This document shows positions 1-42,862 of a stretch of 42,862 nt of DNA, piece after piece. Made by a program: the position numbers and the translations under genes. The DNA is taken from the NCBI GenBank assembly GCA_017617125.1, contig JAFZWY010000042.1, forward strand, positions 1 to 42,862, written 5' to 3'. How positions within the stretch are numbered: the first letter of the stretch is position 1; the number at the start of each line of letters is the position of its first letter. Below the pieces are notes generated by a model. It was not told the DNA's origin. It did not search any database and worked only from the letters and a program-made list of their open reading frames with translations. Origin of the DNA: Bacteroidales bacterium (GTDB taxonomy: Bacteria; Bacteroidota; Bacteroidia; Bacteroidales; ML635J-15).

Positions 1-216
1 CCGAACAACGGTATGTTCAGCATCGACTTCAGCAACATCGAAGGTGATGCAACCTACCAACTCATCGACGCTCGCGGTGCTATCATCGAAACCCGTGACA
101 TCAACGTTGCAAATGGTGAAACAATGACATTCAACCACAACCTCGTTCCTGGCACTTACTTCGTAAGAATCATCAATGCCGACAAGGTTTACGTTGAGCA
201 GATTGTTGTTGAATAA
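1..216 (+). CDS. C-terminal tail of a T9SS-sorted surface protein (5' end outside window)
   Basis: The reading frame is open from base 1 and ends with TAA at 214-216, so only the last 71 residues are visible. They form a type A sorting domain (Por secretion system C-terminal domain): a PNNG start, a Y-x-L-x-D-x-x-G motif (YQLIDARGA), a G-T-Y-F-V-R strand and a final hydrophobic QIVVE. Such tails direct proteins through the outer membrane by T9SS, where they are cleaved and anchored. The tail is almost identical to those ending at 4796 and 6591, so this is the third member of a local family. Its functional domains lie outside the window. A strong terminator follows at 274-311. Confidence 0.9.
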   Translation, partial: PNNGMFSIDFSNIEGDATYQLIDARGAIIETRDINVANGETMTFNHNLVPGTYFVRIINADKVYVEQIVVE

Positions 217-273
217 AAAAGTGGAACTTTTTTATTCAGTTAAGAGTTAAAAGTTAAGAGTTAATAGTCTATA

Positions 274-311
274 GATAGCGCCATGCTTTTGCATTGGCGC
301 TATCGTTTTTT
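274..311 (+). terminator. Rho-independent terminator
   Basis: GATAGCGCC (274-282) pairs with GGCGCTATC (296-304). An inner ATGC/GCAT stem closes a TTTT loop, and a T-run follows. It closes the transcript of the first T9SS gene. Confidence 0.85.
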
Positions 312-401
312 AGGCAAATAGGCAAGCATGCTTACTTATAGCCAGTCAGCCTGTTAGCCATTCTTTTTTTTACTTTTTTCTATATATTTCCAAAAAAACA
401 T

Positions 402-409
402 TATTTTTG
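402..409 (+). promoter_or_regulatory. Bacteroidota -7 promoter element
   Basis: TATTTTTG fits TAnnTTTG. It lies about 100 bases before the start at 513, leaving a long leader that contains the conserved 471-500 element. A T-rich stretch sits where a -33 element would be, but no clear TTTG is present. Confidence 0.5.
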
Positions 410-470
410 CACAGGCAAAAAATATATATGAGGAAAATATTTTTTTGTCGGGAATATATTGGGATTAGTA

Positions 471-500
471 AAGCCGAAGCCTCCGATGGCATATAACTGG
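471..500 (+). promoter_or_regulatory. Conserved leader element, copy 1
   Basis: This 30-nt stretch (AAGCCGAAG, two variable bases, TCCGATGGCATATAACTGG) recurs at 4993-5022 with only the two central bases changed (CC versus GG). In both places it ends exactly 12 nt before the start codon. It can be drawn as a small pseudoknot: GCC (473-475) with GGC (488-490), and CCG (483-485) with TGG (498-500). It also reads without stops in frame with the gene as KPKxPMAYNW, so an N-terminal extension cannot be excluded. The function is unknown; a cis-acting RNA is inferred from two copies only. Confidence 0.5.
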
Positions 501-512
501 GGGGAATTAAAA

Positions 513-3500
513 ATGAGGAAGCTGATATTAAATATCTTATTGTTGCTTGCAATGGCAATGGGAGCTGTCGCACAGGAAACCTTGACGGTTTACGATGGAG
601 CGGAGACAAATGGCTATGTGCCTGTTTATGGTTTTTACTGCGATGCCTACTTGAAAGCTGAATTTATTATCCCGTCTTCAGACTTGGACGAAATGAACGG
701 TGGAACTATTTCAGGAATGGAGTTCTATTTGAGCTCTCCAGCAGCGGAGGCATGGACAGGTACTTTTCAGGTGTTTTTGAAAGAAGTAGATGCAACTACG
801 CTAAGTGCATATAGTGGCACTGAAAATGCAACTATTGTTTATACAGGAACACTTGATGGTACAGGAAGTACAATGACTGTTGATTTTTCCGAGAATTATG
901 TTTATCGGGGAGGCAATTTGTTGGTTGGTTTTTATCAAACAGCAACGGGAAATTATAAGAGTGTTTCTTTTTTGGGAACAACAGTTGATGGATCTAGCAT
1001 ACAGGGATATTCTTATTCCTCATTGGAAGGCGTGGCACCTAATCAAAGAAACTTTATCCCCAAGACAACTTTTACATACGAAGGATCATGTACAAAGCCT
1101 ACAGAGCTTGCTGTAAGCAATGTGGGTTACACTAGCGCAACACTATCATGGACTGCTGGCGGAGATGAGACTGCTTGGGTTCTAAAGTACGGTGTTTCCG
1201 GTTTTAATGTTGCAACTGAGGGCACGTCTGTCGACCTCACAGAAACAACATATAGCTTAACAGGACTTGCCGATAATACTTCATACGATGTATATGTAAA
1301 ATCTGTCTGCGGTGAAGTCGGTGAAAGCCGTTGGGTAAAGACTACGTTTAGAACTTTAAGTTGTTTAGTTACAACATTCCCATGGATAGAGAATTTTAAT
1401 TCTTATGAATCTGGTAATTTTACAAAGTCATGTTGGGTAAATGAACATATCTCCGGTTCTGGAGATCAGATTTTCAAAGTATCAAGCCATCGGTTGATGT
1501 TGCCCGATATGTCAGTAGGGACTCTTACAAAACTTGTTCTACCTGAAATGGATCTCGGCGGAATTGCACATAAGTTTGTTTTAGATGTGCAGCGCAGCAA
1601 TAGTACATATAACTCATATTATTCTTACGAAGGTATTAGGATTTTTACAAGTGTTGATGGACAAATCGAAGGTGCTACTGAATTGGCTTTTATTCCTCGT
1701 CAATACAATGAAGCAAATGGAGAAATCCCTGCTGAAGCTGAGGTCGGTTGGTATACCTACGAGTTGAGTATTCCTATTTATACTGGTCCATGTTACATTA
1801 TTTTACGAGGGGAAAGCCAGTATTGTACGTCTACCTATATGGATAATTTTAAGGTAATAGATGCCGGACTTTGTGCTAAACCTACCGAATTTACAGTATC
1901 CAATGTGACAGATCGTACTGCTGTTGTTTCGTGGACACCAGGTGCTGACGAAACTTCTTGGCAGATATGTATAAACGATGATGTGGATAATCTGATAGAT
2001 GTAAATACTAATCAGTATGTGTTGAATGGTTTGGACGGGGCAACTTCTTATTCGGTAAAGGTGCGTGCGGTTTGCGGTGGCGAAAATGGCGCAAGTAAGT
2101 GGTCTGAGGCAGTTTCTTTTGAAACTTATGAGAATTTGTGCAAAATACATTTAGAACTTACCGATAGCTATGGCGATAGTTGGAATGGCGCTGCCATTAG
2201 TGTAAAAGATGCTTTAACTAACGAGGAACTGGGAGCTTTTTCAAATACCTCGAATGCAGGGCCAAACGAGGTCCAAACCTATGAACTTCCAGTTATTAAT
2301 GGTGAAGAAATTGTTTTCGAGTGGGTTCCCGGTAGTTATGATAGTGAATGTTCTTATGTCGTATACGGTATAAACGGTGAGGAAATTTTCTCGGGTTCGG
2401 GAGCTATGTCTTCTCCAGTAACTTATAATGTAAGTTGTTCGTACTGTAGAGTTCCTGAAGATTTGCAGTCAAGCGATATTTCGGAAACCACTGCGACTGT
2501 TAGCTGGATAGGCCATAATGAAAGCTATGAGATACGCTATAGAAGAGAACTATCCGACGATCTTTCGCAGGTTTTATTCTCCGAAGGATTTGAAAATGGT
2601 ATTCCTGAAGGATGGACAAATATTGACGCAGACGGTGACGGATACACTTGGAGGGTAGCTGCTGGATTCAGTGGTCATAGTGGAAATAATTGTATTTCTT
2701 CTGCAAGTTACAACTTTTCGGATGGCGGGCTTACTCCCGACAACTGGCTAATAACTCCTGCTGTCGCATTGCCGCAGGGAGTAGAAAACATTAATCTTAA
2801 GTTTTATGCAAATGCTCAAGATTCTGCGTTCGCCGAAGAACACTATGGAGTTTATATTTCGACAACTACGGTTGATACGGCTGCATTCACATTGCTGTGG
2901 GAGGAAAATATGACAGCCGAGGGCGGTTCTCACAGAGGAGATCCTGGCGCATGGGGCGAAAAGAATACCGATCTTACCGCATACGCAGGGCGGACCGTTT
3001 ATATAGCAATTCGCCATTTCAATTGCTATGATATGTTCGACCTAGATATTGACGACATTAGTCTAAGTGTAACATATAGTGATAATTTTTGGACTGTGCT
3101 AACTACAACCGATACTATTGTAGAATTGACCGGATTGATACCTGGAACTACCTACGAATATCAGGTTAACGGAATTTGCGGAAACATTAACGACAACTGG
3201 ACAGAAACAAACACGTTTACTACGGAAGCAGTTTGCCCTACACCTTCATACCTCAACGCGGAAACCACGGTGAATTCTGCAAGTATAACATGGGTGGGAC
3301 TCAACGACAGCTATGTATTGCGTTACAGGGATTCCCGAACCCAGAATTTGTTGTCGGAAAGTTTCGAAAACGGCATTTCCGACGAATGGACTATTGTTGA
3401 TGCCGATGGCGACGGATTCACATGGGGATTGTCGTCGGAGCTGATGTCGGGTTATGTGGCACATAGCGGTGGCGATATGCTCACTTCGCAAAGCTTCGAT

Positions 3501-4796
3501 TTTACGGCAGGTACGCTTACCCCCGACAACTGGCTTATTACTCCTGCTGTTGCATTGCCCGAAAATGCCGAAAGCATCAATTTCAGATTCTATGTTAATG
3601 CACAGGACGTTGCATATCCTAGCGAACATTATGGCGTTTACATTTCAACCACTACTGCCGATCTCGATGCTTTCACATTGCTGTGGGAGGAGGATTTGAA
3701 TGCTGCAGGAGGTTCTCACAGAACCCAGGGAGCATGGGGAGAAAAGAACACCGACCTTACCGCATATGCAGGACAGACGGTATATGTTGCAATACGCCAT
3801 TTCAATAGTTCGAATATGTTCTATTTCAATTTGGATGATATTGCAGTAGTGGCAACAATAGAAACTTTGGATTGGACGGAGGTGACTTATGCCACTTCGC
3901 CTTTTGTGTTGACGGGTTTGCCTTCAAATACTACATATTACTATCAGATTAATGGTATTTGTGGCGGCAACGACGATAATTGGACAGCAGTAAACACATT
4001 CACAACTTTGCCGTATGGCTACACCATCACTGCAACAGCTAGTGAGGGTGGAAGCATTTCTCCAGCAGGTGATGTTATTGTTTACGAAACTACAAGCCAA
4101 TCGTTTACAATTACAGCAAACTCCGACTATCGTTTAACAAGTGTCTTGGTCGACGATACAGAGGCGATTGACCAGCTTGTTGATGGCGTTTACACTTTCA
4201 CAAACGTAAATGCAAACCACACTATTGCAGCAACCTTCGAAGCAATACCTACCTATACTATTACTATTAGTAAAGAGGAATATGGCTCTGTAACTTACAA
4301 TGGTACAGAACTACAAGACAATGAAACTGTTACGGTGCAGGAAGGAGCAACTCCATCATTCGAAATCGTCGGTTATACTACAACAAATGGAGACAGGTAT
4401 ATTATAGGAACACTTACTATTGATGACGAAGAAGTTGAGGTAAGCGGAGAATTCCCCGAAAACCAATCTTTCACATATACATTCGAGCCTGTAAATGCAA
4501 ACCACACTCTTGCTGTAACATTCGTCTTTGTAAGTTCGGTTAATATGTCCAAAGCTGGGTCTATGGTAGTTTATCCGAATCCCAACAATGGTACTTTCAG
4601 CATCGACTGCAGCAATATCGAAGGAGATGCAACCTACCAGCTCATCGACGCTCGCGGTGCTATGGTTGAAACTCGCGACATCAACGTAGCAAATGGCGAA
4701 ACAATGATATTTAACCATAACCTTAATGCCGGAACTTACTTTGTAAGGATTATCAGCGGCGGTAAGATTTATATAGAACAGATTGTTGTTGAATAA
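513..4796 (+). CDS. Large T9SS-secreted adhesin-like protein with FN3 and cleaved-adhesin domains
   Basis: The protein has 1427 residues from the ATG at 513, chosen because a signal peptide starts there (MRK, then LILNILLLLAMAMG, cleavage after AVA). Approximate order: an N-terminal beta domain (25-190), FN3 (193-281), a MAM/choice-of-anchor-like jelly roll (285-451), FN3 (453-542), a Cys-bounded beta domain (542-645), then two large units (645-907 and 908-1167). In each of these units a cleaved-adhesin/choice-of-anchor J domain (SFENG, DADGDGxTW, DNWLITPAV, AIRHFN) sits inside an FN3 domain. Two InlB-type repeats (1169-1338) and a type A sorting domain (about 1350-1427) follow. The adhesin domain resembles those of Porphyromonas gingipains and hemagglutinins. 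No catalytic motif is seen. The likely role is surface attachment or glycan/protein binding. An in-frame TTG start at 459 would place the signal peptide internally. Confidence 0.85.
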   Translation: MRKLILNILLLLAMAMGAVAQETLTVYDGAETNGYVPVYGFYCDAYLKAEFIIPSSDLDEMNGGTISGMEFYLSSPAAEAWTGTFQVFLKEVDATTLSAYSGTENATIVYTGTLDGTGSTMTVDFSENYVYRGGNLLVGFYQTATGNYKSVSFLGTTVDGSSIQGYSYSSLEGVAPNQRNFIPKTTFTYEGSCTKPTELAVSNVGYTSATLSWTAGGDETAWVLKYGVSGFNVATEGTSVDLTETTYSLTGLADNTSYDVYVKSVCGEVGESRWVKTTFRTLSCLVTTFPWIENFNSYESGNFTKSCWVNEHISGSGDQIFKVSSHRLMLPDMSVGTLTKLVLPEMDLGGIAHKFVLDVQRSNSTYNSYYSYEGIRIFTSVDGQIEGATELAFIPRQYNEANGEIPAEAEVGWYTYELSIPIYTGPCYIILRGESQYCTSTYMDNFKVIDAGLCAKPTEFTVSNVTDRTAVVSWTPGADETSWQICINDDVDNLIDVNTNQYVLNGLDGATSYSVKVRAVCGGENGASKWSEAVSFETYENLCKIHLELTDSYGDSWNGAAISVKDALTNEELGAFSNTSNAGPNEVQTYELPVINGEEIVFEWVPGSYDSECSYVVYGINGEEIFSGSGAMSSPVTYNVSCSYCRVPEDLQSSDISETTATVSWIGHNESYEIRYRRELSDDLSQVLFSEGFENGIPEGWTNIDADGDGYTWRVAAGFSGHSGNNCISSASYNFSDGGLTPDNWLITPAVALPQGVENINLKFYANAQDSAFAEEHYGVYISTTTVDTAAFTLLWEENMTAEGGSHRGDPGAWGEKNTDLTAYAGRTVYIAIRHFNCYDMFDLDIDDISLSVTYSDNFWTVLTTTDTIVELTGLIPGTTYEYQVNGICGNINDNWTETNTFTTEAVCPTPSYLNAETTVNSASITWVGLNDSYVLRYRDSRTQNLLSESFENGISDEWTIVDADGDGFTWGLSSELMSGYVAHSGGDMLTSQSFDFTAGTLTPDNWLITPAVALPENAESINFRFYVNAQDVAYPSEHYGVYISTTTADLDAFTLLWEEDLNAAGGSHRTQGAWGEKNTDLTAYAGQTVYVAIRHFNSSNMFYFNLDDIAVVATIETLDWTEVTYATSPFVLTGLPSNTTYYYQINGICGGNDDNWTAVNTFTTLPYGYTITATASEGGSISPAGDVIVYETTSQSFTITANSDYRLTSVLVDDTEAIDQLVDGVYTFTNVNANHTIAATFEAIPTYTITISKEEYGSVTYNGTELQDNETVTVQEGATPSFEIVGYTTTNGDRYIIGTLTIDDEEVEVSGEFPENQSFTYTFEPVNANHTLAVTFVFVSSVNMSKAGSMVVYPNPNNGTFSIDCSNIEGDATYQLIDARGAMVETRDINVANGETMIFNHNLNAGTYFVRIISGGKIYIEQIVVE

Positions 4797-4821
4797 ATAA
4801 TAGTTGATTCATCCAAAGAGC

Positions 4822-4854
4822 AAAGACTGTCAGTATGGGCAGTCTTTCTTTTTG
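4822..4854 (+). terminator. Rho-independent terminator
   Basis: AAAGACTG (4822-4829) pairs with CAGTCTTT (4840-4847), followed by a T-rich tail. Confidence 0.75.
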
Positions 4855-4942
4855 TGAAAATAGCTAACTATGTCAGGTTGTGGGACTTTTGGATTGTATA
4901 TTTTTATTTGTGAATAGTGCTGTTTGCAAGCAAAAAAATATT

Positions 4943-4950
4943 TATCTTTG
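4943..4950 (+). promoter_or_regulatory. Bacteroidota -7 promoter element
   Basis: TATCTTTG is an excellent TAnnTTTG match about 85 bases before the start at 5035. A TTTG lies at 4923-4926, a short 16 bases upstream, as a possible -33 element. Confidence 0.65.
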
Positions 4951-4992
4951 CAATCAAATTTAAAATGAATTTTAAGGCGAATATTGTATTTT

Positions 4993-5022
4993 AAGCCGAA
5001 GGGTCCGATGGCATATAACTGG
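4993..5022 (+). promoter_or_regulatory. Conserved leader element, copy 2
   Basis: Second copy of the 471-500 element, with 28 of 30 bases identical and the same 12-nt gap to the ATG (5035). The signal-peptide coding regions just downstream have diverged far more, so the leader is better conserved than the start of the genes it precedes. The two changed bases lie in a predicted loop and would alter the amino acid in each of the three frames. Confidence 0.5.
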
Positions 5023-5034
5023 ATGATTGTTAAT

Positions 5035-6591
5035 ATGAAGAAAATATTTTTTAATGTGCTTGTGTTGTTATCACTGATTTGCCTTCCGGTAGTCATGAGT
5101 GCTCATACAATAGTAGCAAGTGCAGGCGAACACGGTACTATTTCTCCGAGCGGAGATGTAGAAGTAACCGATGGAGAGACCCAGGCGTTCACAATTACTC
5201 CCGAAGGTGGCTACCAGATTGCAAGCGTAATTGTTGATGCTGCTAATGTTACCGAAAATATTGTCGCTGGCGACGGCGTATTCTTCTACACATTCGAAAA
5301 TGTAACAGCAGACCACACAATTGACGTAACATTCGAAGAAATACCTACCTATCTAATAACAGTAGTAGTAGGTGAAAATGGTAACGTTTATTATAACGAT
5401 GCATTGGCATCCGAGCATGTCGCAGTATATGAAGGCGATACTCCAGAATTTGTAATCACACCTGCTACAAATTATCAGATAGCAACTCTCACAGTAGATG
5501 AAAATGCAATCTCTCTTACGCCGGTGCAGTTGGGCGGTTATACATACACATTCGAGCCTGTTACGGCAGCTCATACTCTTTCAGTAACGTTTGAACTTAT
5601 ACCAGTTACCCATACAATAGTAGCAAGCGCAGGCGAAAACGGAACTATCTCACCGGACGGTAATGTGACAGTAACCGATGGCGAAGATCAGCAGTTCCAG
5701 ATTTCGGCAACCAGCGGCTACCGCATTGCAAGTGTCCTTGTCGATGGCGTTGAAGCAATCGACGACCTTGAAAACGACGTATACACTTTCACAAACGTAA
5801 CAGCTGACCACACAATTGCTGCAACTTTCGAGGAAATTCCTGCTGTTACTTATACAATTACAGCAACCGTATTAGGCGGACACGGAACAGTAGATCCCGA
5901 CGGAGAAATCACTGTCAACGCAGGTTCCAGCTATGATGTTACTTTTATTCCAGACGAAGGATACGCCTTGGATACTGTAAAAGTAAACGGCATTGTTAGA
6001 TATCCGGTTGAAGGAACTGGCTACATAACCAATAATGTGTATCCGCTTACCAATATTTCGGAAAATTACACAATAACTGTCAGGTACAAAGATATAAGGA
6101 CTTACTACCATATCCATGTTGATATTGAAACAGCAGGTGGAACCGTTTCTCCTGCCGATACTTCGGTTATAGAAGGAACCGATGTTACCCTTGTCGTAAC
6201 ACCTAACGAAGGATTCCATGTTTCGCAGTTCACAATTGATGGAAATACAATAACCAATAGCCAGATCAGCGAGATTACTTTTGAAAATGTACAGACCGAC
6301 CATGAAATAAAGATTTCGTTCATGACAAATTCGATCGACGAAGAATCTCTTTCGGTAATGGGTATCTACCCGAACCCGAACAACGGTATGTTCAGCATCG
6401 ACTTCAGCAACATCGAAGGTGATGCAACCTACCAGCTCATCGACGCTCGCGGTGCAGTTGTTGAAACTCGCGATATCAACGTTGCAAATGGAGAAACAAT
6501 GAATTTCAACCACAACCTCAATGCTGGTACTTACTTTGTAAGAATCATAAATGCTGACAAGGTTTATGTTGGTCAGATTGTAGTTGAATAA
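5035..6591 (+). CDS. T9SS-secreted protein made of InlB-type bacterial repeats
   Basis: The protein has 518 residues from the ATG at 5035, chosen because a signal peptide begins there (MKKIFFNVLVLLSLICLP, cleavage near VMSA). Five consecutive beta-repeat units follow at about 24-102, 105-190, 192-270, 273-352 and 356-431. Each has the pattern G-G/H-G-T-I/V-x-P-x-G, a central Y-x-I-x-x-V-x-V-D and a closing YTFENVTADHTIxVTFE. These belong to the divergent InlB B-repeat / bacterial repeat class. A type A sorting domain closes the protein (about 434-518). Repeats 1 and 3 share HTIVASAGExGTISPxG, pointing to internal duplication. No enzyme domain is visible; a surface stalk or adhesin role is inferred. 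The same repeat type occurs in the neighbour at residues 1169-1338. Confidence 0.85.
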   Translation: MKKIFFNVLVLLSLICLPVVMSAHTIVASAGEHGTISPSGDVEVTDGETQAFTITPEGGYQIASVIVDAANVTENIVAGDGVFFYTFENVTADHTIDVTFEEIPTYLITVVVGENGNVYYNDALASEHVAVYEGDTPEFVITPATNYQIATLTVDENAISLTPVQLGGYTYTFEPVTAAHTLSVTFELIPVTHTIVASAGENGTISPDGNVTVTDGEDQQFQISATSGYRIASVLVDGVEAIDDLENDVYTFTNVTADHTIAATFEEIPAVTYTITATVLGGHGTVDPDGEITVNAGSSYDVTFIPDEGYALDTVKVNGIVRYPVEGTGYITNNVYPLTNISENYTITVRYKDIRTYYHIHVDIETAGGTVSPADTSVIEGTDVTLVVTPNEGFHVSQFTIDGNTITNSQISEITFENVQTDHEIKISFMTNSIDEESLSVMGIYPNPNNGMFSIDFSNIEGDATYQLIDARGAVVETRDINVANGETMNFNHNLNAGTYFVRIINADKVYVGQIVVE

Positions 6592-6610
6592 GCAAAGCAA
6601 TTAAAAAAAA

Positions 6611-6647
6611 TAGAAAAGGCTGCCCGAGAGCAGCCTTTTCTATTTTT
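6611..6647 (+). terminator. Strong Rho-independent terminator
   Basis: TAGAAAAGGCTG (6611-6622) and CAGCCTTTTCTA (6631-6642) form a perfect 12-bp stem followed by TTTTTG. The A-run on the other side may let it also end the facing regulator gene. Confidence 0.9.
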
Positions 6648-6649
6648 GA

Positions 6650-6822
6650 TGGTTTCTAGGTTTGAAGGTTTCTATGTTTCTAAGTTTCTAGTTGTATCAA
6701 ATCTTAAAATCTTTGAACCTTAAACGTGAAACCATAAATGGCGTAGCCATTGAAACCAGAAACCAGAAACCAGAAATTTGAAACCCAGAAACGCCGCAGG
6801 CATAAAAAACGGCGTAGCCATT
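6650..6822. repeat. Low-complexity intergenic repeats
   Basis: Repeats of GTTTCTA/GGTTTCTA on one side face AAACCAG repeated three times on the other. GGCGTAGCCATT occurs twice (6740-6751 and 6811-6822), each within a short hairpin. Similar word-like repeats occur at 14030-14075, 31015-31046 and 42661-42690. No gene is seen here. Confidence 0.6.
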
Positions 6823-6825
6823 ACT

Positions 6826-7515
6826 TTATCCAAAGCAACTGAATCTCTTCAGCATATCCATGTCCAATATTGTGATTTCCTTCTTGTCTATTGCGATAGC
6901 ATTTGCCGTTTTAAGTTCGGCGAGTACGCGCACAATGTTTTCAGTGGCAAGTCCCGATAGTTCGGCAATGTCGCGGCGGGTGACGATAGGGGAGATGGTT
7001 TCGCTCTCGAAAATCTTTTCCGACAGGTAAATTAGTGAATCGCAGACTCTGCTTAGCGACTGCTTGTTCGAAATGCTGTTGAGGCGGTCGTAGAGATTCT
7101 GAAGCGAATTCGAGTACATCTTTATGATTTCGGAGGCAAATTTGTTGTTACCTTTAATAATATTGTCGAAGACAGCGCGTTCTACCAAACATACTTTAGA
7201 AGGCATTAGTGCTTGACAGCCAAAGTGATAGTGGTTGTCGCCATAGAGGCACGACAATCCGATTATGCTGAAAGGTTTGGTAATTTTGAAAATGGTATTC
7301 TTAAAATGAATATTCTCGATATACGATTTCAGCCATCCTTCCTTCAAAATCATAATATATGATGCAAATGAGCCTTGTTTGCACACATTTTCTCCTTTTT
7401 TGAACTCAATTTCGGTGCTTGTGACAATTTTTATTTCGGTGCTGTTTAGACCCAATTTTTTCAAAAAATCGACCAATTTTTTGTTGTTTTCGTCGTCTGG
7501 CGAGAATGTTTTCAT
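6826..7515 (-). CDS. Crp/Fnr family transcriptional regulator
   Basis: The 229-residue protein has an N-terminal cyclic-nucleotide-binding-type beta barrel (about 30-140: FKKGENVCKQGSFASYIMIL, then FSIIGLSCLYG). A long dimerisation helix follows, then a C-terminal Crp-type helix-turn-helix (about 170-210: TRRDIAELSGLATENIVRVL). The recognition helix carries E and R where FNR has E209 and R213, which suits a TTGAT half-site. There is no N-terminal cysteine cluster as in FNR, so Fe-S oxygen sensing is not supported; the ligand is unknown. The gene is divergent from gdhA with a perfect FNR-type box between them, placed over its own -33 region, so autorepression and control of gdhA are inferred. 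Confidence 0.85.
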   Translation of the reverse strand: MKTFSPDDENNKKLVDFLKKLGLNSTEIKIVTSTEIEFKKGENVCKQGSFASYIMILKEGWLKSYIENIHFKNTIFKITKPFSIIGLSCLYGDNHYHFGCQALMPSKVCLVERAVFDNIIKGNNKFASEIIKMYSNSLQNLYDRLNSISNKQSLSRVCDSLIYLSEKIFESETISPIVTRRDIAELSGLATENIVRVLAELKTANAIAIDKKEITILDMDMLKRFSCFG

Positions 7516-7577
7516 TGTATAATCGTTTAATATCTAAATTGATATGTAAATAAATCTGTTTTATTTCAATTGCGGTG

Positions 7578-7585
7578 CAAAAATA
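7578..7585 (-). promoter_or_regulatory. -7 element of the Crp/Fnr gene
   Basis: On the minus strand this reads TATTTTTG. A TTG 18 bases upstream (7604-7606) would be the -33 element and lies inside the palindromic box. Confidence 0.55.
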
Positions 7586-7592
7586 AGCAAAA

Positions 7593-7606
7593 TTGATAAA
7601 TATCAA
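7593..7606. promoter_or_regulatory. FNR-type operator palindrome
   Basis: TTGATAAATATCAA is a perfect TTGAT-N4-ATCAA, the consensus of FNR-class sites. It lies 77 bp upstream of the regulator's start and 76 bp upstream of the gdhA -7 element. Its right arm overlaps the regulator's putative -33 TTG. Confidence 0.65.
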
Positions 7607-7682
7607 TAATTATTCTGATTTTAATTTGATAAAAATATGATATAAAATCGTGTTTTTGTAATTCGGTCTGAAAGTAAAGCAT

Positions 7683-7690
7683 TAACTTTG
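7683..7690 (+). promoter_or_regulatory. -7 element of gdhA
   Basis: TAACTTTG, 46 bases before the gdhA ATG. A TTTG at 7655-7658 lies 24 bases upstream, slightly far for a -33 element. Confidence 0.6.
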
Positions 7691-7736
7691 GGTCACAAAA
7701 ATTTAAAAACTAATTTAAACTTTAAAAGTAAATATT

Positions 7737-9080
7737 ATGAAAGTACAAAGTATCATGTCGGGTTTGAAGAAGAAACACCCGGGAGAAAAAGAGTATTTGC
7801 AAGCAGTACAGGAAGTATTGGAAACCATCGAAGAAGTTTACAACCAGCATCCTGAATTCGAACAGGCAAAGATCGTTGAACGTTTGGTAGAACCAGACCG
7901 CATCTTTAAGTTCAGAGTTACTTGGGTTGACGACAAGAAGAGGGTTCAGAACAATATCGGTTACCGTGTACAGTTCAACTCAGCATTAGGCCCGTACAAA
8001 GGTGGTCTCCGTTTCCATCCGGCAGTTAACGAATCAATGTTGAAATTCTTAGGTTTCGAACAGATATTCAAGAACTCTTTGACTAACCTTCCATTAGGTG
8101 GTGCAAAGGGTGGTGCAGACTTCGATCCAACAGGAAAGTCAGATGCTGAAATCATGCGTTTCTGCCAGGCTTTCATGTACGAACTCTGGAGAAATATCGG
8201 TGCTGACCAGGATTCACCTGCAGGTGACGTAGGTGTTGGTGGCCGTGAAATAGGTTACCTCTACGGTGCATACAAGAAATTGGCTCGCGAACACAGCACA
8301 GGCGCTTTGACAGGTAAGAGCTATGGCTGGGGTGGTTCTTTGATCCGTCCAGAAGCTACAGGTTTCGGCGCAATGTACTATGTTGAAAGAATGGTAAAGC
8401 AGAATAAGGACAAGATGGAAGGCAAGAAGATTGCTTTCTCAGGTTTCGGTAACGTAGCATGGGGTGCTGCAACTAAGGCTGTAGAACTCGGTGCAAAGGT
8501 AGTTGCTATTTCTGGTCCTGATGGCGTTTGCGAAATCAAGAACGGTATCACTAAGGAAATGATCGACTATATGCTTGATATGCGTGCTTCGAACCGCAAC
8601 AAGGTAGAAGACATGGCTGTTAAGTTCCCGAAGGAAGCTAAGTTCACTGCTAAGGCAAAATCATGGTCAATTAAGTGCGATATCGCTTGCCCGTCAGCAT
8701 TCCAGAACGAATTGAGCGAAGAAGACGCTAAGATGTTGATCAAGAACGGTGTTAAGTATGTTGCTGAAATCTCCAACATGGGTTGCCAGCCAGCAGCTAT
8801 CGCTACTTTCCAGGCAAAGGGTATTCCATTTGCACCAGGTAAGGCTGTAAACGCAGGTGGTGTTGCTACTTCAGGTCTCGAAATCTGCCAGAACGCTGGT
8901 CACATCAACTGGACTGCTAAGGAAGTTGATGAAAAGTTGCACAAGATCATGAACGACATCTTCGACATGTGTGTTGAATATGGTAAGGAAAAAGGCGGTA
9001 AGATCAACTACGTAAAGGGTGCTAATATCGCTGGTTTCATGAGAGTTGCAAAGGCTATGATGGCTCAGGGTGTTATCTAA
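7737..9080 (+). CDS. gdhA: Hexameric glutamate dehydrogenase
   Basis: The enzyme interconverts glutamate with 2-oxoglutarate plus ammonia in the cytoplasm, a main ammonia-assimilation route in gut Bacteroidota. The 447-residue length is typical of the ~50-kDa hexameric class. The substrate-binding K-G-G-L-R-F-H segment is at 88-94, the catalytic motif LPLGGAKGGADFDP (K124) follows, and the dinucleotide fold GFGNVAWGA is at 236-244. Full-length similarity in these motifs is to the Bacteroides enzymes; coenzyme preference (NADPH or dual) cannot be read with certainty. The codon use is strongly biased (GGT, AAG, GTA), as expected of a highly expressed gene. It is monocistronic, with its own promoter and a strong terminator, and is divergent from a Crp/Fnr regulator. 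Confidence 0.95.
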   Translation: MKVQSIMSGLKKKHPGEKEYLQAVQEVLETIEEVYNQHPEFEQAKIVERLVEPDRIFKFRVTWVDDKKRVQNNIGYRVQFNSALGPYKGGLRFHPAVNESMLKFLGFEQIFKNSLTNLPLGGAKGGADFDPTGKSDAEIMRFCQAFMYELWRNIGADQDSPAGDVGVGGREIGYLYGAYKKLAREHSTGALTGKSYGWGGSLIRPEATGFGAMYYVERMVKQNKDKMEGKKIAFSGFGNVAWGAATKAVELGAKVVAISGPDGVCEIKNGITKEMIDYMLDMRASNRNKVEDMAVKFPKEAKFTAKAKSWSIKCDIACPSAFQNELSEEDAKMLIKNGVKYVAEISNMGCQPAAIATFQAKGIPFAPGKAVNAGGVATSGLEICQNAGHINWTAKEVDEKLHKIMNDIFDMCVEYGKEKGGKINYVKGANIAGFMRVAKAMMAQGVI

Positions 9081-9104
9081 TAGATAATTTCAACTCCAAA
9101 TTAT

Positions 9105-9132
9105 AAAAGGCTCGCATTTGCGAGCCTTTTTT
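9105..9132 (+). terminator. Rho-independent terminator of gdhA
   Basis: AAAAGGCTCGC (9105-9115), an ATTT loop and GCGAGCCTTTTTT (9120-9132). Confidence 0.9.
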
Positions 9133-9167
9133 GTTGCTATAAATGAGCTGCCTTCAAATAATTGTTG

Positions 9168-9175
9168 TAATTTTG
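9168..9175 (+). promoter_or_regulatory. -7 promoter element
   Basis: TAATTTTG, 30 bases before the lipoprotein start at 9206. Confidence 0.5.
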
Positions 9176-9205
9176 TGACGCAATTTTGAAAATTTATAAG
9201 TTGAT

Positions 9206-9781
9206 ATGAAGAGAATATTTGGATTTTTAACCGTAATGGTTTTGGCATTTGCATTGTTTTCGTGCAATGGTAACAAGAAAACAGAAAATGAGGAATCTCA
9301 GTCTGCGAAGGTAATGAAAGTTGATGAGGCTTTGGTCGAGGCGGAGAATCATGTTGGCGATACTATAACTGTTGAGGGCCTTTGCGCTCATATTTGCAGT
9401 CACAGTGGACGCAAGATGTTCCTTATGGGCAGCGACGACACAAAGATGTTGCGCGTAGAGAGTATGGAACTTGGCGAACCTTTCAAGCAGGAATGCATAG
9501 AGCATAATGTTTCAGTAAAAGGTATTGTCAGGGAAGAACGCATCGACGAGGAATACCTGAAGCAGTGGGAAGAGGAACTTGCTAATATGGAACAGCACGG
9601 TGATGGTGAGGCTGGTTGCTCAACCGAAAAGAAGGCTCGCAACGAAAGCGATGAAGCCAACACGACAGAAAAGAGAATTGCCGATTTCCGTACAAAAATA
9701 GCAGAACGCGAAGCGAAGGAAGGCAAGGCATATTTGTCGTTCTTCCACATTGATGCGTTGGAATATAGCATTGCAGAATAA
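9206..9781 (+). CDS. Small lipoprotein of unknown function, OB-fold-like
   Basis: The protein has 191 residues. A lipoprotein signal runs to Cys20 (LFSC, with N and G after the Cys). The mature protein begins with charged residues. A region at about 36-110 has the rhythm of an OB-type fold (V-G-D-T-I-T-V-E-G near the start, V-S-V-K-G-I-V later), followed by a long charged helix (EEYLKQWEEELANMEQ, then TTEKRIADFRTKIAEREAKE). A CAHICSHSG segment holds two Cys and two His close together, and DGEAGC adds another Cys; metal binding is possible but not shown. It stands alone between two terminators. I do not recognise a named family. Confidence 0.7.
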   Translation: MKRIFGFLTVMVLAFALFSCNGNKKTENEESQSAKVMKVDEALVEAENHVGDTITVEGLCAHICSHSGRKMFLMGSDDTKMLRVESMELGEPFKQECIEHNVSVKGIVREERIDEEYLKQWEEELANMEQHGDGEAGCSTEKKARNESDEANTTEKRIADFRTKIAEREAKEGKAYLSFFHIDALEYSIAE

Positions 9782-9816
9782 CGAAAATATGGCATAGACA
9801 AGTGTTTGTCATATAT

Positions 9817-9850
9817 AAAAAAACGCCTCGGGTTTCCGAAGCGTTTTTTT
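9817..9850. terminator. Bidirectional terminator
   Basis: AACGCcTCGG, a GTTT loop and CCGAaGCGTT, flanked by A7 and T7. It serves the lipoprotein on the plus strand and sufD on the minus strand. Confidence 0.85.
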
Positions 9851-9865
9851 GTTTTTTGCAATGTG

Positions 9866-11218
9866 TTATGCTTTGCAGTTGCCGCCTTCGCAGTTGAGCA
9901 GACAGTTGCTGCATTCTGAAAGTTCGCCACGCAGACGAGAATTTATCATGTTCGAGATGCGTTCCTTGAGCGGTTCGATGTGCATATTCATCAGAATGTC
10001 GTTTGCAAAGGCGAACATAAGCATCAGCTTTGCTTCCTTGGTGCTTATTCCGCGCTGGCGAAGGTAGAACAATGAATCTTCGTCGAGCTGACCAACGGTT
10101 GCGCCGTGGCTGCACTGAACATCGTCGGCATAGATTTCCAACTGTGGTTTGGTTGTCATACGGGCATCGCCTGTAAGGCAGAGGTTGCGGTTGGTCTGGT
10201 ATGCAGCCGTCTTCTGTGCGCCCTCGTGGACGATGATTTTTCCCATAAACGAACCGCGTGCCTGCTCATCGAGTATGCCCTTGTATAGCTCGTTGCTGTT
10301 GCAGTTGGGAACAAGGTGCTCAATTAGCGTGTAGTTGTCGACATATTGCTGGCGGTCGATGAGGTAAAGTCCTAGCAGGTTGGCATCGGAATGCTCGCCG
10401 TTGAGACGAACGCGCAGGTTGTTGCGTACGATTCCGCCGTGAAGTGTGAGTACAAACGACTCTACATTTGCATTTTCGCCTATTTCGGCAAGGTGGCTGC
10501 TGACGAGACTCGACTTGTCAGGCTCGTTTTGCAGTGTGTAGTGCGTTAGTTTCGAGCCGTTGCCGACAAACGATTCGGTAGTGTCAATTACGAAGTTGCT
10601 GCTGCTGTTGAGCGTGTGGTCGCAGACAACTACCGACAGCGACGAATTTTCGTCCAGTACAATCAGGTTGCGCTTGATGATGTTCTTGTTGCCGAAGCCG
10701 TGAGTGAGATTTATTATCTGCAAGGTCTTTTCGGCGTGGGTGTTCTTTGGAACATAGACGAAAAGTCCATCGTCGGCAAGCATTGTGCTGAGGTTCACGA
10801 ATCCGTCGCCGAAAGTGGATGCGCTTCGGTTGTAGTATTTCTCGAAAATTTCGCGGTGCTTCTGCTGAGCCTCCTTCATGCTGCAGATGATAATTTTGCC
10901 GTCCACAGCCTTGTTGTTGTCGTAATACTTGCCGTTCGACAGCAGTATTACATCAGCATCCATATTTTCGACTTCGCACTTGAAATATTCGTTGAGGTCG
11001 ATGTTGGTCTTCGTCTGCATTATGCTTCCGAACTCGGTGCTGAAAATGTCGTTGACATTGAGGTTGCGGTAGTTTTCGGTCTTGGCAGACGGAAGTCCGT
11101 TGCTTTTGAATGCTTCAAAAGCTTCGTTGCGCTTCGCGAACACGAAATCGGTGTCGGACTTGCGGAACTGTTCGGCGCAACTTTCAAAAATGTCGATATA
11201 TTTTTTCTTGATGTCCAT
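9866..11218 (-). CDS. sufD: Fe-S cluster assembly scaffold protein SufD
   Basis: The 450-residue protein is a partner of SufB in the SufBC2D complex that builds Fe-S clusters in the cytoplasm. The N-terminal helical part contains GLPSAKTENYRNLNV; the C-terminal two-thirds is the SufBD beta-helix. The key segment DDVQCSHGATVGQLDEDSLF carries the Cys and His matching E. coli SufD C358 and H360. The C-terminus is Cys-rich (CSNCLLNCEGGNC), an unusual tail with five Cys in about 15 residues that is not part of the common SufD core. Last gene of the operon, 3 nt after sufC. Confidence 0.93.
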   Translation of the reverse strand: MDIKKKYIDIFESCAEQFRKSDTDFVFAKRNEAFEAFKSNGLPSAKTENYRNLNVNDIFSTEFGSIMQTKTNIDLNEYFKCEVENMDADVILLSNGKYYDNNKAVDGKIIICSMKEAQQKHREIFEKYYNRSASTFGDGFVNLSTMLADDGLFVYVPKNTHAEKTLQIINLTHGFGNKNIIKRNLIVLDENSSLSVVVCDHTLNSSSNFVIDTTESFVGNGSKLTHYTLQNEPDKSSLVSSHLAEIGENANVESFVLTLHGGIVRNNLRVRLNGEHSDANLLGLYLIDRQQYVDNYTLIEHLVPNCNSNELYKGILDEQARGSFMGKIIVHEGAQKTAAYQTNRNLCLTGDARMTTKPQLEIYADDVQCSHGATVGQLDEDSLFYLRQRGISTKEAKLMLMFAFANDILMNMHIEPLKERISNMINSRLRGELSECSNCLLNCEGGNCKA

Positions 11219-11221
11219 AAA

Positions 11222-11974
11222 TTATTCGCCCATTTGTTCCTTAATCCAACCATATCCCTTTTCTTCGAGTTCGAGAGCCAGTTCCTTGCCGGCGGTCTTC
11301 ACGATGCGTCCGTTGTAGAGGATGTGAACAACATCGGGTACGATGAAGTCGAGAAGCCTCTGGTAGTGGGTGATGACTATACACGAAGTTTCGGGAGTCT
11401 TGAGCTTGTTTACTCCGTTGGCAACTATTCTAAGAGCATCGATGTCGAGGCCAGAGTCGGTTTCATCGAGAATCGACAGGCAGGGACGGAGCATTGCCAT
11501 CTGGAAGATTTCGTTGCGCTTCTTTTCACCGCCCGAGAATCCAACATTCACCTGACGGTTTGCAAGGTCGTCCTTCAGTTCGACGAACTCCTTCATTTCG
11601 CGAGTGTATTTCAGGAATTCCGATGCGGTCAATTCTGGCAAACCGCGGTATTTGCGCTGCTCGTTTATGGCGGTCTTCATGAAGTTTATCATGCTTACAC
11701 CTGGGATTTCAACCGGGTACTGGAAACTTAGGAAGATACCTTCCTTAGCGCGCTGTTCTACGCTCATTTCGAGTAGATTGCGACCTTTGAAGATAACTTC
11801 GCCTTCGGTAACCTTGTAGTTCTCGTTTCCTGTGAGGACAGCTGACAAGGTCGATTTTCCAGAGCCGTTAGGTCCCATTATGGCATGGACTTCACCAGCC
11901 TTTATTTCGAGGTTTATGCCTTTGAGTATTTCTTTGCCGTTGATTTCGGCGTGTAGGTTCTTTATAGTTAGCAT
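11222..11974 (-). CDS. sufC: Fe-S cluster assembly ATPase SufC
   Basis: This 250-residue ABC-type ATPase of the SufBCD scaffold uses ATP to remodel SufB-SufD during cluster assembly. Walker A is GPNGSGKST (about 34-42), the ABC signature is FSGGEKKR, Walker B is LSILDETDSGLD and the H-loop is VITHYQR. The length is normal. The start overlaps the stop of the preceding HEAT-like gene by seven bases (ATGCTAA), which suggests translational coupling. Confidence 0.95.
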   Translation of the reverse strand: MLTIKNLHAEINGKEILKGINLEIKAGEVHAIMGPNGSGKSTLSAVLTGNENYKVTEGEVIFKGRNLLEMSVEQRAKEGIFLSFQYPVEIPGVSMINFMKTAINEQRKYRGLPELTASEFLKYTREMKEFVELKDDLANRQVNVGFSGGEKKRNEIFQMAMLRPCLSILDETDSGLDIDALRIVANGVNKLKTPETSCIVITHYQRLLDFIVPDVVHILYNGRIVKTAGKELALELEEKGYGWIKEQMGE

Positions 11975-12522
11975 AGTGATATGATTTTTTCGTTGTTACT
12001 AAGAGACGATGCTCGCATCGTCTTTACAGATATTGATTTGCGGATTCCGTGAGGATAGTAGTCCTTGGTGTCGCTGAAGATTGCCTGTGCTTCCGATTGC
12101 AGTTCGGGGTAGGATTGTCCGACCTTCAGAATGAAGTCGAAAGCGGCAGATTTTGTGGATGACTGCAACTTGTTGTTCTTTACGCATCTGAAGCAGAAGT
12201 CCAGAATGTCGCAGGTGTGCTTTTCATCGAGTTGCAGATGGCATAGTATCTTGAGAGTTTCGCGGATATGTCCGTGCTTTGTGATGTTGGGTAGGTTTTC
12301 TGCAATCATTTGTGCGTATGGCTGTATGTCGGCGGCGTTTTTCTCCGCGTATTTGCACAAAACCCAGCTTGCACGCCACGAAAAGGCCTCGTTTTCGAGA
12401 GAATAAACGACAAAATCACCGATTCTCTGCTTGTTGTTTTGCAGATATGCGGTCATCAGTCTAACGTTGAAGCGTTTTACTGTGAGCAGGGATATTATGT
12501 CGTTTTGTCTTTCCACGTCCAT
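11968..12522 (-). CDS. HEAT-repeat-like protein encoded inside the SUF operon
   Basis: The 184-residue all-alpha protein lies between sufB (8-nt gap) and sufC (7-nt overlap). Regular amphipathic helix pairs are visible (NVRLMTAYLQNNKQRIGDFV, then AFSWRASWVLCKYAEKNAAD, then LPNITKHGHIRETLKILCHL), the pattern of HEAT/armadillo-like solenoids. There is no signal peptide and no catalytic motif. A role as an accessory or scaffold partner of Fe-S assembly is inferred only from its place in the operon; it is not one of the classical Suf proteins. The last residues (KTMRASSLSNNEKIISLC) are encoded by a palindromic element plus the sufC overlap, so the original C-terminus may have been altered by insertion of a repeat. 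Confidence 0.75.
   Translation of the reverse strand: MDVERQNDIISLLTVKRFNVRLMTAYLQNNKQRIGDFVVYSLENEAFSWRASWVLCKYAEKNAADIQPYAQMIAENLPNITKHGHIRETLKILCHLQLDEKHTCDILDFCFRCVKNNKLQSSTKSAAFDFILKVGQSYPELQSEAQAIFSDTKDYYPHGIRKSISVKTMRASSLSNNEKIISLC
12004..12023. repeat. Palindromic element upstream of sufC
   Basis: AGACGATG (12004-12011) and CATCGTCT (12016-12023) form a perfect hairpin within the end of the HEAT-like gene, 29 nt before the sufC start. Its AGACG...CGTCT ends match those of the palindrome at 31195-31214, suggesting one dispersed repeat class. Confidence 0.6.
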
Positions 12523-12530
12523 ACAGTTTT

Positions 12531-13985
12531 TTATCCTACGCTTCCCTCCAGACTTATTTGCAGCAGTTTCTGGGCTTCTACAGCAAATTCCATTGGCAGA
12601 CGGCTTATTACCTCCTTAGCATATCCGTTAACTATCAGACCGATAGCGGTTTCGGTGGAGATGCCACGCTGGTTGCAGTAGAAAATCTGGTCTTCGCTGA
12701 TTTTTGATGTTGTTGCTTCGTGTTCAACTATTGCAGTTTCGTTGTTCACATCGAGGGTGGGGAAGGTGTGAGCTCCGCACTTGTCGCCCATGAGCAGCGA
12801 GTCACACTGCGAGAAGTTGCGGGCGTTGTCGGCGTTCTTGCCAATCATCACCATTCCTCGGTACGAGTTCTGGCTTCGTCCAGCCGATATACCTTTTGAT
12901 ACTATCGTACTGCTGGTGTTTTTTCCGATGTGAATCATCTTCGAACCTGTGTCGGCCTGCTGGAAGTTGTTGGTAACGGCTACCGAATAGAATTCCGATA
13001 CCGAATTGTCGCCCTTGAGCACTGTGCTCGGGTATTTCCAAGTGATTGCCGAACCGGTTTCCACCTGCGCCCAGCTGATTTTTGAGTTCTTTCCGTTGCA
13101 AAGTCCACGCTTGGTTACAAAGTTGTATATGCCGCCTTTGCCTTCCTTGTTGCCTGGGTACCAGTTTTGTACGGTAGAGTACTTGACTTCGGCATCGTTT
13201 TCGGCAATAATTTCCACTATTGCGGCGTGCAACTGGTTTTCGTCGCGTTGCGGGGCGGTGCAGCCTTCCATGTAGCTTACATACGCGCCTTCATCGGCAA
13301 CTATCAGTGTGCGTTCAAACTGACCGGTGTTGCTTGCGTTTATGCGGAAGTAGGTCGAAAGTTCAATTGGGCAGCGCACACCCTTTGGAATGTAGCAGAA
13401 CGAACCGTCGCTGAATACCGCCGAGTTGAGGGCTGCAAAATAGTTGTCGCCCGAAGGTACCACCTTGCCCATGTACTTGCGAACGAGGTCGGGGTGGTTT
13501 TTCACAGCCTCGCTGAACGAGCAGAAGATGATTCCGTCTTCGGCAAGGCGTTCCTGGAAAGTTGTCTTTACAGAAACACTGTCCATGACAGCATCGAAAG
13601 CAACGCCCGAGAGTCGTTTCTGTTCGTCGAGCGGAATGCCGAGCCTGTCGAAAGTATTCTTGATTTCGGGGTCGATTTCGTCGAGCGAGTTGAGTTTTTT
13701 CTTCTGCTTAGGTGCCGAGTAGTATATTATGCTCTGGTAGTCGATTGGTGGAATGTCGAGGTGTCCCCAGTTGGGCTGTTCCATGTTTTTCCACTTCTCA
13801 AAAGCGTTGAGACGGAATTCTAGAAGCCATTCGGGTTCACCTTTCTTTTTGGAAATCAGTCGTACCGTATCTTCGTTAAGACCGACGGGAATTTCGTCGG
13901 CTTCGATGTCGGAAACGAATCCGTACTTGTATTCCGATTGAGTGACTTCCTTTATAAGTTCCTTGTCCTGTGTATTTTCAGACAT
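12531..13985 (-). CDS. sufB: Fe-S cluster assembly scaffold protein SufB
   Basis: The 484-residue scaffold subunit accepts sulfur and iron in the SufBC2D complex. Motifs of the family are intact: C394 in [17 protein letters not shown] corresponds to E. coli C405, and H422 and E423 in [13 protein letters not shown] correspond to H433 and E434. [19 protein letters not shown] is also present. First gene of the operon, with a TATCTTTG promoter element just upstream. The cysteine desulfurase SufS and SufE, often next to these genes, are not in this window and must be encoded elsewhere. Confidence 0.95.
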
Positions 13986-14010
13986 TTTCTTGTTTCGTTT
14001 TATTGGAGTG

Positions 14011-14018
14011 CAAAGATA
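14011..14018 (-). promoter_or_regulatory. -7 promoter element of the suf operon
   Basis: Reads TATCTTTG on the minus strand, 25 bases before the sufB start. No clear TTTG is found at the -33 position. Confidence 0.65.
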
Positions 14019-14268
14019 ATGTTTTTTTTGTTTCTATGTTTCACGTTTCTGGTTTCATGTTTCACGTTCAAGTTTTTGAGTGCTTGAAGGCTGAAAGGCT
14101 AACTGGCGCGAAGGCATGCCCCCCCCACATGCCTTAAGGTCTTTAAAGGCCTTAATGGCCTTAAAGATGGGGGGCAAATGCATTCTGTTAGTCTGTTGGA
14201 CTTTTAGCCTTCTCTTCTTTGCGCCTTATAGCCCATTGTTTTTTAGCCTTCTTGTTTTCTAAAAAAAT
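14019..14268. repeat. Intergenic repeats with nested inverted repeat
   Basis: The gap between sufB and the next gene holds GTTTCACGTTTCTGG-type repeats (14030-14070) and AGCCTT words. A nested inverted repeat lies at 14111-14181: GCATG plus eight C at the left, six G plus CAAATGC at the right, and an inner near-palindrome at 14141-14166 (CTTTAAAGGCC, TTAA, TGGCCTTAAAG). No coding region is apparent. Confidence 0.6.
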
Positions 14269-14299
14269 TTTGTCTGCTTGTTTAATAGTGTTATCTTTG
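14269..14299 (+). promoter_or_regulatory. Promoter with both -33 and -7 elements
   Basis: TTTG (14269-14272), exactly 19 bases, then TATCTTTG (14292-14299): a textbook Bacteroidota promoter, 28 bases before the start at 14328. Confidence 0.75.
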
Positions 14300-14327
14300 T
14301 GATGTTGAATTTTATAAAATTGATTAT

Positions 14328-15320
14328 ATGAAAAGATCTATAGTTTTTTGTTCGTTGATTGCTGTTATGGCATTGGTAATCCTTTCGGGATGCGACAGAT
14401 TCATGAAGGTTGTGTCGGTAAAGACATTGCAGTATTCGAATCTTGGTGCAACAAGTGTCACCCTTAAGGGACAGATAGTATCGGATGCTGGTTCGGAACT
14501 TGATGAGCGTGGATTCTTCTACAGCACATCGAAGAACCTGGCAAATCATGAAGAAGTAAAATGCGGTCCTGGTAGAAAGGGCGATTTCCAGGCTAGTATC
14601 AGCGGATTGCTGCCAAATACAAAATATTATTATCAGGCATACGCCAAGGGCGATGACGATTTGGATGTCGGTGACATTATGGAGTTTGTAACTTTCGATT
14701 TGGAAATTACCGTAGAGACGATGCAGCCAGAAGTAGCTTCTCCCGAAAATGTTACTTTCAAGGGTAGCTATGTAAACAACGAGAATTTCGATATCGAAAA
14801 GGTCGGTTTCCAGTATAGCCGTTTTGGCGACTATTCGAATTCATCGATAATCTATTCCACGAGCACTGCATCTCCGTTCTCGGCAGTTGTCAGCCTAGCA
14901 CCAAGTACAACTTATTACTGCCGTGCATTTATTCAGGCACAGGATTCCACAATTGTCCTTTATGGAGAAAGCAAGGCTTTCGCTACTACCGAATTCGAAG
15001 CACCGGTAGTCACCACTTTGGAGGCTGAAAATGTTACATCGACTTCGGCTCGTCTGAAAGCTCAGATTACAGCAAACGGAAACAATATCAACAATAAGGG
15101 ATTTTATTGGAGTACAACATCTGACTTTACTCCTGCAACAACCAATCAGGATTGGTCGGGTGGTGCCGGTAGCGCAGCTAGTGCATACGAAATTCCCGCC
15201 AACAATCTTACACCTTCGACAACCTACTATTATAAGGCATGTGTACAATACACAAAGGCCGGAGTAGATCAAGAGGTGTATGGCGAAGTAAGGAGTTTCA
15301 CAACGGCAGCAGCCAAATAA
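14328..15320 (+). CDS. Lipoprotein with three FN3-like domains
   Basis: The protein has 330 residues. A lipoprotein signal ends at Cys22 (VILSGC). Three successive domains of about 95 residues each show the FN3 hallmark: an N-terminal V-T-x-L-x-A or similar strand, G-F-x-Y-S-T/R, and a closing L-x-P-x-T-x-Y-Y-x-(A/R)-(Y/C/F) (NTKYYYQAYA, STTYYCRAFI, STTYYYKACV). There is no catalytic motif and no sorting domain. It resembles the many Bacteroidales outer-membrane FN3 lipoproteins of unknown binding role. Monocistronic, with its own promoter and terminator. Confidence 0.8.
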   Translation: MKRSIVFCSLIAVMALVILSGCDRFMKVVSVKTLQYSNLGATSVTLKGQIVSDAGSELDERGFFYSTSKNLANHEEVKCGPGRKGDFQASISGLLPNTKYYYQAYAKGDDDLDVGDIMEFVTFDLEITVETMQPEVASPENVTFKGSYVNNENFDIEKVGFQYSRFGDYSNSSIIYSTSTASPFSAVVSLAPSTTYYCRAFIQAQDSTIVLYGESKAFATTEFEAPVVTTLEAENVTSTSARLKAQITANGNNINNKGFYWSTTSDFTPATTNQDWSGGAGSAASAYEIPANNLTPSTTYYYKACVQYTKAGVDQEVYGEVRSFTTAAAK

Positions 15321-15344
15321 GCGTAGTTCTTCAAAAAATATTAG

Positions 15345-15373
15345 CGGTCGGATTTTCTCCGACCGTTTTTTTT
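15345..15373 (+). terminator. Rho-independent terminator
   Basis: CGGTCGGA (15345-15352) and TCCGACCG (15358-15365) with a T-run. Confidence 0.85.
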
Positions 15374-15376
15374 GAC

Positions 15377-15384
15377 TATCTTTG
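15377..15384 (+). promoter_or_regulatory. -7 promoter element of rpiB
   Basis: TATCTTTG, 18 bases before the rpiB ATG, directly after the preceding terminator. Confidence 0.7.
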
Positions 15385-15402
15385 CAATCTAAAATTTGAC
15401 GA

Positions 15403-15834
15403 ATGAAGTGTATAGGTTTTGCCTGCGACCATGCAGGATTTGAATTGAAGACTTTCCTTATGGAATATATGAAGCAGAAGGGTTACGAAGTAAAGGATTT
15501 CGGAACAAATTCTGCCGAAAGTTGCGACTATCCAGATTTTGCACATCCGCTTGCAGCAGCTGTTGAGGCTGGTGAGTGCATAGGTTTTGCAATCTGCGGA
15601 ACCGGCAACGGCATCAGTATGACTGCCAACAAGCATCAAGGTGTACGCTGTGCATTGTGCTGGGATGTCGAAATCGCCGCTCTGGCTCGTCAGCACAACG
15701 ATGCCAACATTTGTGGAATGCCAGCCCGTTTCATTTCGAAGGAACTGGCAGTAGAAATAGCCGAAACTTTCTTGAAAACCGAGTTTGAAGGCGGCAGACA
15801 CGAACGCCGAATAAAGAAAATTCCGCTTAAGTAG
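15403..15834 (+). CDS. rpiB: Ribose-5-phosphate isomerase B
   Basis: The 143-residue enzyme interconverts ribose-5-phosphate and ribulose-5-phosphate in the pentose phosphate pathway. The LacA/RpiB family motifs are intact: D9-H10 in CDHAGFELK, catalytic C65 in ICGTGNGISM, and H98 in ALARQHNDANI. The length is normal. First gene of a run (rpiB, ion channel, esterase, secreted protein) with gaps of 4, 1 and 32 nt. Confidence 0.95.
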   Translation: MKCIGFACDHAGFELKTFLMEYMKQKGYEVKDFGTNSAESCDYPDFAHPLAAAVEAGECIGFAICGTGNGISMTANKHQGVRCALCWDVEIAALARQHNDANICGMPARFISKELAVEIAETFLKTEFEGGRHERRIKKIPLK

Positions 15835-15838
15835 TCCG

Positions 15839-16813
15839 ATGGAGGAAAAGCAACCAAAAAAACGATTCTTGGCACGCTGGAAGGAAAGCTTCCTTGTGAA
15901 GTTCTGGCATAACCAGCAGTTGAAGGACAAACTTTACGAGATAATCTTTGGTTCCGAAACCAAGGCTGGTAAGATGTTCGACATCGTGCTGATGATTATG
16001 ATCGTCGCCAGCATCGTGGTGCTGATGATAGAAAGCGCTGGGATACCTCGGGCTTGGAAAATATTATTCATTGTTCTTGAATACATTTTCACTGCATTCT
16101 TCACATTCGAGTACCTTGCCCGTGTTTATTGTTCGCCCAAACCGTTGAAATACATATTCAGTTTCTACGGAATTGTCGATTTGGTGTCAACTTTGCCTGT
16201 ATATATCAGCTTCATTTTCGGAGGAGCGCGCTATATGCTTGCAATAAGGGCATTCAGGCTGATAAGGGTTTTCCGTGTTTTCAAGCTTTTCAACTTCCTC
16301 GACGAAGGTCGTTTCCTGATGTTGGCATTAAAGGACAGCAGCAAGAAGATTATCGTATTTTTCCTATTCGTTCTTATTCTTGTAATCTCGATGGGAACTG
16401 TTATGTATATGATTGAAGGTGGGAAAAATACGGCTTTCAGCAACATATTCACAAGCATATATTGGGCAATTGTGACTATGACTACTGTAGGCTACGGCGA
16501 CATTACGCCAACAACAGGGCTGGGGCGCTTCCTTTCGGCTTTCGTGATGCTGATGGGTTACACTATAATTGCAGTGCCAACGGGTATTGTCTCGGCTTCG
16601 ATGGCAAAGAACTACAAGAAACACCGTGAAACTTTCAGGATTTGTCCGCAATGCCACGAGTACGAATACGACAACGATGCCAAGTTCTGCAAGCATTGCG
16701 GTCACGAATATGGCGACGATTGGCGGCAGGAACATCCCGAGGAAAGGATTATCCGTACCGACAATAGGGAGGCTCCGATAGAAACAGAAGAATACGAAGA
16801 ACCAGTTTTATAA
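15839..16813 (+). CDS. Voltage-gated-type potassium channel with C-terminal zinc ribbon
   Basis: The 324-residue protein has six membrane segments. S1 is at about 47-64, S2 at 73-95 and S3 at 107-127. S4 (131-148) has Arg roughly every third residue (RYMLAIRAFRLIRVFRVFK). S5 is at 170-191, and the pore contains the K+ selectivity filter TVGYGD (216-221), followed by S6 at 229-252. The cytoplasmic tail has a four-Cys zinc ribbon (C269, C272, C284, C287: CPQC, then CKHCG) and an acidic end. The ribbon in place of the usual RCK/KTN or cNMP domain is noteworthy; it may serve in assembly or ligand sensing. It starts 4 nt after rpiB and is probably co-transcribed. Confidence 0.9.
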   Translation: MEEKQPKKRFLARWKESFLVKFWHNQQLKDKLYEIIFGSETKAGKMFDIVLMIMIVASIVVLMIESAGIPRAWKILFIVLEYIFTAFFTFEYLARVYCSPKPLKYIFSFYGIVDLVSTLPVYISFIFGGARYMLAIRAFRLIRVFRVFKLFNFLDEGRFLMLALKDSSKKIIVFFLFVLILVISMGTVMYMIEGGKNTAFSNIFTSIYWAIVTMTTVGYGDITPTTGLGRFLSAFVMLMGYTIIAVPTGIVSASMAKNYKKHRETFRICPQCHEYEYDNDAKFCKHCGHEYGDDWRQEHPEERIIRTDNREAPIETEEYEEPVL

Positions 16814-16814
16814 T

Positions 16815-17396
16815 ATGCAGTCGATACTATACATACACGGCTTCAATTCGGCGGGAAACGCCTGGAAAGCAATGAAGTTAATCGAGTATTTCCCCGATTA
16901 CCAAATAGTTTCGCCAACTCTCGACTACTATACGCAGTCTCCCGATGCTCTTATTGCACAACTTAAGCACGAAATTGATACTCATGACATTAAAATGATT
17001 GTGGGAACAAGCCTCGGCGGTATGATGACTATGTATATGTCGGCATTATGCGGACTGAAGGCACTAGCAATAAACCCCGCTTCGCGTCCAAACGAATCGC
17101 TTAGGCAATTTGTGGGTGTTGAGCTAATCAACTATGCCACCGAAACAAAGCATTACCTTTCGCAGGAAGCATTTGATGCATATCAGGGTTTCATTACAGG
17201 ACCATTCAATGATGTGCATTTCGACAGGGAGAAACTGACTTTTGCGCTCGCCAAGGACGATGAACTTCTCGGTAGCTACTATTCGCTGAAGGAACAGTTC
17301 AGAGGCTTTACAATCCACGAGTTCGACAATGTAACACACCGTTTTGTAAAGTTCGAGTATCTTGTTCCGATTATAAGGGATATTTTGGAAAGTTAA
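16815..17396 (+). CDS. YqiA-like alpha/beta-hydrolase (esterase)
   Basis: The 193-residue cytoplasmic protein of the UPF0227/YqiA-YcfP type has an N-terminal oxyanion motif YIHGFNSAG, nucleophile S66 in GTSLGG, an acidic candidate at D148/D149 (AKDDELLG) and a likely catalytic H175 (NVTHRF). There is no signal peptide. The substrate is unknown; E. coli YqiA acts on short acyl esters. It begins one base after the channel's stop codon. Confidence 0.8.
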   Translation: MQSILYIHGFNSAGNAWKAMKLIEYFPDYQIVSPTLDYYTQSPDALIAQLKHEIDTHDIKMIVGTSLGGMMTMYMSALCGLKALAINPASRPNESLRQFVGVELINYATETKHYLSQEAFDAYQGFITGPFNDVHFDREKLTFALAKDDELLGSYYSLKEQFRGFTIHEFDNVTHRFVKFEYLVPIIRDILES

Positions 17397-17428
17397 CCTG
17401 ATAATATGAATTTTAAACAATATAAAGT

Positions 17429-18205
17429 ATGAAAACAATGAGACATATTCTATGCGTTGCCATGCTTAGTTTAGCGGCTTTTGGCACTTTCGCACAGACA
17501 AATCCTTATCCGGAGGAAAACGAAGAATACGCATACGCAGTAACCGTTAAATATCAGGGACAGAAGCCTATAATAAACGATTTTATCAATGCCTATTTGG
17601 GTGAAGAATCGGAGGATGAACTGAATGGGTACTTGTCGGACTTGTGGCACAGATACCTAAAGAACGAGCCGTTGGACAAGACCGAAAAGGTTACGCTTGA
17701 CTCTAAAAATGGTTTTGCAAGTTTCGAAAAGGTATATCCGCCCGACGAATACAGCCCCGAAGGCAATAGAATACTCGTGGAGATGTGCTATTGGAACAGT
17801 TCCGACGGTAATCACAAGATTTTTGCTGAGTCGGTGCAAATGTTTCAGGGCAACAGAGCCATAGAAACGGAGTATAGCGGTGTTACTTTCGGCATATACA
17901 ACAATGCCACGCACAAGATGACCTATGCTTATAGAGAAGGTATGGGCATAGATATAAAGACTGGAATGGAAGCTCTTGGTGTAAGTGTTGACAAGGGCGA
18001 ATATTTCCTTATCAATTATCTAACTGATGAGCGCGAGCCTATAACCGAGGAGCAATACAACAATTGGTGGAACGAATATCCGGTTGTAACCTACAGTCTT
18101 CCGCGCGTAGGCAAAGATATCACAGCAGTCATTAACAACCGTCCCGAAGGCAAGAAAGAAATAATTGTAAAGTGGAACGGACTAAGATTTGATGTTCAGC
18201 AGTAG
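17429..18205 (+). CDS. Secreted protein of unknown function (shares a domain with 33713-34795)
   Basis: The 258-residue protein has a cleavable signal peptide ending at TFAQ. There is no lipobox and no T9SS tail, so it is probably periplasmic. Two stretches match the protein encoded at 33713-34795: C-x-W-x-x-S-x-G-x-x-(K/R)-(I/L)-F-A (CYWNSSDGNHKIFAESVQMF) and a YSLPRVGKD followed later by VKWNGLRF, versus YELPRIGKD and YKWDGMNH. These suggest a common fold typical of uncharacterised Bacteroidales exported proteins. It follows the esterase after 32 nt. Its end lies six bases from the facing phosphatase gene, with no clear terminator between. Confidence 0.7.
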   Translation: MKTMRHILCVAMLSLAAFGTFAQTNPYPEENEEYAYAVTVKYQGQKPIINDFINAYLGEESEDELNGYLSDLWHRYLKNEPLDKTEKVTLDSKNGFASFEKVYPPDEYSPEGNRILVEMCYWNSSDGNHKIFAESVQMFQGNRAIETEYSGVTFGIYNNATHKMTYAYREGMGIDIKTGMEALGVSVDKGEYFLINYLTDEREPITEEQYNNWWNEYPVVTYSLPRVGKDITAVINNRPEGKKEIIVKWNGLRFDVQQ

Positions 18206-18211
18206 AAATTA

Positions 18212-18649
18212 TTATTTTCTCTGCCACCACTTACGTTTAGGCTCTTCTTCGGGAGGAAAGTCATCGTATTCATCTTCTTCGATATTTTCGTCCTTGTTGA
18301 GTGTCTGCGGAATTAGCAGTTCGCGGATTTTGTCCCAGCCTATAAAACCACCCACATTTCGGTCGTCGATGTAGATGTCGGCAACAATCTTACGGCTCAT
18401 GTACTTGGGGTTGAAAACCTCGTCGGGATGCTCGTTGTTCACGGCGTAGAATGTAAGTCCGTGCTGTTTGCAGAACTCCACGGCTTCGTCGAGCAGTTCT
18501 CCATCGCGGACAGTCCACAGGATTAGGGTAAAGCCATGGCGCTTCAGGTCTTTCAATGTCTCGAATGCTCCGTCTATCACGGTGCCTATCTCGGGATAGC
18601 GGTGGGTGACTATTGTTCCGTCAAAATCGACTGCTATAACTGGATTCAT
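18212..18649 (-). CDS. HAD-superfamily hydrolase, BT0820-like
   Basis: The 145-residue cytoplasmic protein has motif I DFDGT (nucleophile D8, acid D10), a WTVRDG region and a motif IV-like IYIDDRN. It matches the small capless Bacteroides BT0820-type HAD family; the substrate is unknown. After residue 115 the tail is acidic, then basic (NIEEDEYDDFPPEEEPKRKWWQRK), an extra low-complexity end not needed for the fold. It faces the preceding gene tail to tail. Confidence 0.8.
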   Translation of the reverse strand: MNPVIAVDFDGTIVTHRYPEIGTVIDGAFETLKDLKRHGFTLILWTVRDGELLDEAVEFCKQHGLTFYAVNNEHPDEVFNPKYMSRKIVADIYIDDRNVGGFIGWDKIRELLIPQTLNKDENIEEDEYDDFPPEEEPKRKWWQRK

Positions 18650-18703
18650 ATAAGTGATTTACGATTTTAGATTTACGAATTACGATTCTTTCTCTATTAT
18701 GTC

Positions 18704-18724
18704 ATGCTGAACTTGTTTCAGCAT
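18704..18724. repeat. Dispersed palindrome (ATGCTGAA type)
   Basis: ATGCTGAA (18704-18711) and TTCAGCAT (18717-18724) form an 8-bp hairpin. Words of this type are common intergenic repeats in environmental bacterial genomes. Confidence 0.55.
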
Positions 18725-18749
18725 CTGTTACGATTTTTTTTTCTACCAT

Positions 18750-18797
18750 CGCCCCTTCGGTGCTTCGACAAGCTCAGCAAGCGAAGCTCAGGGGGCG
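18750..18797. repeat. Dispersed palindrome containing CTTCGACAAGCTCAG
   Basis: The outer arms CGCCCC (18750-18755) and GGGGGCG (18791-18797) enclose GCTTCG/CGAAGC. The CTTCGACAAGCTCAG word is a widespread repeat, and a relative (CTGAGCGTAGTCGAAGG) lies near 30977. The element supplies the stop codon of the lipocalin-like gene. Confidence 0.55.
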
Positions 18798-19234
18798 AGC
18801 TGGTTTCCGTCATTTTTTTGTCTTACCATAAATATTTTTCCGTTCTCAACTTCCTTGGTTTCGTCTTGCGGTTCGATGGCAAGGCTGTCTTCGCTGATGT
18901 GCAGAATTTTGTTTATTATGGTCTTGTCGGGAAGGATAAGCCTCAGTGTATCTCCCGACTGCGAAAGTTCCCATTCTCCCTCGGTGGTTTTGGTCTTTGT
19001 AGCATTTACATATTTGCCGTCTTCGCCGAAATAATATGTAGTGTATTGCTTCGACTCGTTCATCTTTTCGTAAATTTTCCTCATCAATGGCTCGGGAAGT
19101 TGTTGCCCTCCAATGTACAACGAGTCAAGCTGCCAGGTGCCTTCGATTAGCTTTGCGTTCTTGTCACTTTGCGCCGAACACAAGCTGGCAATCAGCATAA
19201 ATGGTAATAATATTATAAGGTATGTTGCTTTCAT
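18788..19234 (-). CDS. Lipocalin-like secreted protein
   Basis: The 148-residue protein has a signal peptide to about residue 22 (SLCSAQ; the Cys precedes a normal AQ-type cleavage site, so a lipoprotein is less likely). The mature part has the compact beta-barrel rhythm of Bacteroidota lipocalin-like proteins: IEGTWQLDSL at the start, YYFGEDGKYV and EGEWELSQSGDTLRLIL. The ligand is unknown. The final residues (NQLAP) and stop lie in the palindromic repeat at 18750-18797. It begins 9 nt after recF and is probably the last gene of that transcript. Confidence 0.7.
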   Translation of the reverse strand: MKATYLIILLPFMLIASLCSAQSDKNAKLIEGTWQLDSLYIGGQQLPEPLMRKIYEKMNESKQYTTYYFGEDGKYVNATKTKTTEGEWELSQSGDTLRLILPDKTIINKILHISEDSLAIEPQDETKEVENGKIFMVRQKNDGNQLAP

Positions 19235-19243
19235 GTTGATAAA

Positions 19244-20335
19244 TTAAGGTTCAATCCTATACAATGTATGTTCTATGTCCAAATCGGCAAGCATATTGGG
19301 CATACGGTCGTAGCTGGTGTCGGTAATGAAAATCTGACCAAACTCGTCGCTTGATACCATCTGCGAGATAACTTTCACGCGCTTGGGGTCGAGCTTGTCG
19401 AAAATATCATCAAGGAGCAGAATGGGCTTTTGTCCGACCTTGCGCTGTATGTAGTCGAACTGCGCGAACTTGAGGCTGATAAGGTAAGTTTTTTGCTGTC
19501 CCTGCGAACCGCACTGCCTTATGCTGCTGTCGCCAAGCAGGAATGTGAAGTCGTCACGATGCGAACCGCCAGTGGTGTGGCTTGCTGCCCTGTCGCGGTC
19601 GCGGTGCGATGCAAGTAGCTGGTCGAAAGTCATTTCGTTGAGTTCCGAGTCGTAAATCAGCTTCACTTCTTCGCGTCCGCCCGAAATCTGTGCGTAGTAT
19701 TTCTGGAATATCGGTATTATCTCGTCGATGAACTGCTTGCGCTTTTCATAAATCTTGGTTCCATAGTCGGCAAGCTGCATATCCCAGATTTCGAACTCGG
19801 CATCGTTTACCGAAAATCCGTCGTGAAGCTTGTGCAACAAGGTGTTGCGATGCTCGAGTGCACGCTTGTACATTGCAAGGCTTTTCAAGTAAATGTTGTC
19901 GAACTGTGAAATTATCGAATCAACGAATTTACGCCTTGCATCGCTGTCAAAAATCAAAATGGTGTCGGTTGGCGACGAGAAAACTATGGGTATCAGTCCA
20001 ATATGGTCGGTAAGTCGCTGGTATTCGGCACCGTTGCGACGGAACGACTTGTGACGCTCGTCCCTATGCAGTCCGCAGTAGATCTTTTCACTCTTGCCAT
20101 CTATATCGTATTCACCCTGAACAACATAGAAGTCTTCGCCGTTGCGTATGCACTGCCTGTCCTGCTGCGTGAAGTAACTCTTGCACATCGAAAGGTGGTA
20201 GATGGCATCGAGGATATTGGTCTTGCCAACGCCATTGTCGCCGATTATGCAGTTGATGTTGCTGCAGAACTGCAAGTCCTTTTCCTCAACGCTCTTGAAG
20301 TTGACTATTGATATGTCTTTCAGAAACATGCTCAT
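19244..20335 (-). CDS. recF: DNA replication/repair protein RecF
   Basis: The 363-residue SMC-like ATPase loads RecA at gaps with RecO and RecR. The start is the ATG at 20335, two bases after the uvrA stop; a longer reading upstream would enter uvrA and has an Arg-rich, unlikely N-terminus. Walker A is GDNGVGKT (32-39), a Q-rich signature is GSQGQQKTYLISLKF and Walker B is PILLLDDIFDKLD. The length is normal. RecF is often next to dnaN or gyrB; here it directly follows uvrA, giving a DNA-repair pair. Confidence 0.95.
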   Translation of the reverse strand: MSMFLKDISIVNFKSVEEKDLQFCSNINCIIGDNGVGKTNILDAIYHLSMCKSYFTQQDRQCIRNGEDFYVVQGEYDIDGKSEKIYCGLHRDERHKSFRRNGAEYQRLTDHIGLIPIVFSSPTDTILIFDSDARRKFVDSIISQFDNIYLKSLAMYKRALEHRNTLLHKLHDGFSVNDAEFEIWDMQLADYGTKIYEKRKQFIDEIIPIFQKYYAQISGGREEVKLIYDSELNEMTFDQLLASHRDRDRAASHTTGGSHRDDFTFLLGDSSIRQCGSQGQQKTYLISLKFAQFDYIQRKVGQKPILLLDDIFDKLDPKRVKVISQMVSSDEFGQIFITDTSYDRMPNMLADLDIEHTLYRIEP

Positions 20336-20337
20336 TG

Positions 20338-23163
20338 TTAACGCTTTAATTCTTTTTTCAGGAATTGTCCTGTGTAACTTTCCTTGTGCTTGGCAATCTC
20401 TTCGGGTGTTCCGCAGCAGAGTACGGTTCCGCCTTTTTCTCCGCCTTCGGGTCCCATGTCGATAATCCAGTCGGCACACTTTATAACATCCATGTTGTGC
20501 TCGATGATAATCATGCTGTTGCCTTTGTCAACCAACGAATTAAGCACCTTCATAAGAACTTGGATGTCTTCGAAATGCAGACCGGTTGTCGGTTCATCGA
20601 GTATGTACAATGTCTTGCCGGTTTCTCGGCGCATAAGTTCAGTGGCAAGTTTCACGCGCTGAGCTTCGCCACCCGAAAGCGTTGTCGATGACTGTCCGAG
20701 TGTTATGTAGCCAAGTCCTACCTGTTGCAATATGACCAGTTTCTTGTAGATCTGCGGAATGTTCTCGAAAAACTCGACAGCCATATTTATTGTCATATTT
20801 AGGACATCGGCAATCGATTTTCCCTTGAACTTGACTTCAAGAGTTTCGCGGTTGTAGCGTTTGCCGCCACAAGTTTCGCACGGAACATAAACATCGGGCA
20901 GGAAGTTCATCTCGATAGTACGCACGCCTGCGCCCTTGCAGGTTTCGCAACGTCCGCCAGCAATGTTGAATGAAAAGCGCCCCGACTTGTAACCTCTGAT
21001 TTTTGCCTCTGGCAATGCTGCAAAAAGGTCGCGAATTTCGGTAAAAAGGCCAGTGTAGGTCATTGGGTTTGAACGCGGTGTGCGTCCGATTGGCGACTGG
21101 TCAACGGCAATAATCTTGTTTATGTTCTCGATGCCTTCGATTTTTGTGTAAGGCAGAGGGCTGGTTTCGGCGCGGTAGAAATGCCTATTCAATATAGGTA
21201 CGAGAGTGCCGTTTATGAGGCTTGACTTTCCGCTTCCCGAAACGCCTGTCACGCAGACCATTATGCCTGTCGGGAAACTTACATCTATGTTTTTCAAGTT
21301 GTTGCCAGTAGCACCAATAAGTTTTACGCACTTGTCCTTGTCGAACGGGCGGCGTTCCTTCGGCACTTTGATTTTTAAAGAGCCGCTAATATATTTTGCC
21401 GTAATGGTGTCGGCGTTTTGCATTTCTTCGGGCGTGCCGGCAAAGACAAGGTGTCCGCCCTTGCGACCAGCACCGGGACCAATATCCACTATGTAGTCGG
21501 CATTCTCAATCATATCGCGGTCGTGCTCGACGACTATTACCGAGTTGCCACGGTCGCGGAGTTCCTTGAGCGAATGAATGAGTTTCTGGTTGTCGCGCTG
21601 GTGCAGTCCTATGCTAGGTTCGTCGAGGATGTAAAGTACATTTACAAGGCGGGAACCAATCTGTGTCGCCAATCTAATGCGTTGCAATTCGCCACCCGAA
21701 AGACTTTCGGCAGGACGGTTGAGCGACAAGTAGTCAAGTCCTACATCAAGCAAGAATTTCAGCCTTGTCTTGACTTCCTTTACAATTTCGTAGGCAATTT
21801 TTTGCTCCTTGTCCGAAAGTTCGGCATTGTGGTTGTCGAAGAAATTGTAAAGTTCGGGCAAGTCCATATTGGCAAGCTCGGCGATGTTCTTGCCGGCAAA
21901 CCTGAAGCACAATGCTTCGCGGTTGAGCCTTGCACCGCCGCACTTGGGGCAGGTTACATATTTTGTAAACTTGGCGTTCTCCTTGTCCGAATCGTCGTCG
22001 CTACTGCTGTGCTTCATGCGGTTTATCACGCCGTCGAAGGTGACGATATAGTTGGAATCTTCGCCAAGCGGGGTATGTCTAAGATTGAGGTTTCCGTTGT
22101 AGCCATAAAGGATAGTGTCTAGAATATCTTCGGGCAAATCCTTGATAGGCGTTTTCATCGAAAACTCAAGTTTCTCGGCAAGAGCATCAAGTGTCCAGAA
22201 CAGAACGGATTCCTTGCGTTTGCCGATTGTGGTTATCGCACCTTCGTTTATCGAAAGGTCACGGTTTGGAATAAGCTTTTCCAAGTCAACATCGATGATA
22301 GTTCCAAGTCCGTTGCACTTAGGGCAGGCTCCCTGCGGCGAGTTGAACGAAAACGAATGTGGTGCAGGTTCCTTGTACGAAATTCCGCTCGTGGGACACA
22401 TCAGGAAACGACTGTAGAACGATGGCTTGTCGGTGCCTTTTTCAAGAACCATTGTTATGCCTTTGCCAAGTTGCATTGCAAGTTCGATAGCCTTGCGCAG
22501 GCGCTGGCTGTCGTCGTCGCTTTTTATCGTGAGTTTATCGACAACAACCTCAATAAAATGGTTCTTATAGCGGTCAAGCTTGAGGTTATATTCCACTTCG
22601 GTGATTTCGCCGTCGATGCGGGCGGTCATATAGCCGCGGCGACGGATATTCTCGAACAGTTCCTTGTAGTGACCTTTACGGCCATTTACAAGCGGTGCGA
22701 GAACATAAATCGATTTTCCGCCAAACTTTTCGGTTATGATGTCAACTATCTGGTTGTCGCTGTATTTCACCATTTTCTCGCCTGTGACATACGAATATGC
22801 CGTTGACGCACGGGCAAAAAGCAGACGCAGGTAGTCGTAAATTTCGGTTATTGTGCCGACTGTCGAGCGCGGATTCTTTACGGTAGTCTTCTGCTCGATG
22901 GCGATGACTGGACTAAGTCCTGTAATCTGGTCAACATCGGGGCGTTCCATGCTGCCGATAAATTGCCGTGCGTATGCCGAAAATGTTTCCATGTAGCGGC
23001 GTTGTCCTTCGGCGTATATTGTATCGAAGGCAAGCGATGACTTTCCGCAACCGCTCAATCCAGTGACAACGGTGAGCTTATGCTGCGGAATGTCGACATC
23101 AAGGTTCTTTAGGTTGTGAATCCTTGCGCCCCTGACTTCAATCTTCTCATCATCATTCTTCAT
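20338..23163 (-). CDS. uvrA: Excinuclease ABC subunit A
   Basis: The protein has 941 residues from the ATG at 23163, which overlaps the previous stop in TGATG; a GTG one codon earlier is possible. UvrA is the damage-sensing ATPase of nucleotide excision repair. It has two ABC modules: Walker [10 protein letters not shown] (about 35-43) and GVSGSGKSS, signatures [12 protein letters not shown] and [12 protein letters not shown], and Walker B regions [12 protein letters not shown] and [12 protein letters not shown]. The main zinc finger is intact (CETCKGAG, then [10 protein letters not shown]), as are CPKCGG and CPKCNG. At the first insertion zinc site the second Cys is missing (CPTSG instead of CPxCG). 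Confidence 0.97.
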
Positions 23164-24119
23164 CACTTAGTCGTTTTGCAGGGTCTTATGCCTTTCTTCG
23201 GCAGTTCAATCTCAAATTCCTTACGCGACTGGTTTGGAAGCGTATTGGTTCGAAGCCACGGATTGAAATGCTTGAGCATCTTGAGGTTGGTGCCATTGTC
23301 GATGGCAAACTGTGTAAGGTCGCTTATTGTTGTGTCGACCTTTATGGTGTATGTTTCAATTTCGTCGTACAAATCCTTTTCGTCAAGGTTGAAGCCGTAA
23401 GTGCTAGGATTTTCCATTACCAGCTTGAGCGCAATGATACGATAGACATATCTTGCAGTTTCGGAATTCAGAAGCAAATCCCAGTAGTTGTCAACCTTTT
23501 GGCTTTCGATGCTTTTGCTAACACCGCCCATGCCCATATTGTACGAGGCTGCAACCAAGGTCCAGCTTTTGAACTTTTTGTATGCGTCCTTGAAGTATTT
23601 GCATGCGGCAACTACCGACTTGTGATGGTTGTAGCGCTCGTCAACGTTGGTGTCGATACGCAGACCGTACTCGTTGCCGGCTGTTTTCATAAACTGCCAG
23701 AAGCCAGTTGCTCCGGCAGGACTTACCACATTGCTCAATCCGCTTTCGGCAACGCAGAGGTATTTTAGGTCGTCGGGAATGTTGTTTTCATTCAAAACCT
23801 TTTCTATTTCTGGGAAATAGCGTTTTGCTTTCTTTAGGTAAGTTATAGTTGCCGAATGGCGGTACATATTTACGACAAGTTCATAGTCAAGAGCTTCGTA
23901 AACATCGAAATTTTCGAGAGGAACTCGTTCTCCGCAGAAAATAATCTCGTCGGGAATGTATGGTTGCGATGAGGTCGGTGCAGGAGGGAACTCTTTTGTT
24001 TCGTTGTTCTGTTTGGTTGTGTCATCGTCTGTTGTAAGCGACATTAGTCCAAGTGTGCAGAGGATCCCTATGGCGATTCCACCAACGATTAATGCGGGTA
24101 TCTTGATGTATTCTTTCAT
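23163..24119 (-). CDS. Membrane-anchored lytic transglycosylase (SLT domain)
   Basis: The 318-residue protein has an N-terminal membrane helix (7-27). The SLT domain has catalytic E125 (CVAESGLSN), then SPAGATGFWQFM and AASYNMGMGGV, the MltD/Slt-like signature. It cleaves peptidoglycan glycan strands, forming 1,6-anhydro-MurNAc. The C-terminal segment (about 270-312, DLTQFAIDNGTNLKMLKHFN) looks like a LysM-type domain. Its start overlaps the end of the sugar-transferase gene (ATGA), so it belongs to the polysaccharide operon, perhaps opening the wall for the export complex. Confidence 0.9.
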   Translation of the reverse strand: MKEYIKIPALIVGGIAIGILCTLGLMSLTTDDDTTKQNNETKEFPPAPTSSQPYIPDEIIFCGERVPLENFDVYEALDYELVVNMYRHSATITYLKKAKRYFPEIEKVLNENNIPDDLKYLCVAESGLSNVVSPAGATGFWQFMKTAGNEYGLRIDTNVDERYNHHKSVVAACKYFKDAYKKFKSWTLVAASYNMGMGGVSKSIESQKVDNYWDLLLNSETARYVYRIIALKLVMENPSTYGFNLDEKDLYDEIETYTIKVDTTISDLTQFAIDNGTNLKMLKHFNPWLRTNTLPNQSRKEFEIELPKKGIRPCKTTK

Positions 24120-25171
24120 TTCTGTTTTGTGACTTTTGTGTTAATGTATAGCAGTGCAAATACTGTTATCGGATAGATTGCCAGGACATAAATAAAATTG
24201 TAGTTTATGTCGGGGCAGTACATTATTATCTGGGCAAGGCAAACTCCGATGAGGTTTAGTGCAATGAGGACGGCACCTACTTTTCGTACAGACAGTCCTC
24301 GGTAGTATAAGTAGTGAGTTGTGTGGTCGCGTCCGCCGACGAAAGGCGACTTGCCTTTGAGCAGACGGTTAATTGTGACTGTTGTCGTGTCGGTAAGCGG
24401 AACCACGAATGCCAAAGCCACCATTGTGAACTGCTTGGCATTGTATGCGTAGTTTATTTCATCGGTTATCTGAATTCCGTTCCAGAAGTATTTTATGCCT
24501 ATATATGCAAGTAGTATTCCGAGGAACTGGCTGCCATTGTCGCCCATATACATTTTTGCTGGGGCCCAGTTGTAGAAGAGGAATCCCAGCAGTGCGCCGC
24601 TGACAGTTACCATTACCATGGTGTCGATGTTGATTTCGCCGGCAATTATCTGCATAATTACGCAGGGAACAATTATTGTAAAGCTTATTGAACTTGTGAT
24701 GGCGTCCATGTTGTCGAGCATGTTGATGGAGTTCATTATTCCTACGACCCACAGAACTGTAATAATATTGTTTACCCACGTCATCGGCGATATTGTGATG
24801 ACTATGCCGGTTTTTATAAGTACAAATGCGCAAACAAACTGAACAATGAACTTGAATAGTGGCGACGTATTGAGCAGATCGTCGGCCAATCCCATAAAGA
24901 ACGAGATGCTAACGATTATCATCAGGGCAACGAATGTATTTGCTTCGTCGTGCGAATATAGCGGCGAGAAGTAGTATATCAGTGCGCATAGAAGAAATGC
25001 CGAATAGAACAATATGCCACCATATATAGGTTTGCTTTGCGAACTGAATCGTTCGGTGTTGCCTTTTGTCTTTTTTGTAAGGAAACTGAAAGTCCCCTTT
25101 ATGAAAAATGAGCCCAGTAGAGCCGAGAAACCTACTGCAACCAATGCGCTAGCCAATAAAATCCATTCCAT
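24116..25171 (-). CDS. WecA/MraY-family undecaprenyl-phosphate sugar-1-phosphate transferase
   Basis: The 351-residue polytopic membrane protein (about 10-11 helices) starts at the ATG at 25171; a TTG two codons upstream is less likely. Family motifs are all present: MGLADDLL, NMLDNMDAIT, KMYMGDNGSQFLG and HTTHYLYYRGLS. It transfers a sugar-1-phosphate (often GlcNAc-1-P) from a UDP-sugar to undecaprenyl phosphate, the first step of O-antigen or capsule assembly. It follows the tyrosine autokinase after 12 nt. It is the only sugar transferase in the cluster, so the later glycosyltransferases must be elsewhere. Confidence 0.9.
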   Translation of the reverse strand: MEWILLASALVAVGFSALLGSFFIKGTFSFLTKKTKGNTERFSSQSKPIYGGILFYSAFLLCALIYYFSPLYSHDEANTFVALMIIVSISFFMGLADDLLNTSPLFKFIVQFVCAFVLIKTGIVITISPMTWVNNIITVLWVVGIMNSINMLDNMDAITSSISFTIIVPCVIMQIIAGEINIDTMVMVTVSGALLGFLFYNWAPAKMYMGDNGSQFLGILLAYIGIKYFWNGIQITDEINYAYNAKQFTMVALAFVVPLTDTTTVTINRLLKGKSPFVGGRDHTTHYLYYRGLSVRKVGAVLIALNLIGVCLAQIIMYCPDINYNFIYVLAIYPITVFALLYINTKVTKQK

Positions 25172-25183
25172 GTCCAAATCCCG

Positions 25184-27601
25184 TTACCCTTTTCTGAATA
25201 GTTTCTTGAATATGCTTTTGCCTTTTGGTTCTGAATCTTCATCATCGGAGCTGTAGCCATAGCCGTAGCCGTAACCATAGCCATAACCGTATCCGTACTT
25301 ATGTCCATATCCGTATCCATATCCTTTGTGTTTCGATACTGATATTCCATTAAGTATAATTGAAATATTTTTTATGCCGTGTTCTTCTTTCAGTGAGTTT
25401 ATGTATTCGATGTAACCCTTTACACTTATTCCGTAACGCATAATATAGAAGAAGTTGTCGGCGTATTTCGACAGGGTTATTGCATCGTGGATAATACCAA
25501 GTGGCGGAGTGTCGAGAATTACGATGTCGTATGTGTTCTTTACCTCTTCAATGAAAGAATCGATTTTTTTGCCAATAAGCAGTTCCGCAGCAATTGGCGT
25601 TACTGGTCCACTTGTTATAACATCCAAGTTTTCAATTACATCCTTATGCAGGCATTCCTGCCATGTCTTACGGCTGGTAAGTATGGTAGATACACCGACT
25701 TCGTTGTCCAATGTAAGGCATTTGTCGAGACGCGGCTTGCGGAGGTCAAAATCGATGAGCAATACCTTTTTGCCCGACATTGCATAAATGTCGGCAGTAT
25801 TTATGGCAATGAAAGTTTTTCCCTCACTAGGAACTGTCGAGGTCGTTATAATTGTCCTGCATTTCGATTCGAGAGGGTAATAGTCGAGGTTGGTCCTTAT
25901 CTTTCGGAAGTTTTCTGTTATATGCGAACGAGCGTTCCTATGGACAACTGCCTGAGAAAACTCAGTCTTGTGTCTTGTCGTCACAACTTCGCCTATTATA
26001 GGAATCTCGGTGTATTTGCTGATGTCGCTGCTGCTAAGTATCTTGTTGTAGAACAAGTACCTTGCCAGCAGGAACAATATCGACAATACCATGGCAAGAA
26101 GTATCGACATGGTCATTGTTTTTGTGAATATTGGTGAGATTGGTGCCGATGGGGAACTTGCTCTTTCGAGTACAAGGTTTGTGCTTACAAGTCCCGACTG
26201 CGATATCATTATATCGGTCTTTGTCTTGAGCATCTGAGAGTAATATTCCTCGTTTATGGAATATATGCGCTGCAGTTTCGAGTATTCCAGTTCGTCGTAG
26301 TCGCTGTTTGTAAATATTCCGTTGCGAATGTCTTTCATCTTGTCCTTGTATTCGGACTTTTGCTTTTCAAGCCTTTCCTTCGAACTTCCGATGAAGTCGA
26401 TTATCGATTCCTTTTTCGACTCAATCTGCTTGTCGATTACTACAATCTTGTGGTTCGATTCGGTGACTTCGAAGAGCATGGTTTCACGTTTTGCAATAAG
26501 GTCTTGCAGAGATTGTAGCATCGACGATATGAAAGCATTTGACGATTGTCCCGACATCATTGCCATCATTTCGTAAACATTTAGGTCGGGATTGGTTTTC
26601 AGTTCTTTCTGTATTTCGTCCAAGGTTTCGATTTCGAATTCCAGTTCTGAAATTCTCTGTTCGATATGTGACAGTTTGGCTTCGGCAAGACTGTTTTTGT
26701 GAAGCTTTGCGTCTTCGTTGGTTATTCCGTTGGCTATGCGGAAGCGTTGTAACTGGGTTTCGATTGTAGATAGCTCATCGGCGAGGTTATCCATTTGTTC
26801 GTCGATGTATGCGATGATCGACAGAGAACTTTCGCGGCTTTTCATAATGTCGAACTCGATGTACTGCTCGGCAACTGCGTTGGCTATGTCGGCCGACTTG
26901 TTGGCGTTGTAGCAGTCGTAGGTTATCTGTATTGTACCTGCTTCGTTGTTTAGTGCGGTAATGTTAAGTCCGCCGGATATTCCTCTGATAATAGCTCTTT
27001 CGCTATTAATGGTAAAGTAGTATTTGTCTTTTAAACTTGCATTATTGTGGTACGATTCGGTAGGTTCCGACATTGTAAGTATGATGCCTTCGGGCAATGT
27101 GGTTGGTAGTCCGTATGGAATGTTGTGTATCGCACCGCCCTTGCCGATGCTTATGTCGTATGATTTTTCGTCGCTGTTGAGTTCGTAATATATCGGAGTA
27201 TCGTAAATATTTGGAGATATGGAGTCGTATTCGATTTTGAAAGGAAGTGACCCGTAGTTTTCGTTTATAAGGAATGTTCCTTCGGTAAAAAAGCTTATGC
27301 CAAGCGGCATATTCTTGGCTACAGTTTTCAGAAATTCTTCGGAACGCATTAATTCTATTGTCGGTTCCATTTTTACTTCGTTGCTGATTCCGAGGAATTC
27401 ACCGGTTTTGTTTTCCTTCTTTATCTGTATTACCGACGAAGATCTGAATACCGGTTGCGTATATCTGAAATAGGCATAGCCACTGCATATTGCCACAAAG
27501 AAGAAAATTATGACATATATGAAGTTTTTCCTTAGAACGGTAAGGAAGGTTTCGAGTTCGAAGTCCTGATTTAGGGTTGGTATCTTATCTTTTTTCTTCA
27601 T
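25184..27601 (-). CDS. Wzc-like polysaccharide co-polymerase / tyrosine autokinase
   Basis: The 805-residue inner-membrane protein has a Wzz domain with TM helices at 28-46 and 498-518. Between them is a long periplasmic region including coiled coil (about 255-420). The cytoplasmic BY-kinase has Walker A TVPSEGKT (589-596), Walker A' LLIDFDLRKP (614-623) and Walker B VILDTPP (694-700). The C-terminal cluster (761-783) has 11 tyrosines in 23 residues, nearly all alternating Y-G, followed by an acidic and then a basic tail. Cycles of tyrosine phosphorylation control chain length and export with the Wza-like partner encoded 3 nt upstream. The Y-G tract is encoded by an imperfect hexamer repeat. 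Confidence 0.93.
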   Translation of the reverse strand: MKKKDKIPTLNQDFELETFLTVLRKNFIYVIIFFFVAICSGYAYFRYTQPVFRSSSVIQIKKENKTGEFLGISNEVKMEPTIELMRSEEFLKTVAKNMPLGISFFTEGTFLINENYGSLPFKIEYDSISPNIYDTPIYYELNSDEKSYDISIGKGGAIHNIPYGLPTTLPEGIILTMSEPTESYHNNASLKDKYYFTINSERAIIRGISGGLNITALNNEAGTIQITYDCYNANKSADIANAVAEQYIEFDIMKSRESSLSIIAYIDEQMDNLADELSTIETQLQRFRIANGITNEDAKLHKNSLAEAKLSHIEQRISELEFEIETLDEIQKELKTNPDLNVYEMMAMMSGQSSNAFISSMLQSLQDLIAKRETMLFEVTESNHKIVVIDKQIESKKESIIDFIGSSKERLEKQKSEYKDKMKDIRNGIFTNSDYDELEYSKLQRIYSINEEYYSQMLKTKTDIMISQSGLVSTNLVLERASSPSAPISPIFTKTMTMSILLAMVLSILFLLARYLFYNKILSSSDISKYTEIPIIGEVVTTRHKTEFSQAVVHRNARSHITENFRKIRTNLDYYPLESKCRTIITTSTVPSEGKTFIAINTADIYAMSGKKVLLIDFDLRKPRLDKCLTLDNEVGVSTILTSRKTWQECLHKDVIENLDVITSGPVTPIAAELLIGKKIDSFIEEVKNTYDIVILDTPPLGIIHDAITLSKYADNFFYIMRYGISVKGYIEYINSLKEEHGIKNISIILNGISVSKHKGYGYGYGHKYGYGYGYGYGYGYGYSSDDEDSEPKGKSIFKKLFRKG
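25253..25321 (-). repeat. Hexamer-like repeat encoding the tyrosine cluster
   Basis: Imperfect TAYGGN-TAYGGN units encode alternating Tyr-Gly. Synonymous third bases vary, so slippage is possible but the tract is not a perfect microsatellite. Confidence 0.75.
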
Positions 27602-27604
27602 GTT

Positions 27605-28405
27605 CTAGTTTGTTGCTGATTCTGCAGATTTCCCTGGTACGAAAACTTTTATTACACCATATACGGACAGTAATGTTGTTACAAGCGTAAGGTATGGCGA
27701 AATTTCGCGCAGTACTCTTGTTACATGTTGTGGTCTGCTTTCCACATATATGATGTCGTTGGCTTCGAGGAGCAGGTTTGTTCCGTCGAGGGTTTCGAGC
27801 GACGATACGTTCCACAGGTAAACTTTAGGCTTGTTCGATACATTTCCGCGAATGAGCTTTATTCGGTACGAACGGCTTATTTCGGTAAGTCCGCCGCAGG
27901 CTGCTATTGCATCGATGAGGGTAAACTGGTCGTTCGTTATAGGTACAGTTTGTACTCTCGAGCCACCGTTCATGAACATGGTTACCTTGCGGTTGTTGGC
28001 TTCGACAAGCACAAACGGATCGGGGAAATATTCGGAATATAGCATCTCGAGTGTGTCTTCGGCCTGGCGGATAGTCTTTCCACTGATGTCGATACGTCCA
28101 AGTACTGGCAATTTTACTTTGCCGTCGTATTCGACCGTAAATCCTGCCTGGCTCTGGGTGTTGTTGAAGTTGTTGGTGCTAGTATTGCCACCACCGAATC
28201 CAAAATATGCTTCACCGTTGTTGTTCAGCACTCTGATGTTTAGTTTGTCGTTGGGCTGTATGATGTATTCTACATGCGATGGTTCTTGTTCCGAGATTTC
28301 GTAGTCCTTGTCGGTACGTAGCATTTCGTATGGTCGTAACGACTTGCACGAACCCATTGTAAGTGCTATTGTTATGATTGTTAGCGCTATATATATGTTT
28401 CTCAT
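27605..28405 (-). CDS. Polysaccharide export outer-membrane lipoprotein, Wza-like
   Basis: The 266-residue protein starts at the ATG at 28405; the longer frame from 28438 begins inside the promoter. The lipobox ends at Cys20 (TMGSC). A Poly_export domain (YIIQPNDKLNIRVL, then VEYDGKVKLPVLGRIDISGKT) and one SLBB-type domain (about 130-225, KVTMFMNGGSRVQTVPI, then LIDAIAACGGLTEISRS) follow. The C-terminal hydrophobic segment (YLTLVTTLLSVYGVIKVFV) may be the outer-membrane helix that forms the pore. First gene of the seven-gene run; it works with the Wzc-like protein. Confidence 0.9.
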   Translation of the reverse strand: MRNIYIALTIITIALTMGSCKSLRPYEMLRTDKDYEISEQEPSHVEYIIQPNDKLNIRVLNNNGEAYFGFGGGNTSTNNFNNTQSQAGFTVEYDGKVKLPVLGRIDISGKTIRQAEDTLEMLYSEYFPDPFVLVEANNRKVTMFMNGGSRVQTVPITNDQFTLIDAIAACGGLTEISRSYRIKLIRGNVSNKPKVYLWNVSSLETLDGTNLLLEANDIIYVESRPQHVTRVLREISPYLTLVTTLLSVYGVIKVFVPGKSAESATN

Positions 28406-28427
28406 TAGCCTGTATTTATTAAGACCG

Positions 28428-28435
28428 CAAAGATA
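28428..28435 (-). promoter_or_regulatory. -7 promoter element of the polysaccharide operon
   Basis: Reads TATCTTTG on the minus strand, 22 bases before the ATG at 28405. No consensus -33 element is seen, which fits a promoter needing an activator. Confidence 0.7.
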
Positions 28436-28502
28436 CAAAATATATACTTATAATTACAGAAATTTTTTTTAGTGGTATATACGATAGTATCGGATAGTGG
28501 CG

Positions 28503-28591
28503 TTTTGTCAATTGACGAATGTTTTCGTCATAAAAATTATGCGTTGGTCACTGTATTTTGATTTTTGTCACTGTGGTTGGCTTTTTGTCAC
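28503..28591. promoter_or_regulatory. Five phased GTCA repeats (putative operator array)
   Basis: GTCA occurs at 28507, 28527, 28547, 28567 and 28587, each exactly 20 bp apart. Four are preceded by a T-run (TTTTGTCA, TTTTCGTCA, TTTTTGTCAC twice) and the middle one reads TTGGTCAC. The 20-bp spacing is close to two helical turns, so all copies face nearly the same side. The array lies about 70-160 bp upstream of the -7 element of the polysaccharide operon. An activator or repressor binding cooperatively is inferred. Confidence 0.6.
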
Positions 28592-28615
28592 AATGTGGTT
28601 GTGACGAAATTTGTT

Positions 28616-29614
28616 TTATCCCAGTGCTGCAAATTGTCCGGTAAGCCCCATTGCAACATAGTAGCCGATGTAGAGCAGGAGCAGTAGAATTCCTTCGATG
28701 CGGACGATTTCGGTTCGTCCCTTTATTGGGAAAATTGTGATTCCGAGTAGCAGAAGCGATGCAAGCAGGAACCAGACGTCGAAACTGAGTATTGTTGGTT
28801 CGGCTTCAAGTGGCGTTATGCACGAAGTGATTCCGATAATCATGCATATGTTGAATATGTTTGAACCGATGATGTTACCCACCGATATGTCGAGTTCCTT
28901 CTTGATGGCTGCGATTATCGATGTAGTAAGTTCGGGCAGGCTTGTGCCTATGGCGACCACGGTTACTGCGATCACCCTGTCGCTTACACCTAGCGAAAGT
29001 GCAATGTTTTTGGCTCCGTAAACCAGCAGTTCGGAGCCGGCAATAAGTCCAGCACAGCTGATAACTACGAGTAGTAGCGAAATCCATATGTTGTGCGACC
29101 TATCTGGTTTTGTTTCGGAGTTTTCGTCTTTGGATTCCTTTTTTGCAGTGTTAAATGTCAAGTACATGTAAAGTGCCATCAGAAGCAACATAAAGATGCC
29201 TTCGAGCATGTTTATCTCGTTGTCGATAAGCGAGAATGCAAACAGCAATGTAGCTGCCAGCAGTATCATCAGGTCTCGCTTTATAACCGACCGTGATATG
29301 GGCAGGGTTATTATGATGGCCGTAATACCAAGTATGAGGCATACGTTGGCAATGTTGCTTCCAACGACGTTTCCGATGGAAATGTTAGCGGAGCCTTCGA
29401 GAGCCGCGCTTATGCTGACGCAGAGTTCGGGTAGCGATGTGCCCATCGAAACTATTGTCACACCGATAATCAGTTTCGATACGTTGAAATATTCGGCTAC
29501 TCGCTTGCTGCTTTCAACTACCCAGTCGCCCGCATACACCAATAGCGCTATACCCGCTACCAATGCGACATAGAAAAACGGTTCAGATGACAATATTCCG
29601 ATTATGCTGTCCAT
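28616..29614 (-). CDS. Na+/Ca2+ exchanger family protein (CaCA, YrbG-like)
   Basis: The 332-residue inner-membrane protein has about 10 helices in two inverted halves. The alpha-repeats are conserved: GTSLPELCVSISAALEG with NVVGSNIANV, and GTSLPELTTSIIAAIKK with NIIGSNIFNI. A charged cytoplasmic loop (KKESKDENSETKPDRS) separates the halves. It is a cation/proton or Na+/Ca2+ antiporter; the exact ion is unknown. Divergent from the flippase gene and probably monocistronic. Confidence 0.92.
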   Translation of the reverse strand: MDSIIGILSSEPFFYVALVAGIALLVYAGDWVVESSKRVAEYFNVSKLIIGVTIVSMGTSLPELCVSISAALEGSANISIGNVVGSNIANVCLILGITAIIITLPISRSVIKRDLMILLAATLLFAFSLIDNEINMLEGIFMLLLMALYMYLTFNTAKKESKDENSETKPDRSHNIWISLLLVVISCAGLIAGSELLVYGAKNIALSLGVSDRVIAVTVVAIGTSLPELTTSIIAAIKKELDISVGNIIGSNIFNICMIIGITSCITPLEAEPTILSFDVWFLLASLLLLGITIFPIKGRTEIVRIEGILLLLLYIGYYVAMGLTGQFAALG

Positions 29615-29624
29615 AAAAATCGCG

Positions 29625-29632
29625 CAAAGGTA
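29625..29632 (-). promoter_or_regulatory. -7 promoter element of the exchanger gene
   Basis: Reads TACCTTTG on the minus strand, about 10 bases before the ATG. Confidence 0.55.
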
Positions 29633-29675
29633 AGCATATTTCTTCTTATAGATGCATTTATTTTAATCGATTTTG

Positions 29676-29683
29676 TATTTTTG
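29676..29683 (+). promoter_or_regulatory. -7 promoter element of the flippase gene
   Basis: TATTTTTG, 12 bases before the ATG at 29696, which gives a very short leader and argues against the TTG start at 29681. Confidence 0.6.
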
Positions 29684-29695
29684 CGCCTGACAACG

Positions 29696-30895
29696 ATGAA
29701 GATTTTTAATTTAGATAAGGACTTTATTCTGACAGCGCTTACTAAAGTGCTGATACTGTTGCTTAATTTTGCTGCGGTAATCTTTACCACGCAGATATGG
29801 GGCAGCGAAGGCAAGGGCTTCATCGCTATTTTTGTCGCCGACATAAGTCTGGTCGCAACGTTTACAAACATCCTCACCAACAGCAGCGTTTCGTTTTTCC
29901 TGAAGAAAATAGGTCATTCGCCGCTGGCAACGCTTGCATTCCTATGGACTTTCATTGTATCGGCGGTAGCGGCTGTAGTTGTCGCGTTTACAGATGCCTC
30001 GGTGCCAATACTACCGTTTTTCGTTGTTGCGGTACTGTCGGGGTGCATAACTTTCCATTCGTCGTTGTTCCTTGGAGTGCAGAAAATCTTCCAGTACAAC
30101 CTGGCCACCTTGCTGATGTCGGCGTTGCTGCTAGTGTTCATGCTGTTGTTCCATTGGTTCCTTCCCGAGATTGGCTACCATGCATATTTCTATGCACAGA
30201 TTCTGGCTTATATTGTAGTCCTTGTGTTGTGTCATGTTTTTACGCACAAGATTTTCGGACGAATCCGTTTCGCCTTCAGTTTCGACACATTCAAGAAAGC
30301 ATTCAATTTCGGATGGCAGGAGGAATTGAGCGCGTTCATACAATTCCTAAATGCAAGGCTATGTTTTTATTTGATAGGCATATATGCCGACATGTCGGCT
30401 GTGGGAATTTTTTCGGTTGGCGTTGCAATCTCGGAGGCCATTTGGGTCTTCAGCCGAAGTATGGCGTTGGTGCAATATTCGAAGGTCCTGAAGATGGGTG
30501 ATACCGCCGAGGCTTGGCTCGAAACGCGTAAGGTTACGTTGGTAACACTCGCAATTACAGCGTTTTGTATTGCTGTGGTTGCCTGTGTGCCTATGTCGTT
30601 TTTTGAATTTGTTTTCGGAGATGGCTTTGGTGAATCAAAGATTGTGATATTGTTGCTAGCCGTGGGTATTGCAGCAAATTCGATTGCCTTGGTGCTATTC
30701 AACTACTTTTCGGCACTTGGACGTCTTAAGATATTGTTGCTCAGGTCTTCGGCAGGACTAGTCGTCACCTTGTCGCTTGCTTTCTGGCTTATCCCGATGA
30801 TGAATATCGAAGGCGCTTGCCTGGTGAACTCATGCTCGTATCTGGTGTCGTCGGCAGTGCTGGTGGTGGCGTTTGTAAGGAGGAAAAGTTTCTAG
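29696..30895 (+). CDS. Wzx-like polysaccharide flippase (MOP superfamily)
   Basis: The protein has 399 residues with about 12 membrane helices, in the layout of lipid-linked oligosaccharide translocases. It begins with a conserved-looking first helix region (ALTKVLILLLNFAAVIFTTQIWGSEGKGFIA), where the GxxGxG-type turn after helix 1 is typical. It would flip undecaprenyl-linked repeat units across the inner membrane. No sugar-specific feature can be read. It is monocistronic and divergent from the exchanger; proximity to the export genes at 24116-28405 supports a polysaccharide role. Confidence 0.8.
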   Translation: MKIFNLDKDFILTALTKVLILLLNFAAVIFTTQIWGSEGKGFIAIFVADISLVATFTNILTNSSVSFFLKKIGHSPLATLAFLWTFIVSAVAAVVVAFTDASVPILPFFVVAVLSGCITFHSSLFLGVQKIFQYNLATLLMSALLLVFMLLFHWFLPEIGYHAYFYAQILAYIVVLVLCHVFTHKIFGRIRFAFSFDTFKKAFNFGWQEELSAFIQFLNARLCFYLIGIYADMSAVGIFSVGVAISEAIWVFSRSMALVQYSKVLKMGDTAEAWLETRKVTLVTLAITAFCIAVVACVPMSFFEFVFGDGFGESKIVILLLAVGIAANSIALVLFNYFSALGRLKILLLRSSAGLVVTLSLAFWLIPMMNIEGACLVNSCSYLVSSAVLVVAFVRRKSF

Positions 30896-31304
30896 GTTTT
30901 TATGGGCTAACGCCCGTTTGGCTAACGCCGAGCTAAAGGTTAACTTCGTTGAGGGCTACTTGTACAGAGCTGTTCCCTGAGCGTAGTCGAAGGCCAGTCG
31001 AAGTACGCCGTTCTAAGTTTCTGGTTTCAAAGTTTCTGGTTTCAAGTTGTAGTGGTCGCGGCGCGCCACGACTGTACAAGTGTCAAGGAATCTGTTTTAA
31101 TGTTCAACGTTCAAGTGTTCAACGATTTGTAGCGGTGCAATGCGTTGCGCCGTTTGCAATGATTTGCACCGAATGAAATTCGTTGTGCCGATTGAGACGC
31201 AAAATTTTGCGTCTGTACAATCGATATATTATTGGTGTTTTATGGGCGAACGCTTGTTTGTCTGTGATGCTTTTAGCCTTCAAGCCTGTTAGCCTTTTCG
31301 CCTT
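30896..31304. repeat. Gene-free 409-bp gap filled with dispersed repeats
   Basis: The gap between convergent genes contains a TTTTATGGGCTAACGCC word (30898-30930) echoed at 31239-31257, CTGAGCGTAGTCGAAGG near 30977, and GTTTCTGGTTTCAA repeats. It also holds the palindrome 31047-31079 (GGCGCGCC core, TTGTA ends), GTTCAACGTTCAAG, and the palindrome 31190-31224 with perfect core GACGCAAAATTTTGCGTC. No open frame or RNA gene is recognised. Confidence 0.65.
31190..31224. repeat. Long palindrome
   Basis: The core GACGCAAAATTTTGCGTC (31196-31213) is a perfect 18-bp palindrome. The outer arms CGATTG and CAATCG extend it with a 3-nt bulge. It could also terminate the convergent transcripts. Confidence 0.7.
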
Positions 31305-32324
31305 CTACTCCCTAATAAACTTGTTGGAGAATACGTGATTCCTCTTCCACATTTCAAATCTGTCCTTTTCGCGTTGTTTTTCTTCGGCGTCACTTTGTTT
31401 GCCCGACATTATGCTGAGGTTCAGTTCGAAGCCGAGAATCAGCGATATTGATGTGAGATACAACAGCATCAGCACTATGATTATTGTACCGAGAGAACCG
31501 TATATCTTGTTGTAGTTGGCAAAGTTGTTGAGGTAGAACGAGAATCCCGACGAACAGAGAATCTGCACTATTGTTGCTAGAATTGCGCCCGGCGAGATGA
31601 ACTTGTATCGGCTTTTCTTCGATGGGGCAAGGTAGTATAGGAACGATATTGCCATGAAGTATAAAAGCACTATTATCAACCACTTGGCAATGTGCAGGCA
31701 GACATACCAGAATGTACTGTCGGCTATTGTAGTATGATGGGTAGCAAGGTGGTCGATATATTTCGAACCTCCGATTATCACCGTCATTGCAGCAAAGATC
31801 AGTGTGCACAATATCAAAACCATTGCTATGGAAATCAAGCGTTTGCTGACGAGGTTGCGTCTGTCGACGTGGTGGAACGATGCGTTGAACGCCTCGATGA
31901 TTGCAAGGATGCCGTTGGAGGCGAAAAACAGCGAGGTAATGATACCGAAAGACAGCAATGTTCCGCTCGGGTTGAGTATTGTGTCGGATATGGTGTCGAA
32001 GAAAACTTCGTAGATTGCTGGAGGCAGCATTTCGGTTATCACTTCCATCAAGGTGTCTTGAAATCCAGGAATCGGGATGAATGGAATCAAGCTGAATCCG
32101 AAAATTAACAAGGGAAATATTGCCGAGAAAAGGCTATAGGTCACGCTTTTGGCGCGGATGGTAAAAGAGCCTTTCGACAAGCCTGTTATGAAAAAGTTTC
32201 CGATGTAGTACAGTGAAAATCCGCCGAAGCCCGGTATGACAATCTTGTCGCCGATGATTTTTATCATGGCATCGAGCCTTTCGAGAAAACCGAAGAGCAG
32301 GGCGCGGAAATTGAACTTTTTCAT
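31305..32324 (-). CDS. YihY/BrkB-family inner-membrane protein
   Basis: The 339-residue protein has about six membrane helices and family landmarks: KSVTYSLFSAIFPLLIFGFS near the first helix, a long middle loop with SNGILAIIEAFNASFH and a C-terminal YLTSISLILGFELNLSI. The function of this family is not established (early links to ribonuclease BN were withdrawn). The cytoplasmic tail is charged (EEKQREKDRFEMWKR). It starts 12 nt after nadC. Confidence 0.88.
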   Translation of the reverse strand: MKKFNFRALLFGFLERLDAMIKIIGDKIVIPGFGGFSLYYIGNFFITGLSKGSFTIRAKSVTYSLFSAIFPLLIFGFSLIPFIPIPGFQDTLMEVITEMLPPAIYEVFFDTISDTILNPSGTLLSFGIITSLFFASNGILAIIEAFNASFHHVDRRNLVSKRLISIAMVLILCTLIFAAMTVIIGGSKYIDHLATHHTTIADSTFWYVCLHIAKWLIIVLLYFMAISFLYYLAPSKKSRYKFISPGAILATIVQILCSSGFSFYLNNFANYNKIYGSLGTIIIVLMLLYLTSISLILGFELNLSIMSGKQSDAEEKQREKDRFEMWKRNHVFSNKFIRE

Positions 32325-32336
32325 TTTGGCAGAAGC

Positions 32337-33185
32337 TTACTTTACTGCCTTCAGGCTTAGGTCGAGGCTTTTTATCTGGTGTGTAAGTGCGCCAATCGAT
32401 ACGAAATTTACACCACATTCGGCATACTGACGTATGTTGCTGATAGTTATGCCGCCGCTCGATTCGGTTTCGACCTTACCTGCGATTATTTTCACGGCTT
32501 CGCGCGTTGTTGGTATGTCGAAATTGTCGAGCATAATGCGGTCAACGCCACCAATACGCAATACTTCGCGCACATCGTCGAGATTGCGGGTTTCGACTTC
32601 GATTTTAAGGTTGCGGCCAGTATCTTGCAAGTACTTGCGAGCCTTGGCGACAGCCTTCTCGATTCCACCAGCGTAGTCGATGTGGTTGTCCTTGAGCATT
32701 ATCATGTCGTAAAGACCTATGCGGTGGTTTGTGCCGCCACCAATCTTCACGGCTTCCTTCTCGATGAGGCGTAATCCGGGAGTGGTCTTGCGGGTGTCTA
32801 GCACCTTGGTGTGAAGACCTTGCAGTTCCTTGACATATTCGGCTGTGACAGTGGCGATTCCGCTCATGCGTTGCATGAAGTTGAGGATTGTGCGTTCGGC
32901 ACGAAGAATGTCGTGCTGTGGACCGCTGAGTTCAAACACGATGTCGCCTTTTTTTATCGGTGTGCCATCCTGAATGAAAATGTTGAGTTTCAAGTCTTTG
33001 GAAAGGTAGTTACAAACGGCTTTTGCCACTTCGACACCAGCGATTATACCGTCTTGTTTTACAAGTAGTTTTGCCTTTCCCTGTTCCGACTTGTCAATGC
33101 ACGACAGCGTCGAGTGGTCGCCGTCACCCAAATCCTCCTCGAACGCTCTTGCGATGAGCGAGGTGAGATATTTTTCTGGAATCAT
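32337..33185 (-). CDS. nadC: Nicotinate-nucleotide diphosphorylase (carboxylating)
   Basis: The 282-residue cytoplasmic enzyme makes nicotinate mononucleotide from quinolinate and PRPP in NAD synthesis. Family motifs: EEDLGDGDHST, ERTILNFMQRMSGIAT, DTRKTTPGLR, GGGTNHRIGLYDMIMLKDNH and ESSGGITISN. The length is normal. Its start overlaps the stop of the DUF4783 gene (ATGA). Confidence 0.96.
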   Translation of the reverse strand: MIPEKYLTSLIARAFEEDLGDGDHSTLSCIDKSEQGKAKLLVKQDGIIAGVEVAKAVCNYLSKDLKLNIFIQDGTPIKKGDIVFELSGPQHDILRAERTILNFMQRMSGIATVTAEYVKELQGLHTKVLDTRKTTPGLRLIEKEAVKIGGGTNHRIGLYDMIMLKDNHIDYAGGIEKAVAKARKYLQDTGRNLKIEVETRNLDDVREVLRIGGVDRIMLDNFDIPTTREAVKIIAGKVETESSGGITISNIRQYAECGVNFVSIGALTHQIKSLDLSLKAVK

Positions 33186-33571
33186 TGTTCTTCTTCTATT
33201 CTTAACTGGTGAATTAGCGGAGAGCCCGACTGTTCCTTTACAAGGAAGTAAACGCGGAATTTCTTTCCGTTTGCTACTTCGAGAGTGCCGATTGCGTACT
33301 GAGCTTCACTCTTTCCACCTTGATGCAGAAGCGTGAAGTTCTTCGGCGAGTTCTTCTCGAAAAAGTTCTTTACCACTTGTTCTGCTTGCTGACGGCTGTA
33401 AACCGACTCGGTTTCAAGAATTGCCACTTCGACCGAATTGTTGAAGTATTTCGAAAGTTCAGTTGAATTTCCAACCTTCATTGCGTCGAAAACCTTAGGC
33501 GGAATTGCCGAAAATGCCGACAATGTAATCAGCATTGCAAGCGCTGTCAATATTAATCTTATGTTTTTCAT
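33182..33571 (-). CDS. DUF4783 secreted protein
   Basis: The 129-residue protein has a signal peptide (cleavage near SAFSA). The mature part is a single small alpha+beta (NTF2-like) domain: VFDAMKVGNSTELSKYFNNS, then SRQQAEQVVKNFFEKN and HQGGKSEAQYAIGTLE. This family commonly lies beside nadC in Bacteroidota; its function is unknown. Translationally coupled to nadC by a 4-nt overlap. Confidence 0.85.
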   Translation of the reverse strand: MKNIRLILTALAMLITLSAFSAIPPKVFDAMKVGNSTELSKYFNNSVEVAILETESVYSRQQAEQVVKNFFEKNSPKNFTLLHQGGKSEAQYAIGTLEVANGKKFRVYFLVKEQSGSPLIHQLRIEEEQ

Positions 33572-33634
33572 ACTCTAAAGTCTTTTTGTGTTACGATAGT
33601 TGTATGCAAAAAATAAACCAAAATTTTTCAAATG

Positions 33635-33642
33635 CAAAGTTA
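33635..33642 (-). promoter_or_regulatory. -7 promoter element of the DUF4783-nadC-yihY operon
   Basis: Reads TAACTTTG on the minus strand, 63 bases before the DUF4783 start. Confidence 0.55.
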
Positions 33643-33712
33643 ACCATTAAATCAGAAGTCCGAAGTTTTTACGTTGCATTTTATACATTAATTATTAACA
33701 TGCTCAGCCTCT

Positions 33713-34795
33713 TTAAAATAGCTGTCTGAACTTTGGCTTGATTTCTATAGGTTCGCCGAGCGACTTGAACATATTTTCGCCGGCTTTATTTGATACTTCT
33801 TGTCCGTCAACTGTGTAAGAACTTTCCAATTTGTCCTTTTCGAAATTGTACATCTGGAATTCTTCGCAGGTTCGGTAAGTTTTGCTGTCCTTGAGCATTA
33901 CGCATCGCGTATAGAAGCATCCTGTTCCACATCCGCCTGCAACTCCGATGGCACTATTGCTGTAAAAGGTGAAATTTGTCTTGAAATATGTTGACGAAAG
34001 CATCCGTATTTCGCCAGCGACTATTGAATAAATCGCCTGATATTCTTCGTTTTGCGACGAAAGCCACAATTCGGGGTTGCCGTCCTCGTCGAAGTCGTAA
34101 AGAGTGTATTTTGCGAAATCGGAATCTTCAAATTCATCGTTGTCGTCGGTGTAAAGTTTGCGCATCTGGTCGAATTTTTCAATCTTCACATTGGACAAGT
34201 GGTGGTTCATTCCATCCCACTTGTAAATATGTTCTATCGACGAGTACCAATTCATAAAGTATTCTTTTACAACGACATCCTTTCCGATTCTCGGCAATTC
34301 GTAGGTCAGCGGGTGATAGTCGGTTCCGAATGCCGGTACGAAACTTGTGAGTTCGTTGCGTTCGGGCGTGAGCGTTGCTTTTGCTGGGTCATAGTCGTAG
34401 AACAGTATTATCTGGCTTATGCTCAGCCCGTGCATTTTCTGGAACACGAACGCGAAAAGCCTATGTCCGTTGCTTCGTTTCCACACGCATGCCGAGAACG
34501 ATTCACCATCGTCGCCAAGTTCAAATGCCGAAACATAACCGTTGGGGCTGTCGACAACAATATCATAGTCGCCTTCGCCGTCGTTGCTTACCGGATTTTT
34601 CAGCAGGTCGGTAGTTGGGCGGTTGTGCCAAACATTGTTGAATGCCTTTACGAGCGAAAGAATGCCACCATCCTTAACGCCTGTGATTGTTTTCTTTTCC
34701 CAACCGTCGCTAATCTGATCGATTGTAACATAATTCTGCGCTGTAACTGTAAGTGCAGAAAGGGTAACGAGTAAAAATGTGAGTATGTTTTTCAT
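33713..34795 (-). CDS. Secreted protein of unknown function with acidic DxDEDG motif
   Basis: The 360-residue protein has a signal peptide ending at VTAQ. The N-terminal half shares with the protein at 17429-18205 the pattern CVWKRSNGHRLFAFVFQKMHG and YELPRIGKD followed by KWDGMNH. The C-terminal half has YDFDEDGNPELW, a calcium-loop-like motif seen in FG-GAP/VCBS-type repeats, and a G-G-C-G-T-G-C-F motif. No enzyme family is recognised. It lies 141 nt upstream of the DUF4783 gene on the same strand, separated by a promoter. Confidence 0.7.
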   Translation of the reverse strand: MKNILTFLLVTLSALTVTAQNYVTIDQISDGWEKKTITGVKDGGILSLVKAFNNVWHNRPTTDLLKNPVSNDGEGDYDIVVDSPNGYVSAFELGDDGESFSACVWKRSNGHRLFAFVFQKMHGLSISQIILFYDYDPAKATLTPERNELTSFVPAFGTDYHPLTYELPRIGKDVVVKEYFMNWYSSIEHIYKWDGMNHHLSNVKIEKFDQMRKLYTDDNDEFEDSDFAKYTLYDFDEDGNPELWLSSQNEEYQAIYSIVAGEIRMLSSTYFKTNFTFYSNSAIGVAGGCGTGCFYTRCVMLKDSKTYRTCEEFQMYNFEKDKLESSYTVDGQEVSNKAGENMFKSLGEPIEIKPKFRQLF

Positions 34796-34806
34796 GAATA
34801 TAGTTT

Positions 34807-34908
34807 TTATTCTTTTATCATTTTTGATGGCATAATGCGGTCAATAATTGCAAAATTGTCGTAATGAAGATCTGTTTTTTTGCTAACAATTACTTTGCGT
34901 ATTTGCAT
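34807..34908 (-). CDS. Possible 33-codon ORF overlapping the small gene upstream
   Basis: The frame begins MQIRKVIVSKKTDLHY and ends TAA at 34807-34809, 11 nt before the next gene's start. It overlaps the end of the 48-aa gene by 26 bases. It could be a coupled second gene, the remnant of a longer partner, or chance; there is no homology I can name. Confidence 0.25.
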   Translation of the reverse strand: MQIRKVIVSKKTDLHYDNFAIIDRIMPSKMIKE

Positions 34909-35029
34909 AACATTCATCAAGTTTCCTATGGAATATTTCTCCGAATGTATCTAATGACATGTAGCCATTGGGGATTTCTGAGGCAAAATCTTGTGCATGC
35001 TGCTTTGTCGTTCTATTAGACTTTTTCAT
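34883..35029 (-). CDS. Small 48-aa protein with its own promoter
   Basis: The ATG at 35029 is 14 bases downstream of a TATCTTTG element, and a 48-codon frame ends with TAG at 34883. The protein starts KKSNRTTKQHAQDFASEIPN and continues GYMSLDTFGEIFHRKLDECY, a basic N-terminus with an amphipathic helical second half and no signal peptide. The shape resembles short antitoxin or regulatory proteins, but no family is recognised and no toxin is evident next to it. Codon use is ordinary for the window. Confidence 0.55.
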   Translation of the reverse strand: MKKSNRTTKQHAQDFASEIPNGYMSLDTFGEIFHRKLDECYANTQSNC

Positions 35030-35043
35030 TGATAATTTTTTTG

Positions 35044-35051
35044 CAAAGATA
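35044..35051 (-). promoter_or_regulatory. -7 promoter element of the 48-aa gene
   Basis: Reads TATCTTTG on the minus strand, a perfect match to the commonest form in this window, 14 bases before the ATG at 35029. Confidence 0.6.
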
Positions 35052-35155
35052 GTAATCCTAATTCATGCAATCTCCACCTTGATTAAATTTTTTCGTTATC
35101 ATGTCCTTCCTTTCAAAACTTTGAACTATTTTTACACGCTTTTTATTCAGTAATT

Positions 35156-35629
35156 ATGAACATTACTTTGCTTGTGGTCGGCAAGACCGACAAGGACTAT
35201 ATAAACGCGGCGGTTGAGGAATATTTCAAACGTATAAAACGCTATATGAACTTCGAATTCAAGGTGGTGAAGGACATCAAGAATGCGAAGAGTGTGACCA
35301 CTGCCGTGCAGAACAAACTCGAAGGCGAGAAGATTCTCGACGAACTTTCGCCATCCGACTATGTTGTGCTGCTCGACGAAAACGGTAAGAATCCATCGTC
35401 AAAGGAATTCGCCGCCTTCATCGAAAAGCAGTCGCTGTCGGGTTTGAAGAACCTCGTGTTTGTGATTGGCGGCCCTTACGGATTTTCCGAGGATGTTTAC
35501 GCTCGCGCCAACTACAAGTTGTCGCTGTCGCGGATGACATTCTCGCACCAGCTGGTGAGGGCTATCTTCGCCGAACAGCTCTACCGCGCACTAAGTATCC
35601 TCAACAACGACCCTTATCACCACGAATAA
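35156..35629 (+). CDS. rlmH: 23S rRNA pseudouridine-1915 N3-methyltransferase
   Basis: The 157-residue SPOUT methyltransferase acts on helix 69 of 23S rRNA in assembled ribosomes. Motifs: VVGKTDKDYI at the start, LLDENGKNPSSKEFA, FVIGGPYGFS (cofactor knot) and LSLSRMTFSHQLVRAIFAEQLYRA; the C-terminus NNDPYHHE has the family's conserved YH. The length is normal. First gene of a tight plus-strand operon; the next ATG follows its stop codon directly. Confidence 0.96.
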   Translation: MNITLLVVGKTDKDYINAAVEEYFKRIKRYMNFEFKVVKDIKNAKSVTTAVQNKLEGEKILDELSPSDYVVLLDENGKNPSSKEFAAFIEKQSLSGLKNLVFVIGGPYGFSEDVYARANYKLSLSRMTFSHQLVRAIFAEQLYRALSILNNDPYHHE

Positions 35630-38600
35630 ATGAAAACCAAGGTTGTCCGCATATTATACTTTTCGTTGCTCTCGATACTTGCTGTCGTGGCGGCGGTATT
35701 TGCGTTTATGCCTCACGGCGATGGCGTTGTTGATGTCGAGGAACTCGTTGACAAGCAGAGCCTTGAAACCTTATTGCAGGAAAAATATCTGTACATAAAC
35801 GAAAAGAGCGAAGATGCACTGAAAATCGCTTCCACCAAGTCAGACAGCGTAAATGTCGAGTTTTTCGATTCGCTGGCCGGTGACTTTTCCGAAAAGGGCA
35901 TAGGATTTTTCCACTACGAGCGCGGACGCTTGCAGCACTGGTCAACCAACGACATTCCCGTACCTGTGGAATTCAAGTCGTCGCTTGGCGACAGGCTTGT
36001 GAAACTCGACAACGGCCTCTACCTCTGCGGCATGAAGCTTGAAGACAACAACGCCGTGGTCGGACTTTACCAGATTCGAAAGGAATATTCCTACGAGAAC
36101 GACATGCTGGTGACTTCGTATGGCAAGGACATCGACCTGCCGAAAAAGGTCGTGGTTTCTGCCGACAGCAGCGACAATTCGCTTTCGGTGCGACTTCCAG
36201 CAAGCGACAAGAACATCTATTTCGGCATTACCGACGATAACTACATGCAGGACAGGCTTTCTATGCCTCAGGCAATGCGGATTTGCTTCCTGCTCATCGG
36301 ACTTTTGCTCCTATATTCCATTTTTGAAGCTTTGGCGCGGAAATACAGCTCCAAGTCGTGGATTTGGGTTGTCGCATTCGTGCTGGTGATGCTTGCCGTC
36401 AGGTTCTCGCTACTTGCCGTAGGCTTCTTCGACGACCTTAGCAACCTGAAAATGTTCTCGCCCGAATTGCTGTCAACATCAACCCTGCAGGCTTCGTTTG
36501 GCGATATGCTTCTGAAGGTTGTCATTGTTGGTCTGGTGTGCATATTTTTCTGCCGACATTTTAATGTAAATCTTAATGCATTGGAAAACAAACGGTTCTC
36601 CAAAACATTGACAAGCATATTATTCTCGGTTTTAGTGTCGGTGCTTTCGATGCTGCTGGTCGATTTTCTTGTTGAAATCGTTGCCGACTCATCGATTCCG
36701 TTCAATTTTGCAAACCTCTCCAGTCCCGATGGCTATGGCTATATGGCGCTTGTGGCAGTGGTAACTGTGATTTTCATAGCTATTTTCATCGTCAGAAAAA
36801 TAATACAAATCTGCGACAAACTCCTTGAAATCCGTCTGATACTTCCGCTCGTCTTGCTGATACTTGCCGCATACACAGCGGTTTGCTGGTTCAACGACAA
36901 CAATGTTATCGTGCAGGCGTGCCTGCTGTGGCTGATGTGGTCGTATCTGCTGTATTGTATGCTCAAGGGCAAACGCACTTTCCTCTACAGGACAATTCTC
37001 GCCATAATGGTTTCGCTTCTGGTGTCGTACTCCATATCAAGCCGAGTACAGCAGAAAGAAGCCGAAGCTTTCAAGGTGCTGGCATACAATATGTCGGCAG
37101 AGCGCGACTTCGATGTGGAATTCAACTTCATCGAGTTCGACAACGAAATGCGTGGCAACAAGGAAATTACAGAGTTTGTCAAGCAGTACGACTTCGATTC
37201 TGCCGACAGCGTGATCAATGGAATAATCTCATCAAAGAAATACCTCAAGCGTTACGATGCCCAGGTAACGATTTGCGCTGATACCGACAGCCTTATGCTC
37301 GAGGACGAAGGCGTGTCGGTTGGTTGCTTCGAATATTTCAGAACCTTGCTGCTCGAATGCGGAATTGTGATTCCTAATACCAATTTCTATTACCTTGATA
37401 ATAATAATGGCCGTCAGTCCTATCTTGGCATATTCAGCGTTATGGTCGAGCCTACTGTCATCGTGAAGATATACATCGAGCTGAACAGCAAGATTTTCAG
37501 CGAAGGACTTGGCTATCCCGATTTGCTTCTCGACAAGCGTATGGCATTGAAGCACAGCGACAAGAAGTACGATTTTGCACGTTACAGCAAGGGCATTCTG
37601 GTGGCAAGCCGCGGTTCGTACAAGTACTTGTTCTCGCTTGCTCCCGAAAGCGATTTCAGCGAATATTCGGTAAGCACAAGTAACGGCTACAAGCATTTCA
37701 AATATTGCCCCGACAGCGAAAACACGGTAATCCTCAGCAAGCGCGATTCGGGATTCTCCAATGTGTTCATAATATTCTTCTTCGTGCTGTTCGGCATTTT
37801 CCTGGTTTATATGTGCCAATTTGCCATTGTCAGCATTGGTCGCGGCAAGAAGATAGAAACTGCAAGCCTTGGACAGCGAATCAGGGCTTCGTTTATCGGA
37901 GTGCTGGTAGTCAGCCTTTTCCTGACAATGGTAGTCTCGGTGGTGTTCATCATCGACACCTACGAAAAACGACAGAACGAACTTGTGCTTGACAAGGTTC
38001 ACTCGGTTGCGGTGGAACTCGGGCATTCGATAAACCTCGACAACCTTAAGAGCGAAAGTCCTCAGTATGTTGACGATATTCTTGTATATCTGTCTAATAT
38101 TCTGTATGTTGACATAAACATCTATGATGTTCACGGCGTGCTGATGTCATCGTCGCGGCACGAACTTTTCGACAAGGGACTGAAGGGAATGTTTATGGAC
38201 CCGAGTTCGTATAGGCATCTGATAATGAACAAGGACGAGCTGTTCTCGCACAAGGAGCGCATCGACAAGGTTGAGTATCTGTCGGTGTATCTGCCATTGA
38301 AGAACAATAGCAACAAGGTGGTCGCATATCTAAATCTGCCGTACTTTGCCGCTGAGGCTGGCATCGAGGAGGAAATGTCGAACTACATTGCTGTGTTTGC
38401 ATCTATCTTCCTGTTGCTTATATTGGTAGCCTTGATAATCGGACTTCTTGTATCACGGCAGGTGACAATTCCGCTTTCACGACTTCAAAATTCCATCCGT
38501 GGAATGGAGATAAACAGTGCCAAGAAACTTACCTACGACCGCAACGACGAGATTGGTCTTCTGATTGACGAGTACAACCGCAAGGTTGACGAGTTGGCGG

Positions 38601-39304
38601 AGTCGGCGCAGAAGCTGGCGGCTTCGGAACGCGAGTCGGCTTGGCGAGAAATGGCTCGTCAGATTGCCCACGAAATCCGCAATCCGCTTACCCCGATGAA
38701 GTTGCGCATCCAATATCTCGAACGCGCATATCAGGAAAATGCCCCGGGTTGGGAAAAGATGCTCGAGCAGCTTCCGCAGATGCTCATCGAACAGATAGAT
38801 GTGCTCGACGCAACTGCTTCGCAGTTCTCCGAGTTCGCCAAGATGCAGGCACCGCACAAGAAGAAAGTCAATCTGTGCGAGGTGATTGAAAATATCGTAG
38901 ATTTGCACAACGGAACCAACGGTGTGGAGGTACGCAAGGTCTGCAATGTCGACGGCGAGGCGCTTGTTATGGTTGACCGCGACCAGATACTGCGTGTGTT
39001 TACCAACCTGGTGAAGAACAGCATACAGGCAATTCCCGAAGATCGCAAGGGTGAAGTTGTGATTTCGATTTCCGACGATGGCGACCGCTATTTCGTGTCG
39101 GTGCGCGACAACGGAAGCGGAATTGCCGATGAAATAAAAGCAAAGATTTTCCAGCCCAACTTCACGACAAAGTCGTCGGGAATGGGACTTGGATTAAGTA
39201 TGGTTAAGAATATATTGTTTGGCAATGGTGTCGAAATCGACTTTGATACCGAAGTTGGTGTTGGCACCGAGTTTAAATTGTATTTTGAAAAATGGAGAAA
39301 TTAA
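35630..39304 (+). CDS. Large sensor histidine kinase (NtrY-like)
   Basis: The 1224-residue membrane protein has TM at 8-27 and a periplasmic domain to about 215. A multi-helix membrane block (217-455) and a second extracytoplasmic region (about 475-705) follow, then TM at 710-732 and 752-774, a third sensor domain (775-915), TM 918-940 and HAMP (about 937-990). The kinase core has phospho-acceptor H1014 in AHEIRNPLTPMK, an N box around N1130 (LVKNSIQAIP), DNGSGI and GMGLGLSMVK. No receiver domain is present and no response regulator gene is in the window. It begins with zero spacing after rlmH and overlaps the GH92 gene by 13 nt. Three separate sensing regions make it much longer than NtrY (about 750 residues). 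Confidence 0.9.
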   Translation: MKTKVVRILYFSLLSILAVVAAVFAFMPHGDGVVDVEELVDKQSLETLLQEKYLYINEKSEDALKIASTKSDSVNVEFFDSLAGDFSEKGIGFFHYERGRLQHWSTNDIPVPVEFKSSLGDRLVKLDNGLYLCGMKLEDNNAVVGLYQIRKEYSYENDMLVTSYGKDIDLPKKVVVSADSSDNSLSVRLPASDKNIYFGITDDNYMQDRLSMPQAMRICFLLIGLLLLYSIFEALARKYSSKSWIWVVAFVLVMLAVRFSLLAVGFFDDLSNLKMFSPELLSTSTLQASFGDMLLKVVIVGLVCIFFCRHFNVNLNALENKRFSKTLTSILFSVLVSVLSMLLVDFLVEIVADSSIPFNFANLSSPDGYGYMALVAVVTVIFIAIFIVRKIIQICDKLLEIRLILPLVLLILAAYTAVCWFNDNNVIVQACLLWLMWSYLLYCMLKGKRTFLYRTILAIMVSLLVSYSISSRVQQKEAEAFKVLAYNMSAERDFDVEFNFIEFDNEMRGNKEITEFVKQYDFDSADSVINGIISSKKYLKRYDAQVTICADTDSLMLEDEGVSVGCFEYFRTLLLECGIVIPNTNFYYLDNNNGRQSYLGIFSVMVEPTVIVKIYIELNSKIFSEGLGYPDLLLDKRMALKHSDKKYDFARYSKGILVASRGSYKYLFSLAPESDFSEYSVSTSNGYKHFKYCPDSENTVILSKRDSGFSNVFIIFFFVLFGIFLVYMCQFAIVSIGRGKKIETASLGQRIRASFIGVLVVSLFLTMVVSVVFIIDTYEKRQNELVLDKVHSVAVELGHSINLDNLKSESPQYVDDILVYLSNILYVDINIYDVHGVLMSSSRHELFDKGLKGMFMDPSSYRHLIMNKDELFSHKERIDKVEYLSVYLPLKNNSNKVVAYLNLPYFAAEAGIEEEMSNYIAVFASIFLLLILVALIIGLLVSRQVTIPLSRLQNSIRGMEINSAKKLTYDRNDEIGLLIDEYNRKVDELAESAQKLAASERESAWREMARQIAHEIRNPLTPMKLRIQYLERAYQENAPGWEKMLEQLPQMLIEQIDVLDATASQFSEFAKMQAPHKKKVNLCEVIENIVDLHNGTNGVEVRKVCNVDGEALVMVDRDQILRVFTNLVKNSIQAIPEDRKGEVVISISDDGDRYFVSVRDNGSGIADEIKAKIFQPNFTTKSSGMGLGLSMVKNILFGNGVEIDFDTEVGVGTEFKLYFEKWRN

Positions 39305-42240
39305 AATTTTTTGTCGTAGTGCTTCTTATGGGAAGCCTTATGGTTTCGTGCAGCAAGAAGGCTGAACGCTTCGAACTGCAGGACGAAAATCTTGTTGGAT
39401 ATGTCAACCCGATGGTTGGAACCGATGTGCACGGACATACATTTCCGGGTCCGGTAATGCCTTTCGGAATGGTTCAGCTAAGCCCCGATACCCGCCTCGA
39501 CGGTTGGGACGGTTGTAGTGGCTACCATTTTACCGATTCGGAGATTTATGGTTTCACACATACCCACCTCAGCGGAACTGGCTGTTCCGACTATGGCGAT
39601 GTGCTGCTTATGCCTATGTGCGGAAAGTTTTCCACCGACAACAAGGAGTATTCGTCGCATTTCTCGCACGATACCGAAGTTGCCGAGCCGGGCTACTATG
39701 CCGTGAAACTTTCTGACGACGACATAGATGTGGAACTTACGGTTTCTCCGCGCGTTGGTTTGCACCGCTACAAATTCAACCGCGAAGGCAAGCGTTATAT
39801 TGTCCTTGACCTTGAGCACCGCGATGTGGTTCTTGAGGCTGGTCTGCGCAAGCATTCCGACAACTGCTATACTGGTGTCCGCCGCTCGTATGCGTGGGCC
39901 GACAACCAGCACTTGTACTTTGCAATGAAATTTTCAACCGATGTCAGCATTGTGGAACCTGCCGACTTTGACTGGGAGAGCGATTCTCTCTGTCGTCCAG
40001 ACAAACCCGTGTATGTCTTCGAAATTGCCGATAGTGCTGTAAAAGAAGTGCTTGTAAAGGTTGCTATTTCTCAGGTTGACGAGGACGGCGCGCTGAAGAA
40101 TATGGAGCAGGAAGTTCCGAACTGGGATTTCGATGCTCTGCGCAAGGATGCTTCCGACGCTTGGAACCACGAACTGAATAAGATTATCGTGAAGGGCGGT
40201 AGCGAGGAACAGCGCAAGGTTTTCTACACTGCAATGTATCACTCGTTTGTACATCCGACTTTGGCTCAGGATGTTGACCGTCGCTATCGCGGTACCGACC
40301 TGAAGGTTCATTCGAGCGACGATTTTACCGCATATACGGTTTTCTCGCTGTGGGATACTTACCGCGCAGCTCATCCGCTTTATACCATAACGCAGCAGGC
40401 TCGCTCGGTCGATTTCATCAAGACTTTCATTGCCGAATACTCGCAGGGCGGTCGTCTGCCGATGTGGGAACTTTCGTCGAACTATACAGGCTGTATGATT
40501 GGTTATCATGCAGTTCCGCCAATGGTTGATGCCTACTTCAAAGGCATAAAGTTCAAGAATCTTGAAAGTCTTGCTCTCGAGGCTATGGTCGCTTCGGCTA
40601 CTGCCGACGAACTTGGCAAGCGCGATTTTGCCCGCCACGGATTCATGTCGGTGAACGAGGAACACGAGTCTGTTTCGAAAAACCTTGAATACGGCTTCGA
40701 CGACTGGTGCATAGCGCAGTTTGCAAAATCGCAGGGCGACAAGGAAAAATATCGCGAATACATGATTAGAAGCCAGGCTTACAAGCACATTTTCGACAAG
40801 AGCTGCGGCTTTATGTGCCCGCGTCAGAATGGAGCTTGGAAGGAAAAGTTCGACCCCAAGGAGATTGACTTCAACTTCACCGAGGCCAATTCGTGGCAGT
40901 ATTCGTTCTATGTTCCGCACGACATTCTCACCTTTATTGACCTTATGGGCGGCAACGAGGCTTTCGAGGCTAAACTCGACGAACTTTTCACCACTGGCAG
41001 CGAAACTTTCGGCAAGGACCTGAAGGACATTTCGGGTATGATAGGCCAGTACGCACACGGCAACGAGCCGAGCCACCATATTGCTTATATGTACAATTAT
41101 TGCGGCAAACCGGCCAAGACGCAGAAACTCGCAAGGCAGATAATGTCTGAAATGTACAACTCGACTCCTTCGGGCAACTGCGGTAATGAGGACTGCGGAC
41201 AGATGTCGGCTTGGTATGTGCTTAGTGCGATGGGATTCTACCCCGTAAATCCTGCAAATGGCGTTTACGACATCGGCAGTCCGATTTTCGACACCGTGCA
41301 GATAAACCTCGAAAACGGTAAGAAGTGTCTGATTGTAGCTCACGACAACAGCCCCGAAAACATTTATGTAGCCAAGATGGAAATTAACGGAAAGCCATAC
41401 ACCAGGTCTTACATTTTGCACTCCGATATTGCCGACGGTGCACGTATCGACTTCTATATGACTTCCGACGAAAACATTACTTTCGGCAGCAAGCCCGAAG
41501 ACATTTACCAGTCGCGCATCGAAGAGTTCAAGGTTGTACCGGCTCCGTATGCAAAAACTGGCGTACGCACATTCCACGATTCGCTCAAGATTGAACTTGC
41601 TTGCATCGATGACAATGCAAAAATCTATTATTCGATAAATAATGGCGAGGAAAAACTTTATTCCGAGCCGTTAACCATCAACGAGACAAGCACCTTGACT
41701 TTCCATTCCGAGTGCGAAGGTTACGAACCGTCGAAGCCAGTGGAAGCCAAGTACATAAAGATAGACCGTGACCGTCGTATAAAGTTGCTAAGCAAATATA
41801 CGCCGGCATACAGTGCTGGTGGCAACGACGCTTTGGTTGACCATCTGCGCGGTGGCAACGATTTCCGTACTGGCGAATGGCAGGGTTATTATGCTCAGGA
41901 CTTTGAGGCTGTGGTTGACATGGTTGATGTCGCGGACATCAAGTCTATAGAGACTGGCTTTATCCAGGATGTTGGTTCGTGGATTCTATTGCCGAAATAC
42001 GTTGAGTTCTATACTTCTACCGATGGCGTTAACTTCAAGAAGATAGCTACTGTAAACCACAATGTTGCCGACAACGACTACCGCCAGCAGATTTACAATT
42101 TCCGTTGTGAACCAGCAAATTGCAGAGCACGTTATGTGAAGGTATTTGCAAAGTATTACGGTAAGCTTCCCGAGTGGCATATCGGTGCAGGTGGCGATAC
42201 TCATCTGTTTGTTGATGAAATTGAAATCGTTGAAAAATAG
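39292..42240 (+). CDS. GH92 alpha-mannosidase lipoprotein
   Basis: The 982-residue protein is a surface or periplasmic lipoprotein (signal to Cys20, MVSC). GH92 enzymes are calcium-dependent, inverting exo-alpha-mannosidases, mostly alpha-1,2, acting on N-glycans and yeast mannan. Family motifs: NPMVGTDVHGHTFPGPVMPF, GYHFTDSEIYGFTHTHLSGT, FSLWDTYRAAHPL, GRLPMWELSSNYTGCMIGYH, E592 in HGNEPSHHIAY (general acid position) and GNEDCGQMSAWY (catalytic acidic pair near D634). Two extra C-terminal modules follow: a chitobiase-C/Fn3-associated domain (about 760-825) and an F5/8 type C-like carbohydrate-binding domain (about 840-980). It overlaps the sensor kinase gene, suggesting joint expression. Confidence 0.95.
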   Translation: MEKLKFFVVVLLMGSLMVSCSKKAERFELQDENLVGYVNPMVGTDVHGHTFPGPVMPFGMVQLSPDTRLDGWDGCSGYHFTDSEIYGFTHTHLSGTGCSDYGDVLLMPMCGKFSTDNKEYSSHFSHDTEVAEPGYYAVKLSDDDIDVELTVSPRVGLHRYKFNREGKRYIVLDLEHRDVVLEAGLRKHSDNCYTGVRRSYAWADNQHLYFAMKFSTDVSIVEPADFDWESDSLCRPDKPVYVFEIADSAVKEVLVKVAISQVDEDGALKNMEQEVPNWDFDALRKDASDAWNHELNKIIVKGGSEEQRKVFYTAMYHSFVHPTLAQDVDRRYRGTDLKVHSSDDFTAYTVFSLWDTYRAAHPLYTITQQARSVDFIKTFIAEYSQGGRLPMWELSSNYTGCMIGYHAVPPMVDAYFKGIKFKNLESLALEAMVASATADELGKRDFARHGFMSVNEEHESVSKNLEYGFDDWCIAQFAKSQGDKEKYREYMIRSQAYKHIFDKSCGFMCPRQNGAWKEKFDPKEIDFNFTEANSWQYSFYVPHDILTFIDLMGGNEAFEAKLDELFTTGSETFGKDLKDISGMIGQYAHGNEPSHHIAYMYNYCGKPAKTQKLARQIMSEMYNSTPSGNCGNEDCGQMSAWYVLSAMGFYPVNPANGVYDIGSPIFDTVQINLENGKKCLIVAHDNSPENIYVAKMEINGKPYTRSYILHSDIADGARIDFYMTSDENITFGSKPEDIYQSRIEEFKVVPAPYAKTGVRTFHDSLKIELACIDDNAKIYYSINNGEEKLYSEPLTINETSTLTFHSECEGYEPSKPVEAKYIKIDRDRRIKLLSKYTPAYSAGGNDALVDHLRGGNDFRTGEWQGYYAQDFEAVVDMVDVADIKSIETGFIQDVGSWILLPKYVEFYTSTDGVNFKKIATVNHNVADNDYRQQIYNFRCEPANCRARYVKVFAKYYGKLPEWHIGAGGDTHLFVDEIEIVEK

Positions 42241-42246
42241 GAAATT

Positions 42247-42660
42247 ATGAGAAATATTAGGCTCTTTTTGATTGCAGTTTTTGGCGTATTGCTTTTCGCT
42301 TCATGCGAAAAGGATGAAAACAAATTGACTGTTACAAATCTTGAATACACCGATTGTCTCGATCGTGTCAAAAATTTAAAGACAACAATTACTTACAGCA
42401 ACGAAGTGGTTACAGTCAAGCATGAATTTCTTCCCGCAAACTGCAATTTCGAAGGAGTTCTTGTAACTCCAACAATCGACGATAAGAACAATGTAATCGA
42501 AATCGATGTTGATCCGATAGTAGTGCAAGCCTCTCTCGATTGCGAGTGCTTGATAGATGTCTCATATACATTTGAAAACTTCCGCAAGCGCAACGCCGAC
42601 TATACCATTATAATCAGAGAGAATAATACGGAAATTTATAGGGGAGAGGAAAGTCTGTAG
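42247..42660 (+). CDS. Small lipoprotein of unknown function
   Basis: The 137-residue protein has a lipoprotein signal to Cys20 (LLFASC) followed by EKDEN, an acidic start often seen in surface-exposed lipoproteins. The mature part is a single beta-rich domain with four Cys (YTDCLDRV, PANCNFEG, SLDCECLID). No family is recognised. It starts 6 nt after the GH92 gene and so is probably part of the same operon. Confidence 0.7.
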   Translation: MRNIRLFLIAVFGVLLFASCEKDENKLTVTNLEYTDCLDRVKNLKTTITYSNEVVTVKHEFLPANCNFEGVLVTPTIDDKNNVIEIDVDPIVVQASLDCECLIDVSYTFENFRKRNADYTIIIRENNTEIYRGEESL

Positions 42661-42662
42661 AA

Positions 42663-42690
42663 GGTTCAACGTTCAAGGTTCAACGTTCAA
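42663..42690. repeat. Tandem repeat, two 14-bp units
   Basis: GGTTCAACGTTCAA occurs twice back to back. The same word family appears at about 31101-31125 (TGTTCAACGTTCAAG). Confidence 0.75.
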
Positions 42691-42731
42691 GGGTTTAAGT
42701 TTTCAAAGACTTTAAACTCTCAACTTGTCAA

Positions 42732-42862
42732 TGCCTGAAATAGGTTGACCGTTTTTATTCACTAAAACAGTAAAATAAAAAGAGGTCAACAATGGAAAAA
42801 TTAACAGTAGAAGAAAGGCAAAGAAGGAGCTTCAGCGAGAGCTTCAAGCGAAAGAAAGTGCA
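42732..42862 (+). mobile_element. Left end of an IS3-type insertion sequence (cut by window edge)
   Basis: From TGCCTGAAATAGGTTGACC (42732-42750), a plausible terminal inverted repeat beginning TG. A hairpin follows (GTTGACC at 42744-42750 with GGTCAAC at 42784-42790, extended by TTTTTATT/AATAAAAA), then a transposase start. The right end lies outside the window, so exact borders and target duplication cannot be checked. Confidence 0.6.
42792..42862 (+). CDS. Transposase OrfA-like N-terminus (partial)
   Basis: The ATG at 42792 opens a frame that runs off the window after 23 codons. The peptide MEKLTVEERQRRSFSESFKR fits the start of IS3/IS911-type OrfA proteins, where R-R-S/T-F-(S/T)-x-x-F-K-R opens the helix-turn-helix domain. 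The A-rich DNA just before it contains the IS hairpin. Confidence 0.65.
   Translation, partial: MEKLTVEERQRRSFSESFKRKKV

What the first reader, a model, noticed from the sequence alone, without database searches (positions are those of the whole stretch)
471..5022. Shared 30-nt leader at a fixed distance from the start of two T9SS genes
471-500 and 4993-5022 agree in 28 of 30 bases and both end exactly 12 nt before the ATG, while the flanking leader and the signal-peptide codons have diverged. The only two differences change the residue in all three frames, which argues for an RNA or DNA element. A small H-type pseudoknot is possible (GCC/GGC with CCG/TGG). Alternatives are a conserved N-terminal KPKxPMAYNW extension or a recombination site used for cassette exchange between surface genes.
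Basis: partly seen in the sequence, partly recalled or inferred. Interest (0 to 1): 0.7.

Follow-up and report, generated by a model that had tools for sequence, protein, structure and literature searches.

The report
RNA pseudoknot before envelope-protein genes
A leader element of about 40 bases, predicted from matched base changes to fold into an RNA pseudoknot, sits 12-18 bases before the start codon of 36 families of genes, most of them predicted to encode secreted or membrane proteins, in Bacteroidales bacteria and also in a few viral contigs, and it likely works as a switch on their translation.

Summary
The two 30-mers (28 of 30 identical, both 12 nt before ATG) belong to a family with 11 copies in this genome. 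I catalogued 116 distinct bacterial copies, from 15 of 26 genomes of the genus and 12 genomes in 8 other Bacteroidales families, plus 15 viral contigs. The five strongest covarying column pairs of 903 are four pairs of one helix and one pair of the other helix of an H-type pseudoknot. The S2 core occurs in 16 complementary forms; 91 of 103 sequences have all three core pairs. Loop bases are nearly invariant. The start codon follows 14 or 15 nt after AUAUAAC in 91 of 111 (range 12-18). The genes are not only T9SS cargo: 105 of 111 products begin with a signal-peptide-like or membrane segment, in 32 of 36 families. Coding and recombination readings fail; no Rfam family matches. Best reading: a cis-acting RNA switch, likely blocking ribosome loading when folded and sensing a cell-supplied ligand or protein. 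Ligand, direction and the fold itself are untested.

The parts
402..409 (+). predicted -7 promoter box TATTTTTG of gene 1
   Evidence: consensus TAnnTTTG; such a box lies within 150 nt upstream in 57 of 80 elements, against a mean of 9.8 (maximum 18) in 200 shuffles; position
473..476 (+). copy 1, S1 5' strand (GCCG), pairs with 487-490
477..480 (+). copy 1, loop L1 (GA-N-G type; A and G nearly invariant in the family)
   Evidence: column counts
481..485 (+). copy 1, S2 5' strand (CTCCG), pairs with 498-502
487..490 (+). copy 1, S1 3' strand (TGGC)
491..497 (+). copy 1, loop L3 AUAUAAC, nearly invariant in the family
   Evidence: of 103 rows, 5 of 7 columns invariant, the others 102 and 101
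498..502 (+). copy 1, S2 3' strand (TGGGG), positions -15 to -11 from ATG 513
513..4796 (+). gene 1: T9SS cargo with Cleaved_Adhesin, fn3 and Por_Secre_tail domains
4943..4950 (+). predicted -7 promoter box TATCTTTG of gene 2
4995..4998 (+). copy 2, S1 5' strand (GCCG), pairs with 5009-5012
5003..5007 (+). copy 2, S2 5' strand (GTCCG), pairs with 5020-5024
5009..5012 (+). copy 2, S1 3' strand (TGGC)
5013..5019 (+). copy 2, loop L3 AUAUAAC
5020..5024 (+). copy 2, S2 3' strand (TGGAT), positions -15 to -11 from ATG 5035
5035..6591 (+). gene 2: T9SS cargo with Flg_new_2 (InlB B-repeat type) and Por_Secre_tail domains

Best explanation
The element is a cis-acting leader RNA, predicted to fold into a small H-type pseudoknot, that likely controls translation initiation of the gene behind it. 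Shown by sequence comparison: two interleaved helices (S1 RCCG/UGGN, nearly invariant except for its outer pair; S2 of 4-5 bp with many compensatory changes), nearly invariant loops (GA-N-G and AUAUAAC), a near-fixed distance to the start codon, and use before many unrelated genes. Inferred: when folded, S2 holds nucleotides of about -15 to -10, where the 30S subunit lands, so that folding would block initiation; and the invariant loops would be the recognition surface for a small ligand or a protein supplied by the cell, since the downstream products share no homology (so this is not feedback by the product) and viral contigs carry the same RNA. The outcome would be a common switch for a set of envelope proteins, adhesin-like T9SS cargo and lipoproteins among them.
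For: Unsupervised mutual information on 103 distinct rows: ranks 1-5 of 903 column pairs are four S2 pairs and S1 pair 7-26; on the MAFFT alignment made without structure (59 rows) ranks 1-4 are three S2 pairs and that S1 pair. S2 pair 17-36: five standard pair types, 0 unpaired of 59; covariation score 0.369 against 0.152 in shuffles (0 of 500 as high) and at most 0.119 when slid. A pattern that says nothing about S2, over 393 genomes (22 match; reversed control 4), gives 18 inspected places outside the genus: 10 have S2 (4 of 4 pairs in 7, 3 of 4 in 3), a start codon 12-16 nt on and a signal-like N-terminus; the other 8 have at most 3 of 4 pairs and no gene start there. Viral S2 forms GTGC/GCAC, CTGC/GCAG and GCCC/GGGC. 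Spacing from AAC to ATG 14 or 15 nt in 91 of 111, while the distance to the nearest promoter box ranges 9-66 nt (57 of 80 have a box). Products: 105 of 111 signal- or anchor-like, 32 of 36 families; background 62 of 154 under a laxer rule. In F. johnsoniae -20 to +20 is kept less paired and bS1 domain 4 is placed near -12 to -15 (PMC6847099, passages).
Against: No experiment. 12 of 103 rows lack one core S2 pair; the outer S1 pair is an A-G mismatch in 51 of 103 and the inner S1 pairs hardly vary, so S1 rests mainly on one column pair. Ordinary (nested) folding does not show the start region to be unusually open: unpaired probability 0.50 against 0.47 in shuffles, 111 leaders. Pseudoknot energy was not computed. 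37 of 111 catalogued genes are one paralogous family. 6 of 111 products, and the viral ones, do not look exported. Whether folding represses or activates is not shown, nor that anything binds.
Confidence: 0.6

Rival explanations
1. A constitutive translation tuner: the pseudoknot lowers or times initiation of exported proteins by a fixed amount and senses nothing.
For: Strong link to signal-peptide and lipoprotein genes (105 of 111) and near-fixed distance to ATG fit a general requirement of such mRNAs; no ligand is known.
Against: Only a few genes per genome carry it: 7 of 107 T9SS tail matches in this genome (by place), 1-3 copies in other families. Loops are more conserved than the S2 letters, which a mere roadblock would not need; viral amidotransferase-like genes carry it too.
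Confidence: 0.22
2. An mRNA-stability or 5'-end protection element.
For: It lies near the predicted 5' end in many leaders (nearest box 9-66 nt away in 57 of 80).
Against: Position is near-fixed to the start codon, not to the promoter; 23 of 80 have no such box, and some follow another gene directly (for example L100:1600).
Confidence: 0.08
3. A leader peptide: the ATG inside the element (ATG GNA TAT AAC) starts a short ORF or an N-terminal extension.
For: The in-element ATG is present in 108 of 111; in 57 of 111 its frame runs to the main ATG with the offset that can give an ATGA overlap.
Against: Third codon positions are fixed (A 103, C 103, T 101 of 103) while a second position varies freely (G54, C29, T18, A2); the frame to the main ORF is in-frame in 36, off by one in 15, and 3 lack the ATG. 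Single-base indels in L1 and S2 shift the longer KPKxPMAYNW frame.
Confidence: 0.04
4. A DNA site: recombination junction for cassette exchange between surface genes, or a protein operator on DNA.
For: Several T9SS copies in this genome lie in pairs on one contig (C12, C31, C55) and resemble each other in signal and tail sequence.
Against: Two-sided compensatory changes with G-U pairs in S2; unrelated genes behind it; near-fixed spacing to ATG.
Confidence: 0.03

Closest known systems
preQ1 class I riboswitches (H-type, about 35 nt)
   Same: Small H-type pseudoknot with an A-rich third loop at the ribosome-binding region; translational versions occlude the ribosome site (PMC11625349, passages)
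   Different: No Rfam match; the conserved loop letters differ (recalled); no queuosine gene among the downstream proteins scanned; here the loop between S2 5' strand and S1 3' strand is only 1-2 nt
SAM-II and SAM-V riboswitches
   Same: SAM-V is an H-type pseudoknot that controls translation (PMC6061858, start of abstract in listing)
   Different: No Rfam match; no methionine or SAM gene among the downstream proteins scanned
T4 gene 32 and ribosomal S15 leader pseudoknots (autogenous operators)
   Same: Pseudoknot in the leader that lets a protein block initiation (PMC535899 and PMC5100602, start of abstracts in listing; details recalled)
   Different: Those sit before the gene of their own repressor; here 36 unrelated families share one RNA, so the binder is not the product
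Cyclic-dinucleotide riboswitches (recalled)
   Same: One RNA class before many different surface-protein genes
   Different: Much smaller, no Rfam match, ligand unknown

Membership tests
Leader pseudoknot regulatory RNA (general kind) | Two interleaved helices supported by compensatory change | tested here: met
   S2 strongly, S1 by one covarying pair plus near-invariant pairs
Leader pseudoknot regulatory RNA (general kind) | Fixed place relative to the start codon | tested here: met
   12-18 nt, 14 or 15 in 91 of 111
Riboswitch | Direct binding of a metabolite or ion | not testable with these tools
   no binding assay
Riboswitch | Downstream gene expression changes with the ligand | not testable with these tools
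   no expression data
preQ1-I riboswitch | Match to the Rfam model | tested here: not met
   no such match up to E 5 in window 400-560 and L097 840-960
preQ1-I riboswitch | Queuosine-pathway genes downstream | tested here: not met
   none in Pfam or NCBIfam scans of the downstream proteins examined
SAM-II / SAM-V riboswitch | Match to the Rfam model | tested here: not met
Autogenous protein operator (T4 gene 32, S15) | RNA lies before the gene of its own repressor | tested here: not met
   36 unrelated downstream families
Leader peptide | Synonymous variation in a conserved reading frame | tested here: not met
   column and frame counts

The most novel reading that the evidence does not exclude
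A new class of riboswitch, among the smallest known: a pseudoknot aptamer of about 40 nt in Bacteroidales that reads one intracellular signal and co-ordinately gates translation of part of the envelope proteome (adhesins, lipoproteins, T9SS cargo), and that their phages have borrowed to put an amidotransferase-like gene under the same host signal.
Probability: 0.42. Interest if true: 0.9.

Novelty: new variant of a known kind. Interest (0 to 1): 0.76.

Why it matters
Bacteroidetes naturally lack Shine-Dalgarno sequences (PMC6847099, abstract), and how they switch translation of single genes is little known (recalled). This element offers a compact candidate switch with dozens of natural variants, tied to what these bacteria display or secrete. 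Its ligand would name a signal that shapes the surface of gut Bacteroidales. Its presence in viral contigs would point to a host signal that phages also read.

Tried and rejected
Local hairpin CC-GAN-GG in place of S1: no covariation. CsrA-type GGA site (motif recalled): GGA is not conserved as sequence, only as a pairing partner (L015, L029). In-element ATG as a uORF. Outside the order: 395 genomes drawn from the class and 296 from the phylum (both samples include the window's genome and some of its order) gave 3 and 1 weak hits besides the window's genome, all without AUAUAAC, judged chance. Own-genome specificity: 160 kb from elsewhere gave one partial hit, E 0.08. Nested folding of the start region: no difference from shuffles worth naming; the pseudoknot-energy routine was absent there. 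Literature: in the listings I saw no paper that describes the element; passages of PMC2864571, PMC11109978 and PMC8632094 name no such motif; the 2017 survey of 224 candidate RNAs is not held, so it is excluded only as far as Rfam holds its families.

Rows dropped before counts; 128 matches after removing L080 (looks coding); 116 distinct; L232 and L251 set aside for a variant core; L212, L226 and L250 had no ATG frame of 30 codons; 111 left; 22 of 393 genomes hit; 5 outside the genus (G026, G071, G214, G324, G408; E above 2e-4) judged chance; 17 of 26 genomes of the genus hit at E 0.05; G019 and G024 judged chance; 17 of 73 viral matches had S2 and ATG; L269 and L314 judged chance. L274 judged chance.

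Full report
Observation. The two 30-mers are present as described: 28 of 30 identical, each ending 12 nt before an ATG, with diverged flanks (12 of 40 upstream, 4 of 12 in the spacer, 30 of 60 in the first codons); the two changed bases alter the residue in every frame. 100 shuffled windows give no match. In the rest of the genome the full pattern has 5 more matches within 3 mismatches, a shorter core gives 8 in all, and the structure model 11.

How the family was built. 33 sequences from 13 genomes of the genus (A1) gave a sequence-only model R1. It found a second, diverged class (AAACCGACGGGCCGATGGGATATAAC-NGGC) before short lipoprotein-like genes, in places two or three within a few kilobases. 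59 sequences aligned by MAFFT without any structure (A2) gave R2; 89 matches, 75 distinct (A3), gave R3. The catalogue comes from R3 over held loci. An exact-pattern scan of named genome contigs returned 23 stretches, all titled as Bacteroidales or Bacteroidia MAGs, several with rumen, reticulum, omasum or red-deer isolate names.

Structure. On A2 the pseudoknot has a covariation score of 0.369 (shuffles 0.152, none of 500 as high; slid versions at most 0.119); S2 pair 17-36 shows five standard types and no exception in 59 rows. On A4 (103 distinct rows, aligned by a model that knew S2 but not S1) the five strongest of 903 column pairs by APC-corrected mutual information are S2 17-37, 19-35, 18-36, S1 7-26 and S2 16-38. 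On A2, which knew no structure, ranks 1-4 are S2 17-36, S1 7-25, S2 19-34, S2 18-35; S2 16-37 is sixth. 91 of 103 rows form all three core S2 pairs, in 16 complementary forms; 12 rows lack one of them. The inner S1 pairs hardly vary; the one change of the G-U pair, to G-C in L129, keeps it; the outer S1 pair is G-C or G-U in 35, A-U in 11 and an A-G mismatch in 51 of 103. Nearly invariant: CCGA, G after one free base, A-UGG, AUAUAAC.

In the window, copy 1 pairs 473-476 with 487-490 and 481-485 with 498-502; copy 2 pairs 4995-4998 with 5009-5012 and 5003-5007 with 5020-5024. The base difference at 481 versus 5003 (C versus G) is met by 502 versus 5024 (G versus T): C-G against G-U.

Tests that did not use S2. 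The pattern CCGANGN{2,10}ATGGNATATAAC says nothing about S2. Over 393 genomes of the order it matched 22; the reversed pattern matched 4. Of 18 inspected places outside the genus, 10 have a start codon 12-16 nt after AAC and a signal-like N-terminus, with S2 complementary at 4 of 4 (7 places) or 3 of 4 (3 places); the other 8 have at most 3 of 4 pairs and no gene start there, apart from a 6-codon frame in L553. Of 73 viral matches, 17 have both a 4-bp S2 in one of six registers and an ATG 12-16 nt on. I count 15 as real: 12 contigs with GTGC/GCAC, 2 with CTGC/GCAG, 1 with GCCC/GGGC. Looser patterns give 2 of 213.

Distribution. 15 of 26 genomes of the genus and 12 genomes in 8 other families of the order among 393 sampled, with 1-3 copies each. 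Nothing credible in the samples of the class (395) and the phylum (296) outside the order.

Position. Spacing from AAC to ATG: 12 nt in 3, 13 in 8, 14 in 57, 15 in 34, 16 in 8, 18 in 1 of 111. A TAnnTTTG box lies within 150 nt upstream in 57 of 80 (200 shuffles: mean 9.8, maximum 18), the nearest 9-66 nt from the element. So the element is tied to the start codon rather than to the promoter.

Genes. 105 of 111 products have a signal-peptide-like or membrane-anchor N-terminus by a simple hydrophobicity rule; compared by BLAST without the first 24 residues they form 36 families, 32 of which contain such products. Background: 62 of 154 ORFs of the same genome under a laxer rule. The largest family (37 copies) holds the T9SS cargo. 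In this genome 107 T9SS-tail matches exceed the cut-off; 7 of them end element-bearing genes, judged by place and frame length, and an eighth element-bearing gene (C55:23796) runs towards the contig end. Products that do not look exported: L079 (255 aa, weak bacterial-gasdermin match, E 0.011), L208 (79 aa, Cys-rich), L230 (50 aa), L237 (308 aa), L235 and L238 (37 aa). Viral products: a class-II-amidotransferase-like protein in two lineages that are 37% identical (GATase_6 E 4.5e-5 for L304, below the curated cut-off, and no Pfam match for L254; best phage relative annotated as putative glutamine amidotransferase, 33% identity), and an unknown protein (L253; no match).

Mechanism. The second strand of S2 lies at about -15 to -10. 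In F. johnsoniae -20 to +20 has a lower propensity for pairing, adenines at -3, -6, -12 and -13 are discussed as determinants, and bS1 domain 4 is placed to meet -12 to -15 (PMC6847099, passages). A folded S2 would sit there. Short helices with nearly invariant loops suggest a binder. The binder is not the downstream product, since the products are unrelated, and it would have to be available to phage genes. These last steps are inference; nested folding gives no independent support.

Comparison. In topology it resembles preQ1-I and SAM-V riboswitches and autogenous leader pseudoknots, but no Rfam family matches and its gene context fits none of them. I call it a new class of a known kind, in a context (envelope proteins, viral contigs) that the searches listed under Tried and rejected did not turn up.

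Noticed in passing
L254:6619-7548, L304:4998-5807, L311, L253:129-918 (viral contigs): The element stands before a class-II-amidotransferase-like gene in two viral lineages and before an unknown gene in a third; L304 and L311 have a Bacteroidetes-type TATCTTTG or TATATTTG box just upstream.
   Followed up: partly
L197:3048-5874 (G008): A 255-aa protein with a weak bacterial-gasdermin match (PADLOC, E 0.011) behind the element, followed by a Sel1-repeat protein with a signal-like start; possibly a gasdermin defence locus.
   Followed up: partly
L199:857-2826, L097, L098, L102, L110: Clusters of small, mostly lipoprotein-like genes in which two or three successive genes each have their own copy of the element.
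   Followed up: partly
L004, L018, L020, L024, L033, L040, upstream of the element: Several T9SS-type leaders seem to have a second inverted repeat directly after the predicted transcription start (for example GCCC...GGGC in L018), followed by GTTGA; not tested.
   Followed up: no
L254 group, just upstream of the element; L203:1501-1560: ATATAACCGA occurs once more directly before the viral element, and as a tandem repeat (ATATAACCGACGA) before another gene in L203; meaning unknown.
   Followed up: no
L208:1501-1800 (G013): A 79-aa Cys-rich peptide (CGGGCSCPC...CGCNCTCGCNC) behind the element, possibly a modified-peptide precursor.
   Followed up: no
window 1-216, 4560-4796, 6360-6591: The C-terminal T9SS tails of three neighbouring genes are very similar in DNA, which suggests recent duplication or gene conversion.
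   Followed up: no
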